A program made the position numbers and the translations under genes. This document shows positions 1 to 64,000 of a stretch of DNA of 64,000 bases, one piece after another. This DNA comes from Halobaculum roseum (GTDB lineage: Archaea; Halobacteriota; Halobacteria; Halobacteriales; Haloferacaceae), in NCBI RefSeq assembly GCF_019880245.1, contig NZ_CP082286.1:2436521-2500520 (forward strand), written 5' to 3'. Positions within the stretch are counted from its first letter, which is position 1. The number at the start of each line of letters is the position of its first letter. The notes below the pieces were generated by a model that had not been told where the DNA came from, did not search any database, and saw only the letters and a list, made by a program, of their open reading frames with translations.

Positions 1-374
1 CGCTGTTCTGTGCCTGTACTCGCCGCAATCGCGTACCCATCTATGGCGATCGCTATCTGCCAACCCGCACAAGCCAAACTCCGCGCGTTTCCTTCTGAGA
101 ATCCTTCTTCCGAATCCATCACCACGAACTCGTAGGAATACCCGTCTGGTCCTTGGTACTGGCCGATAGCACCGTCAGTCGCTCCCAATGGTGACCAAGC
201 GGGTTCGTGTTCTTGAGTGCCCTGATACTCCCACACATCGGTTGAATCTGGCAGGTAGGATTCAGGGCCGGATTCGGCCACTGCTCCCGGTGTCGAACCT
301 GTTTCTCTGCCTGAGCAGCCCGAAACAGCTGTAAGAACAACACTTACTCCAAGACAGAACTGTCGACGATTCAT
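1..374 (-). CDS. Tat-exported lipoprotein, C-terminal part outside window
   Basis: Partial gene: the ATG is at 372-374 and the frame stays open to the window edge (about 124 codons visible). The N-terminus MNRRQFCLGVSVVLTAVSGC shows a twin-arginine motif (R3-R4), a short hydrophobic stretch and a lipobox ending at Cys20, the usual haloarchaeal Tat lipoprotein signal. It should be anchored on the outside of the membrane. The mature part has Gly/Trp/Tyr patches and no domain I recognise. A TATA-like stretch at 393-402 lies about 26 nt before the ATG, so the transcript is probably leaderless. Base composition is clearly more AT-rich than the rest of the window, which suggests acquired DNA; it belongs to the region beside tRNA-Ala. 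Confidence 0.75.
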   Translation of the reverse strand, partial: MNRRQFCLGVSVVLTAVSGCSGRETGSTPGAVAESGPESYLPDSTDVWEYQGTQEHEPAWSPLGATDGAIGQYQGPDGYSYEFVVMDSEEGFSEGNARSLACAGWQIAIAIDGYAIAASTGTEQ

Positions 375-774
375 AAATTACGCAGATGCCGTCTTAGGTA
401 AATGCTTTCTCCGTATCGGTCAATCGAGAGCAGTGTGAACTACGCAGTCCCTTCCTAACCGCCGTTTCTCTTTTCTTCCGCCGAAATTTTTCGCGCGCCC
501 CGAGGGGGCGCTTCGCCTGCGGCTCGCGTTGCGGGGGCGGTGGTCTGTTGATGGGGTGGCCTTAGCCACACCCCTAACGGCGAACCGAACCCCTCCCGTT
601 CGGTTCGGCGTCGACGCTCGCGCTCGAAGCGATCGCTCGTCGACTCGAAGATTCCAAACGAAACGAGGGTTCGGGGAGAAACGGGCTCAAATCGCCGGTA
701 TTCGGGGGTTCGGGAGAGAGTCGCCACTACCCGGCCGGCGCCGCGTATCGGCCGCCGGCCGGGGCGATCGTCGG
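375..774. other. 400-bp gene-free stretch
   Basis: No convincing coding sequence is present. It carries the promoter of the lipoprotein gene at 393-402, a short AT run near 487-494, G/C-rich runs at 495-540 and a strong inverted repeat at 581-607. An open frame at 455-727 (minus) has Arg/Pro-rich composition typical of non-coding high-GC DNA. The downstream end of the minus-strand operon (stop at 775) enters this stretch, so the inverted repeat may fold in its transcript. Confidence 0.6.
581..607. repeat. Perfect 10-bp inverted repeat
   Basis: The arms CGAACCGAAC (581-590) and GTTCGGTTCG (598-607) are exact reverse complements around a 7-nt C-rich loop. A second, bulged hairpin lies just to the left (GGGGTGGC/GCCACACCCC, about 553-575). 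The site is about 170 nt past the stop of the DUF7845-like gene. It could act on transcript ends or be a binding site; no T-tract follows on the minus strand, so a terminator role is uncertain. Confidence 0.6.
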
Positions 775-2448
775 CTAGACGTGCTCGCGGAGTTCGAGGA
801 GACGGGTCGCGTCCATCACCTGGGGACTCCGGCGGTCAGATCTGCGGAACATCACCGCGGCGTTCTTGAAGTCAGCGGGGTTTCGGCCGGCGTCGGTCCA
901 CAGGCTCAGTCCGCGGCGTAGTTCGTCCTTCACGTTCTGATACCCTCTCAGTCCGGACGGATCGAACTCGCCGAGCCGGAGCTTCTTGATCGCCTGTCCG
1001 CGAGACTCGGTTTCGCAGCCGTGCTTCGCGAGCCACGTCCGGAGCGCGCTCGTCGTCTCATCGAGCCCGCGCGTCGCCGAGACGAGCGCCTCGCCGGTCG
1101 CTTCCGAGAGGCGGGTACTCGCGTCGCGGAGTTCGGAAACCGCGCTGTGGAGCATCTCAGCGATGTGGTTAGACGCAAGTGCGACCTCGCCGTACTTCCG
1201 ATCGATCAGGTCGTCCATGCGCCGGAGCGCGCGGCGGACCGACCCGACATGACGGCCGTGTTCCTCGGCGATATCGGCGGCGCTGGCGGTCCCACCGTCC
1301 GCAAGGAGGTACTCGATAACCTCCCCTTCCACGGGTGAGACGCCGCCGGTCTTGGCGAGTTCACGAACGACGACGTGCTCTTGCTCAGATTCGAGCTCGG
1401 TGAGATTCAGTTTCGGCGGCTCAGTGTGGTCGCCGATCTCGGCCGGGAAGTACGGATCGGGTTGGTAGGGAGGAGAGCCGTCACCGCCCGGCGGGTCGAG
1501 CGGCACACCGGCTTCCCGGAGCACCGAGTGAAGCGCTTGATCTAGCTCGCGTTCGAGGCGAGCGAGATCGTCGTCGGTGACACCGAGCGATCCATCCCAT
1601 CGGTTCACCTGATAGGAGGCGCCGACCTTCGGGTGTCGCAGCGGGTTGTCCTCGTCGAGCGGCTCGGCGTGACGGGCGCGGTAGTGCTTGATCTCTTTCG
1701 GGAGTTCGTGGTTGGGCCACGCTTCAGCGACGCGCCCCGGACCGAGCGTGACGGTGTGATAGTACCCCGGAACGTCGTTGCCTTCGCCGTCCGTGTCGTT
1801 CTGCACGACCTTGCGGTAGCCGCTCCGGTCGTTTTCGAGCAGATGACCGAGCTTCGCGATCGGACCGTCGCGGGCGTGAACGGGACCGCTCGCGTCCTCC
1901 AGGAGGCGAACGTACCGCTCGGCGTCGCGGACCGTGCTCGTCTCGTCGGGCTCGGTGAAGTAGTCGGGATTCAGATCGAGCGCTCGGGCGGCGTCGCGCA
2001 GGAGCGGGAGGTAGCGCGTCGGGCGGATGTTCGATCCGTTCACACGGATGTTCACTCCCTCGCGCATCCCGCTGGGAAGGGGTAGCTCGGTGGTCTCGCC
2101 GTTCGATTTCTCGACGCGCATCCCCTTCCAGCGGGGCCGGAGGTGCGCGTTGAAGGACTGCTGGCCGGGCTCGTCCTCGTCGCCGCGGCGCTTGACCGTG
2201 ACCCGGAACTCGCGAACGGTGTCTAGCTCCCACTCGGTGCCGGTCGGGAGTCGAGCGCCGGGATGCTGAATCCCAGAACTCTGGTAGTAGAGCTTCGCGA
2301 GCCACGTTTCGCCGTCGCGGGTGAACTCGATTTCACGTGAGCCGCCGGAGGCGCGGACGACGGCGTGCGCGGCGAAGTAGGGATCGAGCCCGCGGGAGAA
2401 GTTGAGTTGCATGGCGAACTCGTGCCATGCCGGCGTGACGCCTTTCAT
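775..2448 (-). CDS. DUF7845-like haloarchaeal protein with winged helix
   Basis: 557 aa. I recognise the general haloarchaeal type found in integrated elements (it resembles proteins labelled DUF7845), not a function. Residues 1-345 form a large alpha/beta region with no known motif and a Pro-rich end (about 318-345). Residues about 370-425 look like a winged helix-turn-helix with a recognition-helix-like segment (HVGSVRRALRRMDDLI). Residues about 428-475 are a long amphipathic helix or coiled coil. The C-terminal 80 residues are basic. A DNA-binding role in replication or transcription of an element is a guess. The ATG overlaps the stop of the upstream nuclease-like gene (ATGA), which fixes the start and implies translational coupling. 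It is the last gene of the operon. Confidence 0.8.
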   Translation of the reverse strand: MKGVTPAWHEFAMQLNFSRGLDPYFAAHAVVRASGGSREIEFTRDGETWLAKLYYQSSGIQHPGARLPTGTEWELDTVREFRVTVKRRGDEDEPGQQSFNAHLRPRWKGMRVEKSNGETTELPLPSGMREGVNIRVNGSNIRPTRYLPLLRDAARALDLNPDYFTEPDETSTVRDAERYVRLLEDASGPVHARDGPIAKLGHLLENDRSGYRKVVQNDTDGEGNDVPGYYHTVTLGPGRVAEAWPNHELPKEIKHYRARHAEPLDEDNPLRHPKVGASYQVNRWDGSLGVTDDDLARLERELDQALHSVLREAGVPLDPPGGDGSPPYQPDPYFPAEIGDHTEPPKLNLTELESEQEHVVVRELAKTGGVSPVEGEVIEYLLADGGTASAADIAEEHGRHVGSVRRALRRMDDLIDRKYGEVALASNHIAEMLHSAVSELRDASTRLSEATGEALVSATRGLDETTSALRTWLAKHGCETESRGQAIKKLRLGEFDPSGLRGYQNVKDELRRGLSLWTDAGRNPADFKNAAVMFRRSDRRSPQVMDATRLLELREHV

Positions 2449-2921
2449 CTTTCAACCTCCGCGGGGTCGAGAAGCCGCGACCACGCGAGCTTCGCGTGCG
2501 TCAGCCTGTCGGTGACCTCGATCCACGAGGGGACGAACTCGTCGACGATCGACGCGGGGATGAGCAACCGCCCCAAGTGAGGGTGGCCGTGCCGGGGGTC
2601 GTAGACGACGAATAGGTAGAACCCGGCGGCATCGAGGAGCGCACGGTGCTGTTGTTCGCGAAGGTAGAAACGGCCGCGTTCCCCACCGTTGTGGCGTACC
2701 TGCGCCGACTTGATTTCGATAGGCGTTCCGGTAGCGACGATCGGAACTGAGGCGAACGGGAGCGCATCGGACGGTGAAAGCGCCGTGGTGGTCTCGGCGT
2801 CGTACCACGTGGCTGCGGAATCCGGGATGTATTCGAGCGCGGGGAAGCGGTCGATAACCTCGGCTTCGACGGCTTCGCCGGATTCTTTCGGCGAGGGAAC
2901 GCCGGAGGTTGCCCGACTCAT
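2445..2921 (-). CDS. PD-(D/E)XK nuclease-like protein
   Basis: 158 aa. The order of residues suits the PD-(D/E)XK fold: an acidic helix (EAVEAEVIDRF, Glu16-Glu21), a strand region with Asp41, the E-x-K core PIEIKSA (Glu69, Lys71), and a later helix with Arg-Glu-Gln (about 87-90) followed by hydrophobic strands (FYLFVVYD). This points to a metal-dependent DNase or Holliday-junction resolvase-like enzyme; without a structure comparison the call stays probable. The start is set at the Met of MSRATSG because it overlaps the stop of the preceding zinc-finger gene (ATGA, 2918-2921). The frame is open further upstream, but that part overlaps the zinc-finger gene. Confidence 0.7.
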   Translation of the reverse strand: MSRATSGVPSPKESGEAVEAEVIDRFPALEYIPDSAATWYDAETTTALSPSDALPFASVPIVATGTPIEIKSAQVRHNGGERGRFYLREQQHRALLDAAGFYLFVVYDPRHGHPHLGRLLIPASIVDEFVPSWIEVTDRLTHAKLAWSRLLDPAEVER

Positions 2922-3139
2922 TTCAACCCCTCCCGTTTGAGCCAACAGCGCGGACACAGAACCTCTCCGTACGGTGGTCGCTCGGCAGTGGTCGGAGTCG
3001 AGCGGCCGCAGTCGACGCACTCGGGACCGTCTCGATCGGCGAACGAGTCGGCGTCTTCGGTCGGGGCGTCCCCGTCGGCGTTGTCCTTGGGAACTGGGGT
3101 GCCAGCTCCGAAGTCGGCGAGGGAGCCGTCACCGCTCAT
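2918..3139 (-). CDS. Small two-CxxC zinc-finger protein
   Basis: 73 aa. An acidic, disordered first half is followed by CVDC ... CPRC (about residues 41-44 and 62-65), a zinc-ribbon-like pair typical of the many small haloarchaeal CPxCG-type proteins. It may bind DNA or be a protein partner of the nuclease-like and winged-helix proteins encoded next. Both ends overlap neighbours by 4 nt (ATGA at 3136-3139 and 2918-2921), so it is the second cistron of a tightly coupled operon. Confidence 0.75.
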   Translation of the reverse strand: MSGDGSLADFGAGTPVPKDNADGDAPTEDADSFADRDGPECVDCGRSTPTTAERPPYGEVLCPRCWLKREGLK

Positions 3140-3258
3140 CGCTCGACCTCCGCGATCGCCGCGCGGACCTCGGCGTCGGTCGCCTCAGTCGCGGGGTGGG
3201 CGATCCGTTCGCGGGTCGCGGCGTCGTATAGGCGGGACGCGCGGACGAACGGTTTCAC
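3136..3258 (-). CDS. Small 40-aa protein, first gene of operon
   Basis: GTG-start ORF of 40 aa beginning VKPFVRASRLYDAATRERIA and ending AAIAEVER; its TGA overlaps the ATG of the zinc-finger gene. Charged, probably two short helices, no known domain. Another in-frame GTG lies three codons upstream (3265-3267). Support comes from the ATGA overlap and from its place between the TATA-like box (3347-3354) and the next gene; the sequence alone would not prove it is coding. Confidence 0.5.
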   Translation of the reverse strand: MKPFVRASRLYDAATRERIAHPATEATDAEVRAAIAEVER

Positions 3259-3343
3259 GCCGACCACCCCCCGAATCCTTCGCTGTAATCGCGCGACTCC
3301 GGCGACCCGGAAGACTCCCCGTTGTGAACTCTCCCGCGCAGGG

Positions 3344-3357
3344 GGGTATTATTACGC
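3344..3357 (-). promoter_or_regulatory. TATA-like promoter of the tRNA-flanking operon
   Basis: On the minus strand TAATAATA (3347-3354) is the only AT-rich octamer between the tRNA gene and the first cistron. A start about 26 nt downstream (near 3324) would give a leader of about 65 nt before the GTG at 3258. No closer start codon fits a leaderless transcript. Confidence 0.5.
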
Positions 3358-3435
3358 GACTCTATGACGGAAACGGCGGAGAGAGACCGGTCACTACCGG
3401 AATAACGAGACCTTCTTGAGAACCGCGAAGGGTAG

Positions 3436-3507
3436 TGGACTCGCTGGGATTTGAACCCAGGGCCTCTTCCTTGCGAAGGAAGCGATCTACCACTGATCTA
3501 CGAGCCC
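3436..3507 (-). tRNA. tRNA-Ala (anticodon CGC)
   Basis: 72 nt without encoded CCA. The acceptor arms GGGCTCG (3501-3507 on the minus strand) and CGAGTCC (3437-3443) pair with one G-U; the discriminator A is at 3436. The anticodon stem CTTCC/GGAAG holds the loop TTCGCAA, giving anticodon CGC for GCG alanine codons. The T-arm carries GGGTTCAAATCCC. The 3' end faces the candidate integrated element at lower coordinates. No intron is seen. Confidence 0.95.
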
Positions 3508-3570
3508 GCACTCGCTGAAAGCCCGGGCCGACACTTGAGGGTTCCGTTTCGACCCGCCCTCGCGCGGTTG

Positions 3571-4179
3571 TCACACACGCAGCAGTCGGGCTCTCCCGGC
3601 GCCGACGCCCAGAAGCAGCCCCACGAAATGCGCGATCAGCGCGCTTCCGGCGGGGCTGAACACGACCGTGACCGCCAGCGCGAGTCCCCCGACAGCGACG
3701 ACCAGAACCCGCGGCGACACGTCGAGCCGTCGCGCCGCGCGCCCGAGCGCGTCGGCGGCGGGATTGGCGGCGGCGACGTAGCCGACGAGCGCGAACGCGG
3801 CGCCGCTGATGCCCACGACGCCCGTGGGGACGAGCAGGCCACCGAGCCACACCTGCGCCAGCCCCGCGAGCGCCCCCGTCGCGAGGACGAAGCCGTGAAA
3901 CCGGGCACGGGTCGTCGAGGCGGCCACGGGAACGCCGGCGACGACGACCACGACCGCGTTCGAGAGGAGGTGGCCGACGCCGGCGTGGGCGTACACGCTG
4001 GTCACAAGCGTCCACGGCTGGACGACCGTCGGCGCCGACAGGACGAACAGGAACGCCGCCAGCGGGCGCGCGAGCAGCCCGACGACCCAGAACGCCGCCG
4101 ACACCGCGGCCATGAGCGCGAGCGTCTCGGCGACCGGACGGAGCGGCCCGGTTCGGGTCGCCGATCGGACGGAGGCCAT
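3571..4179 (-). CDS. Rhomboid-family intramembrane serine protease
   Basis: 202 aa, about six membrane segments. Hallmarks: HAGVGHLLSN with Asn74, the catalytic GISG motif with Ser125, and LIAHFVG with His184, the rhomboid Ser/His pair. Rhomboids cleave membrane-protein substrates within the bilayer. ATG at 4177-4179 is chosen; the frame extends nine codons further to a TTG but MASVRSAT is the more normal start. It is transcribed in the same direction as rps10 but lies beyond a probable terminator, so it is likely a separate unit. Substrate unknown. Confidence 0.88.
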   Translation of the reverse strand: MASVRSATRTGPLRPVAETLALMAAVSAAFWVVGLLARPLAAFLFVLSAPTVVQPWTLVTSVYAHAGVGHLLSNAVVVVVAGVPVAASTTRARFHGFVLATGALAGLAQVWLGGLLVPTGVVGISGAAFALVGYVAAANPAADALGRAARRLDVSPRVLVVAVGGLALAVTVVFSPAGSALIAHFVGLLLGVGAGRARLLRV

Positions 4180-4257
4180 GCCGAGTACTGCGTGACGTGC
4201 GGACAAAGCCGTGCCGCCGGGCGGCGGCCGTCGGTGGCGCCGCCGCTGGCGTGTGTG

Positions 4258-4304
4258 AAAAACGATGAGAACGGTCGTCGGTGACGGGGGACCCGTACGG
4301 GTCC
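4258..4304 (-). terminator. Probable terminator after rps10
   Basis: Following the rps10 stop on the minus strand there is a perfect 16-bp palindrome GGACCCGTACGGGTCC (4289-4304), then a run of five T at 4258-4262. Archaeal termination needs mainly the T-run; the palindrome would add a hairpin. It separates the tuf-rps10 unit from the rhomboid gene. Confidence 0.5.
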
Positions 4305-4317
4305 GGTGCGCCTCAGT

Positions 4318-4632
4318 TCAGTCCTCGAGGACGATCTCGATGGAGACGTCGTTCGGGACCTGGATCCGCATGAGCTGACGGAGCGCGCGTTCGTCGGCGT
4401 CGATGTCGATCAGCCGCTTGTGGACGCGCATCTCCCAGTGCTCCCACGTCGCCGTCCCCTCGCCGTCGGGGGACTTTCGCGACGGGACCTCGAGGGTCTT
4501 CGTGGGGAGCGGGATGGGACCCGACAGCGCCACGCCGGTCTTGTCCGCGATCTCGCGGACGTCGTCGCAGATGTCGTCCAGGTCGTCGGGGCTCGTGCCC
4601 GCGAGTCGGACGCGCGCTTGCTGTCCGGGCAT
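4318..4632 (-). CDS. rps10: 30S ribosomal protein uS10
   Basis: 104 aa, full length for archaeal S10. Recognised by the C-terminal block [32 protein letters not shown] and by PIPLPTK near residue 40. It is a small-subunit head protein, and in this family also pairs with NusG/NusE-type transcription factors. The ATG follows the tuf stop codon without a gap, the conserved archaeal tuf-rps10 order, so the two are co-transcribed. Confidence 0.97.
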
Positions 4633-5898
4633 TTACCGTTCGTTGACGGAGAGCACCTTGCCGGCCGCGATGGTCTGACCCATGTCGCGGATGGCGAAGG
4701 AGCCCAGCTCCGGGATCTCGCTGGACGGCTCGATGCTGAGGGGCTTCTGCGGGCGCACCGTCACGATGGCCGCGTCGCCGGACTTGATGAAGTCCGGGTT
4801 CTCCTCGGCGACCTCGCCCGAGGACGGGTCGAGCTTCTGGTCGAGCGACTCGACCGTACACGCGACCTGCGCCGTGTGGGCGTGGAAGACGGGGGTGTAG
4901 CCGGCCGTGATGACGGACGGGTGCTGCATGACGACGACCTGCGCCTGGAAGGTCTCGGCGACCGTCGGCGGGTCGTCCGCGGGACCACAGACGTCGCCGC
5001 GGCGGATGTCGTCCTTGCCGACGCCGCGGACGTTGAAGCCGACGTTGTCGCCGGGGCCCGCGTAGTCGACCTCCTCGTGGTGCATCTCGACCGTCTTCAC
5101 CTCGCCGCCGACGTCCGACGGCTGGAAGGAGACGTTGTCACCGGGGGTCATCTCGCCGGTCTCGATCCGCCCGACGGGGACCGTCCCGATACCCGAGATG
5201 GTGTAGACGTCCTGGATGGGCAGACGCAGCGGCGCGTCCGTCGGCGGCTCCGACTCCGGAAGGTTGTTGAGGGCCTCCAGAAGGATCTCGCCGTCGTACC
5301 ACGACGTATTGTCCGAGCGGTCGGCGATGTTGTCGCCCTCGAACGCCGAGATCGGGATGAAGCTCGCGTCCTCGGTGCCGAAGCGGACCTGCTTGAGCAG
5401 GTCCTCGACCTCGGAGACGACCTCGTCGTAGGAGTCCTCCGAGTAGTCGACGAGGTCCATCTTGTTGATCCCGACGATCAGCTCGTTGATACCCAGCGTG
5501 CGGGCCAGGAAGACGTGCTCGCGGGTCTGGGGCGCGACGCCGTCGTCGGCCGCGACGACGAGCACCGCGTTGTCGGCCTGCGAGGCGCCCGTGATCATGT
5601 TCTTCACGAAGTCACGGTGGCCCGGGCAGTCGACGATGGTGAAGTAGTACTGGTCGGTGTCGAACTCCTGGTGGGCGATGTCGATCGTGACACCGCGCTC
5701 GCGCTCCTCGGCCAGGTTGTCCATGACGTAGGCGAACTCGAAGCCGCCCTTGCCCTTCTCCTCGGCCTCCTCTCGGTGCTGTTCGATCACGTGCTCGGGG
5801 ACGCTCCCGGTCTCGAAGAGGAGCCGCCCGACGAGCGTGGACTTCCCGTGGTCGACGTGGCCGATGATGGCCAAGTTCTGGTGGGGTTTGTCGCTCAT
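4633..5898 (-). CDS. tuf: Translation elongation factor EF-1 alpha (aEF-Tu)
   Basis: 421 aa GTPase that delivers aminoacyl-tRNA to the ribosome. G1 GHVDHGKST, the G3 motif DCPGH and G4 NKMD are present, followed by the two beta-barrel domains ([26 protein letters not shown]). Start at MSDKPHQN (5896-5898), as in other haloarchaea. It is directly followed by rps10. A separate promoter region lies upstream, so it is transcribed apart from fusA. Confidence 0.97.
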
Positions 5899-5928
5899 TG
5901 TTGAATCAAGCGCTGAGGCGCTCTGTAA

Positions 5929-5958
5929 GGACGTATAACGTCCGAACGCCCTAAAACC
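5929..5958 (-). promoter_or_regulatory. tuf promoter region with inverted repeat
   Basis: On the minus strand a T-rich box GGTTTTAG (5951-5958) lies about 55 nt before the tuf ATG. Downstream, around the expected transcription start, is the inverted repeat GGACGT-ATA-ACGTCC (5929-5943). The repeat may be an operator or an mRNA 5' hairpin; the promoter assignment is by position and composition only. Confidence 0.4.
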
Positions 5959-6147
5959 ATTTCGATACGTCAGGCAGCCCACCCCGACGCTTGCTTGCGA
6001 TTAGGTCGTGTGTACCCCTCCCGTGTGTGGTGGTTACACGGGTCGTCTCCGACCGCGCCGGACCCCCGTTCCGGGCGTTTGATCCTCGACGATCGGTTCG
6101 AAACGATCGGTCGACACCGACCGAATGGCGGTTGCCGACGGAGCGAA

Positions 6148-7122
6148 CTACTCCAGTCGAGCCACGTCGGCCAGCACGGCGCTGGCGGTCTCCTCGCCGC
6201 CGGCGCCGCGCCCGGAGATGGCGAGCCCCCCCGCGTACTCGTGGTCGATCTCGACGATGTTTCGCGTGCCGGTCACCGACAGCGTGCCGTTCTCCGGGAC
6301 CAGCCGCGGGCCGACGCTGACGCCGTCGCGGGTCGCCTCGCCGACGAGCCGGACGGTCCGCCCGTCCTCGGCCGCCAGCTCCAGCGCGCTGCCCGGGATG
6401 TCGCGGATCCCCTCCACGTCGGCGTCCGCGAGCGTGACCGCGGCCTCGCGAAGCTCGTCGAGGGTGTCGCAGTCGGCCTCGCGCAACACGTTCGCCAGGA
6501 TGACGCACTTCAGCGCCGCGTCGGTTCCCTCCACGTCGAACGAGGGGTCCGCCTCCGCGACGCCCAGGTCCTGGGCCTCCGCGAGCACGTGGTCGTAGTC
6601 GAGGCCCTCGGCGGCCATCCGCGAGAGGACGAAGTTCGCCGTCCCGTTGAGCACGCCGCGAACCGCCGAGACGTGCTTCGCCCCGAGGTCGTCGACCGTC
6701 GCGCACACCGGAATGGCGCCGCCGACGGTCGCCTCGAAGTACACCTCGCCCGCGGAGTCGGCCTCCAGCGCGCGCACCTCGGCGTACCGCTCGGCGACCG
6801 GCCCCTTGTTCGCGAGCACGACGTGCTTGTCGCGCTCCAGCGCGGTGCGCACGTGCGAGAAGCCGGGCTCGGCGTCGCCCAGCGTCGTCGGGGTCGCCTC
6901 CACGAGCACGTCGTACTCGGCCGCTAGCGCGTCGCCCGGCGAGGCGCCGCCGAGCGCCTCCCCGGCGTCCTTGCGCGCGAGGGCGGCCTCCACGTCGACG
7001 CCGTCGGGGTCGACGACCGCCGACGACGAGTCCGCCAGCGCGGTCACCTCGTTGTCGTACTCGGGGGCCAACTCCGCGACCGCCCGGCCGACCGCGCCGG
7101 CGCCGAGGACACAGAGCCTCAT
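6148..7122 (-). CDS. hom: Homoserine dehydrogenase
   Basis: 324 aa. Catalyses NAD(P)H-dependent reduction of aspartate semialdehyde to homoserine, the branch to threonine, methionine and isoleucine. Visible: N-terminal Rossmann motif GAGAVG, ANKGPVA with the catalytic Lys region, the FEATVGGAIPV and GVLNGTANFVLSRM blocks, and DPSFDVEGTDAALKCVILAN. There is no C-terminal ACT domain; a separate ACT protein is encoded just upstream with a 4-nt ATGA overlap, suggesting regulation by a partner subunit. The leader-peptide-like ORF upstream of the operon suggests control by threonine/isoleucine supply. Confidence 0.95.
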   Translation of the reverse strand: MRLCVLGAGAVGRAVAELAPEYDNEVTALADSSSAVVDPDGVDVEAALARKDAGEALGGASPGDALAAEYDVLVEATPTTLGDAEPGFSHVRTALERDKHVVLANKGPVAERYAEVRALEADSAGEVYFEATVGGAIPVCATVDDLGAKHVSAVRGVLNGTANFVLSRMAAEGLDYDHVLAEAQDLGVAEADPSFDVEGTDAALKCVILANVLREADCDTLDELREAAVTLADADVEGIRDIPGSALELAAEDGRTVRLVGEATRDGVSVGPRLVPENGTLSVTGTRNIVEIDHEYAGGLAISGRGAGGEETASAVLADVARLE

Positions 7123-7748
7123 CGGCGGCCCTCCAGCGGCGCGATCACGTCGATGTCCTTCTCGGCGGCGACCTCCCGGACCGTCTCGATCACGCTGGCG
7201 GTCTCGCCGGCGTGTGCCCGCAGGCGAAGCCGGGCGCTGGAGTGCGCCGACGACCCGGCGCCCGCCGGCGCCGACAGGTCGATGTCGGCCACGGACGCCC
7301 CCGAGCAGTCCTGGATCTTCTTGAGCGTGTCCGACAGGTCCGTGTCCACGAGGTGGCCCACGAGGACGACCGTCACCTCGTCGCCGTACTCCTCGGCGTC
7401 GGCCTGGATCACGTTGACGCCGCGCTCCCGGAGGTCATCGAGGATCCCCTCGAACCGGTCGGGCGGACACTCGATGTCGACCTCGACGGGGATGCGTCCC
7501 CGCGGGGTGAGGCTCCCGCGCTCGTGGAAGATCGACAGCAGGTTCGCGCCGTTGTCGGCGATGGGTTTCAGCGCCCCGAGCAGCTGCCCCGGCTCGTCGA
7601 CCAGCTCGAGCCGGATCGTGTGCGCCTGCAGCTCCGTCTCGTGGCCGCCGTCCGTCTCCGCCGCGTCGTCGCCGTCACTCTCGGTACCGCCGTCGTCCGC
7701 CGCGTCCACCGGCTGCTCGTCGGGGGCTGGCGTCGACTCCGAGGGCAT
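7119..7748 (-). CDS. ACT-domain amino-acid-binding regulatory protein
   Basis: 209 aa. Residues 1-40 are an acidic linker. Residues about 43-120 form an ACT domain (IRLELVDEPGQLLGALKPIADNGANL) and the second half (about 125-209) looks like a further ACT-type module (VVLVGHLVDTDLSDTLKKI). ACT domains bind amino acids and control biosynthetic enzymes; the 4-nt overlap with hom makes it the likely regulatory partner of homoserine dehydrogenase. The ATG immediately follows the stop of the upstream 58-codon ORF (TAGATG), and GGAGG lies about 10 nt before the ATG inside that ORF, unusual in a mostly leaderless genome. Confidence 0.9.
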   Translation of the reverse strand: MPSESTPAPDEQPVDAADDGGTESDGDDAAETDGGHETELQAHTIRLELVDEPGQLLGALKPIADNGANLLSIFHERGSLTPRGRIPVEVDIECPPDRFEGILDDLRERGVNVIQADAEEYGDEVTVVLVGHLVDTDLSDTLKKIQDCSGASVADIDLSAPAGAGSSAHSSARLRLRAHAGETASVIETVREVAAEKDIDVIAPLEGRR

Positions 7749-7925
7749 CTATCGGGCCCTCCGTTCGTCCGCGCGCGTCCCCGTCGGCGCCGCGTCGTCG
7801 GCCGCCGCCGTCGAGCGTGTTCCGTCGGGGGGTGTGGTCGTGGACCCGATAATTGTGATCGGCGTGCGGGGCTGGGTCGCTCGTTCGCAGCCGTCGCGCC
7901 GACCGTGGGTCGTGCCACTTGGCAT
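7749..7925 (-). CDS. Candidate Thr/Ile-rich leader peptide of hom operon
   Basis: 58 codons starting MPSGTTHGRR. Its centre reads TPITIIGSTTTPPDGT: nine of sixteen residues are Thr or Ile, the end products of the pathway encoded next, much as in the enterobacterial thr leader. This stretch also uses ACA and ATT, rare codons in such high-GC DNA. A TATA-like box (7951-7956) lies about 28 nt before the ATG, so this ORF is the natural first, leaderless cistron. Its stop touches the next start (TAGATG), and the ribosome-binding sequence for the ACT gene lies within its last codons. Inference: ribosome slowing at Thr/Ile codons could govern coupling or mRNA folding. It could also be a chance ORF. 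Confidence 0.45.
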   Translation of the reverse strand: MPSGTTHGRRDGCERATQPRTPITIIGSTTTPPDGTRSTAAADDAAPTGTRADERRAR

Positions 7926-7949
7926 AGTTGTCCTGTGTAGACGGGGAGG

Positions 7950-7957
7950 TGATAAGC
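7950..7957 (-). promoter_or_regulatory. TATA-like box before the leader ORF
   Basis: CTTATC on the minus strand (7951-7956) sits in GC-rich DNA with its centre about 28 nt before the ATG at 7925, the spacing of leaderless haloarchaeal promoters. A further AT-rich spot (7849-7856) lies within the leader ORF and coincides with its ATC-ACA-ATT-ATC codons. Confidence 0.5.
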
Positions 7958-8160
7958 CTTCCACCGTGGCGATGCTTGCCAGTGTTCGAACGATCCTGTG
8001 AGATCTCCGACGGTCTCTCGGCGGATCGAGGGTCTCGCCGACGGTTCGTCGGCCGCGTCGACGGTTCGTTCGCCGGCAGCACCGCTCGTTGGGGGAGCCA
8101 GCGGGAGAGCGCCGGAGAGAAAGACAGACCGAGACCGACCGCGGCGGTCGGCGCGGGACC

Positions 8161-10353
8161 TCAGATGTAGTCGATCGACTGCGGCAGCTCGAGCTTCATG
8201 CCCTTGCGCTCGCGGATCTCCATGATCTTCTCGCGCTGGAGGTTGTCCACGAGCACGCGGAAGCCCGCGTTCTCCGTGTTCCAGGAGGCGCGGCCCTCGG
8301 TGGCCGAGCGGATGTCGCTGGAGAAGCCGATCATCTCCTCGACGGGCGCGATGCCCTCGATGACCATGAGGTCGCCCTCCTGGTACATGTCGTCGACGCG
8401 GCCGCGGCGGCCCTGGATCTCGCCGGAGGCGTCGCCCATGTGCTCGCTGGGCACGTCGATGCGGACGTCCTGGATCGGCTCCAGGAGGCGCACCTCGCCG
8501 TCGATGAGCGCGCGGTGGACGGCGTCGCGGACGGCGGGGATGACCTGCGCCGGACCGCGGTGGATGGTGTCCTCGTGCAGCCGCGCGTCGTGCAGGCGCA
8601 GCAGCGCGCCCTGCACGGGCTCGGCCGCGAGGGGACCGTCGTCGAGCGCCTCCTCGAGGCCCTCGATGACCAGCTCCATCGTCTCGTTCAGGTGCTGGAT
8701 CCCCTTCGTGTCGTCGATGAGGACGTTCGTCCCGTGGATGTGCTCCACGTTCTGGGACGTGTCCTTGTCCATGCCGGCCTCCTGCAGCGCCTCGCGGCGC
8801 TCCAGTTCGGGCATGCTCATCGACGCCTCGCCACGCTGGATCGTCTCGACGATGTCGTCCGCCATCGGCTCGACGGTGATGTAGAACTTGTTGTGGCGGT
8901 TCGGCGAGACGCCCTCGACCTCGCGGGAGGCCTCCTGCGGCTGCTCGCGGTAGACGACGATGGGCTCACCCGTCTGAACGGGGATGCCCTGGTTCTTCTG
9001 GATCCGCTGGGTGATGACCTCGAGGTGGAGCTCGCCCTGCCCGGAGATGAGGTGCTCGCCGGTGTCCTCGTTGATCTCCACGCGGATGGTCGGGTCCTCC
9101 TTGGCGACCTGCTGGAGCGTCTTGATGAGCTTCGGCAGGTCGTCCATCGACTTCGCCTCCACGCTCTTGGTGATGACCGGCTCGGAGATGTGCTCGATCG
9201 ACTCGAACGGCGTCATCTCCTTGTCGGAGACCGTGGAGCCCGCGATGGCGTCCTTCAGGCCGGTGACGGCCGCGACGTTGCCCGCGGGGACGCCCCGGTC
9301 GAGCTCCTCGCGTTCGCCGCCCATGTAGATCCCGACCGACTGGACGCGGTTCTTGCCCGCGGTGCCGGAGACGTACAGCTCCTGGCCCTTCTCGAGCGTG
9401 CCGGAGAAGACGCGACCCGTCGCGATCTCGCCGGCGTGGGGGTCCATCCCGATGTCGGTCGCCATGAAGACGATGTCGCCCTCGCGGTTGACCGTCCGCA
9501 TGTCCTCGGCGATGTCGGAGTCGTCGTCGCCGCGCCAGATGCGCGGGATGCGGAACGGCTGCGCCTTCAGCGGGTTCGGGAAGTGCTCGGCGACCATGTC
9601 GAGCACGACGTCCGAAAGCGGCGTGCGCTCGTGGAGCTCCTGGCGCTTGTGGTCCTGCTCAAGCTCGATGATGTCCGCGAACGACATGCCGGTGCGCTGC
9701 ATCGACGGGAGCGAGACGCCCCACTTGTACAGCGCCGAGCCGAACCCGACGGTGCCCTCCTCGACGGAGACCGTCCAGTCCTCGTCGATGTCGTCCATCT
9801 CCTCGGTCATCCCGCGGATGAGCTCGTTCACGTCCGCGATGACGTCCTGGAGGCGCTGCTGCATCTCCTCGGGCCCCTCCTGGAGCTCGGAGATGAGGCG
9901 GTCGACCTTGTTGATGAACAGCGCCGGCTTGACGCCCTCGCGGAGCGCCTGCCGGACGACCGTCTCCGTCTGGGGCATCGCGCCCTCGACGGCGTCGACC
10001 ACGACGAGCGCGCCGTCGACGGCGCGCATCGCGCGGGTCACGTCCCCGCCGAAGTCGACGTGGCCCGGCGTGTCGATGAGGTTGATGAGGTGGTTGTCCC
10101 CCTCGTACTCGTGGGTCATCGAGACGTTCGCCGCGTCGATGGTGATCCCGCGCTCCTGCTCGTCCTCCTCGGTGTCCATCACGAGCTGGGTCGCCTCGTC
10201 GGCGTCGGCGATCATGCCCGCGCCCGCGAGCAGGTTGTCCGTCAGTGTCGTCTTCCCGTGGTCGACGTGAGCGGCGATGGCGATGTTCCGGATCTGCTCC
10301 GGCTCGTCCATCAGCTCCTCACATTCCTGTACGATTTTCTTTCGTCGGCCCAT
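8161..10353 (-). CDS. fusA: Translation elongation factor EF-2
   Basis: 730 aa GTPase that drives ribosomal translocation. The G domain shows [21 protein letters not shown] and NKVDR; the C-terminal half holds [14 protein letters not shown] with the histidine that archaea modify to diphthamide. Full length. A TATA-like box at 10379-10385 lies about 27 nt before the ATG (10351-10353), so it has its own promoter and is probably leaderless, although in many archaea fusA follows rps7 directly. Here about 4.7 kb of unrelated genes intervene. Confidence 0.97.
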
Positions 10354-10378
10354 TACCGACCGGTATTCTCCGCCCGGT

Positions 10379-10385
10379 CAAAAGG
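10379..10385 (-). promoter_or_regulatory. fusA promoter
   Basis: CTTTTGA on the minus strand is centred about 29 nt before the fusA ATG; predicted start of transcription is at or one or two bases before the start codon. Confidence 0.5.
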
Positions 10386-10519
10386 GTAGTGCTTTGCCGG
10401 CGCCGAAACCTCCGAATCCGGGGGCCACACAGCGTGGTACGCCGTCTCGTGGATCGCCCCGCAGCCGGGGGCCGACCGGCACAAGAGTCAAACCGGTACA
10501 TCCCGTGCCAACACTACAC

Positions 10520-11284
10520 ATGGACATCCGAGTCCGCGGCGCCGTCCCGCCCGACCCCTTTCTCGGGGCGGCAACGCTCTTCGAGACCGAACACGACCTC
10601 TCGCTCCCGGTCGAGGTCCAGGTTCGCGACAACCCCGAGGAACGGACGTGGGCGGCCCACTACGACGACCGCCACGTCCTCAACATCTCCCGGAAAGCGG
10701 CGACCTCGGCGATGGCGCGCGAGCTCGCCCTCCACGAGCTGTCGCACATGGCCCGATACGAGGAGCCGCATCCCTCACACCACCAGTCGACCGACGAGGC
10801 GCTGTTCCTCGCGCTGTCGGGGTCGTCGGTCGAGCGACGGAAGGTCCATCACTGCTACCAGATCGCGAACCACATGAAGGACGTGTACGCCGACGACATC
10901 ACCCTCTCCGTCGGTCCCGGCGGGAAGCTCGTCACCTTCTTCGAGTCGCAGCTGGCCGCCGCGGTCGCGGACCGTCCGCGCGATCACCCCCACCCCGACT
11001 CACAGCGAATGACGCCCGGCTCGGACCCGGACATCACGGCCGTCAACGCCGCGTTCGCGCTCGCGATGTGCGAGCGGCACGGGCTCGTCGGCGACGGGCA
11101 CCGCCTGTACGACTTGGTTCACGCCGCCGCGGACGACGCTCCGGCGGTCGACGTGCAGGGGTTCACGCGGCTGTTCCGGTCGCTCGCGGCCGACCCCTCG
11201 GAGTCGGAGTACCGGAAGGCGCTGGTCGACGCCGCCAGGCTGTACGCCGTCAACGCGGGCGGCGGATCCGCTGCGGCCGACTGA
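10520..11284 (+). CDS. DUF5781-type protein with HExxH motif
   Basis: 254 aa, haloarchaeal conserved protein commonly seen beside fusA (as I recall, DUF5781). It contains ALHELSHM (His72-Glu73-x-x-His76), the zinc-metallopeptidase signature, with more His and Glu shortly after (about 84-96). A peptidase role is therefore plausible but not shown. No signal peptide or membrane segment, so cytoplasmic. ATG at 10520 is chosen because the family begins MDIRV; upstream in-frame sequence runs into the fusA region. Confidence 0.8.
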   Translation: MDIRVRGAVPPDPFLGAATLFETEHDLSLPVEVQVRDNPEERTWAAHYDDRHVLNISRKAATSAMARELALHELSHMARYEEPHPSHHQSTDEALFLALSGSSVERRKVHHCYQIANHMKDVYADDITLSVGPGGKLVTFFESQLAAAVADRPRDHPHPDSQRMTPGSDPDITAVNAAFALAMCERHGLVGDGHRLYDLVHAAADDAPAVDVQGFTRLFRSLAADPSESEYRKALVDAARLYAVNAGGGSAAAD

Positions 11285-11393
11285 CTGCCGAGGGGCGTTC
11301 CCGACGCGACCGAACCGGCGGGGAGGGGAGTCGTCAGTAGCAGGAACGAGAGTCGCCAGTAGCTACTTCGCGGGCGACCGCGAACGGTCGACT

Positions 11394-11930
11394 ATGGGAT
11401 CCGAGCCCTCCACGGAGTCCACGAGCGCCGGCGACCGGAATACCAACGACGCGTGCGCTCCCCACCGCCGACCGTACGCCGTCGCGACGCTTCTGCGCGA
11501 CTGGGTGGTCGCCGTCGCCGTCGTCGCCGGCCTGTACGGACTCCTGTACGCGATCCCGGTCCCGCCGTTCGGCGTCCCCGGCTACCTCCTGATCGTGGCG
11601 TTCGACCGACTTGAGACGGTGCTTCCGGCGTTCTCGAGTTCGACCGCGTACGACGCGGCCTTCGCCGGCTTCCTCGGAACGCTGGCGGTCGTCGCGTCCC
11701 TCGGCGCGTCGTGGTCGCGGTCGCGTGGGGCCGCCGGCGGGCGCTCGGTCGCCGCCGGCGCGGCCGTCACCGTCGTCGGCGTCGTCGGAGCCGCCCTCTG
11801 GTCGACCGTCTTCCTCCGCTTCGCCGGGGGCGACTACACGCCGCTGCTCGTGGTCGGCGCGACGACCGTCCTACTGCTGTTCGCCGGGCGCTACCTCGCC
11901 GTGGGTCGGTTCGGTCGCCGTCTCGCCTGA
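11394..11930 (+). CDS. Hypothetical membrane protein
   Basis: 178 aa. A disordered polar N-terminus (1-35) is followed by about four hydrophobic segments: about 37-58 (VVAVAVVAGLYGLLYAI), 65-85, 95-110 and 125-170 in two spans. A short positive tail ends the protein. No family is recognised. It stands alone between the DUF5781-type gene and a convergent acetyltransferase gene. Confidence 0.65.
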   Translation: MGSEPSTESTSAGDRNTNDACAPHRRPYAVATLLRDWVVAVAVVAGLYGLLYAIPVPPFGVPGYLLIVAFDRLETVLPAFSSSTAYDAAFAGFLGTLAVVASLGASWSRSRGAAGGRSVAAGAAVTVVGVVGAALWSTVFLRFAGGDYTPLLVVGATTVLLLFAGRYLAVGRFGRRLA

Positions 11931-12030
11931 CGGCGATCGGACGGCGCACGCGCGTTTTGCTTCCGCGCGTTCGGGACCGGGAACGGCTCGCGAGCCGGAC
12001 GGGCGCGGTCCATCGCCCGTGGGCGTGCTG

Positions 12031-12060
12031 GTGCCGGCTTCGTATTTGAACGCTCGCCCG
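12031..12060 (-). promoter_or_regulatory. Promoter-like motif pointing into 3' end of membrane gene
   Basis: The minus strand reads GCGAGCGTTCAAATACGAA followed by GCCGG. Nearly the same sequence forms the probable promoter of the gene at 29232. With a 26-nt offset, transcription would start near 12018 and run antisense to the end of the membrane gene at 11394-11930. The short ORF there (ATG 12011-12013) is Arg/Pro-rich and probably not translated, so an antisense RNA is the more likely product. Confidence 0.35.
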
Positions 12061-12088
12061 CCTTGGTCGTCCGACGCCGCCGGGTGCG

Positions 12089-12715
12089 TCACTCGTCATC
12101 GGGGTACCGAACGGGGGTTCGGGCGCCGTCGGCCGCGCGCCACTCCTCGCGGCTCACCGAGAACCGGTGGTGGTCGGCGGGCTCGTCGTAGCGTCCCGCG
12201 TGATTGCGGAGCAGTCCCTCGTACCGGCCCCCGTGGCGGTCGACGTACCGTTCGACGGCGCGGCGGGACCGCTCGTTGTCGCCGTGGATCGGCACCGCGG
12301 CGACGCCCACGTCCAGTCGGTCGAACGCCACCGCGAGCAGCGCGTCGGCGCGCTCGCCCGAGTAGCCCCGCCCCCAGAACGGCTTTCGCAGCCAGATCGC
12401 GGGCAGCGCGAGGTCGCGGTCCCACCGGCAGATGAGCCCGGCCGTCCCGGCGAACTCGCCGGCGCCCGGCTCGTCGCCCCGAGGGCGGACGACCCACTCC
12501 GCCCGTTCGCGCTCGTCCCACTGTCGCTCGAACTCGGCGAGGCGCTCCTCGGCGCCGGCGAGCGTGTCGAGCGGCGACCACGGGAGGTACTCCGTCTCCT
12601 CGTCGATCGTCGGGTTGCGGTCGGACGCGGCGTCGTACAGCGCTCGCGCGGAGACGTGCTCGCGCGAGCACCGTTCGAGCCGCAGGCGCTCCGTCTCGAT
12701 GACCTCCGGGAACAC
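12089..12715 (-). CDS. GNAT-family N-acetyltransferase (RimJ-type)
   Basis: 208 aa with a GTG start ([17 protein letters not shown] when read as Met). Members acetylate protein N-termini or small molecules using acetyl-CoA. Seen: the N-terminal ETERLRL strand, [16 protein letters not shown], and the acetyl-CoA-binding region [24 protein letters not shown] with R-G-x-S-G in place of Q/RxxGxG/A. The end ([11 protein letters not shown]) is typical of this subgroup. The frame is open far upstream, but the family start and alignment favour the GTG at 12713-12715. It converges on the gene to its left and diverges from the HAD gene. Confidence 0.85.
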
Positions 12716-12880
12716 GTCCCCGGCGTCGCCGGCCGTGGACAAAGCCGTTCCCCCGGTTCGACACCGCGTCGCGAACGCGGCTCGGCGGCTCGGCGCCACC
12801 GCCGACGCTCGGGACTGCTCCGTCGGCACGGCCGATCGACACGACCGAACACCTATGCGGCGGGGGGCCGAGCGCCCGAC

Positions 12881-13603
12881 ATGGCCGTCGACGCCGTGTT
12901 GTTCGATCTGGACGACACCCTCTACCCGTACGATCCGTGCAACGAGGCGGGCACGCGCGCCGCCTTCGAGACGTACCGAGACCGCGGCGGCGACCTCGAC
13001 GCCGACGCGTTCGAGGCGCGACGCGCCCGGGCCCGCCGCGCGACCAAACGCGAGGTCCCCGCGACCGCGAGCAGTCACAGCCGCCACATCTACTACACGC
13101 GGCTGGTCGCCGACCTGCCGGGGCCGTTCGACGCCGACCTCGCTCGCGCGCTGGGCGACGCCTACTGGGACGCGTACCTCGCGGAGATGGCGGCGTTCGA
13201 CGACGCACTCGACACGCTCGCGACGCTCCGGGAGGCGAACGTCGACGTGGCCGTCGTGACGAACCTCACGACGCGCGTCCAGCTTCGCAAGCTCGCCGAA
13301 CTCGGCGTCGACGCGCACCTCGACGCGCTCGTCACCAGCGAGGAGGTCGGCCGCGAGAAGCCCGCCGCCCCCGTGTTCACCGCGGCGCTGGCGCGACTCG
13401 ACCGGGCACCGTCGGAGGCGCTCGTCGTCGGCAACTCCCCCGCCAACGACATCGAGGGCGGCAACGCGCTCGGGATGGAGACGGCGCTGTTCAACGGACC
13501 CGAGGAGGGCGAGGGTGTCGGGGACGCCGGCGACCCGGAGAGTCTCCGGACGCCGGATCACCGCCTCGACTCCCTGACCGCGGTGACGGAGGTGGCGCTG
13601 TGA
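12881..13603 (+). CDS. HAD-superfamily hydrolase
   Basis: 240 aa phosphatase-type enzyme. Motif I DLDDTLYP (nucleophile Asp9, Asp11), motif II VVTNLT, motif III Lys in [10 protein letters not shown], motif [13 protein letters not shown]. It has a helical cap insert after residue 20. A TATA-like CCTATGC at 12852-12858 fits a leaderless ATG at 12881. Its stop overlaps the GTG of the class II aldolase (GTGA), so the two are coupled; together they may handle a sugar phosphate. The exact substrate cannot be read from sequence. Confidence 0.9.
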
Positions 13604-14256
13604 GCGACGACGCGAGCCCGTCGGTCCTCCGCGAGGCCCGCGAGGCCGTGGTCGAGCACGCCCCCGAACTCGCGCGGCTCACGCCCGGGCGCACCGGGAA
13701 CCTCAGCGTCCGCGACGGCGACCGCTTCGCCGTCACGCCCACGGGCGTCGCCTACGACGCGTTCGACACCGGGGACGTGCCGGTGGTCGACCTCGACGGC
13801 GAGCGCGTCGCCGGGCGGATGAAACCCTCCAGCGAGGTGCCGATGCACCGACACATCTACCGCGGCTACGGCTCCGACGCCATCGTCCACACCCACTCGC
13901 CGTGGGCGACATCGATGGCCGTGCTCCACGAGGAGCTGCCCCCGATCCACTACATGATCGTCACGGTCGGCAAGCGCGTCCCCGTCGCCGAGTACGCCCC
14001 CTACGGCACCGAGGAACTGGCCGCGAACGTCGTGGCCGCCATGGAGGAGGCGAACGCGACGGCCTCCTTCATCGAGAACCACGGGCTCGTCGTCACCGCC
14101 GACGACATCGAGACCGCCCTGGAGCACACCACCCACGTCGAGGACCTCTCGCGGCTGTACCTCCAGTCGTCGGCCGTCGGCGAGCCGACCGAACTGCCCG
14201 AGGCGGAGCTCGACACAGCCATCGAACAGTTCGAGGGCTACGGCCAGGGCGACTGA
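13600..14256 (+). CDS. Class II aldolase/adducin-family protein (FucA-like)
   Basis: 218 aa zinc enzyme of the fuculose-1-phosphate aldolase/ribulose-phosphate epimerase type. Seen: phosphate/substrate loop GNLSVR (33-38), TPTG (47-49), KPSSE with the catalytic-type Glu79, zinc ligands HTH (His97, His99) and ENHG (His161). The GTG start at 13600 overlaps the HAD stop. The pairing suggests aldol cleavage or formation plus dephosphorylation of a sugar phosphate; direction and substrate are open. Confidence 0.88.
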
Positions 14257-14390
14257 GAGCCGCCGCGATCGGTCGCCGCCGGCGTCGCCGCGGCGTCTCG
14301 GCGTCTCCCTCGGCCGGCGGCGACCCCCGAGCGCCGATACGGCACACACCGTCGGTAAGGACTATGCGCTCGGACGCTGTACCGTCCCCC

Positions 14391-14540
14391 ATGCCGCCGG
14401 CGAGCGTACTCACCTGCGACGGCTGCGGCTTCGAGGCACCGACGGGGAACGACGCGTGGGAGCACGTCACCGATCCGAGGCTCGGCAGGCTCACCCGCTG
14501 CCCCGAGTGCGGGAGCACGAACGTTCACAATCGCGGCTGA
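14391..14540 (+). CDS. Small zinc-ribbon protein
   Basis: 49 aa with CDGC (about 9-12) and CPEC (about 37-40), a single treble-clef or ribbon typical of small haloarchaeal zinc proteins. The start MPPASVLTC is preferred over an ATG nine codons upstream because a TATA-like ACTATGC (14361-14367) lies 26 nt before it. Function unknown; it follows the aldolase gene but has its own promoter. Confidence 0.6.
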   Translation: MPPASVLTCDGCGFEAPTGNDAWEHVTDPRLGRLTRCPECGSTNVHNRG

Positions 14541-14639
14541 CCCGGCGACGGTCGACCGGAGATCGCTCGGCGCGATCGCGTCGCTTCGGCCCCCGGGACA
14601 GCCGAAACGACAAAGTAGTCAGAATGTAATCTCGGAATC

Positions 14640-14975
14640 ATGTCCGAGGACGCTCGCGTGTCGCCGGAGACGTACGACACGTGGTTCGAACTCCTCGCCG
14701 ACGAACTCCGGCGACGGCTCCTCTTCGAGTTGGCGGACCGGTCGTCCTCGGGGGCCATCGTGTCGGTCCCCGATGACATCGTCGGACCGAACGAGGACGC
14801 CGACACGCTGTCGCTCCACCTCCGCCACGTCCACCTCCCGAAGCTCGCCGACTCGAACGTCATCGACTGGAACCGGGACGCGGGGACCGTCTCTCACGGC
14901 CTCGCGTTCGACCGGATCCGACCGGTCATCCGGTCGGTCCGATCGATCGACGACATCGGTCGAGCCGAGCGCTGA
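14640..14975 (+). CDS. DUF7344-type winged-helix regulator
   Basis: 111 aa. The opening VSPETYDTWFELLADELRRRLLFELADR and the spaced helices (LSLHLRHVHLPKLADSNVIDW) match the haloarchaeal DUF7344 wHTH family of small transcriptional regulators. The last part (RIRPVIRSVRSIDD) is helical. A TATA-like AAAGTAG at 14612-14618 precedes the ATG by about 25 nt. Targets unknown; neighbours are the aldolase pair and rps7. Confidence 0.75.
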   Translation: MSEDARVSPETYDTWFELLADELRRRLLFELADRSSSGAIVSVPDDIVGPNEDADTLSLHLRHVHLPKLADSNVIDWNRDAGTVSHGLAFDRIRPVIRSVRSIDDIGRAER

Positions 14976-15067
14976 GCACGCGGCGAACGCCGTCGCTCGC
15001 GGTCGGCGATCGGAACGAACGCGAGAAACGCCCCGGGGGGCGCGCGATCGTCGGTGCCGTGGCGCGG

Positions 15068-15712
15068 TTAGCGCGCGGCGGCGGCGACGCGCTCGGTCTC
15101 CTCCTTCTGGGAGATCGAGTACGTCTGCACGTCGTAGCGGGCGGCGCCGATGAGCTGGTCGGCGAGCGCGTCGGCGGCGCTGGTCGTCGTCTTGTAGCTG
15201 GAACCGCGGACGCCGGCGGCGATGAACTTCAGCGACTGGTCGACGCGGCGCTGGGGGGCCACGTCGACGGCCTTCGGGACGGAGATGCCGCCGTACTTCA
15301 GGCGGACGGTCTCCTCGCGCGGGGCGGCGTTCTCGACGGCCTCGACGAGCACCTGCACCGGGTTGTCCTCGGTGCGCGAGTGGATCGTGTCGAAGGCGTC
15401 GCGGACGATCCGCTGGGCCTGCTGCTTCTTGCCGGTGTTCTCCTCGGTCTGCATCAGGCGGTTGATGAGCCGCTCGACCAGGGAGATCTCGGACTTCTGG
15501 AACTGCTTGGACGCGTGACGCCCCTGCGTGTGCGCGATGGGGGTCACGTTCATGTACTTCCGGGTGGACGGGTCGGAGTACTCGATCTCCGAGACGTCCC
15601 ACTCGCCGAACAGCAGGGCGTTCTCCGCGGCCTGCTCGGAGTCGGCGGGCGCGTCCGGGTCCGGTGCCTCGGCCTCGTCGTCGACGTCGGCGTCTTGCTC
15701 TGACTCGCTCAT
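15068..15712 (-). CDS. rps7: 30S ribosomal protein uS7
   Basis: 214 aa including the acidic haloarchaeal N-terminal extension (1-35). Core motifs: HTQGRHASKQFQKSEISLVERLINRLMQTE, GKKQQAQRIVRDAFDTI, RLKYGGISVPKAVDVAPQRR. It binds 16S rRNA in the small-subunit head. The ATG shares one base with the rps12 stop (TAATG), so the two are coupled. Downstream, the usual fusA neighbour is displaced by about 4.7 kb. Confidence 0.97.
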   Translation of the reverse strand: MSESEQDADVDDEAEAPDPDAPADSEQAAENALLFGEWDVSEIEYSDPSTRKYMNVTPIAHTQGRHASKQFQKSEISLVERLINRLMQTEENTGKKQQAQRIVRDAFDTIHSRTEDNPVQVLVEAVENAAPREETVRLKYGGISVPKAVDVAPQRRVDQSLKFIAAGVRGSSYKTTTSAADALADQLIGAARYDVQTYSISQKEETERVAAAAR

Positions 15713-16140
15713 TATCGGACGGGCTTCTCCGCGTTGCCGCGGACGAGTTCGATCATCGACACGCCGTTGACCTTCTCGACCTTGTAGTTGACGCCGGAGA
15801 GGTCGCCCATGGCGCGACCCTTCGCGCCGCCGATCCCCGCGATGGTGACCTCGTCGTGCTCGTCGATGAACGAGATGGCGCCGTCGCCGGGACAGAAGGC
15901 GGTGACCTGCTTCCCGTTCTTGATGAGCTGGACCCGGACGCACTTCCGGATCGCCGAGTTGGGCTGCTTCGCCTCGATGCCCACCTTCTCCAGGACGATA
16001 CCGCGACCCTGGGGGGCGCCCTCGAGGGGGTCGGACTTCTCGGAGAGACCGCGCTCGCGTCGCGCGTACTCGGAGTCGGACCACCGCCGTTTCTGGCGGT
16101 CCTTCTTGAGCTTCCGCGCGGCGTATTTGCCGTTGGCCAT
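15712..16140 (-). CDS. rps12: 30S ribosomal protein uS12
   Basis: 142 aa. Decoding-centre protein with the conserved [20 protein letters not shown] and archaeal [22 protein letters not shown] blocks. Full length, ATG at 16138-16140. A TATA-like CCTTACG on the minus strand (16168-16174) lies about 30 nt upstream, indicating a promoter independent of the RNA polymerase operon. The gap to the next upstream gene is 228 bp. Confidence 0.97.
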
Positions 16141-16368
16141 CGTACACCCCCGTTTTCGGCCGTGCTACGTAAGGGTTCCCTTTCGATCTCGGCGAGACGG
16201 GCGGAGAAGCGATTAGCGGTACCTCTCGCGGGATCTGAGCGCGTCTCGTGGTGGCCTCTCGCGGCCGCAGCGACGGTTTCGGCGCGCGTCGGTCGCTCTC
16301 CGGGCGTCGCTGGTCGCCGCAGCGACGCGGCGACGCCGAGCGGCCTCACCCTGGACTCGCGCTTCCGT

Positions 16369-17325
16369 TCACTCCGCGGGTCCCGTGGTAGCGTCGCCGC
16401 CGCGGTCTTCGTCGCCGCCGCGGTCTCCGCCGGCGCCGCGATTCCCGTCGCCGTCGGCGACCGTCACGCCGACGTGGCCGGACAGCTCCCGGTCGCTGGC
16501 GGGACCGAGGGTGATCCCGGCCTCCTCGAAGCGGTCGATCACTCGGGCGCGAAACCGGGACCGGATCCCGAGGAGGTCGCCGTCGGCGGGCTCGCGCACG
16601 AGGAACTCCGCCCGCAGCGCGACGGTCCCCTCGCCCAGGTCGGCAACGCGCGCCTCCGGGGCCGGGTCGGGGAGCGCCCGTGGCTCGGCCTCGGCGGCCT
16701 CGACGATCAGCTCGCGGGCCCGGTCGATGTCGTCGTCGTACGCGAGGTGAACCGTCTCGGTGATCCGGAAGCGGTCGCGGCCGTACGGGCGGGTGATCGT
16801 GTTGCCCGTCAGCTCCGTGTTCGGAACGGTGAGCGTCTCGTAATCGAGCGTCCGGATCCGGGTCACGCGGAAGTCGACCGCCTCGACGACGCCCTCGCCG
16901 CCGGACCATCGGATCCAGTCGCCGACGTTGAAGTCCGGATCCGCGACGAGGAACAGCCCGCTGACGAGCGACCCGAGCACGTCGCGGCCGGCGGTGCCGA
17001 CGGCGAAGGTGAGCGCCGCGATGAGCAGCGCCGACTCGGAGAACACGGCGCCGTACCCGGCCGCCAGCATGCCCGCCACCGTCGCCATTGCGGCGAGCAG
17101 CACCGCCAGGTACGTCTCGGTCGCCGACTGGATCGTCGGGTTGTTGCGGTTCCGCGACCGGACCGCCCGGACCGCCAGCGGGAACACCGTCGCCCGCGCG
17201 AGGAGGTACACCGCGACGGTCACGACCGTGAACACCGCGACATCGACGAGCGCGTCGGCGGGCGCGAGGAGTTCCTCGGGGACGGGACCCGCGGCGATCC
17301 CGACCGGCGCGGACGTTCGGGACAC
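16369..17325 (-). CDS. mscS: MscS-family mechanosensitive channel
   Basis: 318 aa, GTG start (17323-17325). Three hydrophobic helices (about 25-45, 72-92, 95-125) are followed by the MscS core GTAGRDVLGSLVSGLFLVADPDFNVGDWI, the beta domain (RVTRIRTLDYETLTVPNTELTGNTI) and the alpha/beta domain. Such channels release solutes on osmotic downshock. The C-terminus is a Gly/Asp-rich low-complexity tail (about 292-318). It sits between nusA and rps12, an unusual place, in the same orientation but with 93-bp and 228-bp gaps, so it is probably its own unit. Confidence 0.9.
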   Translation of the reverse strand: MSRTSAPVGIAAGPVPEELLAPADALVDVAVFTVVTVAVYLLARATVFPLAVRAVRSRNRNNPTIQSATETYLAVLLAAMATVAGMLAAGYGAVFSESALLIAALTFAVGTAGRDVLGSLVSGLFLVADPDFNVGDWIRWSGGEGVVEAVDFRVTRIRTLDYETLTVPNTELTGNTITRPYGRDRFRITETVHLAYDDDIDRARELIVEAAEAEPRALPDPAPEARVADLGEGTVALRAEFLVREPADGDLLGIRSRFRARVIDRFEEAGITLGPASDRELSGHVGVTVADGDGNRGAGGDRGGDEDRGGDATTGPAE

Positions 17326-17418
17326 AGGGCAGCGTACGGTCGGATTCGAAAAGAGCGTGCGGCAGATTCGCAGCCCGCGGTGACGCGGTCGGGGTCGAGC
17401 CGTGGGTCGCCGTCCGCG

Positions 17419-17844
17419 TCAGGCCAACTGCACGTCGTCGATGTCGAAGTGGCGCCTCGCGAGCGCCCGCGCCACCTCGATGTTGCGGCCGTCGGCGCCG
17501 ATGGCGACGCCGCGGTCGGCGTCGACGACCTCGACGTACGCGACGACGTCGTTCTGGCGGCTCACGGTCACGCCACGCACCGCCGCCGGCGCGAGCGCGT
17601 TCGCGACGAACGCCTCGGGCGTGTCGGCGTCCTCGACCAGCTCGACGGAGGCGCCGAGCCGCTCCTCGACGCGCTCGACGGTCGTCCCGCCCGGCCCGAC
17701 GGCATCGGCCATCTCGCCGGCGGGGATGAGGAAGACGACCCGGTCGCCGTCCTCGAACACGAGACAGTCCGTCGGCGCGACGCCGACGAGCTCGTCGAAC
17801 GTCCCGATGTACCGCCGCGCCTCGTCGGTGATCTCCACGCGCAC
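17419..17844 (-). CDS. nusA: Transcription factor NusA (archaeal)
   Basis: 141 aa, the short archaeal form made of two KH domains without the bacterial N-terminal and S1 parts. First KH: IPAGEMADAVGPGGTTVERVEERLGASVELVED; second: VDADRGVAIGADGRNIEVARALARRHFDID. It binds RNA and works with RNA polymerase in elongation or termination. GTG start, 2 nt after the rpoA2 stop; last gene of the polymerase operon here. Confidence 0.95.
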   Translation of the reverse strand: MRVEITDEARRYIGTFDELVGVAPTDCLVFEDGDRVVFLIPAGEMADAVGPGGTTVERVEERLGASVELVEDADTPEAFVANALAPAAVRGVTVSRQNDVVAYVEVVDADRGVAIGADGRNIEVARALARRHFDIDDVQLA

Positions 17845-17846
17845 CG

Positions 17847-19094
17847 TCAGTCGTCCGCGGAGGGCGCCGGGTCGGGGGCCGAGCCCATCCGCAGGTCCAC
17901 GTCGCCGGTGCCGATCGACACCGGCTTCCCGACGATGACGTTCTCGATGACGCCGTTGAGGTCGTCGGCCTCGCCGTGGATCGCCGCGTCGAGCAGGTGG
18001 TTCACCGTCACCTCGAACGCCGCGCGCGCGAGCACGGAGTCCTTCGACCCGGAGATGCCGTGGCGGCCGATGGACTCGACGGTGCCGCGGTTCGTCATGA
18101 TGTCCGAGACGAGCATCAGGTGGCGGATGTTCACGTCGTCGAGCCCCTGTTCCTCGAGCGTCTCCATCGTCTCGTCGATGATGGTCTCGCGGGCCGCCTC
18201 GACGCCGAGCGTCCGGTAGATCTCGTGGATGTTGTTACACGTGGTCCGGGAGGCGTCCACGCCCTCGATCTCCAGGGCGTCGGCGAACGCCGACCCCTCG
18301 GTGTAGAGGACGTACTCCTCCTCGCCGTCCTCGACCTCCTCCTTGCGGATGACGACGCGGGAGACTTCCTCGATCCCCTTGAACACGATGTCCCGGAGCT
18401 CCTCGACCAGCTGGAGCAGCTCGCGGTAGCTCGGCTCGTCGGGGCCGAACTCGATCGTCGTCCCCGAGTGGCGCGTGGAGACGCCCAGCGAGTCCTCGAT
18501 GATGTCGGCGACGATGCCGGCGACCTCCGTCGGCTCCTCGTGGGTGGGCCACCGCTCCAGCAGCGTCTCCTCGTTGAGGTCGACGCGCACGATCATGTCC
18601 GCGACGTTCGTGGACACGTCGCCGAGCGCGAGGATCTTCGTCGCCTCGAGCTGCCAGACGACCTCGTGGGCCTTCTCGCGGTCGGTCGCGTGCTCGTCGT
18701 CCAGGTGGACGACCATGATCGGCGTGTCCGGGGTCTTGCGGGCGTCCACCAGCTCGATGAGCCGGGGGAGCCCCTGGGTCACGTCCATCTCCGCGACGCC
18801 CGCGTAGTGGAAGGTGTTCATGGTCATCTGTGTTCCGGGCTCACCGATGGACTGCGCGGAGACGGTCCCCACGGGGTCCAGCGGATCGACGCGCGTGTCG
18901 AGGTAGCGCGACTCCGCGGCCTGGGCGATCTCGTTCGCCTGCTCGGCCGTCACGCCGCCGCGGCCGTCGATGTTCCCGTAGATCTCGTCCTTCAGGCGTC
19001 GCGGCAGCTCCGTGTCCTCGACGACCAGCGCGATGTCCTCGGTGACCGTCTCGTGGGCGTCGACGAAGCGGTCGACCGACCCGCCGTCAGTCAT
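17847..19094 (-). CDS. rpoA2: RNA polymerase subunit A''
   Basis: 415 aa, the C-terminal part of the split largest subunit. It holds the trigger-loop region [24 protein letters not shown] and a jaw/cleft segment. The first 8 nt overlap rpoA1. In archaea A' and A'' assemble into one functional beta'-like subunit. Ends in an acidic tail. Confidence 0.97.
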
Positions 19095-22038
19095 CGCTCA
19101 CCCCCATGCCGCCGGCCTTGTCGAGGCCTGGCCCGGCGTACTCCGAGAGGTTCGTCGGCGCCTCGCGACGGCCGAGGAAGCGCTCCTTCTCCTGCTCGGA
19201 GCCGAACTCCGCGTCGACGATGCGGTCGGTGATCTGCTCGATGTCGATGGGGGTGTCCTCGTTGGAGGACACCTTCACCGGCGAGGTGCCGTCCTCGCCG
19301 AACTCGAACTGGACGATAGTGCCGGAGGTGTCCCGCACCGTGCCGTCGTACTGCGTCTCCAGTTCCGACAGGGCGTTGATGAGGCGACGCTGCAGGTACC
19401 CGGACTTGGAGGTCCGGACCGCAGTGTCGACGAGCCCCTCGCGGCCGCCCATCGCGTGGAAGAAGAACTCCTCGGGCGTCAGCCCCGAGCGGTAGGAGTT
19501 CTCCACGAAGCCGTGGGCCTCCGCCGAGAGGTCGTCGGCCTCGTAGTGCGCGAGCGTGCGGTCCTCGTAGCCGCGGTTGATCCGCTCGCCGCGAACCGCC
19601 TGCTGGCCGACGCAGCCGGTCATCTGGGTCAGGTTCAGCATCGACCCGCGGGCGCCCGAGCGCGCCATGATGACCGCCGGGTTGTCGTCGGCGAAGTGGT
19701 CCTCGGCGATCTCGCCCGCGCTGTCGCGGGCCTTGCCGAGCGTCTGCATGATCTTCATCTCCAGCGTCTCGTCGATCGTGCGGCCCGGTAGGCTCTCGAG
19801 GTCGCCGCGCTCGTACGTCTCGATGAGCTCCTGGACGCGCTCGTAGGCGGAGTCGATCGCCTCGTCGACCTGCTCGGTCGCCTCCGGCGGGATCGACTCG
19901 TCGTCGATGCCCAGCGAGAACCCGAAGTGCATGATCGAGCGCATCGCCAGCGACGCCACCTCGTTGATGAACACGCGGGCGCGCGTCTTCGAGTACACCT
20001 TGGTGAGCGTGTCGACGATCTCGCCGCCGAAGCCGCCCACGGCGTCCTCGTCGATCGTCCCCTCGACCAGCTGGCCGTTCTCGATGCGAACGGTGTCGCC
20101 CGCCGAGGACGTGAACTCCAGGTTCAGGTCGTCGGGCAGCAGCTCCGAGAACACGGTCTGGCCCGTCCAGACGGGCTCGCCGGCGTCGTTCGTGCCGTCG
20201 GGCTCGGGCAGCTCGTCGACCGAGGTCGCCCGAAGCAGGTCCAGCGCCTGCGTCTCGGTGAACTCGGGGTTGTCGTGGGTGAGCAGGTAGGTGCCCGAGA
20301 TGTGGTCCTGGATGGCCCCGATGATGTTCTCGCCGAAGCGGGGCGAGAGGATCTGCTCCTGGACGCGCATGAGGACGCGCGCCTCCGCGCGGGCCTCCTC
20401 GTTCTGGAGCGCGTGCATGTTCATCTCGTCGCCGTCGAAGTCGGCGTTGTACGGCGGACAGACGACGGTGTTGAGGCGGAACGTCTTGTACGGCATGACC
20501 ACGACCTCGTGGGCCATGATCGACATCCGGTGCAGCGAGGGCTGCCGGTTGAAGATCACGATGTCGCCGTCGACGAGGTGGCGGTTCACCTCCCAGCCGG
20601 GCTCGACCTTCTCGGCCAGCTCCTCGCAGTTCTTCTCTGTCACCTTCAGCCGGCGGCCGTCGGGCCGCTTGACGTAGTTGGCGCCGGGGTGGGCCTCGGG
20701 CCCGTTGCGGACGTACTGCCGGGCGCGGTCGATGTTGCGCTCGGCGACGTTCATCACCTGCGTCATCTCCTCGGCGACCCGCTCGGGGACGCCGACCTCG
20801 TTCAGCGAGAGGGTGGGGTCGGGGCTGATGACGGTCCGCGCGGAGAAGTTCACGCGCTTTCCGGACAGCGAACCGCGGAAGCGACCCTCCTTGCCCTTGA
20901 GGCGCTGGGAGAGCGTCTTCAGCGGGCGGCCCGAGCGGTGACGCGCGGGCGGCGTGCCGGAGATCTCGTTGTCCACGAACGTGGTGACGTGGTACTGGAG
21001 CAGCTCCCACAGGTCCTCGATGATGAGCTGCGGGGCGCCGGCCTCGCGGTTCTCCATGAACCGCTGGTTGATCCGGATGATGTCGACCAGCTTGTGCGTG
21101 AGGTCGTCCTCGGAGCGCTGGCCGTTGTCCAGCGTGATCGAGGGGCGCGTCGTGACCGGCGGCACCGGAAGCACGGTCAGGATCATCCATTCCGGCCGGG
21201 ACTTCTGCGGGTGGATGCCGAGCGGTTCGAGGTCCTCGTCCGGGATGTCCTCGAACCAGTCGCGGATGTCGCTCGGCATCAGCTTGTTCATGTCCTCGAC
21301 GGTGAGGTCGATGCCGAGCGCCTTCTCGATCGCCTTGCGGTCCTCCTTGCGCGGGCGGAACTCGCCCGAGAGGATCTCGTTGATGCGGTCGAGCGCGATG
21401 CCCGTCTCGTCGGCCAGATCCATCGGGGAGATCGCCTCGCTCTCGTCGACCTCCTCGTCCTCGTCCTCGGGCTCGTCCGGCTGCATCGCCCGGGTGATGA
21501 GCTCGGAGTAGTCGCCCGAGAGCACGTCCTGCACCTCGTAGTAGGTGGTCGGCTTCTCGTGTTTGATGTCCGCCTGCGGCTCGCCGCAGTGCGGGCACGT
21601 GCTGGCCTTGCGGGCCTGTCGGACGGCCGACTTCAGCACGTCGGTGGGGTCGCCGCCGAGGTCCTTCGTCCGCTGAAGCTTCTCCTTGTACTCCTCCTTC
21701 TCCTCGGCGGTGAGCGCGAGGCGGCCGCAGTTGCGGCACGTCGCGCGCAGCAGCCGACGGATGAGCTTCGTGAAGCCGACGTGGATGACGGGGGCGGCCA
21801 GCTCGATGTGGCCGAAGTGCCCGTTACAGGACCCGGAGTGCTTGCCGCAGGTGCGACACTCCAGCCCGGGGTCGATGACGCCCAGGCGCGGGTCCATCAG
21901 CCCCATGTCGATGGGGTAGCCGTCGTCGTCGTAGGTGTCCGCGGTGATGACCTTCGTCGCGGACATGTCCCGATACGTCTCCGGGTCCATCAGCCCGAAG
22001 TTGATGCCGCCGATCTCTTTGGGTGTCTGGCCTGCCAT
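19087..22038 (-). CDS. rpoA1: RNA polymerase subunit A'
   Basis: 983 aa. Carries the catalytic metal-binding motif [10 protein letters not shown], zinc sites near the N-terminus ([26 protein letters not shown]) and the bridge-helix-containing C-terminal half. It is the main catalytic subunit. There is an acidic insert (about residues 185-200, [15 protein letters not shown]) of the type common in halophiles. Starts 2 nt after the rpoB1 stop. Confidence 0.97.
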
Positions 22039-22040
22039 AG

Positions 22041-23870
22041 TTAGACTGCGTCCTCAAGTTCGAGGGTCGGTCGAATGCCGAGCGCCTTCATCTCGTCGAG
22101 CAGCAGCTTGAACGCGTAGCTGATCTCCATCTCGTGGATGTCGTCCTCGTCGCCCGTGATGGGGTCGTAGATGCGACGCTGCTCCACGTCCTCGACGGCC
22201 ACCATCCCCGTCTCCTCGGAGATGTACACCGTCTCCTTGTCGGAGGCGTCGAGCAGCCGCTCGTTCAGCGCCATCGCGGCCCCGTGGCCGATGAGCACCT
22301 CGCGCTCCATCTCGCCGACGCGGAGGCCGCCCTCGCGGGCGCGCCCCTCCGTCGGCTGCCGGGTGAGCACCTGCACCGGCCCGCGCGAGCGGGCGTGCAG
22401 CTTGTTGCTCACCATGTGGTACAGCTTGTGGTAGAAGATCGTCCCGACGAAGATCTCCGCCTCGATCTTCTCGCCGGTGACGCCCGAGTACATGACCTCC
22501 TTCCCGGAGGACTTGTACCCGTGTTCCTCCAGCGACGAGCGGAGCTTCTCCTCTCCCTCGCCCTGGAACGCCGTCCCGTCGACGCGGCGGCCCTCCAGCG
22601 AGCCGACCTTGCCGCCGAGCATCTCCAGCACGTGGCCCACCGTCATGCGCGACGGGAGCGCGTGCGGGTTCATCACGAGGTCGGGCACGAGCCCGTCCTC
22701 GGTAAAGGGCATGTCCTCCTGGGGCGCGAGGTGGCCCACGACGCCCTTCTGGCCGTGGCGGGACGCGAACTTGTCCCCGAGCTCGGGGATCCGCTCGTCG
22801 CGCACCGAGACCTTCGAGAGCTTCGAGCCGTCCTCGCCCTCCATCAGCGTCACCGTGTCGACCACGCCCGACTCGCCCGAGCGCATCGTGACGCTCGTCT
22901 CGCGTCGCTTCTGCGGGGAGAGGCCGCCCATGTCGTCGGGCTCCTCGAGGAACCGCGGCGGGCTCGTCTTCCCGAGCAGGACGGAGTTCTCGTCGACCTT
23001 CGTCTCGGGGTTGACGAGGCCGTCCTCGTCGAGGTGGGTGTACGCGTCCTCGCCGCGGGCGCCGCGCACGTCCTGGGAGGGGACCTCGAAGCGGTCCTCC
23101 TGACCGCCGGGGTAACGGCGCTCCTCGCCCTCGTAGGTGCGGAAGAAGTGCGACCGCTGCATCGCGCGGTCGACGCTCCCCTTGTTCATGACGAGCGCGT
23201 CCTCGATGTTGAACCCTTCATAACTCATGACCGCGACGACGAAGTTCTGCGCCGCGGGGCGCTCGTCGAACCCGATCTGTTCGGTGGTCTGCGTCTTGAC
23301 CATCGACAGTTGCGGGTAGTGCAGGAGGTGCTGGCGGGTGTCCGGCCGGATGCGATAGTTGGCCGAGGGCAGCCCGAGCGACTGCTTCATCATCCCCGCG
23401 CCCATGGTAATGCGCGGAGAGGCGTTGTGCTCGGGGTAGGGGATCATCCCCGCGCCGATGCCGAAGATGAGCTGCGGGTCGATCTCCAGGTGCGTCGTCC
23501 GCGAGTTGACGTCCTCCTCGTCGGTGGCGACGTAGATGTCCTCCTCCTCCTCGGCGTCGATGAACTCGACGATCCCGTGGTCGACGAGGTCCTCGAACTC
23601 GATCTCGTCGTTCTCCAGCGCCTCGATCGTCTCGTCGTCGAGGAGCGGCTCCCCGTTCTCCACGACGATGAGCGGGCGCCGGGCGCGCCCGGCGTCGGCG
23701 TTGACGATGACCTCGTTCGTCCGGTCCTTCACCGAGACGTTCACCATGTCGGAGACGTCGCCGCGGCGGCGCGCCTCCCGGATCTGTGACGCGAGCTGGT
23801 TGGGGTCCGGGTGGGTCCCCACCAGGCTCCCGTTGACGTAGACTTTCGCTTCTCGTTGTTGGCTTGCCAT
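22041..23870 (-). CDS. rpoB1: RNA polymerase subunit B'
   Basis: 609 aa, the C-terminal half of the beta-like subunit. Seen: [10 protein letters not shown], the active-site and hybrid-binding regions [22 protein letters not shown] and [13 protein letters not shown], and the end [17 protein letters not shown]. It begins 3 nt after the rpoB2 stop. The B subunit is encoded by two genes, as in Halobacteria and methanogens. Confidence 0.97.
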
Positions 23871-23873
23871 GTG

Positions 23874-25439
23874 TTAGTCGTCCGCGGATGCGCGGTCAAC
23901 GCCCTCGATGCCGGGGATGCCCTCGACACCCATGGACGCGAGTTCTCGCTTCAGTCCCTGTTCGTCCTCGATGTTCTGGGAGAGCTCCATCGCCTGCGCG
24001 AAGTTCTTCACCAGCCCGCAGTTCGGGCCCTCCGGGGTCTCGGAGGGGCAGATGCGACCCCACTGGGTCGCGTGCAGGTCGCGCGCCTCGAAGTGCGGCT
24101 GCGACCGCGAGAGCGGCGAGCGGAGGCGACGCAGGTGCGAGAGCACGCCCATGTAGTCGGTCCGGTCGACGAGCTGGGAGACGCCCGAGCGGCCGCCAAC
24201 CCAGTTCCCCGTCGCGATGGGGTGCTCGAGGCGCTCGGTCAGCACGTCCGAGCGAACCACCGTGTTGACGGTGAGCTGCCGGTTGCGCATATTGGCGCGC
24301 TCGAGCTGGTACTTCACGTCGCGCGCCAGCTTGTTGAGCGCCGTCCGGAACAGGTCCGTCATCAGGTCGCCGGAGACCTTGAGGCGCTTGTTGGCGTAGT
24401 GGTCCTTGTCGTCGGACTCGCGGCGGTCGAGCGCGAGCTCGAAGCACGCCTCGGCCATCCGGCAGAGGTAGTACGCCTTGTTGATGCGGACGTCCTCCTC
24501 GTCGACGCCCTCCTCGTGGAGGTGCGGCAGGAGGTAGCGGTCGATGACGTAGTTCGCCCGCTTGAGCTGGTAGTTCTTCCCTTGGCCGGAGGCGACGCGC
24601 TCGCCGAGGGTCTCGATGGCCTCCTCCTCGGTCTGCACGTCGGCCTCCTCCAGGTTCTCCAGCATGAACTTCACAATCTCCGGGTCGTCGGAGACGCGGT
24701 GGACGATCTCCTCGTCGGACTCCAGCCCGAGCGCTCGGACCAGGGTCACGAAGTTGACCGAGCCGGACACCGAGGGGAAGCTCACTTCGAGCAGCCCCTC
24801 GCGGTTGCGCTCACAGAGGACGAGCGCGCGGTAGCCGCGCCGTTGGGAGAACGTCTTTGCGACCTGGATCTCGTCGCCGTACTTCGAGTCGTACTCCGCG
24901 AGGATCTTGTTGGGCGCGAGGTCCTCGCTGGTCATGAGCACGCGCTCGGAGCCGTTGACGATGAAGTAGCCGCCGGGGTCGACGGGGTCCTCGCCGATCT
25001 CGATGAGCTCCTCGTCGGAGAAGCCGGAGATGTTGCACTTGTTCGAGCCGACCATGATCGGCATGCGGCCGACCTTCGTCTCGGTCTGGTCGACGACCGT
25101 CTCGGGTTCCTCCTCGCCGCCGCGGATGATCTTCATCTCCATGAAGACCGGCGCGGCGTAGGTGATGTTCCGGAGGCGCGCCTCCTGCGGGTACAGCAGC
25201 TCCTCGGAGCCGTCGGCCTCGCGGACGCGGGGGGTCGTCATCCGCACGTCGCCGAGTTCGACGTAGACGGGCTCTTGCCCCTCCTTGTCGCCGATGTCCG
25301 TCTCGATCGTCTCCTTCTCGTCGACCACGCGCTGCATGCCGCGGTCGAGGAAGTTGTTGAACGAGCGGAAGTGGTGCTCCGCGAGCCGCTCCTGGGAGAA
25401 GTACTCCCGCGAGACGGAGCGGCGTGCCTCTCTGTTCAT
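23874..25439 (-). CDS. rpoB2: RNA polymerase subunit B''
   Basis: 521 aa, the N-terminal half of the beta-like subunit (protrusion, lobe and fork). Motifs: [20 protein letters not shown], and at the end [24 protein letters not shown], the fork-loop signature. Its ATG overlaps the rpoH stop by 4 nt. Full length for the family. Confidence 0.97.
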
Positions 25440-25666
25440 TCTACCACCAGGCGGTAGACGACCGCCGTGTCGGTGGTTCGCGAGTCCCGTTCGACGCGGA
25501 CCACGTCGCCCGCCTCGGCCTCGTCGGGCATCGCGGGGTCGGTCCGCTTGATCTTGGGGAGATCGGTCCGTTTGACGTTGTACTCCTCGAGCACCTCCTC
25601 GAGTTCGCCTTCCTCCTCGAGGAGCGTGTGATCGGGTACGAGTTCGTGTTCGCTTACGTTTACCAT
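25436..25666 (-). CDS. rpoH: RNA polymerase subunit H
   Basis: 76 aa, archaeal homologue of eukaryotic Rpb5 C-terminal domain: [40 protein letters not shown] and [10 protein letters not shown]. First gene of the polymerase operon rpoH-rpoB2-rpoB1-rpoA1-rpoA2-nusA. About 290 bp separate it from the divergent tRNA-Asp gene; TATA-like spots on the minus strand occur near 25735-25765. Confidence 0.96.
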
Positions 25667-25884
25667 GGCTTGGTGAGATTCGTGGTCGCGCGCGGCCGTG
25701 TTTGCTGGGGAGAAGTCTTCACGAGATACTACGGCGGTCTATACGACCCGGCCACATAACGCTTGTCAAACGAGTTGGGGACCGGTCGCTGGTCACCACA
25801 CCGCTTGCACGAATCATCGATCCCGCTCCGTGGATATGAACGTTACGGCGCACGGTATCGCGGGACACGGCGCGATCGGATGAG

Positions 25885-25900
25885 AAGTCTTAATTATGTA
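25885..25900 (+). promoter_or_regulatory. Promoter of tRNA-Asp
   Basis: AAGTCTTAATTATGTA is an AT-rich island typical of haloarchaeal stable-RNA promoters. Transcription would start near 25920, leaving a leader of about 35 nt to be removed from the tRNA. Confidence 0.6.
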
Positions 25901-25956
25901 CCCGGGAAAGGAATGGATGCGCAGAGGCGAGGTGGAAACCCGCCGACGCGATGCAT

Positions 25957-26029
25957 GCCCGGATGGTGTAGTGGCCCATCATACGACCCTGTCACGGTCG
26001 TGACGCGGGTTCAAATCCCGCTCCGGGCG
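25957..26029 (+). tRNA. tRNA-Asp (anticodon GTC)
   Basis: 73 nt. The acceptor arms GCCCGGA (25957-25963) and TCCGGGC (26022-26028) pair fully; discriminator G at 26029; no encoded CCA. The anticodon stem CGACC/GGTCG encloses CTGTCAC, giving GTC. T-arm GCGGGTTCAAATCCCGC. A degenerate copy of the 3' end lies about 163 nt downstream, beside a nuclease gene. Confidence 0.95.
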
Positions 26030-26170
26030 CTTCTTCCGAACACTCCGTAAACGAGGAGCGTTGCGAGCGGCCTTGCCGCGAGCAGCGACGAGTGAACCGT
26101 GGTTCGGAAAACGCCGTATAGCGGGATTTGAATCAGGGAGTGAAGCGACCGTAGTGAGCGGAACGACCGG

Positions 26171-26200
26171 AGTTCAAATCCCTCCCCGGTTGTCTTCCAC
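26171..26200 (+). repeat. Degenerate copy of the tRNA-Asp 3' end
   Basis: GTTCAAATCCC (26172-26182), then CCGG and TCTTCC at nearly the same offsets as in the tRNA T-arm, acceptor and its flank (26009-26037). The first arm also pairs with an upstream inverted copy GGGATTTGAA (26123-26132). It may be a decayed attachment site left by an element that used tRNA-Asp; divergence makes this uncertain. Confidence 0.4.
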
Positions 26201-26324
26201 GGGTATCTGCGTTCAAGCAGCCTTCGGAGGCCTCGCCGCAGGAAGCCGGGCGCGGTTCTGCTCGGCGGTCTGGCTCTGAACGCTCCACTTCGAAGTTCAA
26301 ATACGATAGCGAAGCAACCATGGT

Positions 26325-26756
26325 ATGACTTCGACTGACAACCCGAAGAATTCGAAGGACATCGGCGACGTGACGGAAGCGCGTGCCGTTTTCGAACTCA
26401 CGAAGGCCGGACACACTATCGCCGTGCCGTTCGGCGACAACGACGGCTACGACCTGCTCGTCGAGGTCGACGACGGATTCCTTCGAATCCAGTGTAAGAC
26501 CGCGTGGTCCATCGACTCTCGCGTGATTCGATTCAATACCCACTCCCAGACGACCACGGACGGTGAATACCGCGAACGGACCTACGACGGCGAAGTGGAC
26601 GCGTTCTTTGTTAGATATCCGGCAACGGGTACGTGTTACTGGATCGACATCGACGAAGTGTCCGGACACAGCATGGATCTCCGTGAGGAAGCGAACATCG
26701 ACCACCCTTCGATCAACTGGGCAGGGGAATTCGAGTTCGACGGATCCATCTCGTAG
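26325..26756 (+). CDS. PD-(D/E)XK endonuclease, intron-nuclease-like family
   Basis: 143 aa. Nuclease pattern: Glu19 in the first helix (VTEARAVFELTKAGH), Asp43 in GYDLLVEVDDG, and the catalytic strand LRIQCKTA with Gln56 and Lys58. This is the arrangement of the group I intron-associated PD-(D/E)XK family, also found as free-standing archaeal genes. The start ATG is 26325; a box with CAAATAC (26298-26304) lies about 24 nt before it. Base use is more AT-rich than the neighbours and it lies beside a tRNA gene and a degenerate tRNA copy, all suggesting transfer. Confidence 0.8.
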   Translation: MTSTDNPKNSKDIGDVTEARAVFELTKAGHTIAVPFGDNDGYDLLVEVDDGFLRIQCKTAWSIDSRVIRFNTHSQTTTDGEYRERTYDGEVDAFFVRYPATGTCYWIDIDEVSGHSMDLREEANIDHPSINWAGEFEFDGSIS

Positions 26757-26838
26757 GAACAACCGGGACTTGACGCAATTTTGGTTCTAATTACTCGGCC
26801 AACAACCTCTTAGCCCACGGCCTCCCGCCGTGAGACAG

Positions 26839-27795
26839 ATGACCGCGAACCGCCTGCTCCACGTCGACGCCGACCGCGACCGTCGGCGGGCGCTCGGCGA
26901 CCGCGTGGACGCGGACGGCCGGTTCGCGGCGGAGCCGGAGCCGTGCGGCGAGGCGGCGCTCGACACCCTCGGGCACGAGGCGTACGACGCCATCGCCGTC
27001 GGACAGCCGCTTCCGAACGGGACCGCGGCGTTCGTCCGCCGCGTCCGCGGCGGCTATCCGGACCTCCCGATCGTCGCCTACGGCGACGGGGGATCCGCCG
27101 ACGGGGAGACGCTCCGCGCGCTGTTTCGCGCCGGCATCACCGACCACATCGTGATCGACGACGCGACCGCCGACGGGGCCGGCGTCGCGTCCGCCGACGG
27201 GGTCGGCGCCGCGACCGCCGCGCTGATCGACCGGCTGGACGGCGCCGTCGAGGTGTTTCACGACCGCCAGCGCACGGACCGGGGCGCGGCCGCGCTCCGT
27301 CGGCTCGGCGAGGCGATCGCCGGCGCGCCGACGGACCTGGACGGCGCCGTCGAGGGGTTGCTCGCCGCGGTTCGCGCGACCTACGAGGTCGACTACGCCG
27401 GGCTGGCCCGGATCGCCGGCGACGACTTCCGGTTCGTCGCCGGCGACGGCACCGAGGAGCTGTGTGCCGCCTTCGACCGGACCATCCCGCTGGAGGAGAC
27501 GTACTGCGCGACCACCGTCGGCGAGCGGCGTACCGTGGCGTCGGGCCCCGACGGGGAGGTCGCCGACCGCGGCCGCCCGCCGATCGGTCGCAGGCTGGGG
27601 ATCGAGTGTTACCTCGGAACACCGGTATCCGTCGAGAACGAGCTGTTCGGGACGCTGTGCGTCGTCGACCGCTCCCGCAGGCAGGGGTTCGCGGGGTGGG
27701 AGCGGACCGGGATCGAACTCGCGGCCCGCTGGCTCGGCCGCGAGTTGTCCCACGACCGCGAGAAGACGCGGCTCCAGGCTCGAAATCGCGAGTAG
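26839..27795 (+). CDS. Receiver-like plus GAF-domain protein
   Basis: 318 aa. Residues 1-110 have the alternating pattern of a response-regulator receiver (LLHVDADRDRR; DLPIVAYGDG; AGITDHIVID), but at the usual phospho-acceptor position the sequence reads YDAIAVGQPLPN without Asp, so phosphorylation is unlikely. Residues about 155-300 form a GAF domain (VDYAGLARI, IPLEETYCATTV, YLGTPVSVENELFGTLCVVD), a ligand- or redox-sensing module. No kinase or output domain follows. Start ATG at 26839; a GTG three codons upstream is possible. A stand-alone sensor or protein-interaction partner is the safest reading. Confidence 0.82.
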   Translation: MTANRLLHVDADRDRRRALGDRVDADGRFAAEPEPCGEAALDTLGHEAYDAIAVGQPLPNGTAAFVRRVRGGYPDLPIVAYGDGGSADGETLRALFRAGITDHIVIDDATADGAGVASADGVGAATAALIDRLDGAVEVFHDRQRTDRGAAALRRLGEAIAGAPTDLDGAVEGLLAAVRATYEVDYAGLARIAGDDFRFVAGDGTEELCAAFDRTIPLEETYCATTVGERRTVASGPDGEVADRGRPPIGRRLGIECYLGTPVSVENELFGTLCVVDRSRRQGFAGWERTGIELAARWLGRELSHDREKTRLQARNRE

Positions 27796-27838
27796 CCGCG
27801 GGACCGCGGGCGGTTCGTTCTGCGGACGGATCGGGAAC

Positions 27839-27976
27839 TCAGACGACGAACAACAGGAACGCGAGCAGGAACCCTGCGGACATCAGCAGCATCAACACGA
27901 CGAACACGCCGAGCACCGGCTTCTCGACGGCGCCGGCGACGAGCTTCTCTCGGATCGACCCGCCGTCGGCGCTCAC
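27839..27976 (-). CDS. Small single-span membrane protein
   Basis: 45 aa from a GTG start (VSADGGSIREKLVAG). A short amphipathic part is followed by one hydrophobic helix (about 22-45, rich in Leu, Val, Phe) ending at the stop, so it is a tail-anchored mini-protein. An in-frame ATG at 28001-28003 would add nine residues. A TATA-like box (28015-28022) predicts transcription from about 27992, which favours the GTG. Function unknown; it follows the HerA-like ATPase gene. Confidence 0.5.
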   Translation of the reverse strand: MSADGGSIREKLVAGAVEKPVLGVFVVLMLLMSAGFLLAFLLFVV

Positions 27977-28025
27977 GACCGCATCACGTCCATGCCTACG
28001 CATGGCGAGCGTTGCGGATAACGCT

Positions 28026-29156
28026 TCACTCCTGGCGGCACCCGCCGTGCGAGCGGTCGCATCCATCGCGCGGCCGATCGCTCGCACGGGGACTGGCACC
28101 GCCGTCCGGCGTCCGACGCTCGCGCACGCGGACCGTGCTCGCGGTTTCGCTCGCGTCGTCGACGACGAGCGCCTCGCCCACTCCCGTCGGGAGCCGTTCG
28201 GCGAGGCTGTCGGCGACCGCGAGGGGTCTGGCCGCCGCGAGCGCGTCGATGTCCGCGCGGCTGTGGAGCCGGTGGGCAACCAACAGGTCCGCCTGCGACA
28301 CCGCGACCGCCGGCAGCGCCGCGGGCCGCTGGGTCGCACACGCGAGCGAGACGCCCGGGGCGCGCCCCCGGGTGAGGATCGTCGCCAGCGCGTCGCCGGC
28401 GACGCCGTCGAAGAAGGCGTGCGCCTCGTCGACGAACAGCCACGGGAGCCGGTCCATCTCCTCACGGACGCGTGCCTCGTAGAGCCCGCGGGCGACCGCG
28501 GCACACACCGCGCCGGCGGCCGGTGCCGGGACCCCCGAGCAGTCGAGCACCGTCGGCTCGTCGGAAGCGAGCGCCCGGGGCGTCAGTCCGTCGGGGTCGA
28601 ACGCGTCCCACTCGGCCGCGAGCGCGAGGTGCGCGTCCGCGGCCCGGCGGGTCGCCCGTTCGGCGTCCGCGTCGGCGACGTACTCGCGCGCCCCTGCCAC
28701 CGAGGGCGTCGCTGCCTCGGCGACCGCGCGCCACACGAGCGAGCCGACCGCGCCCGCCGGGTCCAGGTCCAGCAGCGCCGGCCACGCCGCCGGCGGGACG
28801 GCGTCCGGTCGAACCCGCGGGCGTCGGTGGACCACGCCGCCGTCGGCCGCGAGGCCGTCGAGCACGCCCATCGGATCGACAACCACGGGCGCGAGCCCGT
28901 CGGCCGCGGCGACGCCCTCCGCGAGCACCGCGAGGGTGTGGGTCTTCCCCGCGCCGCGCTTGCCGACGACGAGCGCGGCGTGCGGCCGGTCGATGTCGAC
29001 GCCGACTCGCGCGCCGACGCTGTCGTCTGGGGCGCGATACCGGCCCAGCGGCGCGACCGGCCCGCCGGTTCGTCGCTCGCCCGACCCGGACCCGTCGATA
29101 TCTCCCGGTTTCTCCGGGAATCGGATTCCTTCGCCCTCGTTGCCGATCACGTGCAC
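28026..29156 (-). CDS. HerA/VirB4-like P-loop ATPase
   Basis: 376 aa, GTG start (29154-29156, another GTG two codons later). Walker A VGKRGAGKTHT (about 64-74) and Walker B LPWLFVDEAHAFF (about 235-247), followed by a sensor-like stretch RAPGVSLACATQRPAALP and the arginine-containing end, as in haloarchaeal DUF87/HerA-type DNA-translocating or helicase-like ATPases. The Ala/Arg-rich tail is variable. No NurA nuclease gene is adjacent, so it is probably not the canonical HerA of end resection. It diverges from the gene at 29232. Confidence 0.8.
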   Translation of the reverse strand: MHVIGNEGEGIRFPEKPGDIDGSGSGERRTGGPVAPLGRYRAPDDSVGARVGVDIDRPHAALVVGKRGAGKTHTLAVLAEGVAAADGLAPVVVDPMGVLDGLAADGGVVHRRPRVRPDAVPPAAWPALLDLDPAGAVGSLVWRAVAEAATPSVAGAREYVADADAERATRRAADAHLALAAEWDAFDPDGLTPRALASDEPTVLDCSGVPAPAAGAVCAAVARGLYEARVREEMDRLPWLFVDEAHAFFDGVAGDALATILTRGRAPGVSLACATQRPAALPAVAVSQADLLVAHRLHSRADIDALAAARPLAVADSLAERLPTGVGEALVVDDASETASTVRVRERRTPDGGASPRASDRPRDGCDRSHGGCRQE

Positions 29157-29199
29157 GGCGGGGATGCCCCCGTCATCGGAGATGAACCCTCGTGCGAGC

Positions 29200-29209
29200 G
29201 TTCAAATAC
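29200..29209 (+). promoter_or_regulatory. Promoter of the gene at 29232
   Basis: TTCAAATACG is centred about 26 nt before the GTG at 29232, fitting a leaderless transcript. It is embedded in GCGAGCGTTCAAATACGAA, shared with the minus strand at 12036-12060. Confidence 0.5.
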
Positions 29210-29231
29210 GAAACCGGAACCACCGGGACGT

Positions 29232-29753
29232 GTGTCACCCGACAGCTCCCGCCCGTTTCGAGGTGTCGTCCGCGGACGGATCCGTTCGCTCGCGGCGACC
29301 CAGCGCCGCCGGTTCGCCGAACTCCGCCGCGACGACCGTGCCATCGAGGGACTCCCGGTCCGCCTCGTCATCGCGCTCGTCGTCGGCGTCGCGAGCCTCA
29401 GCGTGATGTTGAACATGGTCAGCGGGGTGGAGGGGCTGGCCGTCTCGGAGCTCGACGTGCGGCCGGCGCCGGAGGTCACGACGCCGGGCGAGCAGGAACT
29501 CGCGCTCACCGTTGTCGACCCGGACGGCCGGCCCGTCGCCGGAGCGACCGTCGTCGTCGCCGGCGACACGGCCCGCCTCGACGGCGTCGCGACCGGGCGA
29601 ACCGGGGCGAACGGCACGGCGACGGTGACCGTCGCCCCGACGCTCGGACCGAACCGCGAACAGGGGACGCTCTCCGTCTCGATCAAGCCGCCGGCCGGCG
29701 GGCAGTACGTCGACAGGCGGGGCAACACCCGCGTGCTCGTCGTGGCGGAGTGA
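29232..29753 (+). CDS. Membrane-anchored Ig-like domain protein (DUF7382-type)
   Basis: 173 aa, GTG start. A charged N-terminus (1-45) ends in RAIEGLPVRLVIALVVGVASLSVMLNMV, a pilin-like hydrophobic helix (about 47-68). The rest (about 75-173) is a beta-sandwich of the carboxypeptidase-regulatory/invasin type: TPGEQELALTVVDPDGRPVAGATVVV and ATVTVAPTLG. It is likely exposed on the outside and anchored by the helix, possibly assembled like a pilin. The family name is from memory. Its stop begins a 19-nt tandem repeat. Confidence 0.7.
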   Translation: MSPDSSRPFRGVVRGRIRSLAATQRRRFAELRRDDRAIEGLPVRLVIALVVGVASLSVMLNMVSGVEGLAVSELDVRPAPEVTTPGEQELALTVVDPDGRPVAGATVVVAGDTARLDGVATGRTGANGTATVTVAPTLGPNREQGTLSVSIKPPAGGQYVDRRGNTRVLVVAE

Positions 29754-29805
29754 GCGCTGTGATCCCGAGTGGGCGCTGTGATCCCGAGTGAGCGCCGTGG
29801 ATCCG
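29749..29805 (+). repeat. Three tandem 19-bp repeats
   Basis: Copies at 29749-29767, 29768-29786 and 29787-29805 of AGTGAGCGCTGTGATCCCG, the second with one and the third with a few changes. The first copy contains the stop codon of the preceding gene (GAG TGA). Probably a recent replication-slippage product; each unit contains TGATCCCG. Confidence 0.85.
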
Positions 29806-29868
29806 CCGGGCGACGCGACGGCGGTCGCCGCCGCAAGGACTATCGCGTCGGATCGAGCACGGCCGCCC

Positions 29869-30801
29869 GTGCCCTCCATCACGACGCGCCTCTCCGCCGG
29901 CGTCGACGACGCGCTCACACACCTCCCGCTCGCGGTGGTTCCGCTCGTCATCGCGGTGCTGGACGCGGGCAAGATCCGGTCCGTGCTCGCGTTCGACGGC
30001 GTTCACGTCGGCATCCGGTTCACGCTCCCGGCGTCGGTGCTCTCGACCTGGAGCTTCGTCTCGGTTCCGAACGACGGAACCGTCTCCGCCGGCATCCCGC
30101 CGAGCGCGCTGGCGGAGCCGTCGGTTCTCGCGCTCGCGGTCGGCGGACTACTCGTCACGAGTGCGCTGGCGGCGGGCTACTTCGGGTCGCTGGCGAACGC
30201 GCTCGCCGGCGAGCCGTATCGGTTCGCCGAGAACGTCCGCCGGTACCTGCCGGCGTTCCTCGTGTTCACCGTCGCACCGGTCGTCGTGCTCTCGCCGCTG
30301 GTCCTCCTCGCGGGCGCGCCGTCCGCGATCGGAATCGCCGTCATCGCGCTCGCGCTGGCGGGGATTCTGGTCGCGACGTACCTCCTCTATGCGACGCCGT
30401 ACCTCCTCGTCCTTCGGGAGACCGACCTCCTCACGGCGGCGCGCGCGTCCTACGCCCTCGCCGTCGACGGCGGAGCGTACCTCTCGTACGCGCTCGGATT
30501 CGTGGCGGTCGTCGTCGTCGTCTCGCCGGTGCTCTCGGCGATCACGGTCTCGGTTCCGGTCGTCGGGCTCGCCGTGGGCATCCCCGTCGGTGCGGTTCTC
30601 GGACTCGCCGGGAACCTCGCGACGATGCGGTTCGTCGCCGACATCGACCCCGAGAGCGACGGGTTCGACCGGGACGGGAACCGGCCGGGTGTACACAGCG
30701 ACGGGCGACGGGATGCGGGCGACGATGGCAACAATGGAGACGATGGCGAGGATAACACGCCGTCTCCGGGCGGTGACGATCCGCACCAATGGAAGGAGTA
30801 G
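29869..30801 (+). CDS. Multi-span membrane protein (DUF7847-type)
   Basis: 310 aa, GTG start (VPSITTRLSAGVDDALTHLP). About six hydrophobic segments between residues 18 and 255, with FRETDLL-like loop VLRETDLLTAARASYALAVDGG before the last pair, as in the haloarchaeal integral membrane family I know as DUF7847. The C-terminus (about 260-310) is an acidic, Asn/Gly/Asp-rich cytoplasmic tail. A frame-compatible GTG at 29788 would add 27 residues, but a TATA-like GACTATC (29838-29844) lies 26 nt before 29869. Function unknown. Confidence 0.75.
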   Translation: MPSITTRLSAGVDDALTHLPLAVVPLVIAVLDAGKIRSVLAFDGVHVGIRFTLPASVLSTWSFVSVPNDGTVSAGIPPSALAEPSVLALAVGGLLVTSALAAGYFGSLANALAGEPYRFAENVRRYLPAFLVFTVAPVVVLSPLVLLAGAPSAIGIAVIALALAGILVATYLLYATPYLLVLRETDLLTAARASYALAVDGGAYLSYALGFVAVVVVVSPVLSAITVSVPVVGLAVGIPVGAVLGLAGNLATMRFVADIDPESDGFDRDGNRPGVHSDGRRDAGDDGNNGDDGEDNTPSPGGDDPHQWKE

Positions 30802-30817
30802 GGGTGGGGGCCGCCGC

Positions 30818-31123
30818 TCAGTCGTTCGACAGAGGGACCACGGAGATGTGTCCGTCGGCGCGAACACGGATCCGGTGGCGGAGGTACGTGAACTCGACGA
30901 GCGTATCGGCGTCGCCGCCGTGGCTACAGAGCAGATCGAGCGCGTCGGGGTCGACCACCTCGAACAGCGGCGCGTGTCGCTCGGGGTCCTCCCGTCGGAT
31001 CGCCGCGGTCGCCTCGACCACGGCGATGCTCGCGTCTATCGCGTCCGGGTCGAACGTGGCGCTGTACTCCCCAGTCTCCGGATCGTGGGAGACGGAGACG
31101 GATTCGGCGGGGTCGGGGTTCAC
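30818..31123 (-). CDS. HalOD1 output-domain protein
   Basis: 101 aa. Matches the haloarchaeal HalOD1 domain: SIAVVEATAAIRREDPERHAPLFEVVDPDALDLL and VEFTYLRHRIRVRADGHISVV. HalOD1 proteins are single-domain outputs linked to signalling pathways. The GTG at 31121-31123 is chosen because GGGGGAGA lies 4-9 nt before it; a GTG seven codons upstream is also in frame. The likely promoter is nearly 190 nt further upstream, leaving an unusual long leader. Confidence 0.85.
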   Translation of the reverse strand: MNPDPAESVSVSHDPETGEYSATFDPDAIDASIAVVEATAAIRREDPERHAPLFEVVDPDALDLLCSHGGDADTLVEFTYLRHRIRVRADGHISVVPLSND

Positions 31124-31463
31124 TGATCTCCCCCCGCACTGCACTGTCGGTGTCCTCCGATCGGACCCGGCGGGTTGGGGGCGAGTCCGGAGCTAATTCG
31201 TCGCCGCCGATCTGCCGGACGGACTGCGGGTCCCGACCGTGGCGGAGGGCGCTCCCCTGATCGACGTCGTCCTGGTCCATATCATATGAAACGCGCGACT
31301 GGTGATTTATTCTTTCGTTCGGTACAGCCGGCGCCGCCGAGGCGGTCCAGAGGCGTCATCGAACCGTTCCCGAGCCGTTCTCGCCCCGCGTCGGCTCGAC
31401 CACGGTTCGGATCTCCGACGCCGGGAGGGCTAACACGGCGGCCCGCGAACGAGGACTGTTCGA
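31124..31463. other. 340-bp divergent intergenic region
   Basis: Contains the probable HalOD1 promoter (31303-31316), a 53-codon open stretch on the minus strand starting ATG 31278-31280 that is one base out of frame with HalOD1, and on the plus strand the TATA-like GGCTAAC (about 31438-31442), about 26 nt before the VOC gene ATG. Confidence 0.5.
31303..31316 (-). promoter_or_regulatory. AT-rich promoter upstream of HalOD1
   Basis: The minus strand reads CGAAAGAATAAATCA. A start about 26 nt downstream falls at the ATG 31278-31280 rather than at the HalOD1 start, so the HalOD1 message has either a long leader or an upstream short ORF. Confidence 0.5.
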
Positions 31464-32489
31464 ATGCTCACCGACACACTCGGCATTCACCACGTCACGT
31501 CGATGGTCGGCGACGCGCAAGCGAACCGCGACTTCTACGTCGGGACGCTCGGGCTGCGGCTCGTGAAGCGAACGGTGAACCATCAGGACGTGCTCCGCCA
31601 TCACCTCTACTACGGGAACGGCGCCGGCGATCTGGGCACCGTCTACACTTGCTTCCCGTACCCGAACGAGCCGCCCGGCCGCCGCGGGCGCCCGCAGATC
31701 ACCGCGGCGGCGTTCGCGGTCCCGGAGGGCTCGCTCGACTACTGGGGCGACCGACTCGACGACCGCGGCGTCGACGCCGAGCGCGTCGCCCGCTTCGACG
31801 AGGCGGCGCTCCGGTTCGAGGATCCCTCGGGAACTCGGCTGGAGCTCGTGGCCGCCGACCAGCCGGTCGACCCGTGGACCGACGGGTCGGTTCCCGAACG
31901 GGCCGCGATCCGCGGGATCCACGGCGTGACCGCGCTGCCGACGAACCCGTTCGCGACCGCGAGCGTGCTGGACACGCTCGGGCTCGACCTCGTCGGCGAG
32001 GACGGCAACCGCGTCCGCTACCGTGCGGGCGGCGATCACGCGACGGTCGTCGACCTGCTGGACCGCGAGGCCGACTTCGCCCGGGAAGGAACGGGGAGCA
32101 TCCACCACGTGGCGTTCCGTGTCGCCGACGAGGAGGAGCTTCGCGAGTGGCACGATCTCTTCCGCGAGCGCGACATCGACGTGTCGCGCATCCGCGACAG
32201 GTACTACTACAAGGCGATCTACGTCCGCGAGCCGGGCGGGATCCTGATCGAGCTGTCGACCGAGGGGCCGGGGTTCGGGGTCGACGAGGACGAGGCGAGC
32301 TTCGGCGAGTCGCTGGTGCTCCCGCCGTGGGCCGAGGAGGACCGCGAGATGATCGAGGGACAGCTCCCGCCGCTCGACGGTTCGGCCTCGAGCTCGGGCG
32401 GAGACGGCTACCGAGGCGTCGGCCGAGGCGCCGATGGCGCGGACGACGGCGCCAGCGACGGCGCCGGCGACGACGGAGATCTCGACTGA
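31464..32489 (+). CDS. VOC-family ring-cleaving dioxygenase (MhqO-like)
   Basis: 341 aa, two tandem VOC (glyoxalase/bleomycin-type) modules. First: LGIHHVTSMVGDAQANRDFYVGTLGLRLVKRTVNHQD; second: GIHGVTAL and SIHHVAFRVADEEELREW, with metal-binding His9, His260-region and Glu near IYVREPGGILIEL. This is the family of bacterial MhqA/MhqO/MhqE, which open hydroquinone-type rings and give quinone resistance. The C-terminal 30 residues are Gly/Asp-rich. The stop overlaps the next ATG (TGATG), so it forms an operon with the hydrolase. Confidence 0.88.
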   Translation: MLTDTLGIHHVTSMVGDAQANRDFYVGTLGLRLVKRTVNHQDVLRHHLYYGNGAGDLGTVYTCFPYPNEPPGRRGRPQITAAAFAVPEGSLDYWGDRLDDRGVDAERVARFDEAALRFEDPSGTRLELVAADQPVDPWTDGSVPERAAIRGIHGVTALPTNPFATASVLDTLGLDLVGEDGNRVRYRAGGDHATVVDLLDREADFAREGTGSIHHVAFRVADEEELREWHDLFRERDIDVSRIRDRYYYKAIYVREPGGILIELSTEGPGFGVDEDEASFGESLVLPPWAEEDREMIEGQLPPLDGSASSSGGDGYRGVGRGADGADDGASDGAGDDGDLD

Positions 32490-33160
32490 TGTTCCCGGGC
32501 GGGACGCTGCCCGACGACCTCCCCGGCCCGCACGCCGGGCAGCCGGTCGTCACCGCGGGCGCGCCGCGGGGCGCGGCGGAGGCGGCGGTCGTGTGTCTCC
32601 ACGGTCGCGGCGCCACCGCGCAGGGTGCGATCAACCTCTACGAGCCGGTCGCGCGCCACGGCGTCGCGTTCGTCGCCCCGCAGGCGACCCGGAGCCGGTG
32701 GTTCCCGCACGCGGCCGACGCGCCGCGCGAGCGCAACGAGCCGCACGTCTCATCCGCCGTGGCGGTCGTCGACGCCGTCCTCGACCGGACGCGGGAGGCG
32801 CTCGGTCTCCCCGCAGAGGCGGTCGTCCTCACCGGGTTCTCCCAGGGCGCCGCCGTCGCCGCGGAGTACGCCGCCGGGACCGGCGGTCGTCACCCGCTCG
32901 CGCTGCTCAGCGGCGGGCTGCTCGGGCCGACCGTCGACCCCGGGCAGTACGGCGGTGATCTCGGGGGGACGCCCGTCCTCGTCGCCGGCGGCGCGGACGA
33001 CGAGCGCGTGCCCATCGAGCGCCTCGCGGCGACGGCGAGGGCGTTCGAGTCGCTCGGCGGCGACGTGACCGAGCGCGTCTACGAGGGCGTCGGCCACGAG
33101 GTCACCGACGACGAGTTCGCGTGGCTGGTGAACCTGCTCGCGGAACTGATGGTCGAGTGA
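32489..33160 (+). CDS. Carboxylesterase/phospholipase-type alpha/beta hydrolase (MhqD-like)
   Basis: 223 aa. Oxyanion region VCLHGRGATAQ, nucleophile elbow GFSQG with Ser118, acid Asp in GGADDERVP (170-171) and His203 in GVGHEVTDDE complete the catalytic triad. It resembles MhqD, which in Bacillus is encoded with the MhqO dioxygenase; here the two are overlapping cistrons, implying detoxification or degradation of quinones or catechol-like products. Cytoplasmic. Confidence 0.88.
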   Translation: MFPGGTLPDDLPGPHAGQPVVTAGAPRGAAEAAVVCLHGRGATAQGAINLYEPVARHGVAFVAPQATRSRWFPHAADAPRERNEPHVSSAVAVVDAVLDRTREALGLPAEAVVLTGFSQGAAVAAEYAAGTGGRHPLALLSGGLLGPTVDPGQYGGDLGGTPVLVAGGADDERVPIERLAATARAFESLGGDVTERVYEGVGHEVTDDEFAWLVNLLAELMVE

Positions 33161-33188
33161 GCGCGAGAAGCAGATCGCGGCGGTCGCC

Positions 33189-33365
33189 TCACCGCATCGC
33201 GTCCAGCGAGCGGACCGTGTCGGACATCAGGTACGCCTCGGGACGCTGCTCGTCGCAGATCTCGAGGGCGTCGAACGTCTCTCGCCCGTCGTCGACGGTG
33301 ATGCGGTAGGCGCGGCTCGAGAGGGAGACGGGACGGTCGGCTGTATCGACGTCGGTGCGCGTCAC
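33189..33365 (-). CDS. Small haloarchaeal protein
   Basis: 58 aa (VTRTDVDTADRPVSLSSRAY ...), ending in PEAYLMSDTVRSLDAMR, a layout like several short haloarchaeal proteins (for example DUF7331-type) that hold one small beta sheet. The GTG at 33363-33365 is preferred because a TATA-like TTATAC (33388-33393) is centred about 26 nt upstream; another GTG two codons earlier is possible. No function can be given. It converges on the MhqD-like gene. Confidence 0.55.
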   Translation of the reverse strand: MTRTDVDTADRPVSLSSRAYRITVDDGRETFDALEICDEQRPEAYLMSDTVRSLDAMR

Positions 33366-33514
33366 ACTCACGGTTTCGGTCGCGCGGGTATAACTGGCGC
33401 GATTCGAGCATCTCAGCCCCGAACACGCCGCTTTACAGCGATTCGAGAATCGGCAGAAATCGCCGAGTCGCCGCCCGAGTGCGATCACGATCGGTCGCCG
33501 TGACCGCGGACCAG

Positions 33515-34153
33515 TCACTCGCCGAACAGATCACGGTACAGCGTCGCTTCCGCGCGCCGGAGCCGTTCGAGGAACGCGCTCTTCGACAGCCCCAACTCGG
33601 CGGCTACCTCCTCGGAGCTGGCCTCCCGCGGCACCGCGAAGTACCCCGCCTCGACTGCCGCGCGCAGCGCCTCGGTCTGTGGCGGCGTGAGCCCGAACCG
33701 GCCGGCGACCGGGGCGGGCTCCTCCCGGAGCGGATACGTCCGCGTCAGCTCCACCCCGACCGTCTCGCCGGCCGTCTCCATCACTCCCCGAAGCACCTCG
33801 TGGCCGACGACGGCGCCGGTCACCGTCGCGTCGCCGTCGCGGTAGGTCACCGCCTCGACGAGCAGCCCGGCCGACACCAGCTCGTGGACGACACACGGCT
33901 GTTTCGAGAGACACCGGTAGGTGTCGCGCTCCCCGGCCCGCGACCGGTGGAGGTAGCGGATCCGATCGTCGGCGTCGAGACGCGCGGCGAGGTCGTCGTC
34001 GCGCGGCGCGCCGAAGCGTAACAGGACGTTGCCGTCGGCGCGCAACTGCGGCGGCTCCGCCCGGACCGGCGTTCGCGTCGCCGCCGTCGCCTCCGCGAGC
34101 GGGCAGTCGTCGCCGCTCACGCGCACCTCCACGACGAGACACTCCTCGATCAT
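33515..34153 (-). CDS. HTH_10 (bacterio-opsin activator-type) regulator
   Basis: 212 aa. N-terminal about 150 residues form a ligand-sensing region of the haloarchaeal BAT type; the C-terminal part FGLTPPQTEALRAAVEAGYFAVPREASSEEVAAELGLSKSAFLERLRRAEATLYRDL is the HTH_10 DNA-binding domain. ATG at 34151-34153. It is transcribed divergently from paaA with only 95 bp between start codons and a shared AT-rich box, so it is the likely regulator of phenylacetate genes (inference). Confidence 0.88.
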   Translation of the reverse strand: MIEECLVVEVRVSGDDCPLAEATAATRTPVRAEPPQLRADGNVLLRFGAPRDDDLAARLDADDRIRYLHRSRAGERDTYRCLSKQPCVVHELVSAGLLVEAVTYRDGDATVTGAVVGHEVLRGVMETAGETVGVELTRTYPLREEPAPVAGRFGLTPPQTEALRAAVEAGYFAVPREASSEEVAAELGLSKSAFLERLRRAEATLYRDLFGE

Positions 34154-34183
34154 TCGCGAATCGTGCGGAACGTTAGCGCACTC

Positions 34184-34194
34184 TATAATTAAAA
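34184..34194. promoter_or_regulatory. AT-rich box between regulator and paaA
   Basis: TATAATTAAAA is the only AT-rich stretch in the 95-bp divergent region. For paaA it predicts a start near 34215 and a 30-nt leader; on the other strand the same box (TTTTAATTATA) could serve the HTH_10 gene. A regulator bound here could affect both. Confidence 0.55.
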
Positions 34195-34248
34195 CACGCG
34201 TATGTACGGGTGAACCGGTAAGCCGCACAACGCGAAGGATCGATCGTT

Positions 34249-35187
34249 ATGGACATCGAGACGGTGAAGGAGCGCGCCGGACCGCGGCAGTTCGGTCCGA
34301 GCGACGACATGCCCGAGGAGTACCGTCGGGCGGCGACGCGGATGATCCAGTTTCACGCCAACAGCGAGGTGATGGGCGGGTACCTCGACAAGGAGTTCAC
34401 CCGCCACGCGCCGTCGCTCGACCGCAAGCTGGCGAACACCGCGAAGGTGCAAGACGAGATCGGCCACGCGCAGTTGCTCTACCGCGCCGCCGAGACGCTC
34501 GGCGTGAAGACGCGCGAGGAGATGCTCGACGAGCTGCAGAACGGCGAGGGGAAGTTCCTCAACTGCTTCCACTACCCGGTGGACTCGTGGTACGAGGCGC
34601 CGATGATCGACTTCTTCGTCGACGGGGGCGCGATGCGCCGGCAGGCCACCCTGAAGTCCACGAGCTGGACGCCGTACGCCCACGCGATGGACAAGGTGTG
34701 CTTCGAGGAGGGGTTCCACGTGAAACACGGCGAGTCGATCCTGCGCGAGCTGATGCGCGGGTCGAAGGCGACCCGGGAGCGCACCCAGGAGACGTTCGAG
34801 GAGTGGTGGCCGCGCATCCTCCAGTTCTTCGGGCCGACGAACGACGAGTCCACCCACAACGACTTCGCCCAGGAGGTCGGGCTGAAGACGACCTCGAACG
34901 ACGAGCTGCGCAACTCGTTCCTCAACATGTACGTCCCGAAGGCCGAGAAGTACGGGCTGGAGATCCCCGAGTACCCGCGCATCTTCGAGCGCGACGACGG
35001 CACGATGGCGGTCCGCGAGGACGACCTCGACTGGGACGAGTTCTGGACCATCGCGAAGAACGACTACGAGGGGAGCCACGAGCAGATCGGCTCGCGCGCC
35101 CGCCGCCAGGAGGCCGTCGCGTGGGTCCGCGAGAGTCTGGATAGCTGGGAGGGAAGCGCCGCGGGAACGCCGCAGGCGGCCGACTGA
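34249..35187 (+). CDS. paaA: 1,2-phenylacetyl-CoA epoxidase, catalytic subunit PaaA
   Basis: 312 aa di-iron oxygenase subunit that epoxidises the aromatic ring of phenylacetyl-CoA. Iron-binding motifs: the first Glu in ANSEVMGGYLDKEF, QDEIGHAQ (ExxH), and the second pair in CFEEGFHVKHGE. Also RQFGPSDDMPEEYRR near the N-terminus and DDLDWDEFW. Full length. First gene of paaA-paaB-paaC-paaD; paaB follows after 2 nt. Confidence 0.95.
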   Translation: MDIETVKERAGPRQFGPSDDMPEEYRRAATRMIQFHANSEVMGGYLDKEFTRHAPSLDRKLANTAKVQDEIGHAQLLYRAAETLGVKTREEMLDELQNGEGKFLNCFHYPVDSWYEAPMIDFFVDGGAMRRQATLKSTSWTPYAHAMDKVCFEEGFHVKHGESILRELMRGSKATRERTQETFEEWWPRILQFFGPTNDESTHNDFAQEVGLKTTSNDELRNSFLNMYVPKAEKYGLEIPEYPRIFERDDGTMAVREDDLDWDEFWTIAKNDYEGSHEQIGSRARRQEAVAWVRESLDSWEGSAAGTPQAAD

Positions 35188-35189
35188 CC

Positions 35190-35531
35190 ATGATCTGGGA
35201 AGTGTTCAGACAGGAGAAGCCGGGCGACTACCACCGCCACGTCGGCAACGTCCACGCGCCCGACCGCGAGATGGCGAAGCTGTTCGCGCAGATCCAGCAC
35301 GCCCGCCGGATGCAGACCAACTCGCTGTGGGTGGTCCCGCAGTCGGAGATCGGCGAGGTCGACGCCGAGGAGGCCGCCTTCGGCGGCCGCACGGACAAGT
35401 CCTACCGCTGGGCGATGACGTACAACGACATCGACGCGTCGTTCGCCCAGGAAGTGGCCGACAGCGAGGCCGAACAGCGCGAGGCGGCCAAGAAGCGCCG
35501 CGAGCAGCTGGAATCCGAGGGAGAAGCATGA
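35190..35531 (+). CDS. paaB: 1,2-phenylacetyl-CoA epoxidase subunit PaaB
   Basis: 113 aa small structural subunit: WEVFRQEKPGDYHRHVGNVHAPDREMA and SLWVVPQSEI, ending DKSYRWAMTYNDID. It bridges PaaAC units in the oxygenase complex. Its stop overlaps the paaC ATG by 3 nt. The Lys/Arg/Glu-rich last 25 residues are a charged helix. Confidence 0.94.
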   Translation: MIWEVFRQEKPGDYHRHVGNVHAPDREMAKLFAQIQHARRMQTNSLWVVPQSEIGEVDAEEAAFGGRTDKSYRWAMTYNDIDASFAQEVADSEAEQREAAKKRREQLESEGEA

Positions 35532-36469
35532 GCGACGGACTCGACGGCGACGAGGCCGAGCGCGTCGCGACCGACGGCGCGGGCGACGACGCCGGCGGCA
35601 TGGGCGACACGGGCGACAACGCCAACGACGAATCCGCGGACGCGCCCGCGGCCGCCTCCCTCGACCGCGGCGACCTGTCCCCCGAACAGCAGGTGGCGCT
35701 TGAGGAGCTCCTCTTCCGCCTCGCGGACGACGAGTTCGTCCACGCCGAGCGACTCACCGAGTGGCAGATCTTCGCGCCGACCATCGAGTCGGACCTGGCG
35801 CTCGCCAACGTCGCGCAGGACGAGTTCGGCCACGCACGCCTGTGGTACGACCTTCTGCAGGAACTCGGCTACTCCGAGGAGGAGTGCATCTGGCGCCGGC
35901 CGGCCGACGACTGGACCCACGCGACGCTGGTGGAACGGCCGTTCGCCGACGACGGCTGGGGCGACGCCATCGTCCGCACCTATCTGTACGACGTGGCCGA
36001 GCGAATCCGGCTCGAGGCGCTCGTCGACACCAGCTACGCCCCGTTGGCCGACCGCGTCGGCAAGGCGCTCGCCGAGGAGGAGTACCACCGCGAGCACGCG
36101 CTCAGTTGGCTCGAACGCCTCGCGAGCGACGACGACGCCCGCGAGCGCCTGCAGGCCGCCGTCGACGACCTGTTCCCGCACGCGCTGTCGCTGTTCTACC
36201 CGGGCGAGCGCGAGGCCGAGATCCGGGCCGCCGGCTTCCGTCGCGAATCGTTGGCCTCGATGCGCGAGGAGTGGCTCGACACCGTCGTCCCGTCGCTGGA
36301 GGGGTACGGGCTCGTCGTCCCCGAGCCCGACGAGGTCGACCGCCCCGACGCCCGCGGCCGCGACGGGAGCCACACCGACGACTGGTTCGACCTGCGGGAG
36401 GCGTTCACCGAGACGCACCGCGAGGTCGATTTCGAGACGCCCGCACGCCTGCGCGGGGAGGAGGCGTAG
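35528..36469 (+). CDS. paaC: 1,2-phenylacetyl-CoA epoxidase subunit PaaC
   Basis: 313 aa ferritin-like structural subunit. Helices with EFVHAERLTEWQIFAPTIESDLALANVAQDEFGHARLWYDLL and LAEEEYHREHALSWLERL. The first 50 residues are an acidic Gly/Asp/Ala-rich extension absent from bacterial forms. Overlaps paaB; paaD starts directly after the stop. Confidence 0.94.
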   Translation: MSDGLDGDEAERVATDGAGDDAGGMGDTGDNANDESADAPAAASLDRGDLSPEQQVALEELLFRLADDEFVHAERLTEWQIFAPTIESDLALANVAQDEFGHARLWYDLLQELGYSEEECIWRRPADDWTHATLVERPFADDGWGDAIVRTYLYDVAERIRLEALVDTSYAPLADRVGKALAEEEYHREHALSWLERLASDDDARERLQAAVDDLFPHALSLFYPGEREAEIRAAGFRRESLASMREEWLDTVVPSLEGYGLVVPEPDEVDRPDARGRDGSHTDDWFDLREAFTETHREVDFETPARLRGEEA

Positions 36470-36967
36470 ATGCCGACGAACATGCCGACGGACGTGCCCG
36501 GCGGTTCCCCGGACGGCGCCGCGGACGACGCACCCGACAGCACCGCCATAGACGACGACACCGCCGCCGCAGCCGGCGCCGATGCGTGCGCCTACACCGC
36601 CTACGAGGACGGCGAGGCGCCCGAGGAGTACCCGAAGACCGGCGCGGGCGCGACCGGCGTCGAGGCCGACGTGTGGGACGCGCTGTACGGGGTCGAGGAC
36701 CCCGAGATGCCAGTCAGCGTGGTCGACCTCGGCCTGATCTACGACGTGGCCGTCGACGATGACGGGCGCTGCGAGGTGGCGATGACGCTCACGTACACCG
36801 GCTGTCCCGCCCGCGACATGCTCACGAACGACGTGCGCTGCGCCGCCGAGACCGCCCCGGGCGTCGACGAGGCCGAGGTACGCCTGCGGTACTCGCCGGA
36901 GTGGACCGTCGCGATGGTGACCGACGCGGGGCGGGAGGCTCTGCGCGAGTTCGGGTTGAGCGTGTGA
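36470..36967 (+). CDS. paaD: PaaD, MIP18/DUF59 part
   Basis: 165 aa. An acidic N-terminal extension (1-60) leads to a DUF59 domain: VWDALYGVEDPEMPVSVVDLGLIYDVAV and MTLTYTGCPARDM with the conserved Cys. PaaD helps build iron-sulfur or di-iron cofactors of the epoxidase system. The protein stops where bacterial PaaD continues into a zinc module; that module is encoded by the next, overlapping gene. Start at the first ATG, directly after the paaC stop; ATG at 36482 is an alternative. Confidence 0.9.
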   Translation: MPTNMPTDVPGGSPDGAADDAPDSTAIDDDTAAAAGADACAYTAYEDGEAPEEYPKTGAGATGVEADVWDALYGVEDPEMPVSVVDLGLIYDVAVDDDGRCEVAMTLTYTGCPARDMLTNDVRCAAETAPGVDEAEVRLRYSPEWTVAMVTDAGREALREFGLSV

Positions 36968-37155
36968 TGCGTCGGAACGCGCCCGACCCGAGCGTCGCCG
37001 CGGGGGTCGCCGGGAGCGACGCGGAGGACGACCCCGCGGAGTGTCCGTACTGCGGGTCGACCGACACCGAGCGCGAGCACCCGAAGGGCCCGGGGCTGTG
37101 CCGGTCGATGCACTTCTGCACCGAGTGCGGGGAGCCGTTCGAGCGGTTCGGGTAA
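36967..37155 (+). CDS. Separate zinc module of PaaD
   Basis: 62 aa. CPYCGS ... (about 28-32) and CTECGEPFERF (about 52-62) with HPKGPGLCRSMHF between them match the C-terminal zinc-binding segment of bacterial PaaD (CPxCGS...C...YRCxxCxEPFxxF). ATG overlaps the paaD stop (TGATG), so the two products are made together and probably act together. Last gene of the paa operon here; no paaE reductase gene follows. Confidence 0.85.
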   Translation: MRRNAPDPSVAAGVAGSDAEDDPAECPYCGSTDTEREHPKGPGLCRSMHFCTECGEPFERFG

Positions 37156-37229
37156 TCGCGGTCGCACGCGGCGGCGACCGCGCGCTCGTGGCCGAGGTTT
37201 ATGACGATCTGCTACAACTACCGAACGCG

Positions 37230-37487
37230 ATGTCCCTACGGAACCCCGCCGGACGGATGCGCTACCCGCTCGCCCTCCTCGCGGTCGTGGTCGGCGTGCT
37301 CCTCCTGGAGTTCGTCGTCGAGGTCACGCTGAACAGGTACGTCGAGGCCGGCTCGACATGGCTGCCGACGGTCGGGACGATCGGGCAGACCGTGACCGCG
37401 TACCTGCTCCCACTGAGCCTCCTCTCGACGTTCGTGGTTCCCGCCGTCGCCTTCTACCTGGGCGTTCGCTACGCCCGGTCGGCCTGA
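37230..37487 (+). CDS. Small two-span membrane protein
   Basis: 85 aa: MSLRNPAGRMRYPLALLAVV... with hydrophobic helices at about 11-34 and 53-78 and a positive C-terminus. The first helix contains VVGVLLLEFVVEV. No family recognised. Located between the paa operon and the convergent flavin reductase gene. Confidence 0.55.
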   Translation: MSLRNPAGRMRYPLALLAVVVGVLLLEFVVEVTLNRYVEAGSTWLPTVGTIGQTVTAYLLPLSLLSTFVVPAVAFYLGVRYARSA

Positions 37488-37527
37488 CCGCCAGCATCGG
37501 CGCCGGCTTCCGAACTCCCCCGGGGGC

Positions 37528-38118
37528 TCAGAACTGTCGCTCGAACTCGGTGATATCCGAGACGGTGTAGTAGGGTCCGCCGAGGCGACCGACCGTCGGG
37601 AGCTTCCGCTGGTCGATCTGGCCATCGGTGAGCACGTCGTCGTCGACGTGGACGTACTCGACCTCCCCGAGCACCATCAGCCGGTCGTGGACCTCCAGCG
37701 AGTCGTACAGCGTGCACTCCATCGTGACGGCCGCCTCGGCGACGCGCGGGGGGTCGATCCGGCGGCAGTCGGCGCGCGTCACGCCCACGGAGTCGAACTC
37801 GCTGTCCTCGGGCGGCAGCGACTCGGCGCTGTGGTCCATCCGATCCAGGAGCGGCTCGGTGACGACGTTCACCGCGAACTCGCCGGTGTCGAGCGCGTTG
37901 CGCGGCGTGTCCTTCAGGCCGCCGTTGGCCTCGTTGGGGGAGTTGAACAGCACCACCGGCTCCCGCGAGGAGACGTAGTTGTACGAACTGAACGGGGCGA
38001 GGTTGTCCGCGCCGTCCCCGCCGACGGTGCTGACCCACGCGATCGGACGCGGCGAGACGGCGGTCTTGATTATCCGTGCGATCTCCCGCGGCGTCCGGTC
38101 GGAGACGGCTGTTTCCAT
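37528..38118 (-). CDS. Flavin reductase-like FMN-binding protein
   Basis: 196 aa of the flavin-reductase/HpaC-like split-barrel family: SPRPIAWVSTVGGDGADNLAPFSSYNYVSSREPVVLFN near the start and the later NALDTGEFAVNVVTEPLLDRMDHSAE block. Such proteins reduce FMN for partner oxygenases. Its place beside paaABCD, which lacks paaE, makes it a conceivable reductant source, but the PaaE type is a different, iron-sulfur flavoprotein, so this is only a suggestion. Confidence 0.88.
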   Translation of the reverse strand: METAVSDRTPREIARIIKTAVSPRPIAWVSTVGGDGADNLAPFSSYNYVSSREPVVLFNSPNEANGGLKDTPRNALDTGEFAVNVVTEPLLDRMDHSAESLPPEDSEFDSVGVTRADCRRIDPPRVAEAAVTMECTLYDSLEVHDRLMVLGEVEYVHVDDDVLTDGQIDQRKLPTVGRLGGPYYTVSDITEFERQF

Positions 38119-38208
38119 CGCCGTACCCTGGAACGACCCGGCACAAATACCCGCGGGTACGGGCGGTTGGCCCCGCTACCGCGGACGGGTCGTCCCGCTA
38201 CCGACCGC

Positions 38209-38691
38209 TCACGCGTGCGGGTCGTCCGCTTCAGCGCGCGTCTTGATCAGGAACTTCATGTCGCCCTGGAGCACGACGGTGCCGTCCTGCTTGGTCACCT
38301 CGCAGTCGATGACGACGAGGCCGGCGTCGTCGCGGCTGGACACGTCCTTCGTCTCCGTGACCTCCATCTCCATCGAGATGGTGTCGCCGATGAAGACGGG
38401 GTTCGGGAGGTCCATGTAGTTCATCCCGAGGAACGCCAGCGCGGTGCGCTCGACGATGCCCGTCCGGTAGACGAACCCCGTCGCCTGCACGAACGTCATG
38501 GGGCCGTGGGCGATGCGCTCGCCGAAGGCGTTGTCCTCGGCGTACTCGGCGTTGGTGTGGAGCTCGGTCCAGTCGCCCGTCAGCGCCGAGTGCATCACGA
38601 AGTCGGACTCGGTGACGGTGCGCCCGACGCTCACGAACTCCTGTCCCGCCTCGAAGTCCTCGAAGTAGTGCGGCTCGTAGCTGTATGCCAT
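38209..38691 (-). CDS. MaoC-family (R)-hydratase
   Basis: 160 aa hot-dog fold enzyme. YFEDFEAGQEFVSVGRTVTESDFVMHSALTGDWTELHTNAEYAE holds the hydratase motif with Asp and His, then HGPMTFVQATGF. It hydrates enoyl-CoA or oxepin-CoA-type intermediates. Neighbouring paa genes suggest a step in phenylacetyl-CoA degradation, such as oxepin-CoA ring opening or beta-oxidation; sequence alone does not decide. Confidence 0.88.
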   Translation of the reverse strand: MAYSYEPHYFEDFEAGQEFVSVGRTVTESDFVMHSALTGDWTELHTNAEYAEDNAFGERIAHGPMTFVQATGFVYRTGIVERTALAFLGMNYMDLPNPVFIGDTISMEMEVTETKDVSSRDDAGLVVIDCEVTKQDGTVVLQGDMKFLIKTRAEADDPHA

Positions 38692-38796
38692 GTCGGCGTG
38701 TCGCCGGATCGCGTGAAAGTCGTTTCGCGTGTCCGGCCCGTGCCGCCGGCGCTACCGCCGCCGTCGACCCCGTCTCGCCGCACCGCGTCCGCGTCG

Positions 38797-40530
38797 CTAC
38801 CGCGTTCGTCGCTCGCCGCGCAGCCAGAGGTAGCCGCACCCGTCGAGCGAGGTCGCGACGCCGCCCTCGGCGACGCGGTAGTCGGCGTCGCCGATGACGC
38901 GCTCGGCGTCCGCCGGGTCGATGTCGACGCCGGCGACGACCTCGCGGGGCTCGCTCGCGAGGTTGTGAACCGCGAGGAGGACCCGGCCGTCGTGGTCGAA
39001 GCGATGGGCCCACACGTCGCCCGGCTCCAGGTGGACGATCGAGCAGTCGCCGCGCGCGATCTCGGGACACCGCTTTCGGGCGCCGACCGCGTCCGCGACG
39101 CGCTCGAACAGCGAACCCGGTTCGCCGCGCTGGCTCGCGGCGTCGGCCTGGAACACGCCCGGCCAGCCGGTGCCGTCGACCGGGATCACGAGGTCCTGGG
39201 GATCGGCCGTCGAGAAGCCCGCGTTCGGTTCGCTGTCGTCCCAGCGCATGGGCGTCCGGACCGCCTGTCGCTCCGGCAGGTCCAGGTCCGCGTGCATGCC
39301 GATCTCGTCGCCGGAGTTGACGATCGGCGTGCCCGGCAGCGACACCAGCAGCGAGTGGGCCATCGCGATCCGGTCGTGGTCGCCGTCGTACAGGTCCGCC
39401 AGCCGGAGGCGGTGGCCGCGGCCGAAGATCCACGAGTCGCGGCCGTCGCCGCCCTGACGGAACTCCTCGCGGGCGTGTTCCAGCGCCTCGTGAGGGAGCT
39501 TCAGGAGGTTCCACTCGTCGTGGTTGCGCAGGAAGTTCGCCCACCAGACGTGCCCGTCGGGCTCGGCGTCAGGGATCTGCTCGAACATGCGGTACAGCGG
39601 CCAGGTGTCGCCCACGCCGACGCCGTAGGTGACGTGGGAGTTGCCGACGAAGTTGAACAGCGCGTCGAACCCCTCGCCGTCGGCGAAGTAGAAGTCCAGC
39701 CGGTCGGACTCGTCGTCGGCCTCCGCCAGCAGCACGGCCTCGTCGTTCACCGCGCGACAGCGCCGCTTCAGTTCGCGAAAGAGCCACTGCGGGTCGTCCA
39801 TCCGGTGGGCGTCGTGGCCCTTCGGCAGGATCATCGGGTGGGCAGCGTCGATGCGGAAGCCGTCGACGCCCCGTTCGAGCCAGAACTCCGCGACGGAGAA
39901 CAGCTCCTCCTGCACGTCGGGGTTGGCGACGTTGAGGTCGGGCTGGTGGTGATAGAACTGATGGAAGTAGTGTTTGTCCGCGACCTCGTCGTACGACCAG
40001 ATGCCGTCCTCGAACTCGGGGAAGATGTTGGACGTGTTGTACGCCCGCTCGACGTGGCTCGTCCACAGGTAGTAGTCGTGGTACGTCGACTCGGGGTCCT
40101 CGCGGGCGCGCCGGAACCACTCGTGGTCGACGGAGGTGTGGTTGAGCACGAGGTCGACGATCAGCCGCATCCCGCGCGCGTCCAGCTCGTCGACGAGCGC
40201 GTCGAAGTCGTCGAGCGATCCGAGCCGGTCGTCCACGTCGCGGTAGTCGGCCACGTCGTAGCCGTTGTCCCGCAGCGGGCTGGGGTAGAACGGCCGGATC
40301 CACAGGCAGTCGACCCCCAGCTCCTCCAGGTAGTCGAGGCGGTCGATCAGCCCGCGGAAGTCGCCCCAGCCGTCGCCGTCGGCGTCCCGGAACGTCTTCA
40401 CGTCGAGGCTGTACACGACCGCGTCACGATACCACTCGGGGTGGCCGCCGTCGGCGAACACCTCGGCGGCGACACCCGCGCCCGCGTCCCGCCCCCCTCC
40501 CGGCTCGCCCGAACCCGCGTCGGCATCCAT
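38797..40530 (-). CDS. GH13 alpha-amylase-family enzyme, trehalose synthase-like
   Basis: 577 aa. Opens with YRDAVVYSLDVKTFRDADGDGWGDFRGLIDRLDYLEELGVDCLWIRPFYPSP, the trehalose synthase/alpha-glucosidase subgroup pattern. Conserved regions: DLVLNHTS, nucleophile Asp in GVDGFRIDAAHP, acid/base Glu in VLLAEADDES, and FLRNHDEW. A C-terminal beta domain follows. Likely interconverts maltose and trehalose or hydrolyses alpha-glucosides; trehalose is a compatible solute in haloarchaea. ATG at 40528-40530 with a Gly-rich 25-residue lead. Confidence 0.85.
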   Translation of the reverse strand: MDADAGSGEPGGGRDAGAGVAAEVFADGGHPEWYRDAVVYSLDVKTFRDADGDGWGDFRGLIDRLDYLEELGVDCLWIRPFYPSPLRDNGYDVADYRDVDDRLGSLDDFDALVDELDARGMRLIVDLVLNHTSVDHEWFRRAREDPESTYHDYYLWTSHVERAYNTSNIFPEFEDGIWSYDEVADKHYFHQFYHHQPDLNVANPDVQEELFSVAEFWLERGVDGFRIDAAHPMILPKGHDAHRMDDPQWLFRELKRRCRAVNDEAVLLAEADDESDRLDFYFADGEGFDALFNFVGNSHVTYGVGVGDTWPLYRMFEQIPDAEPDGHVWWANFLRNHDEWNLLKLPHEALEHAREEFRQGGDGRDSWIFGRGHRLRLADLYDGDHDRIAMAHSLLVSLPGTPIVNSGDEIGMHADLDLPERQAVRTPMRWDDSEPNAGFSTADPQDLVIPVDGTGWPGVFQADAASQRGEPGSLFERVADAVGARKRCPEIARGDCSIVHLEPGDVWAHRFDHDGRVLLAVHNLASEPREVVAGVDIDPADAERVIGDADYRVAEGGVATSLDGCGYLWLRGERRTR

Positions 40531-40610
40531 GGCTGTCGGTCGTCGGTGCGGGCGGGGGTAAAACCTCCCGAAGCCGGACGGCGGTCCCCGTCGTCGCCGG
40601 CGGTCGGAAG

Positions 40611-41384
40611 TCAGCGATCGGTTCCGGTGAGCCGGTCGTCCCAGTCGATCCACTCGTGCTCCCAGCCGGTCTTCGCGAAGTAGCCCTGCTCGGAGAACTC
40701 CGCGTCCTCCCGGCGGGTCCGGTTCCGGACGCCGGCGCCGGCCTGCTCGCCCTCGACGAGCAGCGGCGACAGCGACACCGGCCCGGCCGTCTCTGCCTCG
40801 CGCAGCTCCCCCGACTCGTCTGGCTCGTAGGCGACGACGGTCTGGTCGGCGCCGCGGCCGCGCGGGAGCACGAGCCGGCCGTCGGGCGCGAGCTGGTCGA
40901 CGAGGTCGCGGGGCGGCTCGACGGCCGCGGCCTCGACGAGGATCCGGTCGAAGGGGGCGTACGCGGGCAGGCCGCGCGCGCCGTCGGCGCGGTCGACCAG
41001 CACCGCGTCGTAGCCGGCCGCCGAGAGGTTCTGTCGCGCGTCGTACACCAGCCGGCGGGAGATATCGACGGCGTGGACGTGTCTCGCGTCCACGACCTCC
41101 GCGAGCACCGCCGCGGTGTAGCCGACGCCGGCGCCGACGACGAGCGTCTCCTCGCCCGCCTCGGGGTCCAGCGCCGACAGCAGTCGCGCGACCGTCGCCG
41201 GCGCGAGCACCCGGGTGCCGCCCTGTTCGCCCGCGCGGTTCGCGTACGGCGCCTCCGCGACGAACTCCTCGCGGGGCACCGTCGCCATCGCCTCCCGAAC
41301 CGCCGGCGCGATCGGCCGCCCGAGGGTGTGCTCGACCGAGTCGAGCATGTCCTCGCGCAGCAGCGCCGGATCGGGTCCGTCCAT
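40611..41384 (-). CDS. pcm2: Diverged protein-L-isoaspartate O-methyltransferase
   Basis: 257 aa, class I SAM methyltransferase of the PIMT type: ETLVVGAGVGYTAAVLAEV (SAM motif I), VHAVDISRRLVYDARQNL, and APFDRILVEAAAVEPPRDLVDQLAPDGRLVLPRG. The PIMT substrate motif (YxxxPLPIGxGQT) is replaced by YANRAGEQGGTRVLAP, so substrate use may differ from the canonical paralogue at 48416. The C-terminal extension contains an extra 50 residues. ATG at 41382-41384. Confidence 0.85.
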   Translation of the reverse strand: MDGPDPALLREDMLDSVEHTLGRPIAPAVREAMATVPREEFVAEAPYANRAGEQGGTRVLAPATVARLLSALDPEAGEETLVVGAGVGYTAAVLAEVVDARHVHAVDISRRLVYDARQNLSAAGYDAVLVDRADGARGLPAYAPFDRILVEAAAVEPPRDLVDQLAPDGRLVLPRGRGADQTVVAYEPDESGELREAETAGPVSLSPLLVEGEQAGAGVRNRTRREDAEFSEQGYFAKTGWEHEWIDWDDRLTGTDR

Positions 41385-41543
41385 TGTCGGACGAAGACGC
41401 TCGCGGAATATGAACCGCACGCTCGGCGCCGGCCGACCGACCGACCGCGTACGGTCGACGACCCCGGACGGTCCGGAACCGGTTGTGCGCGACCCGCGCA
41501 TCCGACGGCGAGCGTCTTTGGGGTGCCGACTGTGGACGGAGAC

Positions 41544-41849
41544 ATGAACTCGGACCTTCGCGAGGCGGTCGCCGATCTCCCGCCGAGCGCAAAGCTCGTC
41601 TTCGTCGTGCTGGAGAACCACGAGCGCCTGACCCAGTCGGCGCTCGCCGAGGAGACGCTGCTCCCCCAGCGCACGGTGCGGTACGCGCTCGACGAACTCC
41701 GGGAGGCCGGCGTGCTCCACGAGCAGCTGAACATCATGGACGCCCGCCAGCGCTTCTACTCGCTCGCCGACGCCGAGGAGTCGGCGGACGACACGGCGGA
41801 CGATCCGGCGGTCGGGATCGCGTCGGAACCGTCGGCGTCGGCCCGCTGA
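41544..41849 (+). CDS. MarR/ArsR-like winged-helix regulator
   Basis: 101 aa. LPPSAKLVFVVLENHERLTQSALAEETLLPQRTVRYALDELREAGVLHEQLNIMDARQRFY is a complete winged-helix domain with the recognition helix TVRYALDELRE and an RQRFY wing. The last 25 residues are acidic and disordered. It diverges from pcm2 and may regulate it. A common small haloarchaeal regulator type; targets unknown. Confidence 0.85.
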   Translation: MNSDLREAVADLPPSAKLVFVVLENHERLTQSALAEETLLPQRTVRYALDELREAGVLHEQLNIMDARQRFYSLADAEESADDTADDPAVGIASEPSASAR

Positions 41850-41913
41850 GGGCCACCCCGGTCGACGCCCCGGCTCGTCGGTCCGCCGGACCGGTCGCCG
41901 GTCGAGACGACGA

Positions 41914-42225
41914 TCAGAACGGCGATCCGACGCGGCTTCGTATCCAGTCCGCGACGGCGACGACCGCGACCGCCTCGACGTAACAGCCGACGACGGCGAG
42001 CGCCCAGAACCCCGCGTCGCCGACGGCGACGCCGAGTTCGTTGTACAGCGCCGTATCGAGCAGGAACGCCGCCGCAAGCGCCGGCCACGCGACGACGCTC
42101 AGGGCGTCCGGCAGCGGCGTGAGCCGTGCGAGCCAGACGGTCGCCACCAACGCGGCGGCCGCGAGGACCGTCCGGCGGGCCGTCGTCGCCGCTCGAACGG
42201 CCGGAGGGACGTATCGGAGCGCCAT
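41914..42225 (-). CDS. Small membrane protein
   Basis: 103 aa from MALRYVPPAV. About three hydrophobic helices (about 17-36, 38-58 and 65-95). In-frame sequence extends nine codons to an upstream start, but MALRYVPP is preferred because the upstream residues are polar. No family recognised. Converges on the HTH gene and precedes the ABC transporter operon end. Confidence 0.6.
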   Translation of the reverse strand: MALRYVPPAVRAATTARRTVLAAAALVATVWLARLTPLPDALSVVAWPALAAAFLLDTALYNELGVAVGDAGFWALAVVGCYVEAVAVVAVADWIRSRVGSPF

Positions 42226-42318
42226 TGGTTCGGCGTGGCTTCGAGGGGACAAAGCTGTGCGGGGGGAGCGTTCTGCCGCCTCGGCAGCGGCGGTCCGTCG
42301 ACCGGCAGAGCGCGCGGT

Positions 42319-43635
42319 TCACTCCGTCGGGAGATGACACGCCGAGACGTGCTCGCCGTGCTCGAGCTCGGGATGATCGCGGACGCACGGCGAGCCGAAC
42401 GCCTCGCGGATCCGATCGGCCGCGGCCGCGTCGTCGCCGGCGACGGCGTCGTCGACGGCCGCCGCGAGCGCTCGTCCGGCGTCGCCGTCGGGGTCAGGGA
42501 GGTCGTATTCCGCCCGCAGCGCCCGCGCGAGGGCGTCCGGGTCGGTCCCGTCGGCGCGCTCCCCGAGGTGGTCGAGGTCGACATCCCCGGCGGCCAGGTC
42601 GACGCGGAGGTCGATCACGGCACCGTACTCTGCGCTCGTGAGGCCGCTCCCGTCCGGCGGGATCACCTCCGGGCACCTCGTGTGGAACCGACAGCCGCCG
42701 GGCGGGTCGGCGGGATCGGGGACGGCCCCCGAGAGCGACCCCTCGGGGCGGCCGGCGCGGGGGTCCGGCGTCGGGACGGCCGCGGCGAGCGCGCGCGTGT
42801 ACGGATGGGCCGGGTCGTCCAACACCGCCGCCGTCGGTCCCGCCTCGACGAGTTCGCCGGCGTACATCACCGCGACGCGGTCGCAGGCCCGGCGGACCAC
42901 GCTCACGTCGTGGCTGATGAACAGCAGCGAGAGGTCGAACGCCTCCCGGAGCTCCCCGAGCAGGTCGAGGATCTCCGCCTGGACGGACACGTCGAGGGCG
43001 GCGGTCGGCTCGTCGAGCACGACGAACGCCGGGTCGAGCGCGAGCGCCCGGGCGATGCCGACGCGGCGCTTCTGTCCGCCCGAGAGCTCGTGGGGGTAGC
43101 GGTCGCGGTGGTCGGCGGACAGGCCGACGCGCTCGAACAGCGTCGCCACGCGCTCGCGTCGCCGCCGGCGGGCGAACCCGCGAACCCGCAGCGGCTCCGC
43201 GGCCGACTCGCCGGCGGTCAGTCGGGGGTCGAGGCTCGACGACGGGTCCTGAAACACCATCGCGGTTCGCCGGCGGAGCTCCTCGACGCCGTCGGCCCCG
43301 TCCCCGACGGGGGTGCCGTCGAAGCGGACCGTCCCGCCGGTCGGCTCCTGCAGGTGTAACAGCGTCTCCGCGACGGTGGATTTGCCGCTGCCCGACTCGC
43401 CGATGAGCCCCAACGCCTCCCCGCGCCCGATCTCGAAGGAGACGCCGTCGACCGCGCGGACCGACCCGGTCCGCCGTCGCAACACCCCCGACCGGACCGG
43501 GTAGTGCTTCTCCAGCCCGTCGACGACCACCAGCGGCTCCCGCTCGGGCCCGCCGGCGACGCCGGCGCCGCCGGCGGTCCGGTTCGGATCGGCGTCGCCG
43601 GGCTCCCCGTCCGCGGGGTCGTCCGGCCGGCTCAT
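42319..43635 (-). CDS. Dipeptide/oligopeptide ABC transporter ATPase (DppF-type)
   Basis: 438 aa. Walker [11 protein letters not shown]-loop [12 protein letters not shown], signature LSGGQKRR, Walker [15 protein letters not shown]-loop LLFISHDV. Ends with the oligopeptide C-terminal region that includes [10 protein letters not shown] and a Cys-containing HVSACH. An extra acidic insert of about 70 residues (about 345-415) is unusual. ATG overlaps the dppD-type stop by 4 nt. Confidence 0.9.
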
Positions 43636-44873
43636 CGGTTCCCCCCGTCCGCGTCGCTCGCCGACGCGTCGGCCTCGCGCGTCGCTCCGCGCGGAGCGCC
43701 GTCGGTCGTCGGCTCGGCCTCGGAATTCGGTTCGGGCTCGGGATCTGATTCGGACTCCGGGTCCGATTCGGGGTCGGAATTCGATTCGGGAGCCGAGTCG
43801 AGGACGGTCGGGTCGCGCACGCCGTCGTGGAACACGCAGGCGGCCTCGCCGCCGCCGTCGACGCCGTACAGCGGCGGTCCGTCGCCGCTCCGGCACTCCC
43901 CGACCGCGTGGGGACACCGGGGATGGAACGGACACCCGTCGGGCTGGTTCAGGGGCTCGGGAGGCTCGCCGCCGATCCGCTCGCCCCCGCGGCCGGGAAG
44001 CGAGTCGAGCAGCCCGCGGGTGTACGGGTGGGCCGGCCGCTCGAACACCCGCGTCACCGGTCCGCGCTCCATCACCCGGCCGGCGTACATGACGACGACG
44101 CGGTCGGCGATGCCGGCGACGACGCCGAGGTCGTGAGTGACGAACAGCGTCGCGAGTCCCTCCTCGGCGCCGAGTTCGGCGAACAGGTCGAGGATCTCCG
44201 CCTGGATCGTCACGTCCAGCGCCGTCGTCGGCTCGTCGGCGATCAGGAGGTCGGGGTCGCCCGCGAGCGCCGCCGCGATGGCGACGCGCTGTTTCATCCC
44301 GCCCGAGAGCTGGTGGGGGTAGTCGTCGGCGCGCGAGGCCGGGTTCGGCAGGCCGACCCGGTCGAGCAACTCGACGGCGCGCCCGTGGGCCGCGCGCTTG
44401 CCCACGTCGTTGCGATCCCGCACCGCCTCGGCGACCTGCTCGCCGACGGTGTAGACGGGGTCGAGCGACCCCTGCGGGTCCTGAAACACGTACGCGATGC
44501 GGTCGCCACGGACCGCGCGGAGCTCGCGCTCGGAGCGGTCGAGCAGGTCGCGGTCGTCGAATCGCACCTCGCCGTCGACGACCTCGCCGGGCGAGTCGAC
44601 CAGCCGCGTGATCGACTCGCAGGCGACGGTCTTGCCCGAGCCCGACTCGCCGACGAGACACACCGTCTCGCCCGGGTACACGTCGAAGGAGGCGCCGTCG
44701 ACCGCGCGGACGGTCCCCTCGACGGTGGGGAACTGCGTCCGGAGGTCTCGAACCGACAGCAGCGGGGGCGCGTCGGTGTCCCGTCCGGAGGCCCGGTGGT
44801 CGCCGTCGCGTCCGCGGTCCGGCCGACCGTCGCCGTCGCGTCCGCGGGCGGAGCGGTCGTCGCCGCGGCTCAT
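43632..44873 (-). CDS. Dipeptide/oligopeptide ABC transporter ATPase (DppD-type)
   Basis: 413 aa. After an Arg/Asp/Gly-rich lead of 35 residues: Walker A GESGSGKTV, VFQDPQGSLDPVYTVGEQ, LSGGMKQR, LLIADEPTTALDVTIQ, LFVTHDLGVV, and the C-terminal CPFHPRCPHAVGEC cysteine cluster that can bind an iron-sulfur centre or metal in this family. The tail contains a long Ser/Asp/Pro/Glu repeat (about 365-390). Overlaps the permease and the second ATPase. Confidence 0.9.
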   Translation of the reverse strand: MSRGDDRSARGRDGDGRPDRGRDGDHRASGRDTDAPPLLSVRDLRTQFPTVEGTVRAVDGASFDVYPGETVCLVGESGSGKTVACESITRLVDSPGEVVDGEVRFDDRDLLDRSERELRAVRGDRIAYVFQDPQGSLDPVYTVGEQVAEAVRDRNDVGKRAAHGRAVELLDRVGLPNPASRADDYPHQLSGGMKQRVAIAAALAGDPDLLIADEPTTALDVTIQAEILDLFAELGAEEGLATLFVTHDLGVVAGIADRVVVMYAGRVMERGPVTRVFERPAHPYTRGLLDSLPGRGGERIGGEPPEPLNQPDGCPFHPRCPHAVGECRSGDGPPLYGVDGGGEAACVFHDGVRDPTVLDSAPESNSDPESDPESESDPEPEPNSEAEPTTDGAPRGATREADASASDADGGNR

Positions 44874-46066
44874 CGTCGCACCTCCGCCGTGGGGTCGAGC
44901 ACGTCGCGAAGCGCGTCGCCGAGCACGGACATGGCGGCGACGGTACACACCAGCGGGATCGCGGCGAAGAGGACCGTCCACCACAGCTCCGGGAACCGCG
45001 AGAAGCCGATCGCGATGGTCGAGCCCCACGACTGCGCGAGGGGGTTGGTGAACCCGAGGTAGGCGATCCCAGCCTCGACGAGCACGAGCGTCGGCATCCG
45101 GTTCGCGACGGCGGCGACGACGGTGTCGGAGACGTTCGGCACGACGTGCCGGCGGACGATCTGCGGGTCGCTCACGCCGGCGTCGCGGGCGGCGCGGACG
45201 TACCCCGTGTCCACCCGCGAGGCGGCCGCGCTCCTGACGAGGCGGGCGGTGCCGTCCCAGTCGAACAGCCCGAACACGACGACGATCGTCACCAGGCTCC
45301 GGCTGAACGACTCCTGGACCAGCAGGACGACGAACACCGCGGGGACGACCCGCTGGAGGTCCACGTACCGCATCAGGAGGGCGTCGACCCGGCCGCCGTA
45401 GTATGCCGCCACCGTGCCGACGAGGACGGCCGCCGGCACGACGAGCGCGGCCGTGACCAGCGATACCTGGACGGCGACGCGGGCGCCCTCGACGATCAGG
45501 TGGATCATCCCGTGGCCGTCGACGGTCGTCCCGAGCGGGAAGTGCCACGTTCCCGGGCACATGTCGCCGTCGCGCGACGCCAGGCAGTACGGGATCGTCG
45601 GCGACATCTCGATGCCGGTCCAGGCGGGCGGCTGCGCCGCCGGCACGCCGTAGGGGATGCCATCGGTCGACTCGATCCCGAGCACCGACAGCGTCCACAC
45701 GCCGAACGTCGCGGCGTACCACAGGACCAGCAGGTACGCGGCCGACGCGAGCGCCGCCGGCTTCCGGCGGAGCCGCCGCCAGTAGCGTCGCCGCAGGTCG
45801 GGTCGACGCGCCAGCGGCGCCAGCGCCCAGCCGACGACCGCCAGCGACGCGTAGTAGAGGTACTCGATGATCCCGGTCGAGACGCCCCAGAAGGGGACGA
45901 GCCCGGTCGGGGTGACGAACGCTTCCCACAGCGCGGCGGCCGCGAGCACGGCCCAGGCGGCGAACAGCGCGGCCGTCCGCGGGGTGATCGGGGCCCGGTC
46001 CGCAAGCCTGCGGTCGCCGGTCTCGACGGCGAATCGGTCCTCGGAGGGGTCGTGCGTCCCGCTCAC
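44870..46066 (-). CDS. Oligopeptide ABC transporter permease (DppC-type)
   Basis: 398 aa, GTG start at 46064-46066 with GGGGGGAG 5-9 nt upstream. C-terminal permease domain with EAA loop VRAARDAGVSDPQIVRRHVVPN and YLGFTNPLAQSWGS, typical of DppC. Two extra membrane helices (about 28-50, 62-80) precede the usual first helix, and the external loop holds a Cys pair (PYCLASRDGDMCPG). First gene of the minus-strand dppC-dppD-dppF unit. Confidence 0.88.
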   Translation of the reverse strand: MSGTHDPSEDRFAVETGDRRLADRAPITPRTAALFAAWAVLAAAALWEAFVTPTGLVPFWGVSTGIIEYLYYASLAVVGWALAPLARRPDLRRRYWRRLRRKPAALASAAYLLVLWYAATFGVWTLSVLGIESTDGIPYGVPAAQPPAWTGIEMSPTIPYCLASRDGDMCPGTWHFPLGTTVDGHGMIHLIVEGARVAVQVSLVTAALVVPAAVLVGTVAAYYGGRVDALLMRYVDLQRVVPAVFVVLLVQESFSRSLVTIVVVFGLFDWDGTARLVRSAAASRVDTGYVRAARDAGVSDPQIVRRHVVPNVSDTVVAAVANRMPTLVLVEAGIAYLGFTNPLAQSWGSTIAIGFSRFPELWWTVLFAAIPLVCTVAAMSVLGDALRDVLDPTAEVRR

Positions 46067-46388
46067 GGGGCTCCCCCCGTGTCGATCCGCACGTCGCGCC
46101 CGCGGGGCGTCGCCACGGGCCGTCGGCGGGGTGTGACCATCGATATGTCGGCCCCACAGAGGGGGACAGTAAATGCGTAGCGGAGGATGAAACGACCGTA
46201 TCAGCCACGGTACAGTTATACTCCTGTCGACGGGATCCGCCCGGTGTGCACTCAGCGTTCCGCCCGGGGATGGCGCTCGTCGTCCCCGGCTCGTGCCACG
46301 AACGCGTCGGTCCTCGCCCGTGCCACGAGCCCCGTCGGCGACCCCGCCGACGCCCCCAGACTGCCGGCCCCGACGGAGCTGGTCGTCC
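46067..46388. other. 322-bp divergent region between permease genes
   Basis: Holds promoters for both directions. On the plus strand CAGTTATACTCC (46213-46224) is the clearest TATA-like box; from a start near 46245 a 40-codon ORF (ATG 46270-46272 to TGA 46390-46392) overlaps the dppB-type GTG by GTGA, but its Arg/Pro-rich content argues against a real protein. On the minus strand the best AT-rich spot is near 46168-46176. No other gene is seen. Confidence 0.5.
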
Positions 46389-47342
46389 GTGAGCCGTCGC
46401 GCCTTCCTCGTTCGTCGGATCGGTTGGGCGGTGTTCGTCGCCTGGGTCGTGATCACCGGGATGTTCCTCGCGCTCGTCGCCGCCCCGGACCACAACCTCA
46501 GCATCCTGCAGTACGGCCTCCCGGCGGACGAGGCCCGCCGCGTCGCCGAGCAGTACCGCGAGCGGATGCACTACGACGAGCCGCTGCTTCGGCGATACGC
46601 CCACTGGATGTGGGAGCTGGGGACGTTCCAGTTCGGCCGGTCGTACGTCCAGGGTCGGCCGGTGAACGCCATCCTCGCGCCGGCGCTGCGGCTCACCCTC
46701 CTGTATCTCGTCCCGGGGGTCGCCCTCGCGTCGCTGGCGGGCGTTCTCGGGGGACTGGCCGCCTCGCTGTGGCGCGGCACCGTCGGCCGCGTCGCCAGCG
46801 CGTTCGGTCACCTCGGCGCCGCCTTCCCGGCGTTCCTCCTCGCGGAGGCGCTCGCGCTGCTGGCGGCCGGCGAGGCGGGCGCGATCGCGCGCTGGAACCC
46901 GGATGTCGGCGCGTTCGCGGGGTCGAACCCGACGGTCCTCGCCGTCGCGGTCGGCGTCGTCGCGACGACGCTTGGGGCGACGCTGCTGCAGTATGCCGCC
47001 GCCGAGACCGACTCCGTGGCGGGGACGCCGTTCGTGAAGCGCCTCCGGGCCAACGGCGCGCCGCCGCGACGGATAGCCGCGCACGTGCTCCGCAACGCCG
47101 CCCCGCCGCTGGTCGCGCTGTTCTCCATCCGCGTGCTCGCGGTCCTGCTGCTCGGGGTCTACCTCGTCGAGGCGGCGCTCGGGATCCCCGGGTTCGGCGA
47201 GGTGACGCTGACGGCGATCCGCGACCGCGACATCGCCGTCGTGCTCGCGGCCACGCTGATCACGACGCTGCTGGGGGTGTTCGGGACGCTCGTCGAGGAC
47301 GTCGTGACCGTGACGATCGACCCCCGTTCGGGATCGGAGTGA
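46389..47342 (+). CDS. Oligopeptide ABC transporter permease (DppB-type)
   Basis: 317 aa, GTG start (VSRRAFLVRRIGWAVFVAWVV). N-terminal helix, then the periplasmic-type loop with LGTFQFGRSYVQGRPV, five further helices and the EAA loop LRANGAPPRRIAAHVLRN. It normally pairs with DppC. Here it is transcribed in the opposite direction from dppC-dppD-dppF, and no solute-binding protein gene is adjacent, so the transporter may use a binding protein encoded elsewhere. Confidence 0.88.
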   Translation: MSRRAFLVRRIGWAVFVAWVVITGMFLALVAAPDHNLSILQYGLPADEARRVAEQYRERMHYDEPLLRRYAHWMWELGTFQFGRSYVQGRPVNAILAPALRLTLLYLVPGVALASLAGVLGGLAASLWRGTVGRVASAFGHLGAAFPAFLLAEALALLAAGEAGAIARWNPDVGAFAGSNPTVLAVAVGVVATTLGATLLQYAAAETDSVAGTPFVKRLRANGAPPRRIAAHVLRNAAPPLVALFSIRVLAVLLLGVYLVEAALGIPGFGEVTLTAIRDRDIAVVLAATLITTLLGVFGTLVEDVVTVTIDPRSGSE

Positions 47343-47378
47343 TCGGTCCTCGGTCGGGACCGGGATCGAGAGCCCTCC

Positions 47379-48317
47379 TCAGCCCATGTCGCCGACGGCG
47401 GCGTGGCGGTCCGTCCCGGGGATCGCCGACACCCGCACGTCGGACAGCCCGGCCTCGGTGAACCAGTCGCGCACGGCCTCGGGCGGGTGGGCCCCGCCGT
47501 GGCCGCTCGCGAGCCCGTGGACCGCCGCCGCGACCGCCGCCTCGCCGCGGTCGTCGCCGGCGTCGCCGGCGTCGAACACGTCCGTCGCGACGACGGCGCC
47601 GTCGCCGCCGAGGAGGTCGGCGGCGACCGCGCAGGTCGCGCGCGCCTCGGGCGGATCCATCGCCGAGAGCGCGTCGCCGAGGAACGCCACGTCGAAGCCG
47701 GGATCCAGCGTCGCGGGGACGCCCTCGTGGACCCGAACGTCGTCGCCGTGGACCCGGCCGAGCCGCTCGGCTGTCGCCGGCGACGCGACCAGCGTCGCGT
47801 CGAGGCCGCGGGCGGCGAACTCCCGGGCGTACACGCCCGACCCGCCGCACAGGTTGACGACGGACTCTGCGTCGGCGGCGGCCCGCACGGCCGCGGTGAC
47901 GCACGCGCGGACGGTCGCCTCGTCGGTGGCGTAGTGGGCGCCCAGCGCGTTCGCCTCCCAGTCGCCGTGGCGCTCGGGCGGGACGCCCGTCTCCAGCGTC
48001 TCGGGCAGGCCCACCAGCTCGTCGAGGCGGTCGAGCTCGTGGGGGATCGATCCGATCGAGCGCACGTCGCGCTTGGCGAGCAGGCCGAGCGCGCGGTTCG
48101 TCGGCTCGTACTCGTCGCCGACGACCTCGAAGAAGCCCAGGTCCGCGAGCGTCCCGACCAGTCGCCGCGCCTCCGGCTCGGCGACCTCGGTCTCGGCGGC
48201 GACCTCGGCCGGGGTACCGGCGCTCGACAGCAGCGCCTCCAGCACGCCCGTTCGGCGGGCTGCCCGCAGCAGCAGCAACGCCTCGGTCCCCGGCCCCGTC
48301 CGCTCGTCGGTCGGCAT
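47379..48317 (-). CDS. Class I SAM-dependent methyltransferase (O-methyltransferase type)
   Basis: 312 aa. The N-terminal part (LLLLRAARRTGVLEALLSSAGTPAEVAAETEVAEPEARRLVGTLADLGFFE) is the dimerisation/winged-helix domain of COMT-like enzymes; the C-terminal part holds the SAM site (SVVNLCGGSGVYAREFAARGLDATLV) and FDVAFLGDALSAMDP. Substrate unknown. The SAM motif VNLCGGSG has Cys in place of the usual acidic/Gly residue. ATG at 48315-48317. Confidence 0.82.
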   Translation of the reverse strand: MPTDERTGPGTEALLLLRAARRTGVLEALLSSAGTPAEVAAETEVAEPEARRLVGTLADLGFFEVVGDEYEPTNRALGLLAKRDVRSIGSIPHELDRLDELVGLPETLETGVPPERHGDWEANALGAHYATDEATVRACVTAAVRAAADAESVVNLCGGSGVYAREFAARGLDATLVASPATAERLGRVHGDDVRVHEGVPATLDPGFDVAFLGDALSAMDPPEARATCAVAADLLGGDGAVVATDVFDAGDAGDDRGEAAVAAAVHGLASGHGGAHPPEAVRDWFTEAGLSDVRVSAIPGTDRHAAVGDMG

Positions 48318-48415
48318 GACTCGTTCCCGATGCTTCGACGGCGAATATATAAGGGCGTCCCTCCGCCCGTCGCGGACGCGCTGGGCGCCCCGGCGCCGAC
48401 GCGCCAGCCGCCGAC

Positions 48416-49072
48416 TCAGCCCTCGCCGTCGCCCCCGCGCATCGGCACGAACCGGACGCCGCCGTGGTCCTCGCGCTCGACGCCGTCGCCGTCGATCCGC
48501 AGGGACACGAGCCGCTGGCCGCCGCCGAGCCGTCCGCCGTCGGCGTCGACGGGCGCGACGACCCGGCCGCCCTCGCGAACCTGATCGACCACCGGGTCGG
48601 GGATCTCCGGGGCTGCGCAGGTGAGATACGCCGCGTCGTAGGACGCGTGCTCGGGCCACCCCTCCCGGCCGTCGCCGACGCGGACGCGGACGGCGTCGTA
48701 GCCGAGCCGCGAGAGCCGGTCGCGCGCGTCCGCCGCCAGGTCCGGGTCGTACTCGACGGAGTACACCCGTGCCGGACGGACGAGTTCGGCCGTCACGGCG
48801 GCGTGGTAGCCGCAGCCGGTTCCGACCTCCAGCACGTCGTCGCCCTCATCGACCTCCAGCAGCGAGCACATCAGCCCCACCACCGACGGCGCGCTCGCGG
48901 TCTGCCCGTCGCCGATGGGCACGGGACGGTCGGCGTACGCCGCCTCGACGCCGTCTTCGGGGACGAACTCGTGGCGCGGCACGGCCCGCAGGGCCGCGAG
49001 GGCCGTCGGGTCGATGTCCGGGCGCCGGCCCAGCCGGTCGACCATGCGCTCGCGGGCTGTCTCGGGGTCCAT
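48416..49072 (-). CDS. pcm: Protein-L-isoaspartate O-methyltransferase
   Basis: 218 aa, canonical: AYADRPVPIGDGQTASAPSVVGLMCSLLEV (substrate motif), VLEVGTGCGYHAAVTAEL (motif I), VYSVEYDPDLA, YDAAYLTCAAPEIPDPVVDQVREGGRVVAPV. Repairs isoaspartyl residues in damaged proteins by methyl transfer from SAM. A diverged paralogue lies 7 kb to the left. Confidence 0.95.
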   Translation of the reverse strand: MDPETARERMVDRLGRRPDIDPTALAALRAVPRHEFVPEDGVEAAYADRPVPIGDGQTASAPSVVGLMCSLLEVDEGDDVLEVGTGCGYHAAVTAELVRPARVYSVEYDPDLAADARDRLSRLGYDAVRVRVGDGREGWPEHASYDAAYLTCAAPEIPDPVVDQVREGGRVVAPVDADGGRLGGGQRLVSLRIDGDGVEREDHGGVRFVPMRGGDGEG

Positions 49073-49129
49073 ACCGGTGCTTCGGGCGCCGACCGCAAAA
49101 TCGCTTGTCCGGCTCGGCGCCCCGTGCGG

Positions 49130-50206
49130 CTACGGCTCCCGGAGGCCGTCGATCAGCTCGCGGAACGCCGCGCCGTCCAGGGCCGCGGAGGCGCCGGCCC
49201 AGGCGGCGTACCGGACGCCGTCCTCTGCCCACAGTGCCTCCCACGCGCCGTGCTCCTCCGTGAGCGCGGCGTAGTACGCGTCGGTCCCGCGGAGGTCGAT
49301 CCGCTCGCGCGTCTCGGCCGACTGGTCGGCCGGCTCCGGCGGGATATCGGGGGCGAGCGAGCTGTCGGGCGCGGCCGCGGTGATCCAGAGGTGGTCGCTC
49401 GCGTTCGCGCGGTTTCGGAACACCAGTTCGACGGCGTCGGCGTCGGGGAACGCGAGCGCCGAGTCGAGGACGACGGCGTCGCCGTCGGGAACCAACGGCC
49501 GCACCGGCGGATCGTACGCGAGCGACGCCAACGAGACGGGACGGCTCCCGTCGTACGGTCGCGGGCTCGAGTAGTCCCACAGGCCGTGGGGAACGCCCGG
49601 CGGACGGCAGCCGTAGCGGACCCAGTAGTTCAGCGCGTGAAACGGCGCCCCGCGGACCCCGGCGCTGGCGGCGGCGTCGGCGGGCGCGACCCCGCGCAGG
49701 ACCGCCGTGAGTTCGTCGTCCGTGAACTCGCCGTCGGTGACCGACACCTCGAATTGGGCCCGCTCGCGCTGGAGGCACGCGCCCCGTCTGTCCTGGTAGT
49801 CAATGCCGAGCCACCCGACCGCGTCGCCGCAGTTGACCGGCGTGGGGTCGGGCGTCCGCCACAGCGGCGCGACGCTCGCGGCCGGCGGCGCCCAGTCGTA
49901 GAGGAACTGCTTGATCCGGAACGCGCGGTCGTCGCCGCGGACGACGGCGCGGACGCTTGCGGGGTTGCCGTCGCTCCAGGGCGTCTGGCCCAACTCCTCG
50001 GCGCTCACGCCGTCGGGGCGCCCCGGCGGCTGTTCGGGCCGGTACGTCACCGTCTCGACGGCGCAGTCGTCGGGGAGCGTCGTCGGCTCGTGGACGACGA
50101 AGTTCGCGTGCGCGGCGGCGTCGGCGAAGGTCGTCTCGCGGGGCACCTCGGCCGCGTCGGGGTCTGTCAGGCGGGCGGTCGGGTCGGCGACGCGCCACTC
50201 GCTCAT
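49130..50206 (-). CDS. Hypothetical haloarchaeal protein
   Basis: 358 aa, start at MSEWRVADP (50204-50206). No family recognised. Residues 20-180 contain EPTTLPDDCAVETVTYRPEQPPG, a layout seen in haloarchaeal proteins with a DUF4367-like beta fold, and later conserved-looking blocks (FHALNYWVRYGCRPP, GAWEALWAEDGVRYAAW). No signal peptide or membrane helix; acidic and probably cytoplasmic. Stands alone between pcm and the histidine kinase gene. Confidence 0.7.
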   Translation of the reverse strand: MSEWRVADPTARLTDPDAAEVPRETTFADAAAHANFVVHEPTTLPDDCAVETVTYRPEQPPGRPDGVSAEELGQTPWSDGNPASVRAVVRGDDRAFRIKQFLYDWAPPAASVAPLWRTPDPTPVNCGDAVGWLGIDYQDRRGACLQRERAQFEVSVTDGEFTDDELTAVLRGVAPADAAASAGVRGAPFHALNYWVRYGCRPPGVPHGLWDYSSPRPYDGSRPVSLASLAYDPPVRPLVPDGDAVVLDSALAFPDADAVELVFRNRANASDHLWITAAAPDSSLAPDIPPEPADQSAETRERIDLRGTDAYYAALTEEHGAWEALWAEDGVRYAAWAGASAALDGAAFRELIDGLREP

Positions 50207-50428
50207 CGTCGGCCCTCCGAGGGGGTTCGGGTCGATCGGAACCGGCTCGGGGACGGTCGGGGACTGGCTCGCATCGGCGAACGGATCCGGCGGTCGGACC
50301 AAAAGCGCTCGCTGAAGCTCGTTTTTATCCGCCAGCTAACACTTCTCGCCCCAGTCACAGTCGGTCGAACCGCCGGAACCGGACGGGCCTCGACGGTCGC
50401 CCGCAACCGGTCGAGTCGCGTCCGCCCG

Positions 50429-51604
50429 TCAGCCGCGGCGCTCGCCCGTGGGGGCCGTCCGCGGGACCGTGACCGTCATCGTCGTCCCGCCGTCGGTGTC
50501 GGTCGCCTCGAGCGACCCGCCGTGTCCGGTCGCGACCCACCGTGCGAGCCACAGTCCCAGGCCGCTCCCGTGGAGGAGGGGGCTCTCCCTCCCCGCGTTC
50601 AGCACGTTCACCTCGTACTCCGGGAGGCCGGGGCCGTCGTCGACGACCCGTACCTCGACGGCGCCCGGACTCGTCTCGACGGCGACGGTGACCGTCGGCT
50701 CCTCGCCGCCGTGTTCGACGGCGTTCTCGACGAGTTCCTCGACGGCGCGGCCGAAGCTCGGCAGCACGTCGGCCGTCACCGCCGTGTCGGACTTCACGGA
50801 GACCGATGCCGCGGGGTATCTGGCGGCGACGCCCCCCGCCACGCGTTCGACCAGCGTCGACACCTGGATCGACTCGTGATCCGGCTCGGCAGCCCTGATC
50901 CGGTCCAACGTGCGTGCCTTCTCGCTCAGTTCCAGGAGACTGTCGACGTGGTCGAGTACCACGTCGCCCGCAGAGTCGTCATCCAACTCCTCGGCCATGA
51001 GCCGCGCGTGGCCGCGGATGACGGACATGTCGTTCCGCAGGTTGTGCCTGATAACGCGGTTCAACACGGTGGCGAGGTCGGTCTGTCGTTCGAGTTCGGC
51101 CTCGTGTCGATACCGTTCGAGTTCGCGTTCGAGCAGCCGGGCGAGGAGTTCGGAGAACAACAGTTCGTCGTCTGCGAACGCCTCGCGCGCGTCCTCGGCG
51201 ACGAAACAGACCGTCCCGTAGGGCTCCCCGTCGACGACGAGGGTCGTCCCCTGATAGCAGTGGAGGCCGTGCGTCTCGAACGCAGGGTCGTCCTCCCACT
51301 CCTGTTCGGGCGCGTCGTGGAGCGAGATCTGGCCGTCCGACTCGACGGTTCGACGGCAGTAGGTCCGCCCGAGATCCAGCTCCAACCCGGCGTGAAACCG
51401 GCCGTCGTCCGGATCAGTGCTGGCTATCGCTCCCCAGTAGTCGGTCTCCCGGTCGATCCGTGTGAGATGGCCGTTCTCCACGCCCAGGAACTGCTTGCCC
51501 AGCTCCAGTGCGTCCTCGGCCTTCCGATCGAAGGGAACGTTCCTGCGAATGCACTCGTAGAGCTCTGCTCTCGCCTCGGAGGCGGCAAATGTGGACTCAC
51601 TCAT
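50429..51604 (-). CDS. GAF-domain sensor histidine kinase
   Basis: 391 aa, soluble. GAF domain about 15-165 (GVENGHLTRID; YCRRTVESDG; GTTLVVDGEPYGTVCFV), dimerisation/phospho-acceptor helix NRVIRHNLRNDMSVIRGHARLM with His of the HN motif, then HATPase: N box ELVENAVEHGG, G1 VDDGPGLP, G2 HGSGLGLWLARW. All ATP-binding residues present. Cognate regulator not adjacent. ATG at 51602-51604. Confidence 0.92.
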   Translation of the reverse strand: MSESTFAASEARAELYECIRRNVPFDRKAEDALELGKQFLGVENGHLTRIDRETDYWGAIASTDPDDGRFHAGLELDLGRTYCRRTVESDGQISLHDAPEQEWEDDPAFETHGLHCYQGTTLVVDGEPYGTVCFVAEDAREAFADDELLFSELLARLLERELERYRHEAELERQTDLATVLNRVIRHNLRNDMSVIRGHARLMAEELDDDSAGDVVLDHVDSLLELSEKARTLDRIRAAEPDHESIQVSTLVERVAGGVAARYPAASVSVKSDTAVTADVLPSFGRAVEELVENAVEHGGEEPTVTVAVETSPGAVEVRVVDDGPGLPEYEVNVLNAGRESPLLHGSGLGLWLARWVATGHGGSLEATDTDGGTTMTVTVPRTAPTGERRG

Positions 51605-51827
51605 GTGTTGCCGGCGGAACCCGGATGACGTGTCCCAACGAGGTACGGCTCCCTGTGGCGAGCAGGTCCGCTCTCGTGTTACACAGACGTGTTGAGAGAG
51701 ATAAGTATCTGGTGGCTATCAATTACGTGCCCGCAGCCACGGACAGATGGGCGCCGTTGGTCGACCCCAGCGAGGTCCGGAGGATCCGACGGTTGTCGGT
51801 TTCGAACGTCCCGATCCGGCGCGGGGC

Positions 51828-52481
51828 CTACCAGGCGGACCAGGCGGCGGTCTTCGTGTCGCGGGCGTACACGCGCTTCACGTCCTTCGCGTACACCATG
51901 TCGCCCTCGTGATCGAACTTCTCGTGGCGGTAGGCGTCGGCGGCCTCGTCGCGCACCTGCACGCCCTCGATCTCGATCTCGTCGTCGCCGAAGGAGACCG
52001 TCTTCCCCACCGTGAACTCGTAGTCGCCGGGGACGTACACCTTCAGGCTCCGGGTCTCGTCGCGACGGCCGTCCTTCGGGTGGACGGTGATGTTGACGGC
52101 GACGTTGTCGACGACGCGCGTCCAGACGGTCTCGGCGTGGTCGAGGTCGGACTGTTCGACGCGGCGGTCGCCCGACAGCTCGATGGAGGTGACGCGCACC
52201 TGCTGGATCGCCTCCTCGGTCTCGACGATGAACTCGTCGCCGACCGCGACCTCCTGCTCGGGTTCGCCGTCCAGCGTCGCGGTGTACGACTCGCCGTCCT
52301 GGGAGACGACCACGTCCACGTCGACGGTGGTCGGCTCGGGCACCTCGACCTTGTGGGTGTGGCCGCAGACCGTACACTGCACCGTGGCGTGACCGCCGGG
52401 CTTCAGCACCTCGTGGGGCGTCTCCTCGCCACAGCCCGGGCACTCCGCGGGCACCTGCGAGGGAACGTCGGGATCGCTCAT
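51828..52481 (-). CDS. HVO_0476-type zinc-finger protein
   Basis: 217 aa. An N-terminal zinc ribbon CPGC ... CTVC (about 14-17 and 36-39) is followed by a long beta-rich region (about 50-217: TVDVDVVVSQDGESYTATL, EEAIQQVRVTSIELSGDRRV, ETVWTRVVDNVAVNITVHPKDG). It matches the archaeal family typified by H. volcanii HVO_0476, of unknown exact role. Start MSDPDVPSQ at 52479-52481. The protein is conserved across haloarchaea. Confidence 0.85.
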   Translation of the reverse strand: MSDPDVPSQVPAECPGCGEETPHEVLKPGGHATVQCTVCGHTHKVEVPEPTTVDVDVVVSQDGESYTATLDGEPEQEVAVGDEFIVETEEAIQQVRVTSIELSGDRRVEQSDLDHAETVWTRVVDNVAVNITVHPKDGRRDETRSLKVYVPGDYEFTVGKTVSFGDDEIEIEGVQVRDEAADAYRHEKFDHEGDMVYAKDVKRVYARDTKTAAWSAW

Positions 52482-52624
52482 ACCCTCGCTACCGCGTCGC
52501 GCCGTAAGAAGCCTCGTTTCTCCGGGTGCGCGTGTGGGAGCGTGTCGGGGTCTCCGCCGACTGCTCGGGGTGGTCCGACCGGCGTTCCCCCAGCTATATG
52601 TGTCACCTTCGAGAAGTGTCGACG

Positions 52625-52930
52625 ATGCCCTCCGAGTCGGATCGCGTGACAACGAGGCGGCGGCTCGCCTCGTTCACACGGACCCTGTTCGGAATGCGCG
52701 GGATCGTGATGCTGCTGTCCGGACTCCTCGCCGGGGCAAGTCTCGTGACGATCGGCGAGGGCACGGTCGCCGTTCCGCTCCTCGGGTCGGTCCCGGGGGC
52801 GCCGGCGGGCGCCGTCGGCCTCGCGGTTGCGCTCCTCGTGTTCCGGAAGGGGAGCTGTGGCGGGAACTGCGGGACGTCCGACTGTGGCTGTACGGGCGAC
52901 TGCGGCGACCGCTGTTCGCACGACCCGTGA
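52625..52930 (+). CDS. Small membrane protein with Cys-rich tail
   Basis: 101 aa. A basic N-terminus (1-22), two hydrophobic helices (about 25-45 and 50-73), then a short tail CGGNCGTSDCGCTGDCGDRC with six cysteines in 20 residues and His. The tail could bind metal. No family recognised. Probably monocistronic, diverging from the HVO_0476-type gene. Confidence 0.7.
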   Translation: MPSESDRVTTRRRLASFTRTLFGMRGIVMLLSGLLAGASLVTIGEGTVAVPLLGSVPGAPAGAVGLAVALLVFRKGSCGGNCGTSDCGCTGDCGDRCSHDP

Positions 52931-53057
52931 GGGGCCGACGGGCGGCGGGGGCGGACGCGTCCCGGCGTTCGTCGCGTTCTCCGCTCTCCCTCACGACCCG
53001 TCGACATCCAACGAGCCGAACCGCTATACGCCGGGCGACCCTGGTACCGGTAGCCAG

Positions 53058-54002
53058 ATGACGACGCCTCCGGCCGACCCGGACCTCCGGCTCGCCGTCA
53101 CGACGCGCGCGGAGACGTTCGAGCGCCTCCGCGAGCGCCTCGCCCCGCACGGTATCGCCGTCGAACACGTCCGACCCGACGAGCGCGTGCTCCGGGTCGC
53201 CGGCGCGGACAGTGACGACCCCGACCGCGGGACCGGCGACCGCGCCGGCGACGCTCTGCCCGACGAGTTCGCCGGGTTCGACGCCGGCTGGGTGTACCCG
53301 TCGCGACTGATGGAGGGCGCCGTGATCGACACCCGCCTCGGCGTCCCGTGGGTCAACGACCGCGAGGCGGTGCTCGCCTCGCGCAACAAGGCGGGGTCGC
53401 TCGCTCGCCTCGCCGACGCCGGGCTCCCGACCCCGGAGACGCGGCTCGTGTCCAACCCCGTCGACGACGACGCGGTGCTCGCGGCGGCCGCGGAGATCGG
53501 CTATCCCCTGGTCGTCAAGCCCAACTCGACGACCCGGGGCGTCGGCGTCGCGAAGGTGTCCGATCCGGACTCGCTGCTCGGCGTGACCGACTACCTCGAC
53601 CTCGTCCACGACTACCGCGCGACCGGCGACAAGTCGTACCTGCTGCAGGCGTTCCTCCCCGACGCGACCGACTACCGGGCGATGGTGCTCGACGGCGAGT
53701 ACGCCGGCGCCGTTGAGCGGCGGCTCCCGGAGGCGGCGCTGGCCGAGGGGAAGTGGAAGCACAACGTCCACCGCGGCGCCGTCGCGGAGCGTGTCGACCT
53801 CCCCGAGGAGGCGCGTCGGCTCGCCGAGCGCGCGGCCGAGGCGCTCTCGATCCCGCTGCTCGGGGTCGACCTGCTGGAGTCGGACGGCCGGTTCGTCGTC
53901 TCCGAGACGAACGCCCGGCCGACGATCGACGCCGCCGAGAAGTACCGCGAGGGGTTCGACGCGGACCTGGCGGCGCTGGTCCGGCGGACGGCGACGCGGT
54001 AG
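53058..54002 (+). CDS. ATP-grasp ligase of the RimK/LysX type
   Basis: 314 aa. ATP-grasp elements: MEGAVIDTRLGVPWVNDREAVLASRNKAGSLARLADAGLPTPET (pre-grasp with Lys), YPLVVKPNSTTRGVGVAKV (ATP lysine), and the metal-binding end GVDLLESDGRFVVSETNARPT. Such enzymes add amino acids to peptides or cofactors (RimK, LysX, MptN/CofF). The exact substrate is not clear from sequence; no lysW or related carrier-protein gene is adjacent. Confidence 0.88.
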   Translation: MTTPPADPDLRLAVTTRAETFERLRERLAPHGIAVEHVRPDERVLRVAGADSDDPDRGTGDRAGDALPDEFAGFDAGWVYPSRLMEGAVIDTRLGVPWVNDREAVLASRNKAGSLARLADAGLPTPETRLVSNPVDDDAVLAAAAEIGYPLVVKPNSTTRGVGVAKVSDPDSLLGVTDYLDLVHDYRATGDKSYLLQAFLPDATDYRAMVLDGEYAGAVERRLPEAALAEGKWKHNVHRGAVAERVDLPEEARRLAERAAEALSIPLLGVDLLESDGRFVVSETNARPTIDAAEKYREGFDADLAALVRRTATR

Positions 54003-54065
54003 CGTACCGGGACCGGAGAGGGCGAGGCGGGACGGTACGGAGGGTTGGGAAACCGGCGCGGGAAG

Positions 54066-54443
54066 CTACTCCAGATCGATGTCGGCGGAGGGCTCCAGCG
54101 CGTCGAAGGTGACCTCGAGGACGCCGTTGTTGAACGACGCCGACGCGGAGTGCTCGTCGACGCGGACGGGAAGGCGGACACGCTCGTCGAAGCGGCGGCC
54201 GGTGCCCTCCGCGGAGATCGTGAGCGTTCGGCCGTCGCACTGCAGGTCGATCCCCTCCTTGTCGACCCCGGGGAGGTCGGCGACGAGTCGGAGCGTCTCG
54301 CCCTCCTCGTACACCGACACGTGGGTCTCGTCGCCGAAGCCGGCGTCGCCGCCGGGCTCGCCGGCCGCGTCGGCCATCTCGCTCATCATCCGCTCGATCT
54401 CATCGAAGATGTCGCCGAACGGATCGTCGCGGTCGTCGCGCAT
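54066..54443 (-). CDS. Hsp20-family small heat shock protein
   Basis: 125 aa. A helical acidic N-terminus (1-38) and an alpha-crystallin domain: [39 protein letters not shown] and LPVRVDEHSASASFNNGVLEVTFDALEP with the usual GVLxVxF end. Chaperone that holds unfolded proteins. ATG at 54441-54443. Confidence 0.92.
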   Translation of the reverse strand: MRDDRDDPFGDIFDEIERMMSEMADAAGEPGGDAGFGDETHVSVYEEGETLRLVADLPGVDKEGIDLQCDGRTLTISAEGTGRRFDERVRLPVRVDEHSASASFNNGVLEVTFDALEPSADIDLE

Positions 54444-54572
54444 GCTGGCCCGAGGTAGTTCGCTCCCCCGAATAAGCCTTCTCCCCCCGGCAGCGTCCGT
54501 CCGCCCGCCGCAGTATCGTTCGTGATTTCGGGGGCGAACCGATTAACTCGGGACGGGATCGACTCCGACCGA

Positions 54573-56519
54573 ATGAGTGTGGGGTTGGGGCTCTTCGCGG
54601 GGGCGATACTCGCCGGCGTCGGCTCCGCGGCGCTGGTTCGGCTGCTGTTCCGGTACCGGTCGCGGCCGGGAGCGACGTGGTTAGCCGTCGTGTTCGCGGG
54701 TCAGGCGGTGTTCTGCGTGGCGACGGCGGTCGGGATGCTGGGTCCCGACCGCGGCGTTCGGATCGCGATCGAGGCGGTGGCGTGGGTGGGGATCGCCGGG
54801 CTGGCGGTCCCGTTTCTCACGTTCGCGCTCGCGTACAGCGGCCGCGGCGCGTTGGTCAGGAGGCGAGCCTACCGGCTGTTGTGGCTGTTCCCGGCGACGA
54901 TCGTCTCGCTGGCGGTCGTGACGCCCGCGACCGGGGCGCTGTGGCGCGGGTTCCGAACGGTGCCGACCGGCGCGTTCGTCACCGTCCGCTACGACCTCAC
55001 GCCGGTCGGGGAGGCGGTGTGGCTCGCCGGCATCGGGATCATCGCGGCGGGGACGGTGGTCCTGCTCGACACCGCCCGACGCTACGAGCTGTACCGCACG
55101 GAGATCACCGCGATCGTCGCCAGCACCGTCCCGCCGGTCGTCCCGGCGCTGCTGTGGTCGTTCGGAGTCGGCGACCTGCCGTACCTGAACCTCCTCGCGG
55201 TCGCGTTCGCCGCGCACGTCGCCGTCGACGCCTACGCGATCCACGTCACGGACATGTTCGAGGTCGACCCGACCGCGCGGCGGCTCACCGAGGCGGCGAC
55301 GCTCGATCACTTGGACTCGCCGGTCGTGCTCGTCGACGACGCCGGGCGGATCGTCCGCGTCAACCCGGCGGCGGCGACCGCCTTCGACGTCGACCCGTCG
55401 GCGACGCTGAAGCGCGGGGTCGACGACGTGGTCGGCACCGATATCGACCCGAACCGCGACGATCAGACCGTCTCGGTTCACGCGGGCGACGGCCGGCGCA
55501 CGTTCGCGGTGTCGCCGACGGCGGTTCGCGACGGAACCGGCGGCGTGGTCGGCTACAGCGTCGTCTTCCAGGATATCACCGCCCAACGAACCAGACAGCA
55601 ACGGCTGGCGGTGTTGAACCGCGTGCTGCGTCACAACATCCGCAACGACCTCAACGTCGTGCTCGGCAACGTGCAGTTGGCGCGGGAGGCCGCCGCCGGC
55701 GACGACGAGACGGCCCACGACGGCGGCGACAGCGACGGCAACGGGAGCGACGAGGACTGGTCCGGCCGCGCCGACCTCGCGGCCGCCGAGCGACGCGCGG
55801 CGGATCTCCTATCGGTCGCCGAGGACGCGCGGGTGGTCGACGAACTCGTCGGAGGGACCGACGATCCGGTCCCCGTGTCCGTCGCCGACGCGCTCGCCGA
55901 CGCCGTCGCCGAGGCGGAGGCCGAGCGATCGGTGACGGTGTCGGTCGAGTCGAACTGTCCGGCGGCGGCGGTCGACCCCGAGGCGCTTCGGACGGTCGTC
56001 GCCCGGACGGTGTCGGCGCTCGTCGACCGACTCGACGGCCGGATCGCGGTCGCGGCGGGCGCGGCCGGTCCCGACGCCGTCGCCGTCGCGTTCCGCGGCG
56101 ACGGGAGCGTCCCCGCCCACGAGATCGACGCCCTCACGAACGGGAGGGAGACGCCCCTCGAACACGCCGACGACCTCGACCTCTGGGTCGCCCGCTGGGG
56201 CGCCGACGCGATCGGCGCCTCGCTGTCGTTCGCCCCCGACGGCGGCTCCCGCACCGTCGCCGACGGCGGCCCCGCGGCCGCGAACGGCGGCGCCGATGGC
56301 GCGTGGGGTGACGGCGGTAGCGGCGGTAGCGGTGGTAGCGGCGATGGCGGCGGCGACGGCGGCGTGGTCGACGCGGACGGCGCCCCCGACGCGGTGCTGT
56401 CGCTTCCCCGAGCCTCCGGCGGTGACGGCGACGCGGGCGTCGGACCAGACGACTCAGCCGGCGTCGCCGGCGACGGTCGACACGTCGGACCGCGGATCCG
56501 ACGCACCCGCAAGCGATAA
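54573..56519 (+). CDS. 7-TM sensor kinase-like protein with decayed ATPase domain
   Basis: 648 aa. About seven membrane helices in residues 1-235, a PAS domain (about 250-350: LDSPVVLVDDAGRIVRVNPAAATAFD ... VVFQDITAQRTRQ), and an HNxxN-type phospho-acceptor helix (NRVLRHNIRNDLNVVLGNVQL). The following ATPase region keeps the fold outline but loses its key residues: the N-box position reads RTVSALVDR, G1 reads RGDGSVPAHE, and G2 reads ADDLDLWVARW. Compare the intact kinase at 50429. The C-terminal 100 residues are Gly/Ser/Asp-rich. Probably a signal partner or regulatory pseudokinase. Start at 54573 (MSVGLG). Confidence 0.88.
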   Translation: MSVGLGLFAGAILAGVGSAALVRLLFRYRSRPGATWLAVVFAGQAVFCVATAVGMLGPDRGVRIAIEAVAWVGIAGLAVPFLTFALAYSGRGALVRRRAYRLLWLFPATIVSLAVVTPATGALWRGFRTVPTGAFVTVRYDLTPVGEAVWLAGIGIIAAGTVVLLDTARRYELYRTEITAIVASTVPPVVPALLWSFGVGDLPYLNLLAVAFAAHVAVDAYAIHVTDMFEVDPTARRLTEAATLDHLDSPVVLVDDAGRIVRVNPAAATAFDVDPSATLKRGVDDVVGTDIDPNRDDQTVSVHAGDGRRTFAVSPTAVRDGTGGVVGYSVVFQDITAQRTRQQRLAVLNRVLRHNIRNDLNVVLGNVQLAREAAAGDDETAHDGGDSDGNGSDEDWSGRADLAAAERRAADLLSVAEDARVVDELVGGTDDPVPVSVADALADAVAEAEAERSVTVSVESNCPAAAVDPEALRTVVARTVSALVDRLDGRIAVAAGAAGPDAVAVAFRGDGSVPAHEIDALTNGRETPLEHADDLDLWVARWGADAIGASLSFAPDGGSRTVADGGPAAANGGADGAWGDGGSGGSGGSGDGGGDGGVVDADGAPDAVLSLPRASGGDGDAGVGPDDSAGVAGDGRHVGPRIRRTRKR

Positions 56520-56520
56520 G
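56514..56520 (+). promoter_or_regulatory. Promoter of gap overlapping upstream stop codon
   Basis: CGATAAG contains the stop TAA of the preceding gene and is centred about 28 nt before the gap ATG at 56545, giving a leaderless transcript independent of the kinase-like gene. Confidence 0.45.
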
Positions 56521-56544
56521 GCCCCGGACAGCAGTAATTCGGAT

Positions 56545-57603
56545 ATGAGTAAATCGTACCTCGACGCTGGCGCCGATGTCGACGAGCCGGTCAGGGTGGG
56601 GCTGAACGGGTTCGGACGGATCGGCCGCAACGTCTTCCGCGCCGTCCTGGAGGACCCGCGGATCGAGCTGGCGGGCATCAACGACGTGATGGACGGCGAG
56701 GAGATGCGCTATCTCGCCTCCTACGACTCGGTGATGGGCCGTCTCGACGGCGTCACCTACGACGCCGACGCGCGCGAGCTGTCCATCGGTGACACCGCCG
56801 TTCCGATCCTCGACGAGCAGGACCCCGCGGACCTCCCGTGGGACGAACTGGACGTCGACGTGGCCTTGGAGTGTACCGGCGTCTTCCGGACGAAGGGCGA
56901 CGCCGAGCGACACGTCGAGGCGGGCGCCGACGTGGCCGTCATCTCCGCGCCGCCGAAGGGCGACGAGCCGGTCAAACAGCTCGTGTACGGCGTCAACCAC
57001 GAGGACGAGTACGAGGGCGAGTCGGTCGTCTCGAACGCCTCCTGTACGACCAACTCCGTGACGCCGGTCGCGAAGGTGCTCGACGAGGAGTTCGGCATCG
57101 AGTCGGGGACGCTGACGACCGTCCACGCGTACACGGGCAGCCAGAACCTCGTCGACGGGCCGAAGGCGAAGACCCGCCGCGGCCGCGCGGCCGCCGAGAA
57201 CATCGTCCCCACCTCGACGGGCGCCGCGCAGGCGGCCACCGAGATCCTGCCGCAGCTGCAGGGCAAGCTCGACGGCATGGCGATGCGCGTGCCCGTCCCG
57301 AACGGCTCGCTCACGGAGCTCGTCGTCGACCTGGAGGACGCGCCGTCGGCCGACGAGATCAACGCGGCGTTCCGCGACGCGGCCGACTCGGGCCCGCTCG
57401 CGGGCGTGCTCGGCTACACCGACGACGAGGTCGTCAGCCGCGACATCCTCGGGCTGCCGTTCTCCTCGTACGTCGACCTGCGCTCGACGAACGTCGTCGG
57501 CGAGAACGACGAGGGCGTCGCGAAGATCCTGACGTGGTACGACAACGAGTACGGCTTCTCGAACCGGCTGCTCGACGTGGCGGCGTACGTCGACGCCTAC
57601 TGA
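56545..57603 (+). CDS. gap: Glyceraldehyde-3-phosphate dehydrogenase
   Basis: 352 aa, type I GAPDH. NAD(P) fold with VGLNGFGRIGRNVFRAV, catalytic Cys in SNASCTTNSVTPV, substrate loop TVHAYTGSQNLVDGP and RAAAENIVPTSTGAAQA, and TWYDNEYGFSNR at the end. Interconverts glyceraldehyde-3-phosphate and 1,3-bisphosphoglycerate in central carbon metabolism. Haloarchaea often have two such enzymes for glycolysis and gluconeogenesis; which one this is cannot be read from cofactor residues seen here. Confidence 0.94.
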   Translation: MSKSYLDAGADVDEPVRVGLNGFGRIGRNVFRAVLEDPRIELAGINDVMDGEEMRYLASYDSVMGRLDGVTYDADARELSIGDTAVPILDEQDPADLPWDELDVDVALECTGVFRTKGDAERHVEAGADVAVISAPPKGDEPVKQLVYGVNHEDEYEGESVVSNASCTTNSVTPVAKVLDEEFGIESGTLTTVHAYTGSQNLVDGPKAKTRRGRAAAENIVPTSTGAAQAATEILPQLQGKLDGMAMRVPVPNGSLTELVVDLEDAPSADEINAAFRDAADSGPLAGVLGYTDDEVVSRDILGLPFSSYVDLRSTNVVGENDEGVAKILTWYDNEYGFSNRLLDVAAYVDAY

Positions 57604-57731
57604 GCCGACGGGGCGGCGGTCTCACACGCCGCCGACCGCGGGATGAACAGCGTCGGCTCCGGACAGCGTTCTCCATCGCTACCCGGACCGGCCGTCGTGT
57701 TCGGCGTCGACGGTCACGGTGAATACCAAAG

Positions 57732-57737
57732 GATTAC
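57732..57737 (+). promoter_or_regulatory. Promoter of gcvT
   Basis: GATTAC is centred about 27 nt before the ATG at 57762, matching leaderless spacing. Confidence 0.45.
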
Positions 57738-57761
57738 TCGGGAGCGACCGACGGGTCGGGT

Positions 57762-58886
57762 ATGACGCTCCGGAACCCGCCGTTGCGCGAGGTCCATGCC
57801 GAGCGCGACGCGAAGTTCACCGAGTTCGGCGGGTGGGACATGCCCGTGGAGTTCGACTCGATCCGCGCCGAGCACGCGGCGGTGCGCGAGGCAGCCGGCG
57901 TCTTCGACGTCTCGCACATGGGCGAGATCGAGGTCGCCGGCCCCGACGCGACGGCCCTCCTGAACCGCCTCACCACCAACGACGTGACCGCCCTCTCGCC
58001 GGGCGACGCCCAGTACGCCGCGATCACGCGCGAGGACGGCGTCATGCTCGACGACACCGTCGTCTACCGGCTCCCCGACGAGGAGCGGACGGACGAGACC
58101 CTCGGGACGGTCCCCGCGTACCTGTTCATCCCGAACGCGGGCCACGACGCCGAGATGCACGAGCGGTGGGTCGACCACCGCGACCAGTGGGGCCTCGACT
58201 GCGAGGTCCGCAACGTCACCGAGGACTGGGCGATGTTCGCGGTGCAGGGCCCCGAGGCGCCCGACCTCGTCGCAAGCGCGGTCGATGACGGCGGCCCCGA
58301 CGTGCTCGAGCTCCCGAAGTTCTCGGCGACGTTCGCGCCGTTCGCTGGCGTCGAGTGCTGGGTCGCACGCACCGGCTACACCGGCGAGGACGGGTTCGAG
58401 GTGCTGTGCCCGTGGGCCGACGCCGAGGCGGTGTGGGCGCTGTTCGCCGACGACGCGACGCCGTGCGGGCTCGGCGCGCGCGACACGCTGCGCATCGAGC
58501 AGGGCTTCCTCCTCTCGGGGCAGGACTTCCACCCCGAGGAGGAGCCGCGGACGCCCTACGAGGCCGACATCGGGTTCGCGGTCGATCTGGACGCCGAGTT
58601 CGTCGGACGCGACGCGCTCGCGGCACAGGCGGAGGCGGGCGTCGAGGAGACGTTCGTCGGCATCGAACTGCTCGACCGCGGCGTCCCGCGCCACGGCTAC
58701 GACGTGACAAACGAGGACGGCCACGTCGTCGGGACGGTCACCTCGGGGACGATGAGCCCGAGCCTCGACAAGCCGATCGCGCTCGGCTACCTCCCGGTCG
58801 ACCTCACCGACCCCGGCACCGAGGTCAGCGTGGTCGTTCGCGGGCGCGAGAAGCGCGCGAAGGTCGTCTCGGTTCCCTTCGAGTAA
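57762..58886 (+). CDS. gcvT: Glycine cleavage T protein (aminomethyltransferase)
   Basis: 374 aa. Transfers the methylene group from lipoyl-bound aminomethyl of GcvH to tetrahydrofolate, releasing ammonia. Motifs: FTEFGGWDMPVEFDSIRAEHAAVREAAGVFDVSHMGEIEV, GYTGEDGFEV, CGLGARDTLRIEQGFLLSGQDFHPEE, and GYLPVDLTDPGTEVSV. First gene of the gcv group, which continues with gcvH after 166 bp containing short tandem repeats. Confidence 0.95.
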   Translation: MTLRNPPLREVHAERDAKFTEFGGWDMPVEFDSIRAEHAAVREAAGVFDVSHMGEIEVAGPDATALLNRLTTNDVTALSPGDAQYAAITREDGVMLDDTVVYRLPDEERTDETLGTVPAYLFIPNAGHDAEMHERWVDHRDQWGLDCEVRNVTEDWAMFAVQGPEAPDLVASAVDDGGPDVLELPKFSATFAPFAGVECWVARTGYTGEDGFEVLCPWADAEAVWALFADDATPCGLGARDTLRIEQGFLLSGQDFHPEEEPRTPYEADIGFAVDLDAEFVGRDALAAQAEAGVEETFVGIELLDRGVPRHGYDVTNEDGHVVGTVTSGTMSPSLDKPIALGYLPVDLTDPGTEVSVVVRGREKRAKVVSVPFE

Positions 58887-58980
58887 CGCTCCACGCCTTC
58901 GAGTAACGAGCCGAGTCGCCATCGCGACCCGCGAGTCGCCGGCACGGTGTCGGAGTCACCGGCGCGGTGCCGGAGTCGGC
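58876..58980 (+). repeat. Two 20-bp-period tandem duplications after gcvT
   Basis: CCTTCGAGTAACG occurs at 58876-58888 (spanning the gcvT stop) and again at 58896-58908, 20 bp apart. Further on GAGTCGCCGGCACGGTGTCG (58933-58952) is repeated with changes at 58953-58972 and begins a third time at 58973. Slippage is the likely origin. Confidence 0.8.
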
Positions 58981-59052
58981 CCGTCGCCCCCGGCGAACCC
59001 GCGCCGGTTCGGATACACCCAAGTACCCCCGCCCCGGCAACTCCGATAGACG

Positions 59053-59427
59053 ATGAGCTTCGACGTTCCCGAGGACCTGCGCTACCGCGAGTCACACGAG
59101 TGGATCGACCCGGAGACGGGCCGCGTCGGCATCTCCGAGTTCGCACAGGACGAACTCGGCGACGTGGTCTTCGTGGAGCTTCCGGGCGAGGGCGACGCCG
59201 TGGAGGCCGGCGGCGAGTTCGGCGTCGTCGAGTCGATCAAGGCCGTCTCGGACCTGTACGCGCCGGTCTCCGGCGAGGTCGTCGCCGTCAACGAGGCGCT
59301 GTTCGACGCGCCCGAACTCGTCAACGACGACCCCTTCGGCGACGGCTGGATGCTCGAACTCGACTTCGATGAGGGGGAACTCGACGACCTCCTCTCGGCC
59401 GACGAGTACCGCGACCAGATCGCCTGA
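59053..59427 (+). CDS. gcvH: Glycine cleavage H protein
   Basis: 124 aa lipoyl carrier. [32 protein letters not shown], and the lipoylation motif [20 protein letters not shown] with the modified Lys. It shuttles the aminomethyl group between P and T proteins. Full length for the family. Confidence 0.96.
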
Positions 59428-59563
59428 CGACCGCCGACCGTCGACTCCCGCGATCGGTCGTCGGCCCCCCGACCGACAGCCGCCCCGCGAGCTCCCGTCG
59501 GTCGCTACAATCGCGCTTTTCGCCTCCGGATACTTCTTGCCCGGCAGTCGTGTACCGGCGGCC

Positions 59564-60592
59564 ATGCCACTCGACCGCCGGTCGTTCCTCGCGACGACGG
59601 CGACGCTGGCCGTGACCGCCACCGGCGGCTGCACCGGCTGTGCGCCCTCCCCGACCGCCTCGCTCCGCATGGCCGCAGCCGACGACGCCGGCATCGCCCG
59701 CGCGGCCCTCCACACGTTCGGCGCGGGCGACGGTGCCGACGACGACCCCGGGAACCCGGACGCGCTCGCCCGCGAGGTCGTCGAGACCGGATCGGCGACC
59801 GTCGAGGACACCGACGAGCCCCTCCCGATCGACGAACCGGTCGTCGTCGACGACGGCGTCTATCGGTTCGACGCCGAACGGGTCGACTCCCGCGAGATGC
59901 GTTCGTTCGGCGTGACGATCAACCCGATCCGGGTCACGGAGGGCGAGGAGACGCCCGGCCCCAGCGAGCGGATCCGATACGAGGACCTGCCGGCGGTGGA
60001 CCGGGAGGTGCTGGCGGGCCGCGGCTACGACGACGGCCGCCCCGTCGGGATCGGGACGAGCCTGTCGTACCGCCCCGAGACCGTGCCCGACTCGGTGCTG
60101 GTTCCCGAGCCGGAGTACCCCGTGATCGTGTGGTCGGACGGCCCGGCGCGCTTCGAGGTCGACAGCGACAACACGTACACGGTCTACACGTACGAGCTGA
60201 CGGCCGAGCGCGTCTCCTCGGCGGCCGCCTTCGGCGCCGACGTGCGCGAGCGGTTCGGCTTCGAACTCGACGGGCTCCCCGCCGAGGAACGCGAGATCGT
60301 CGAGACGGCCACCGCTACCGGCACGGCCGACCCCGACGGCGGACCGAATCCCCGCGCGGGTGCCGATTACCACGTCGCCCACGACGAGGAGCCGAGCGAC
60401 GCGTTCCGGTCGCTGGTGGAGCGGTTCCGCGCTCACGACCGCGTCGTCGTTCACGACTGGCAGGAGGAGGCGTACGAGGAGTGGGAGGCCAGCGGCGACT
60501 ACGTCGTCGCCCACGACGGGACGACCTACTGGACGCGGCTGGTCGTGGACGAGTCGGCCTTCACCGAGACGCCGACGGGCGGCGAGTCCTGA
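59564..60592 (+). CDS. Tat-exported lipoprotein of unknown function
   Basis: 342 aa. DRRSFLATTATLAVTATGGC is a twin-arginine signal with a lipobox Cys at about residue 23, directing export and lipid anchoring. The rest is an acidic alpha/beta protein with Trp/Tyr clusters (WQEEAYEEWEASGDYVVAHDGTTYWTRL) and no recognised domain. It lies between gcvH and gcvPA in the same orientation; relation to glycine cleavage unknown. Confidence 0.8.
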   Translation: MPLDRRSFLATTATLAVTATGGCTGCAPSPTASLRMAAADDAGIARAALHTFGAGDGADDDPGNPDALAREVVETGSATVEDTDEPLPIDEPVVVDDGVYRFDAERVDSREMRSFGVTINPIRVTEGEETPGPSERIRYEDLPAVDREVLAGRGYDDGRPVGIGTSLSYRPETVPDSVLVPEPEYPVIVWSDGPARFEVDSDNTYTVYTYELTAERVSSAAAFGADVRERFGFELDGLPAEEREIVETATATGTADPDGGPNPRAGADYHVAHDEEPSDAFRSLVERFRAHDRVVVHDWQEEAYEEWEASGDYVVAHDGTTYWTRLVVDESAFTETPTGGES

Positions 60593-60601
60593 CCGCCCGA
60601 C

Positions 60602-60799
60602 CTACGCCCACCGGGCCAGCAGGAACCGCTCGCTCGCCTCGGGCCCGTGCTCGTCCACCCAGTCCTCGGCGTCGGGCTTCGAGCACCCGCGCGCCTCCAT
60701 GACGCCGGCCACGAGGTCGGCGTACGGCCGCGGCGACACCGAGGCGTCGTCGTCCACGTCGAGCGGGTCAGCCTTCGGAGGATCGACGGGATCGGCCAC
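60602..60799 (-). CDS. Small haloarchaeal protein antisense within gcv cluster
   Basis: 65 aa, GTG start. Acidic first half, then [40 protein letters not shown], a compact helical module. A TATA-like box on the minus strand (60822-60827) is centred 26 nt before the GTG at 60797-60799, supporting a leaderless gene. It stops 9 nt from the end of the lipoprotein gene. No function recognised. Confidence 0.6.
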
Positions 60800-60976
60800 G
60801 CCGTCGCTCGGCGTCGCCGCCGGATACGTCCCCCGGCCGCACCCTCGGCCTTCGTCTCCCGGCCGCACCGCCCGGGAACGAACGACTCTTGGTGGGTGCG
60901 TCGTAGGCACGTGTATGGACAGACGTGGACACGCGACGCCGTTCGCCCCGCACGGACGTGCCGAGGTGGTCCCCCG

Positions 60977-62317
60977 ATGAGCGGACGCAGCGCGGGAGTG
61001 AGCGGCTCGCCGTTTGCCCCCCACACCGCCGACGAGACGGCGGCGATGCTCGACGCGCTCGGCGTCGACGAGGAGGCAGACCTGTTCGACATCCCCGACG
61101 AGGTCGCCTTCGACGGCGAGTTCGGCATCCCACAGCGCGGCGAGCGGGCGGTCGTCGGCGACCTCCGGGAGACGTTCGCGCGCAACGACGACCTCACCGA
61201 GTTCCTCGGTCGCGGGCACTACTCCCACTACGTCCCCGCGGTCGTCGACGACCTCTCCTCGCGCTCGGAGTTCCTCACGAGCTACACGCAGTACCAGCCG
61301 GAGATCACCCAGGGGTTCCTCCAGGCGCTGTTCGAGTACCAGTCGATCCTCGTCGAGTTGACGGGGCTGCCGGTCGCCAACTGCTCGATGTACGACGCCG
61401 CGACCGCGCTCGCGGAGGCGGCGCTGTTGTCCGACCGGCTTCGCTCGACCTCCGGGTCGACCGTGCTCGTCCCCGAGAACCTACGCGACGGTAAGCGCGG
61501 CACCCTCGATAACTACGTCGACGGCTCGGACCTCTCGGTCGAGACGTATCCCTACGCCGACAACACGGCCGACCTCGACGCGCTCGGGGAGCTGGTCGGC
61601 GAGGACACCGCGTTCGTGTACGCCGAGACGCCGACCGTGACGGGCGCCATCGAGCCCGACCTTGCGGCCGTCGGCGACCTCGCCGACGAGCACGACGCGC
61701 TCTTTTGCGTCGGCTCGGACCCGGTCGCGCTGTCGCTGCTCGAGGAGCCCGCGTCCGTCGGCGCGGACGTGGTCGTCGGCGAGGCCGGCGCGCTCGGCCT
61801 ACCCGCGAGCTACGGCATGGGCCTCGGCCTGTTCGCCTGTCGCGAGGAGTACCTCCGGCAGGTGCCCGGCCGGCTCGTCGGCGAGAGCGAGGACGCCGAC
61901 GACCGCCGGGCGTTCACGCTGACGCTGCAGACCAGAGAACAGCACATCCGCAAGGAGCGGGCCACCTCGAACATCTGCACGAACCAGGCGTGGGTGGCGC
62001 TGCGGGCGGCGATGCACGCGGCGTACCTCGGCCCAGACGGACTCGTCGATCTGGCCGAGGACTGCGTCCGCGACGCCGCCTCGGTTGCGGCCTCGCTCGA
62101 CGCGCTCGACGGCGTCGAGGCGCCGCTCGACGACCGCCATCACTTCCGTGAGTTCACGGTCGGCGTGGACGACGCGCCCGGCGTCGCCGCAGGGCTCGAA
62201 GAACACGGATTCGCCGTCCACACACTCGACGACGGGACGCTGCAGGTGTGCGTGACCGACCTGAACGTCGACGCGGCCGACGACCTGGTCGCCGCGTTCG
62301 CGGAGGTGACAGCATGA
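60977..62317 (+). CDS. gcvPA: Glycine dehydrogenase (decarboxylating) subunit 1
   Basis: 446 aa, N-terminal half of the split P protein: [74 protein letters not shown] and [21 protein letters not shown]. With GcvPB it decarboxylates glycine using PLP and loads the aminomethyl group on GcvH. Its stop overlaps a 19-codon ORF (ATGA) that leads to gcvPB. ATG at 60977-60979. Confidence 0.95.
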
Positions 62318-62373
62318 ACTACGTCGGACTCCGTCCGACGAGCTCACGCTCGCCACGGAGGTGGCTCGCGTGA
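62314..62373 (+). CDS. 19-codon micro-ORF coupling gcvPA to gcvPB
   Basis: ATG 62314-62316 overlaps the gcvPA stop (ATGA) and the TGA 62371-62373 overlaps the gcvPB GTG (GTGA). The encoded peptide starts MNYVGLRPT, the same first three residues as GcvPB (read as MNYDQARYG). The 24-nt sequence before each start is nearly the same (GGAGGTGACAGC and GGAGGTGGCTCGC before ATGAACTACG or GTGAACTACG), so a short duplication of the coupling signal probably made this ORF. It may only keep ribosomes moving to gcvPB. Confidence 0.45.
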
Positions 62374-63932
62374 ACTACGACCAAGCTCGCTACGGCGACG
62401 ACGACCGCAACGAGCCGCTGCTGTCGGAGAAGGACTCGACCGAGGTCGACCCCGGCGAGGGCTCCGCGCTCCCGGATGACCTGACGCGCGACTCGCTGGA
62501 GCTCCCCGGACTCTCGGAGCCGGAGCTGGCGCGCCACTACACCCGCCTGTCGCAGATGAACTGGAGCGTCGAGGCGGGGCCGTACCCGCTGGGGTCGTGT
62601 ACGATGAAGTACAACCCCTCGTTCGCCGACGACGTTGCGGCCGACCCGAACGCGGCGGTCCACCCAGACCGCGACCCCGAGACGGTGCAGGGGAACCTCG
62701 AACTCCTCTACGGGCTCCAGGAGTACCTCGCGACCATCGGCGGGATGGACGCGGTGACGCTACAGCCGCCCGCGGGCGCCGCCGGCGAGTTCACGGGCAT
62801 CGCCGTCGCGAAGGCGTACCACGAGCGCAACGGCAACGACCGCAGCGAGGTGATCGTCCCGGCCTCGGCCCACGGCACCAACTTCGCCACCGCGGCGATG
62901 GCCGGCTACGACGTGGTCGAGCTCCCCTCCGGCGAGGACGGCCGCGTCGACGTGGAGGCGCTGGAGGCGGCCGTGAGCGACGACACCGCCGCGCTGATGC
63001 TCACCAACCCCAACACCGTGGGGCTGTTCGAGCGCGACATCGTCGAGATCGCCGAGATCGTCCACGACGCGGGCGGGCTGCTCTACTACGACGGCGCGAA
63101 CCTCAACGCGCTGCTCGGGCGCGCCCGTCCCGGCGACATGGGCTTCGACATCATGCACTACAACGTCCACAAGACGTTCGCCACGCCCCACGGCGGCGGC
63201 GGTCCCGGCGCCGGGCCGGTCGGCGTCGTCGAGGAACTGGCCGAGTTCCTCCCCCGGCCAAGAGTGCGGAAAGCCGGCGAGGCGGGACGCGTCGGCGCCG
63301 CCGACGGATCCGATACCGCCACCGCCGCCGACGGGGGCGCCCTGGCGGGTCACGACCACGACCACGGCAACGCGGACGACCACGACGACGAGGTCGAGTA
63401 CGAGCTATTCGACCCCGAACACTCCATCGGCAAGGTGCACGGCTTCTCGGGCAACTGGCTCGTGTTGATCCGGGCGTACGCGTACATCCGCCGGCTGGGC
63501 GACGAGGGACTGCTCGACGCCTCGGCGAAGGCGGTACTCAACGCGAACTACCTCGCGAGCCTGCTGGACCTGGATGTGCCGTACGGGCCGTTCCACCACG
63601 AGTTCGCCGCGACCGCGGGCGAGCGCGACGCCGCCGACGTGGCGAAGGGGATGCTCGATTACGGCGTCCACCCGCCGACGACGAAGTGGCCCGAGATGGT
63701 GCCGGAGGCGATGTTGACCGAACCGACCGAGGTCGAGAACAAGCGCTCGCTGGAGGACCTGGCGAACGCCTTCAACGAGGCGTTCGCCGACACCGACGAG
63801 GAGCTGCACGCGGCGCCGACGAAGACGGCGTCGCGTCGCGTCGACCAGACCTCAGCGGCGCGGAACCCGCGGCTCTCCTGGCACGCGCTGGACGAGTCGC
63901 GCAACGCCTCGGAGAACGCCAACGGGGAGTGA
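62370..63932 (+). CDS. gcvPB: Glycine dehydrogenase (decarboxylating) subunit 2
   Basis: 520 aa, C-terminal half of the P protein, with the PLP-binding Lys in MHYNVHKTFATPHGGGGPG, plus LARHYTRLSQMNWSVEAGPYPLGSCTMKYNP and LQPPAGAAGEFTG. A GTG start at 62370 is preferred over one three codons upstream, because GGAGGTG (62357-62363) lies six bases before it. Residues about 300-340 carry an insert rich in Gly, Ala, Asp and His (HDHDHG) longer than usual (the family is about 475 aa). The C-terminus is also extended. Confidence 0.94.
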   Translation: MNYDQARYGDDDRNEPLLSEKDSTEVDPGEGSALPDDLTRDSLELPGLSEPELARHYTRLSQMNWSVEAGPYPLGSCTMKYNPSFADDVAADPNAAVHPDRDPETVQGNLELLYGLQEYLATIGGMDAVTLQPPAGAAGEFTGIAVAKAYHERNGNDRSEVIVPASAHGTNFATAAMAGYDVVELPSGEDGRVDVEALEAAVSDDTAALMLTNPNTVGLFERDIVEIAEIVHDAGGLLYYDGANLNALLGRARPGDMGFDIMHYNVHKTFATPHGGGGPGAGPVGVVEELAEFLPRPRVRKAGEAGRVGAADGSDTATAADGGALAGHDHDHGNADDHDDEVEYELFDPEHSIGKVHGFSGNWLVLIRAYAYIRRLGDEGLLDASAKAVLNANYLASLLDLDVPYGPFHHEFAATAGERDAADVAKGMLDYGVHPPTTKWPEMVPEAMLTEPTEVENKRSLEDLANAFNEAFADTDEELHAAPTKTASRRVDQTSAARNPRLSWHALDESRNASENANGE

Positions 63933-64000
63933 CACGACCGGCGGTGAGGGCGAGGACGGGTACCGACCTCGCCGCTCACCCCACGGTTCCCGGGTTCGGA

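Follow-up and report, generated by a model that had tools for sequence, protein, structure and literature searches.

A short upstream open reading frame (uORF) precedes the genes for an ACT-domain protein and homoserine dehydrogenase on the minus strand of the window, the stretch of 64,000 nucleotides analysed here, whose source belongs to the genus Halobaculum of the Haloferacaceae. The product of hom gives a firm Pfam match (Homoserine_dh, E 6.6e-47); that of the ACT gene is matched slightly below the family cut-off (ACT, E 7.2e-06). The two genes overlap by ATGA, and the genes that flank them match translation elongation factors in Pfam, EF-2 upstream and EF-1A downstream. From the promoter side onwards, the features of the locus are the following.

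7967..7981, minus strand: candidate element TGGCAAGCATCGCCA, 5' of the promoter, an imperfect inverted repeat (TGGC..GCCA) that is near-invariant in 11 Halobaculum genomes.
7951..7956, minus strand: TATA-like box CTTATC, by sequence; CTTATA or CTTATC stands at ~31 nt in most Halobacteria loci.
7749..7925, minus strand: putative leader peptide uORF, 58 codons from ATG to TAG; start, promoter and stop/start junction are kept across genera.
7860..7901, minus strand: candidate hairpin P2, CGGCG..GGCTG / CAGCC..CGCCG, just 5' of the control codons; found by inspection in Halobaculum, with modest covariation in its counterpart in the 34/35-codon class.
7848..7859, minus strand: putative control-codon run ATC ACA ATT ATC (Ile-Thr-Ile-Ile); by inspection, Thr/Ile codons, often rare, lie at the matching place in nearly all 30 genera.
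7833..7841, minus strand: second Thr cluster ACG ACC ACA, by sequence; it varies between species.
7757..7762, minus strand: Shine-Dalgarno-like GGAGGG of the ACT gene, within the end of the uORF, by sequence; GGAGG or GGGGG occupies the same place in relatives.
7119..7748, minus strand: ACT-domain gene (Pfam), 209 aa, first structural gene of the operon.
6148..7122, minus strand: hom, homoserine dehydrogenase (Pfam), 324 aa.

The uORF encodes MPSGTTHGRRDGCERATQPRTPITIIGSTTTPPDGTRSTAAADDAAPTGTRADERRAR. Its ATG at 7925 lies 31 nt downstream of the CTTATC at 7956-7951, which is the geometry of a leaderless promoter, and its TAG at 7749 directly abuts the ATG of the ACT gene, 8 nt 5' of which stands the GGAGGG. 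Nine of the sixteen residues of its core, TPITIIGSTTTPPDGT, are Thr or Ile, with the codons ATC ACA ATT ATC and two more ACA. A preliminary description of this DNA had already pointed to the leaderless placement of the ATG, to the Thr/Ile content of the core with its ACA and ATT codons, to the TAG directly before the ACT start and to the overlap of the ACT gene with hom; all of this is confirmed. Of the limits it had set, 7749 and 7957, the former stands, and the latter reaches beyond the uORF and takes in the TATA box.

In bacteria, thr operons have Thr/Ile-rich leader peptides for attenuation, and regulation through ribosomes that pause within leader peptides is textbook material there. Threonine and isoleucine are the end products of the branch that homoserine dehydrogenase opens. 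The same description had taken the uORF for a Thr/Ile leader peptide of this kind, an identity that receives strong support from the comparison across the class and from analogous leaders at ilvB, pheS and trpS.

Within the genus, all ten of the other Halobaculum genomes agree almost to the letter in the promoter and over the uORF from its ATG to codon 28 (~80 nt). Every fourfold site of codons 2-28 is invariant among them (12/12), as against 15/88 in the ACT gene, and the nucleotide sequence itself is therefore constrained. The tail of the uORF drifts, taking 8 distinct lengths in Halobaculum and 15 in a Halorubrum-like genus; despite this drift the stop keeps its place at the ACT start, in Halobaculum exactly there or 1 nt before it.

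For the class as a whole, our sample comprises 162 ACT-hom loci of Halobacteria and 40 further upstream regions. A strict scan, defined by a TATA-like box, an ATG 26-35 nt further on and a stop near the ACT start, finds a uORF at 109 of the 162 loci. In one family mostly missed by it, a relaxed scan recovers a uORF at 29 of 30 loci, in forms such as MTTCGRPQAGGVGDG. With a few more found by inspection the total is ~138/162, roughly 85% of the Halobacteria loci, and the TATA-to-ATG distance is ~31 nt. Most of the stops overlap the ACT start by 4 nt, where the window has a TAG abutting the ATG; the stop/start overlap or near-touch that marks gene pairs coupled by termination-reinitiation (TeRe) is thus present at the uORF-ACT junction. 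Length ranges from 17 to ~70 codons in the families with long forms and from 6 to 16 codons in other families, and peptides from different genera begin alike with M-x-[ST]-G-T. Some lineages (e.g. L030, L127) have a leaderless ACT gene and no uORF.

The short upstream ORF is conserved as an ORF, as one would expect of an attenuator. An alignment across Halobacteria had been proposed as a check, and its outcome agrees with the proposal: the TATA-to-ATG spacing and the stop/start junction are conserved while the tail drifts. Two local forms are worth recording. In one family (L043-L072) the conserved uORF is another one, M(T)TCGRPQ..G, whose overlap with the ACT start mostly measures 8 nt; two Thr codons follow its start, without a run. 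The uORF of a Halorubrum-like locus (L133) shows an apparent one-base deletion relative to its relatives, which may be an assembly error.

Composition was analysed on the long forms, 106 uORFs that come from 30 genera of two families, one of them the window's own; they were picked regardless of composition, except for three added by similarity to relatives. Threonine accounts for 15.2% of their residues in frame, compared with 6.5% and 8.1% in the other two frames and 6.6% in shuffles; for isoleucine the corresponding values are 3.6%, 0.3%, 1.1% and 1.5%. No other residue of the 20 is as strongly enriched (z 11.6 for Thr and 5.8 for Ile), and the excess is confined to the uORF frame; in 25 of the 30 genera, frame 0 has the highest Thr+Ile content of the three frames (binomial p 2e-8, genera treated as independent). 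What is enriched in frame, as in attenuators, are codons for the amino acids of the pathway. ACA and ATT had been called uncommon, and indeed they make up 3.3% of Thr and 11% of Ile codons in the ACT gene; in the long uORFs they reach 27% and 37%.

The run 3' of the candidate hairpin reads ACA ACA in many genera; its variants elsewhere are ACA ACA ACA, ACA ATT ACA, ATT ACA ATT ATT, ATT ACA ATC ACA and ATC ACA ATT ATC. Its nucleotides differ between genera and the encoded residues remain Thr/Ile. Common descent of a conserved RNA motif may account for part of the Thr/Ile signal. We rely on composition and frame as evidence because a simple search for a Thr/Ile motif is unspecific, with 7-10 of 26 matches at pheS and ilvB too. 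In the short uORFs of the other families the overlap is kept and no Thr/Ile enrichment is found (Thr 8.3%, Ile 1.7%), so Thr/Ile sensing is not universal. The enrichment expected in homologous regions is present in the long forms and absent from the short ones.

Similar leaders stand before other amino-acid genes. At ilvB, an upstream ORF is present in 26 of 26 genomes, mostly at leaderless promoter spacing; it carries the rare codons ATT and GTA and mostly ends in (I)IVGA, and its stop sits inside a conserved hairpin, GTAGGGGC..GCCCC (GGGGC..GCCCC; L237-L262). A second uORF, starting mostly 80-100 nt downstream of the GTA of the leader, overlaps the ilvB start in 22 of these loci. An upstream ORF that ends in GFGFFF or similar precedes pheS in ~19/26 genomes (L211-L236), and one with a WRW-type motif precedes the second trpS gene in 5/5 (L289-L293, L319-L321). 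The window's own genome carries both the ilvB (L248) and the pheS (L218) leader.

These leaders are cognate to their genes. Among the sets compared, the Phe pattern is exclusive to pheS (17/26 loci) and the branched-chain pattern to ilvB (12/26 loci), and the Trp pattern occurs at 5/5 second-trpS loci versus 0-2 elsewhere. Upstream of the controls trpE, thrC and hisG no such leader is seen, thrC being mostly leaderless itself. Motifs played a part in the choice of the ilvB and pheS loci, so the independent evidence comes from the cross-tests and the negative controls and not from the enrichment values of these two sets. Judged by sequence, the hom leader is one of a set in Halobacteria that also includes those of ilvB, pheS and the second trpS. 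The second trpS gene is on a plasmid in several species, and one main trpS locus (L296) has WRWRW. An inverted repeat GCAA-N3/4-TTGC, a possible regulator site, lies shortly upstream of the ilvB TATA box in many genera (e.g. L253, L247).

Two members of this set have published counterparts in H. volcanii: Table 2 of Babski et al. (PMC4983044) lists transcript uORFs before pheS (26 aa) and before the trpS gene HVO_A0127 (23 aa). The trpS leader of a Haloferax-like genome is also 23 aa long, MVSTSHANCWRWHVSREVDSIAV, and contains WRW; its mass is slightly off the value in PMC4983044, as expected because the species is another one. That Table 2 includes no hom uORF, and the section of the paper on uORFs mentions neither control codons nor attenuation. 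At ~108 nt, the hom leader of the Haloferax-like genome is shorter than the 150-250 nt UTRs examined there.

The preliminary description had further suggested that ribosomes slowing on the Thr/Ile codons could expose or hide the GGAGG of the ACT gene. In folds of 53 leaders with each codon masked in turn by a ribosome, a stall at the run does not raise the accessibility of the Shine-Dalgarno motif (a change of -0.006 +/- 0.021 there, and slightly below zero nearby), and simple exposure finds no support in this test. A competition of the CTCC in the 3' strand of P2 with the Shine-Dalgarno motif is attractive in several genera and fails as a general mechanism in two others (g20 and g49). The best-supported secondary structure is the hairpin just 5' of the run in the 34/35-codon class, where three pairs are changed on both sides, a modest signal; RNAalifold finds this class to form a short hairpin only. 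Folding energies are mostly not unusual, no Rfam family scores above its gathering threshold for the window region and 12 related loci, and no terminator hairpin with a T run is seen in the leader.

We interpret the uORF as a leader peptide with control codons that would sense the charging of tRNA-Thr and tRNA-Ile and affect ACT-hom, and put the probability of this reading at roughly 0.78. A real, conserved leader peptide that acts as an amino-acid sensor is what the comparison makes most likely, and the sensing step is well supported by it. The transcript would probably start at or just before the uORF ATG; ribosomes would therefore load at its 5' end, translate the uORF and terminate at the start codon of the ACT gene. 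The run of rare Thr/Ile codons would face them from codon 23 on, and a pause there would report the charging of both tRNAs and govern the number of ribosomes or transcripts that arrive at ACT-hom. We infer that the uORF is translated, that ribosomes pause in it at Thr/Ile shortage and that ACT-hom expression changes as a result.

The uORF is probably also the route by which ribosomes reach the ACT gene. This follows from the work of Huber et al. (PMC6728339), in which the pair of hom and ACT, the latter an amino-acid-binding protein, is strictly coupled in H. volcanii, and in which de novo initiation in the 5'-UTRs of haloarchaea makes no use of Shine-Dalgarno motifs; the second uORF that overlaps the ilvB start likewise supports a delivery of ribosomes through uORFs. 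With such strict coupling, and with a Shine-Dalgarno motif of no use de novo, a ribosome stalled in the uORF should mean less hom, the reverse of what classical attenuation does; an action of the pause on transcription or on structure could alter this.

If the uORF did nothing but deliver ribosomes, by leaderless initiation and termination-reinitiation, its Thr/Ile codons would have no sensing role. Such a device would account for a stop/start overlap (mostly 4 nt) that is more widespread than the Thr/Ile run, for the forms of 6-16 codons in other families, for the ACT-hom coupling in H. volcanii (PMC6728339) and for the second uORF at 22/26 ilvB loci. It leaves unexplained, however, both the enrichment of Thr/Ile and of rare ACA/ATT in a single frame and the Ile/Val, Phe and Trp of the ilvB, pheS and trpS leaders; we consider it unlikely.

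We give even less weight to the idea that a structured RNA, riboswitch-like or protein-binding, makes up the conserved first half, with Thr/Ile as a by-product of A-rich unpaired stretches. The invariant fourfold sites of codons 2-28 in Halobaculum and the partial covariation of the P2 hairpin in the 34/35-codon class would suit it, but the codons of the run switch between ACA, ATT and ATC from genus to genus and yet remain Thr/Ile, the stop/start junction is kept despite indels in the tail, Rfam gives no match and folding energies are mostly ordinary. That the product is a functional small protein and not a regulatory leader seems very improbable: beyond the M-x-[ST]-G-T start shared across genera, which speaks for it, one finds a drifting tail, a length of 17 to ~70 codons in the long-form families and ~10 codons elsewhere, no Pfam match, and an Arg/Thr-rich composition unlike that of folded proteins.

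Returning to the uORF as an amino-acid-sensing leader, a wider view can be put forward tentatively, at somewhat less than even odds: Halobacteria may possess a general and undescribed set of leaderless attenuators (hom, ilvB, pheS, trpS), independent of those of bacteria, which would work through a termination-reinitiation relay and not through terminators or Shine-Dalgarno masking. The preliminary description knew of no such leader in archaea, and we found no report of leader-peptide attenuation in archaea in the open-access literature, subscription papers lying largely outside the search. If the interpretation is true, a leader-peptide attenuator in archaea, with a leaderless start and stop/start coupling, would be new, and it would link the haloarchaeal abundance of leaderless transcripts and gene overlaps to a regulatory use. 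The sequence evidence points to a bacterial-type solution in Halobacteria at several amino-acid genes. As H. volcanii is genetically tractable, the idea is directly testable.

The codon runs of bacterial leaders are of Thr plus Ile for the hom branch, of Phe for pheS and of Trp for the trp genes. The attenuators of thrL and of ilv, pheST and trp resemble the leaders described here in that a short leader ORF, in which codons for the amino acids of the pathway itself form a run, stands before a biosynthetic or tRNA-synthetase gene, with the same pairing: Thr and Ile for the hom branch, Phe for pheS and Trp for trp genes. Unlike them, the haloarchaeal hom leader has a leaderless start, shows no terminator hairpin with a T run, and ends with a stop that abuts or overlaps the start of the structural gene; no homology is claimed. 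With the TeRe pairs of H. volcanii (PMC6728339) the uORF-ACT pair shares the stop/start overlap with an internal Shine-Dalgarno motif, whereas its upstream partner is a very short candidate leader peptide with control codons and not a structural gene. Finally, the uORFs in long 5'-UTRs of H. volcanii listed in Table 2 of PMC4983044 are, as here, small ORFs before pheS and trpS, and they lie on mapped transcripts.
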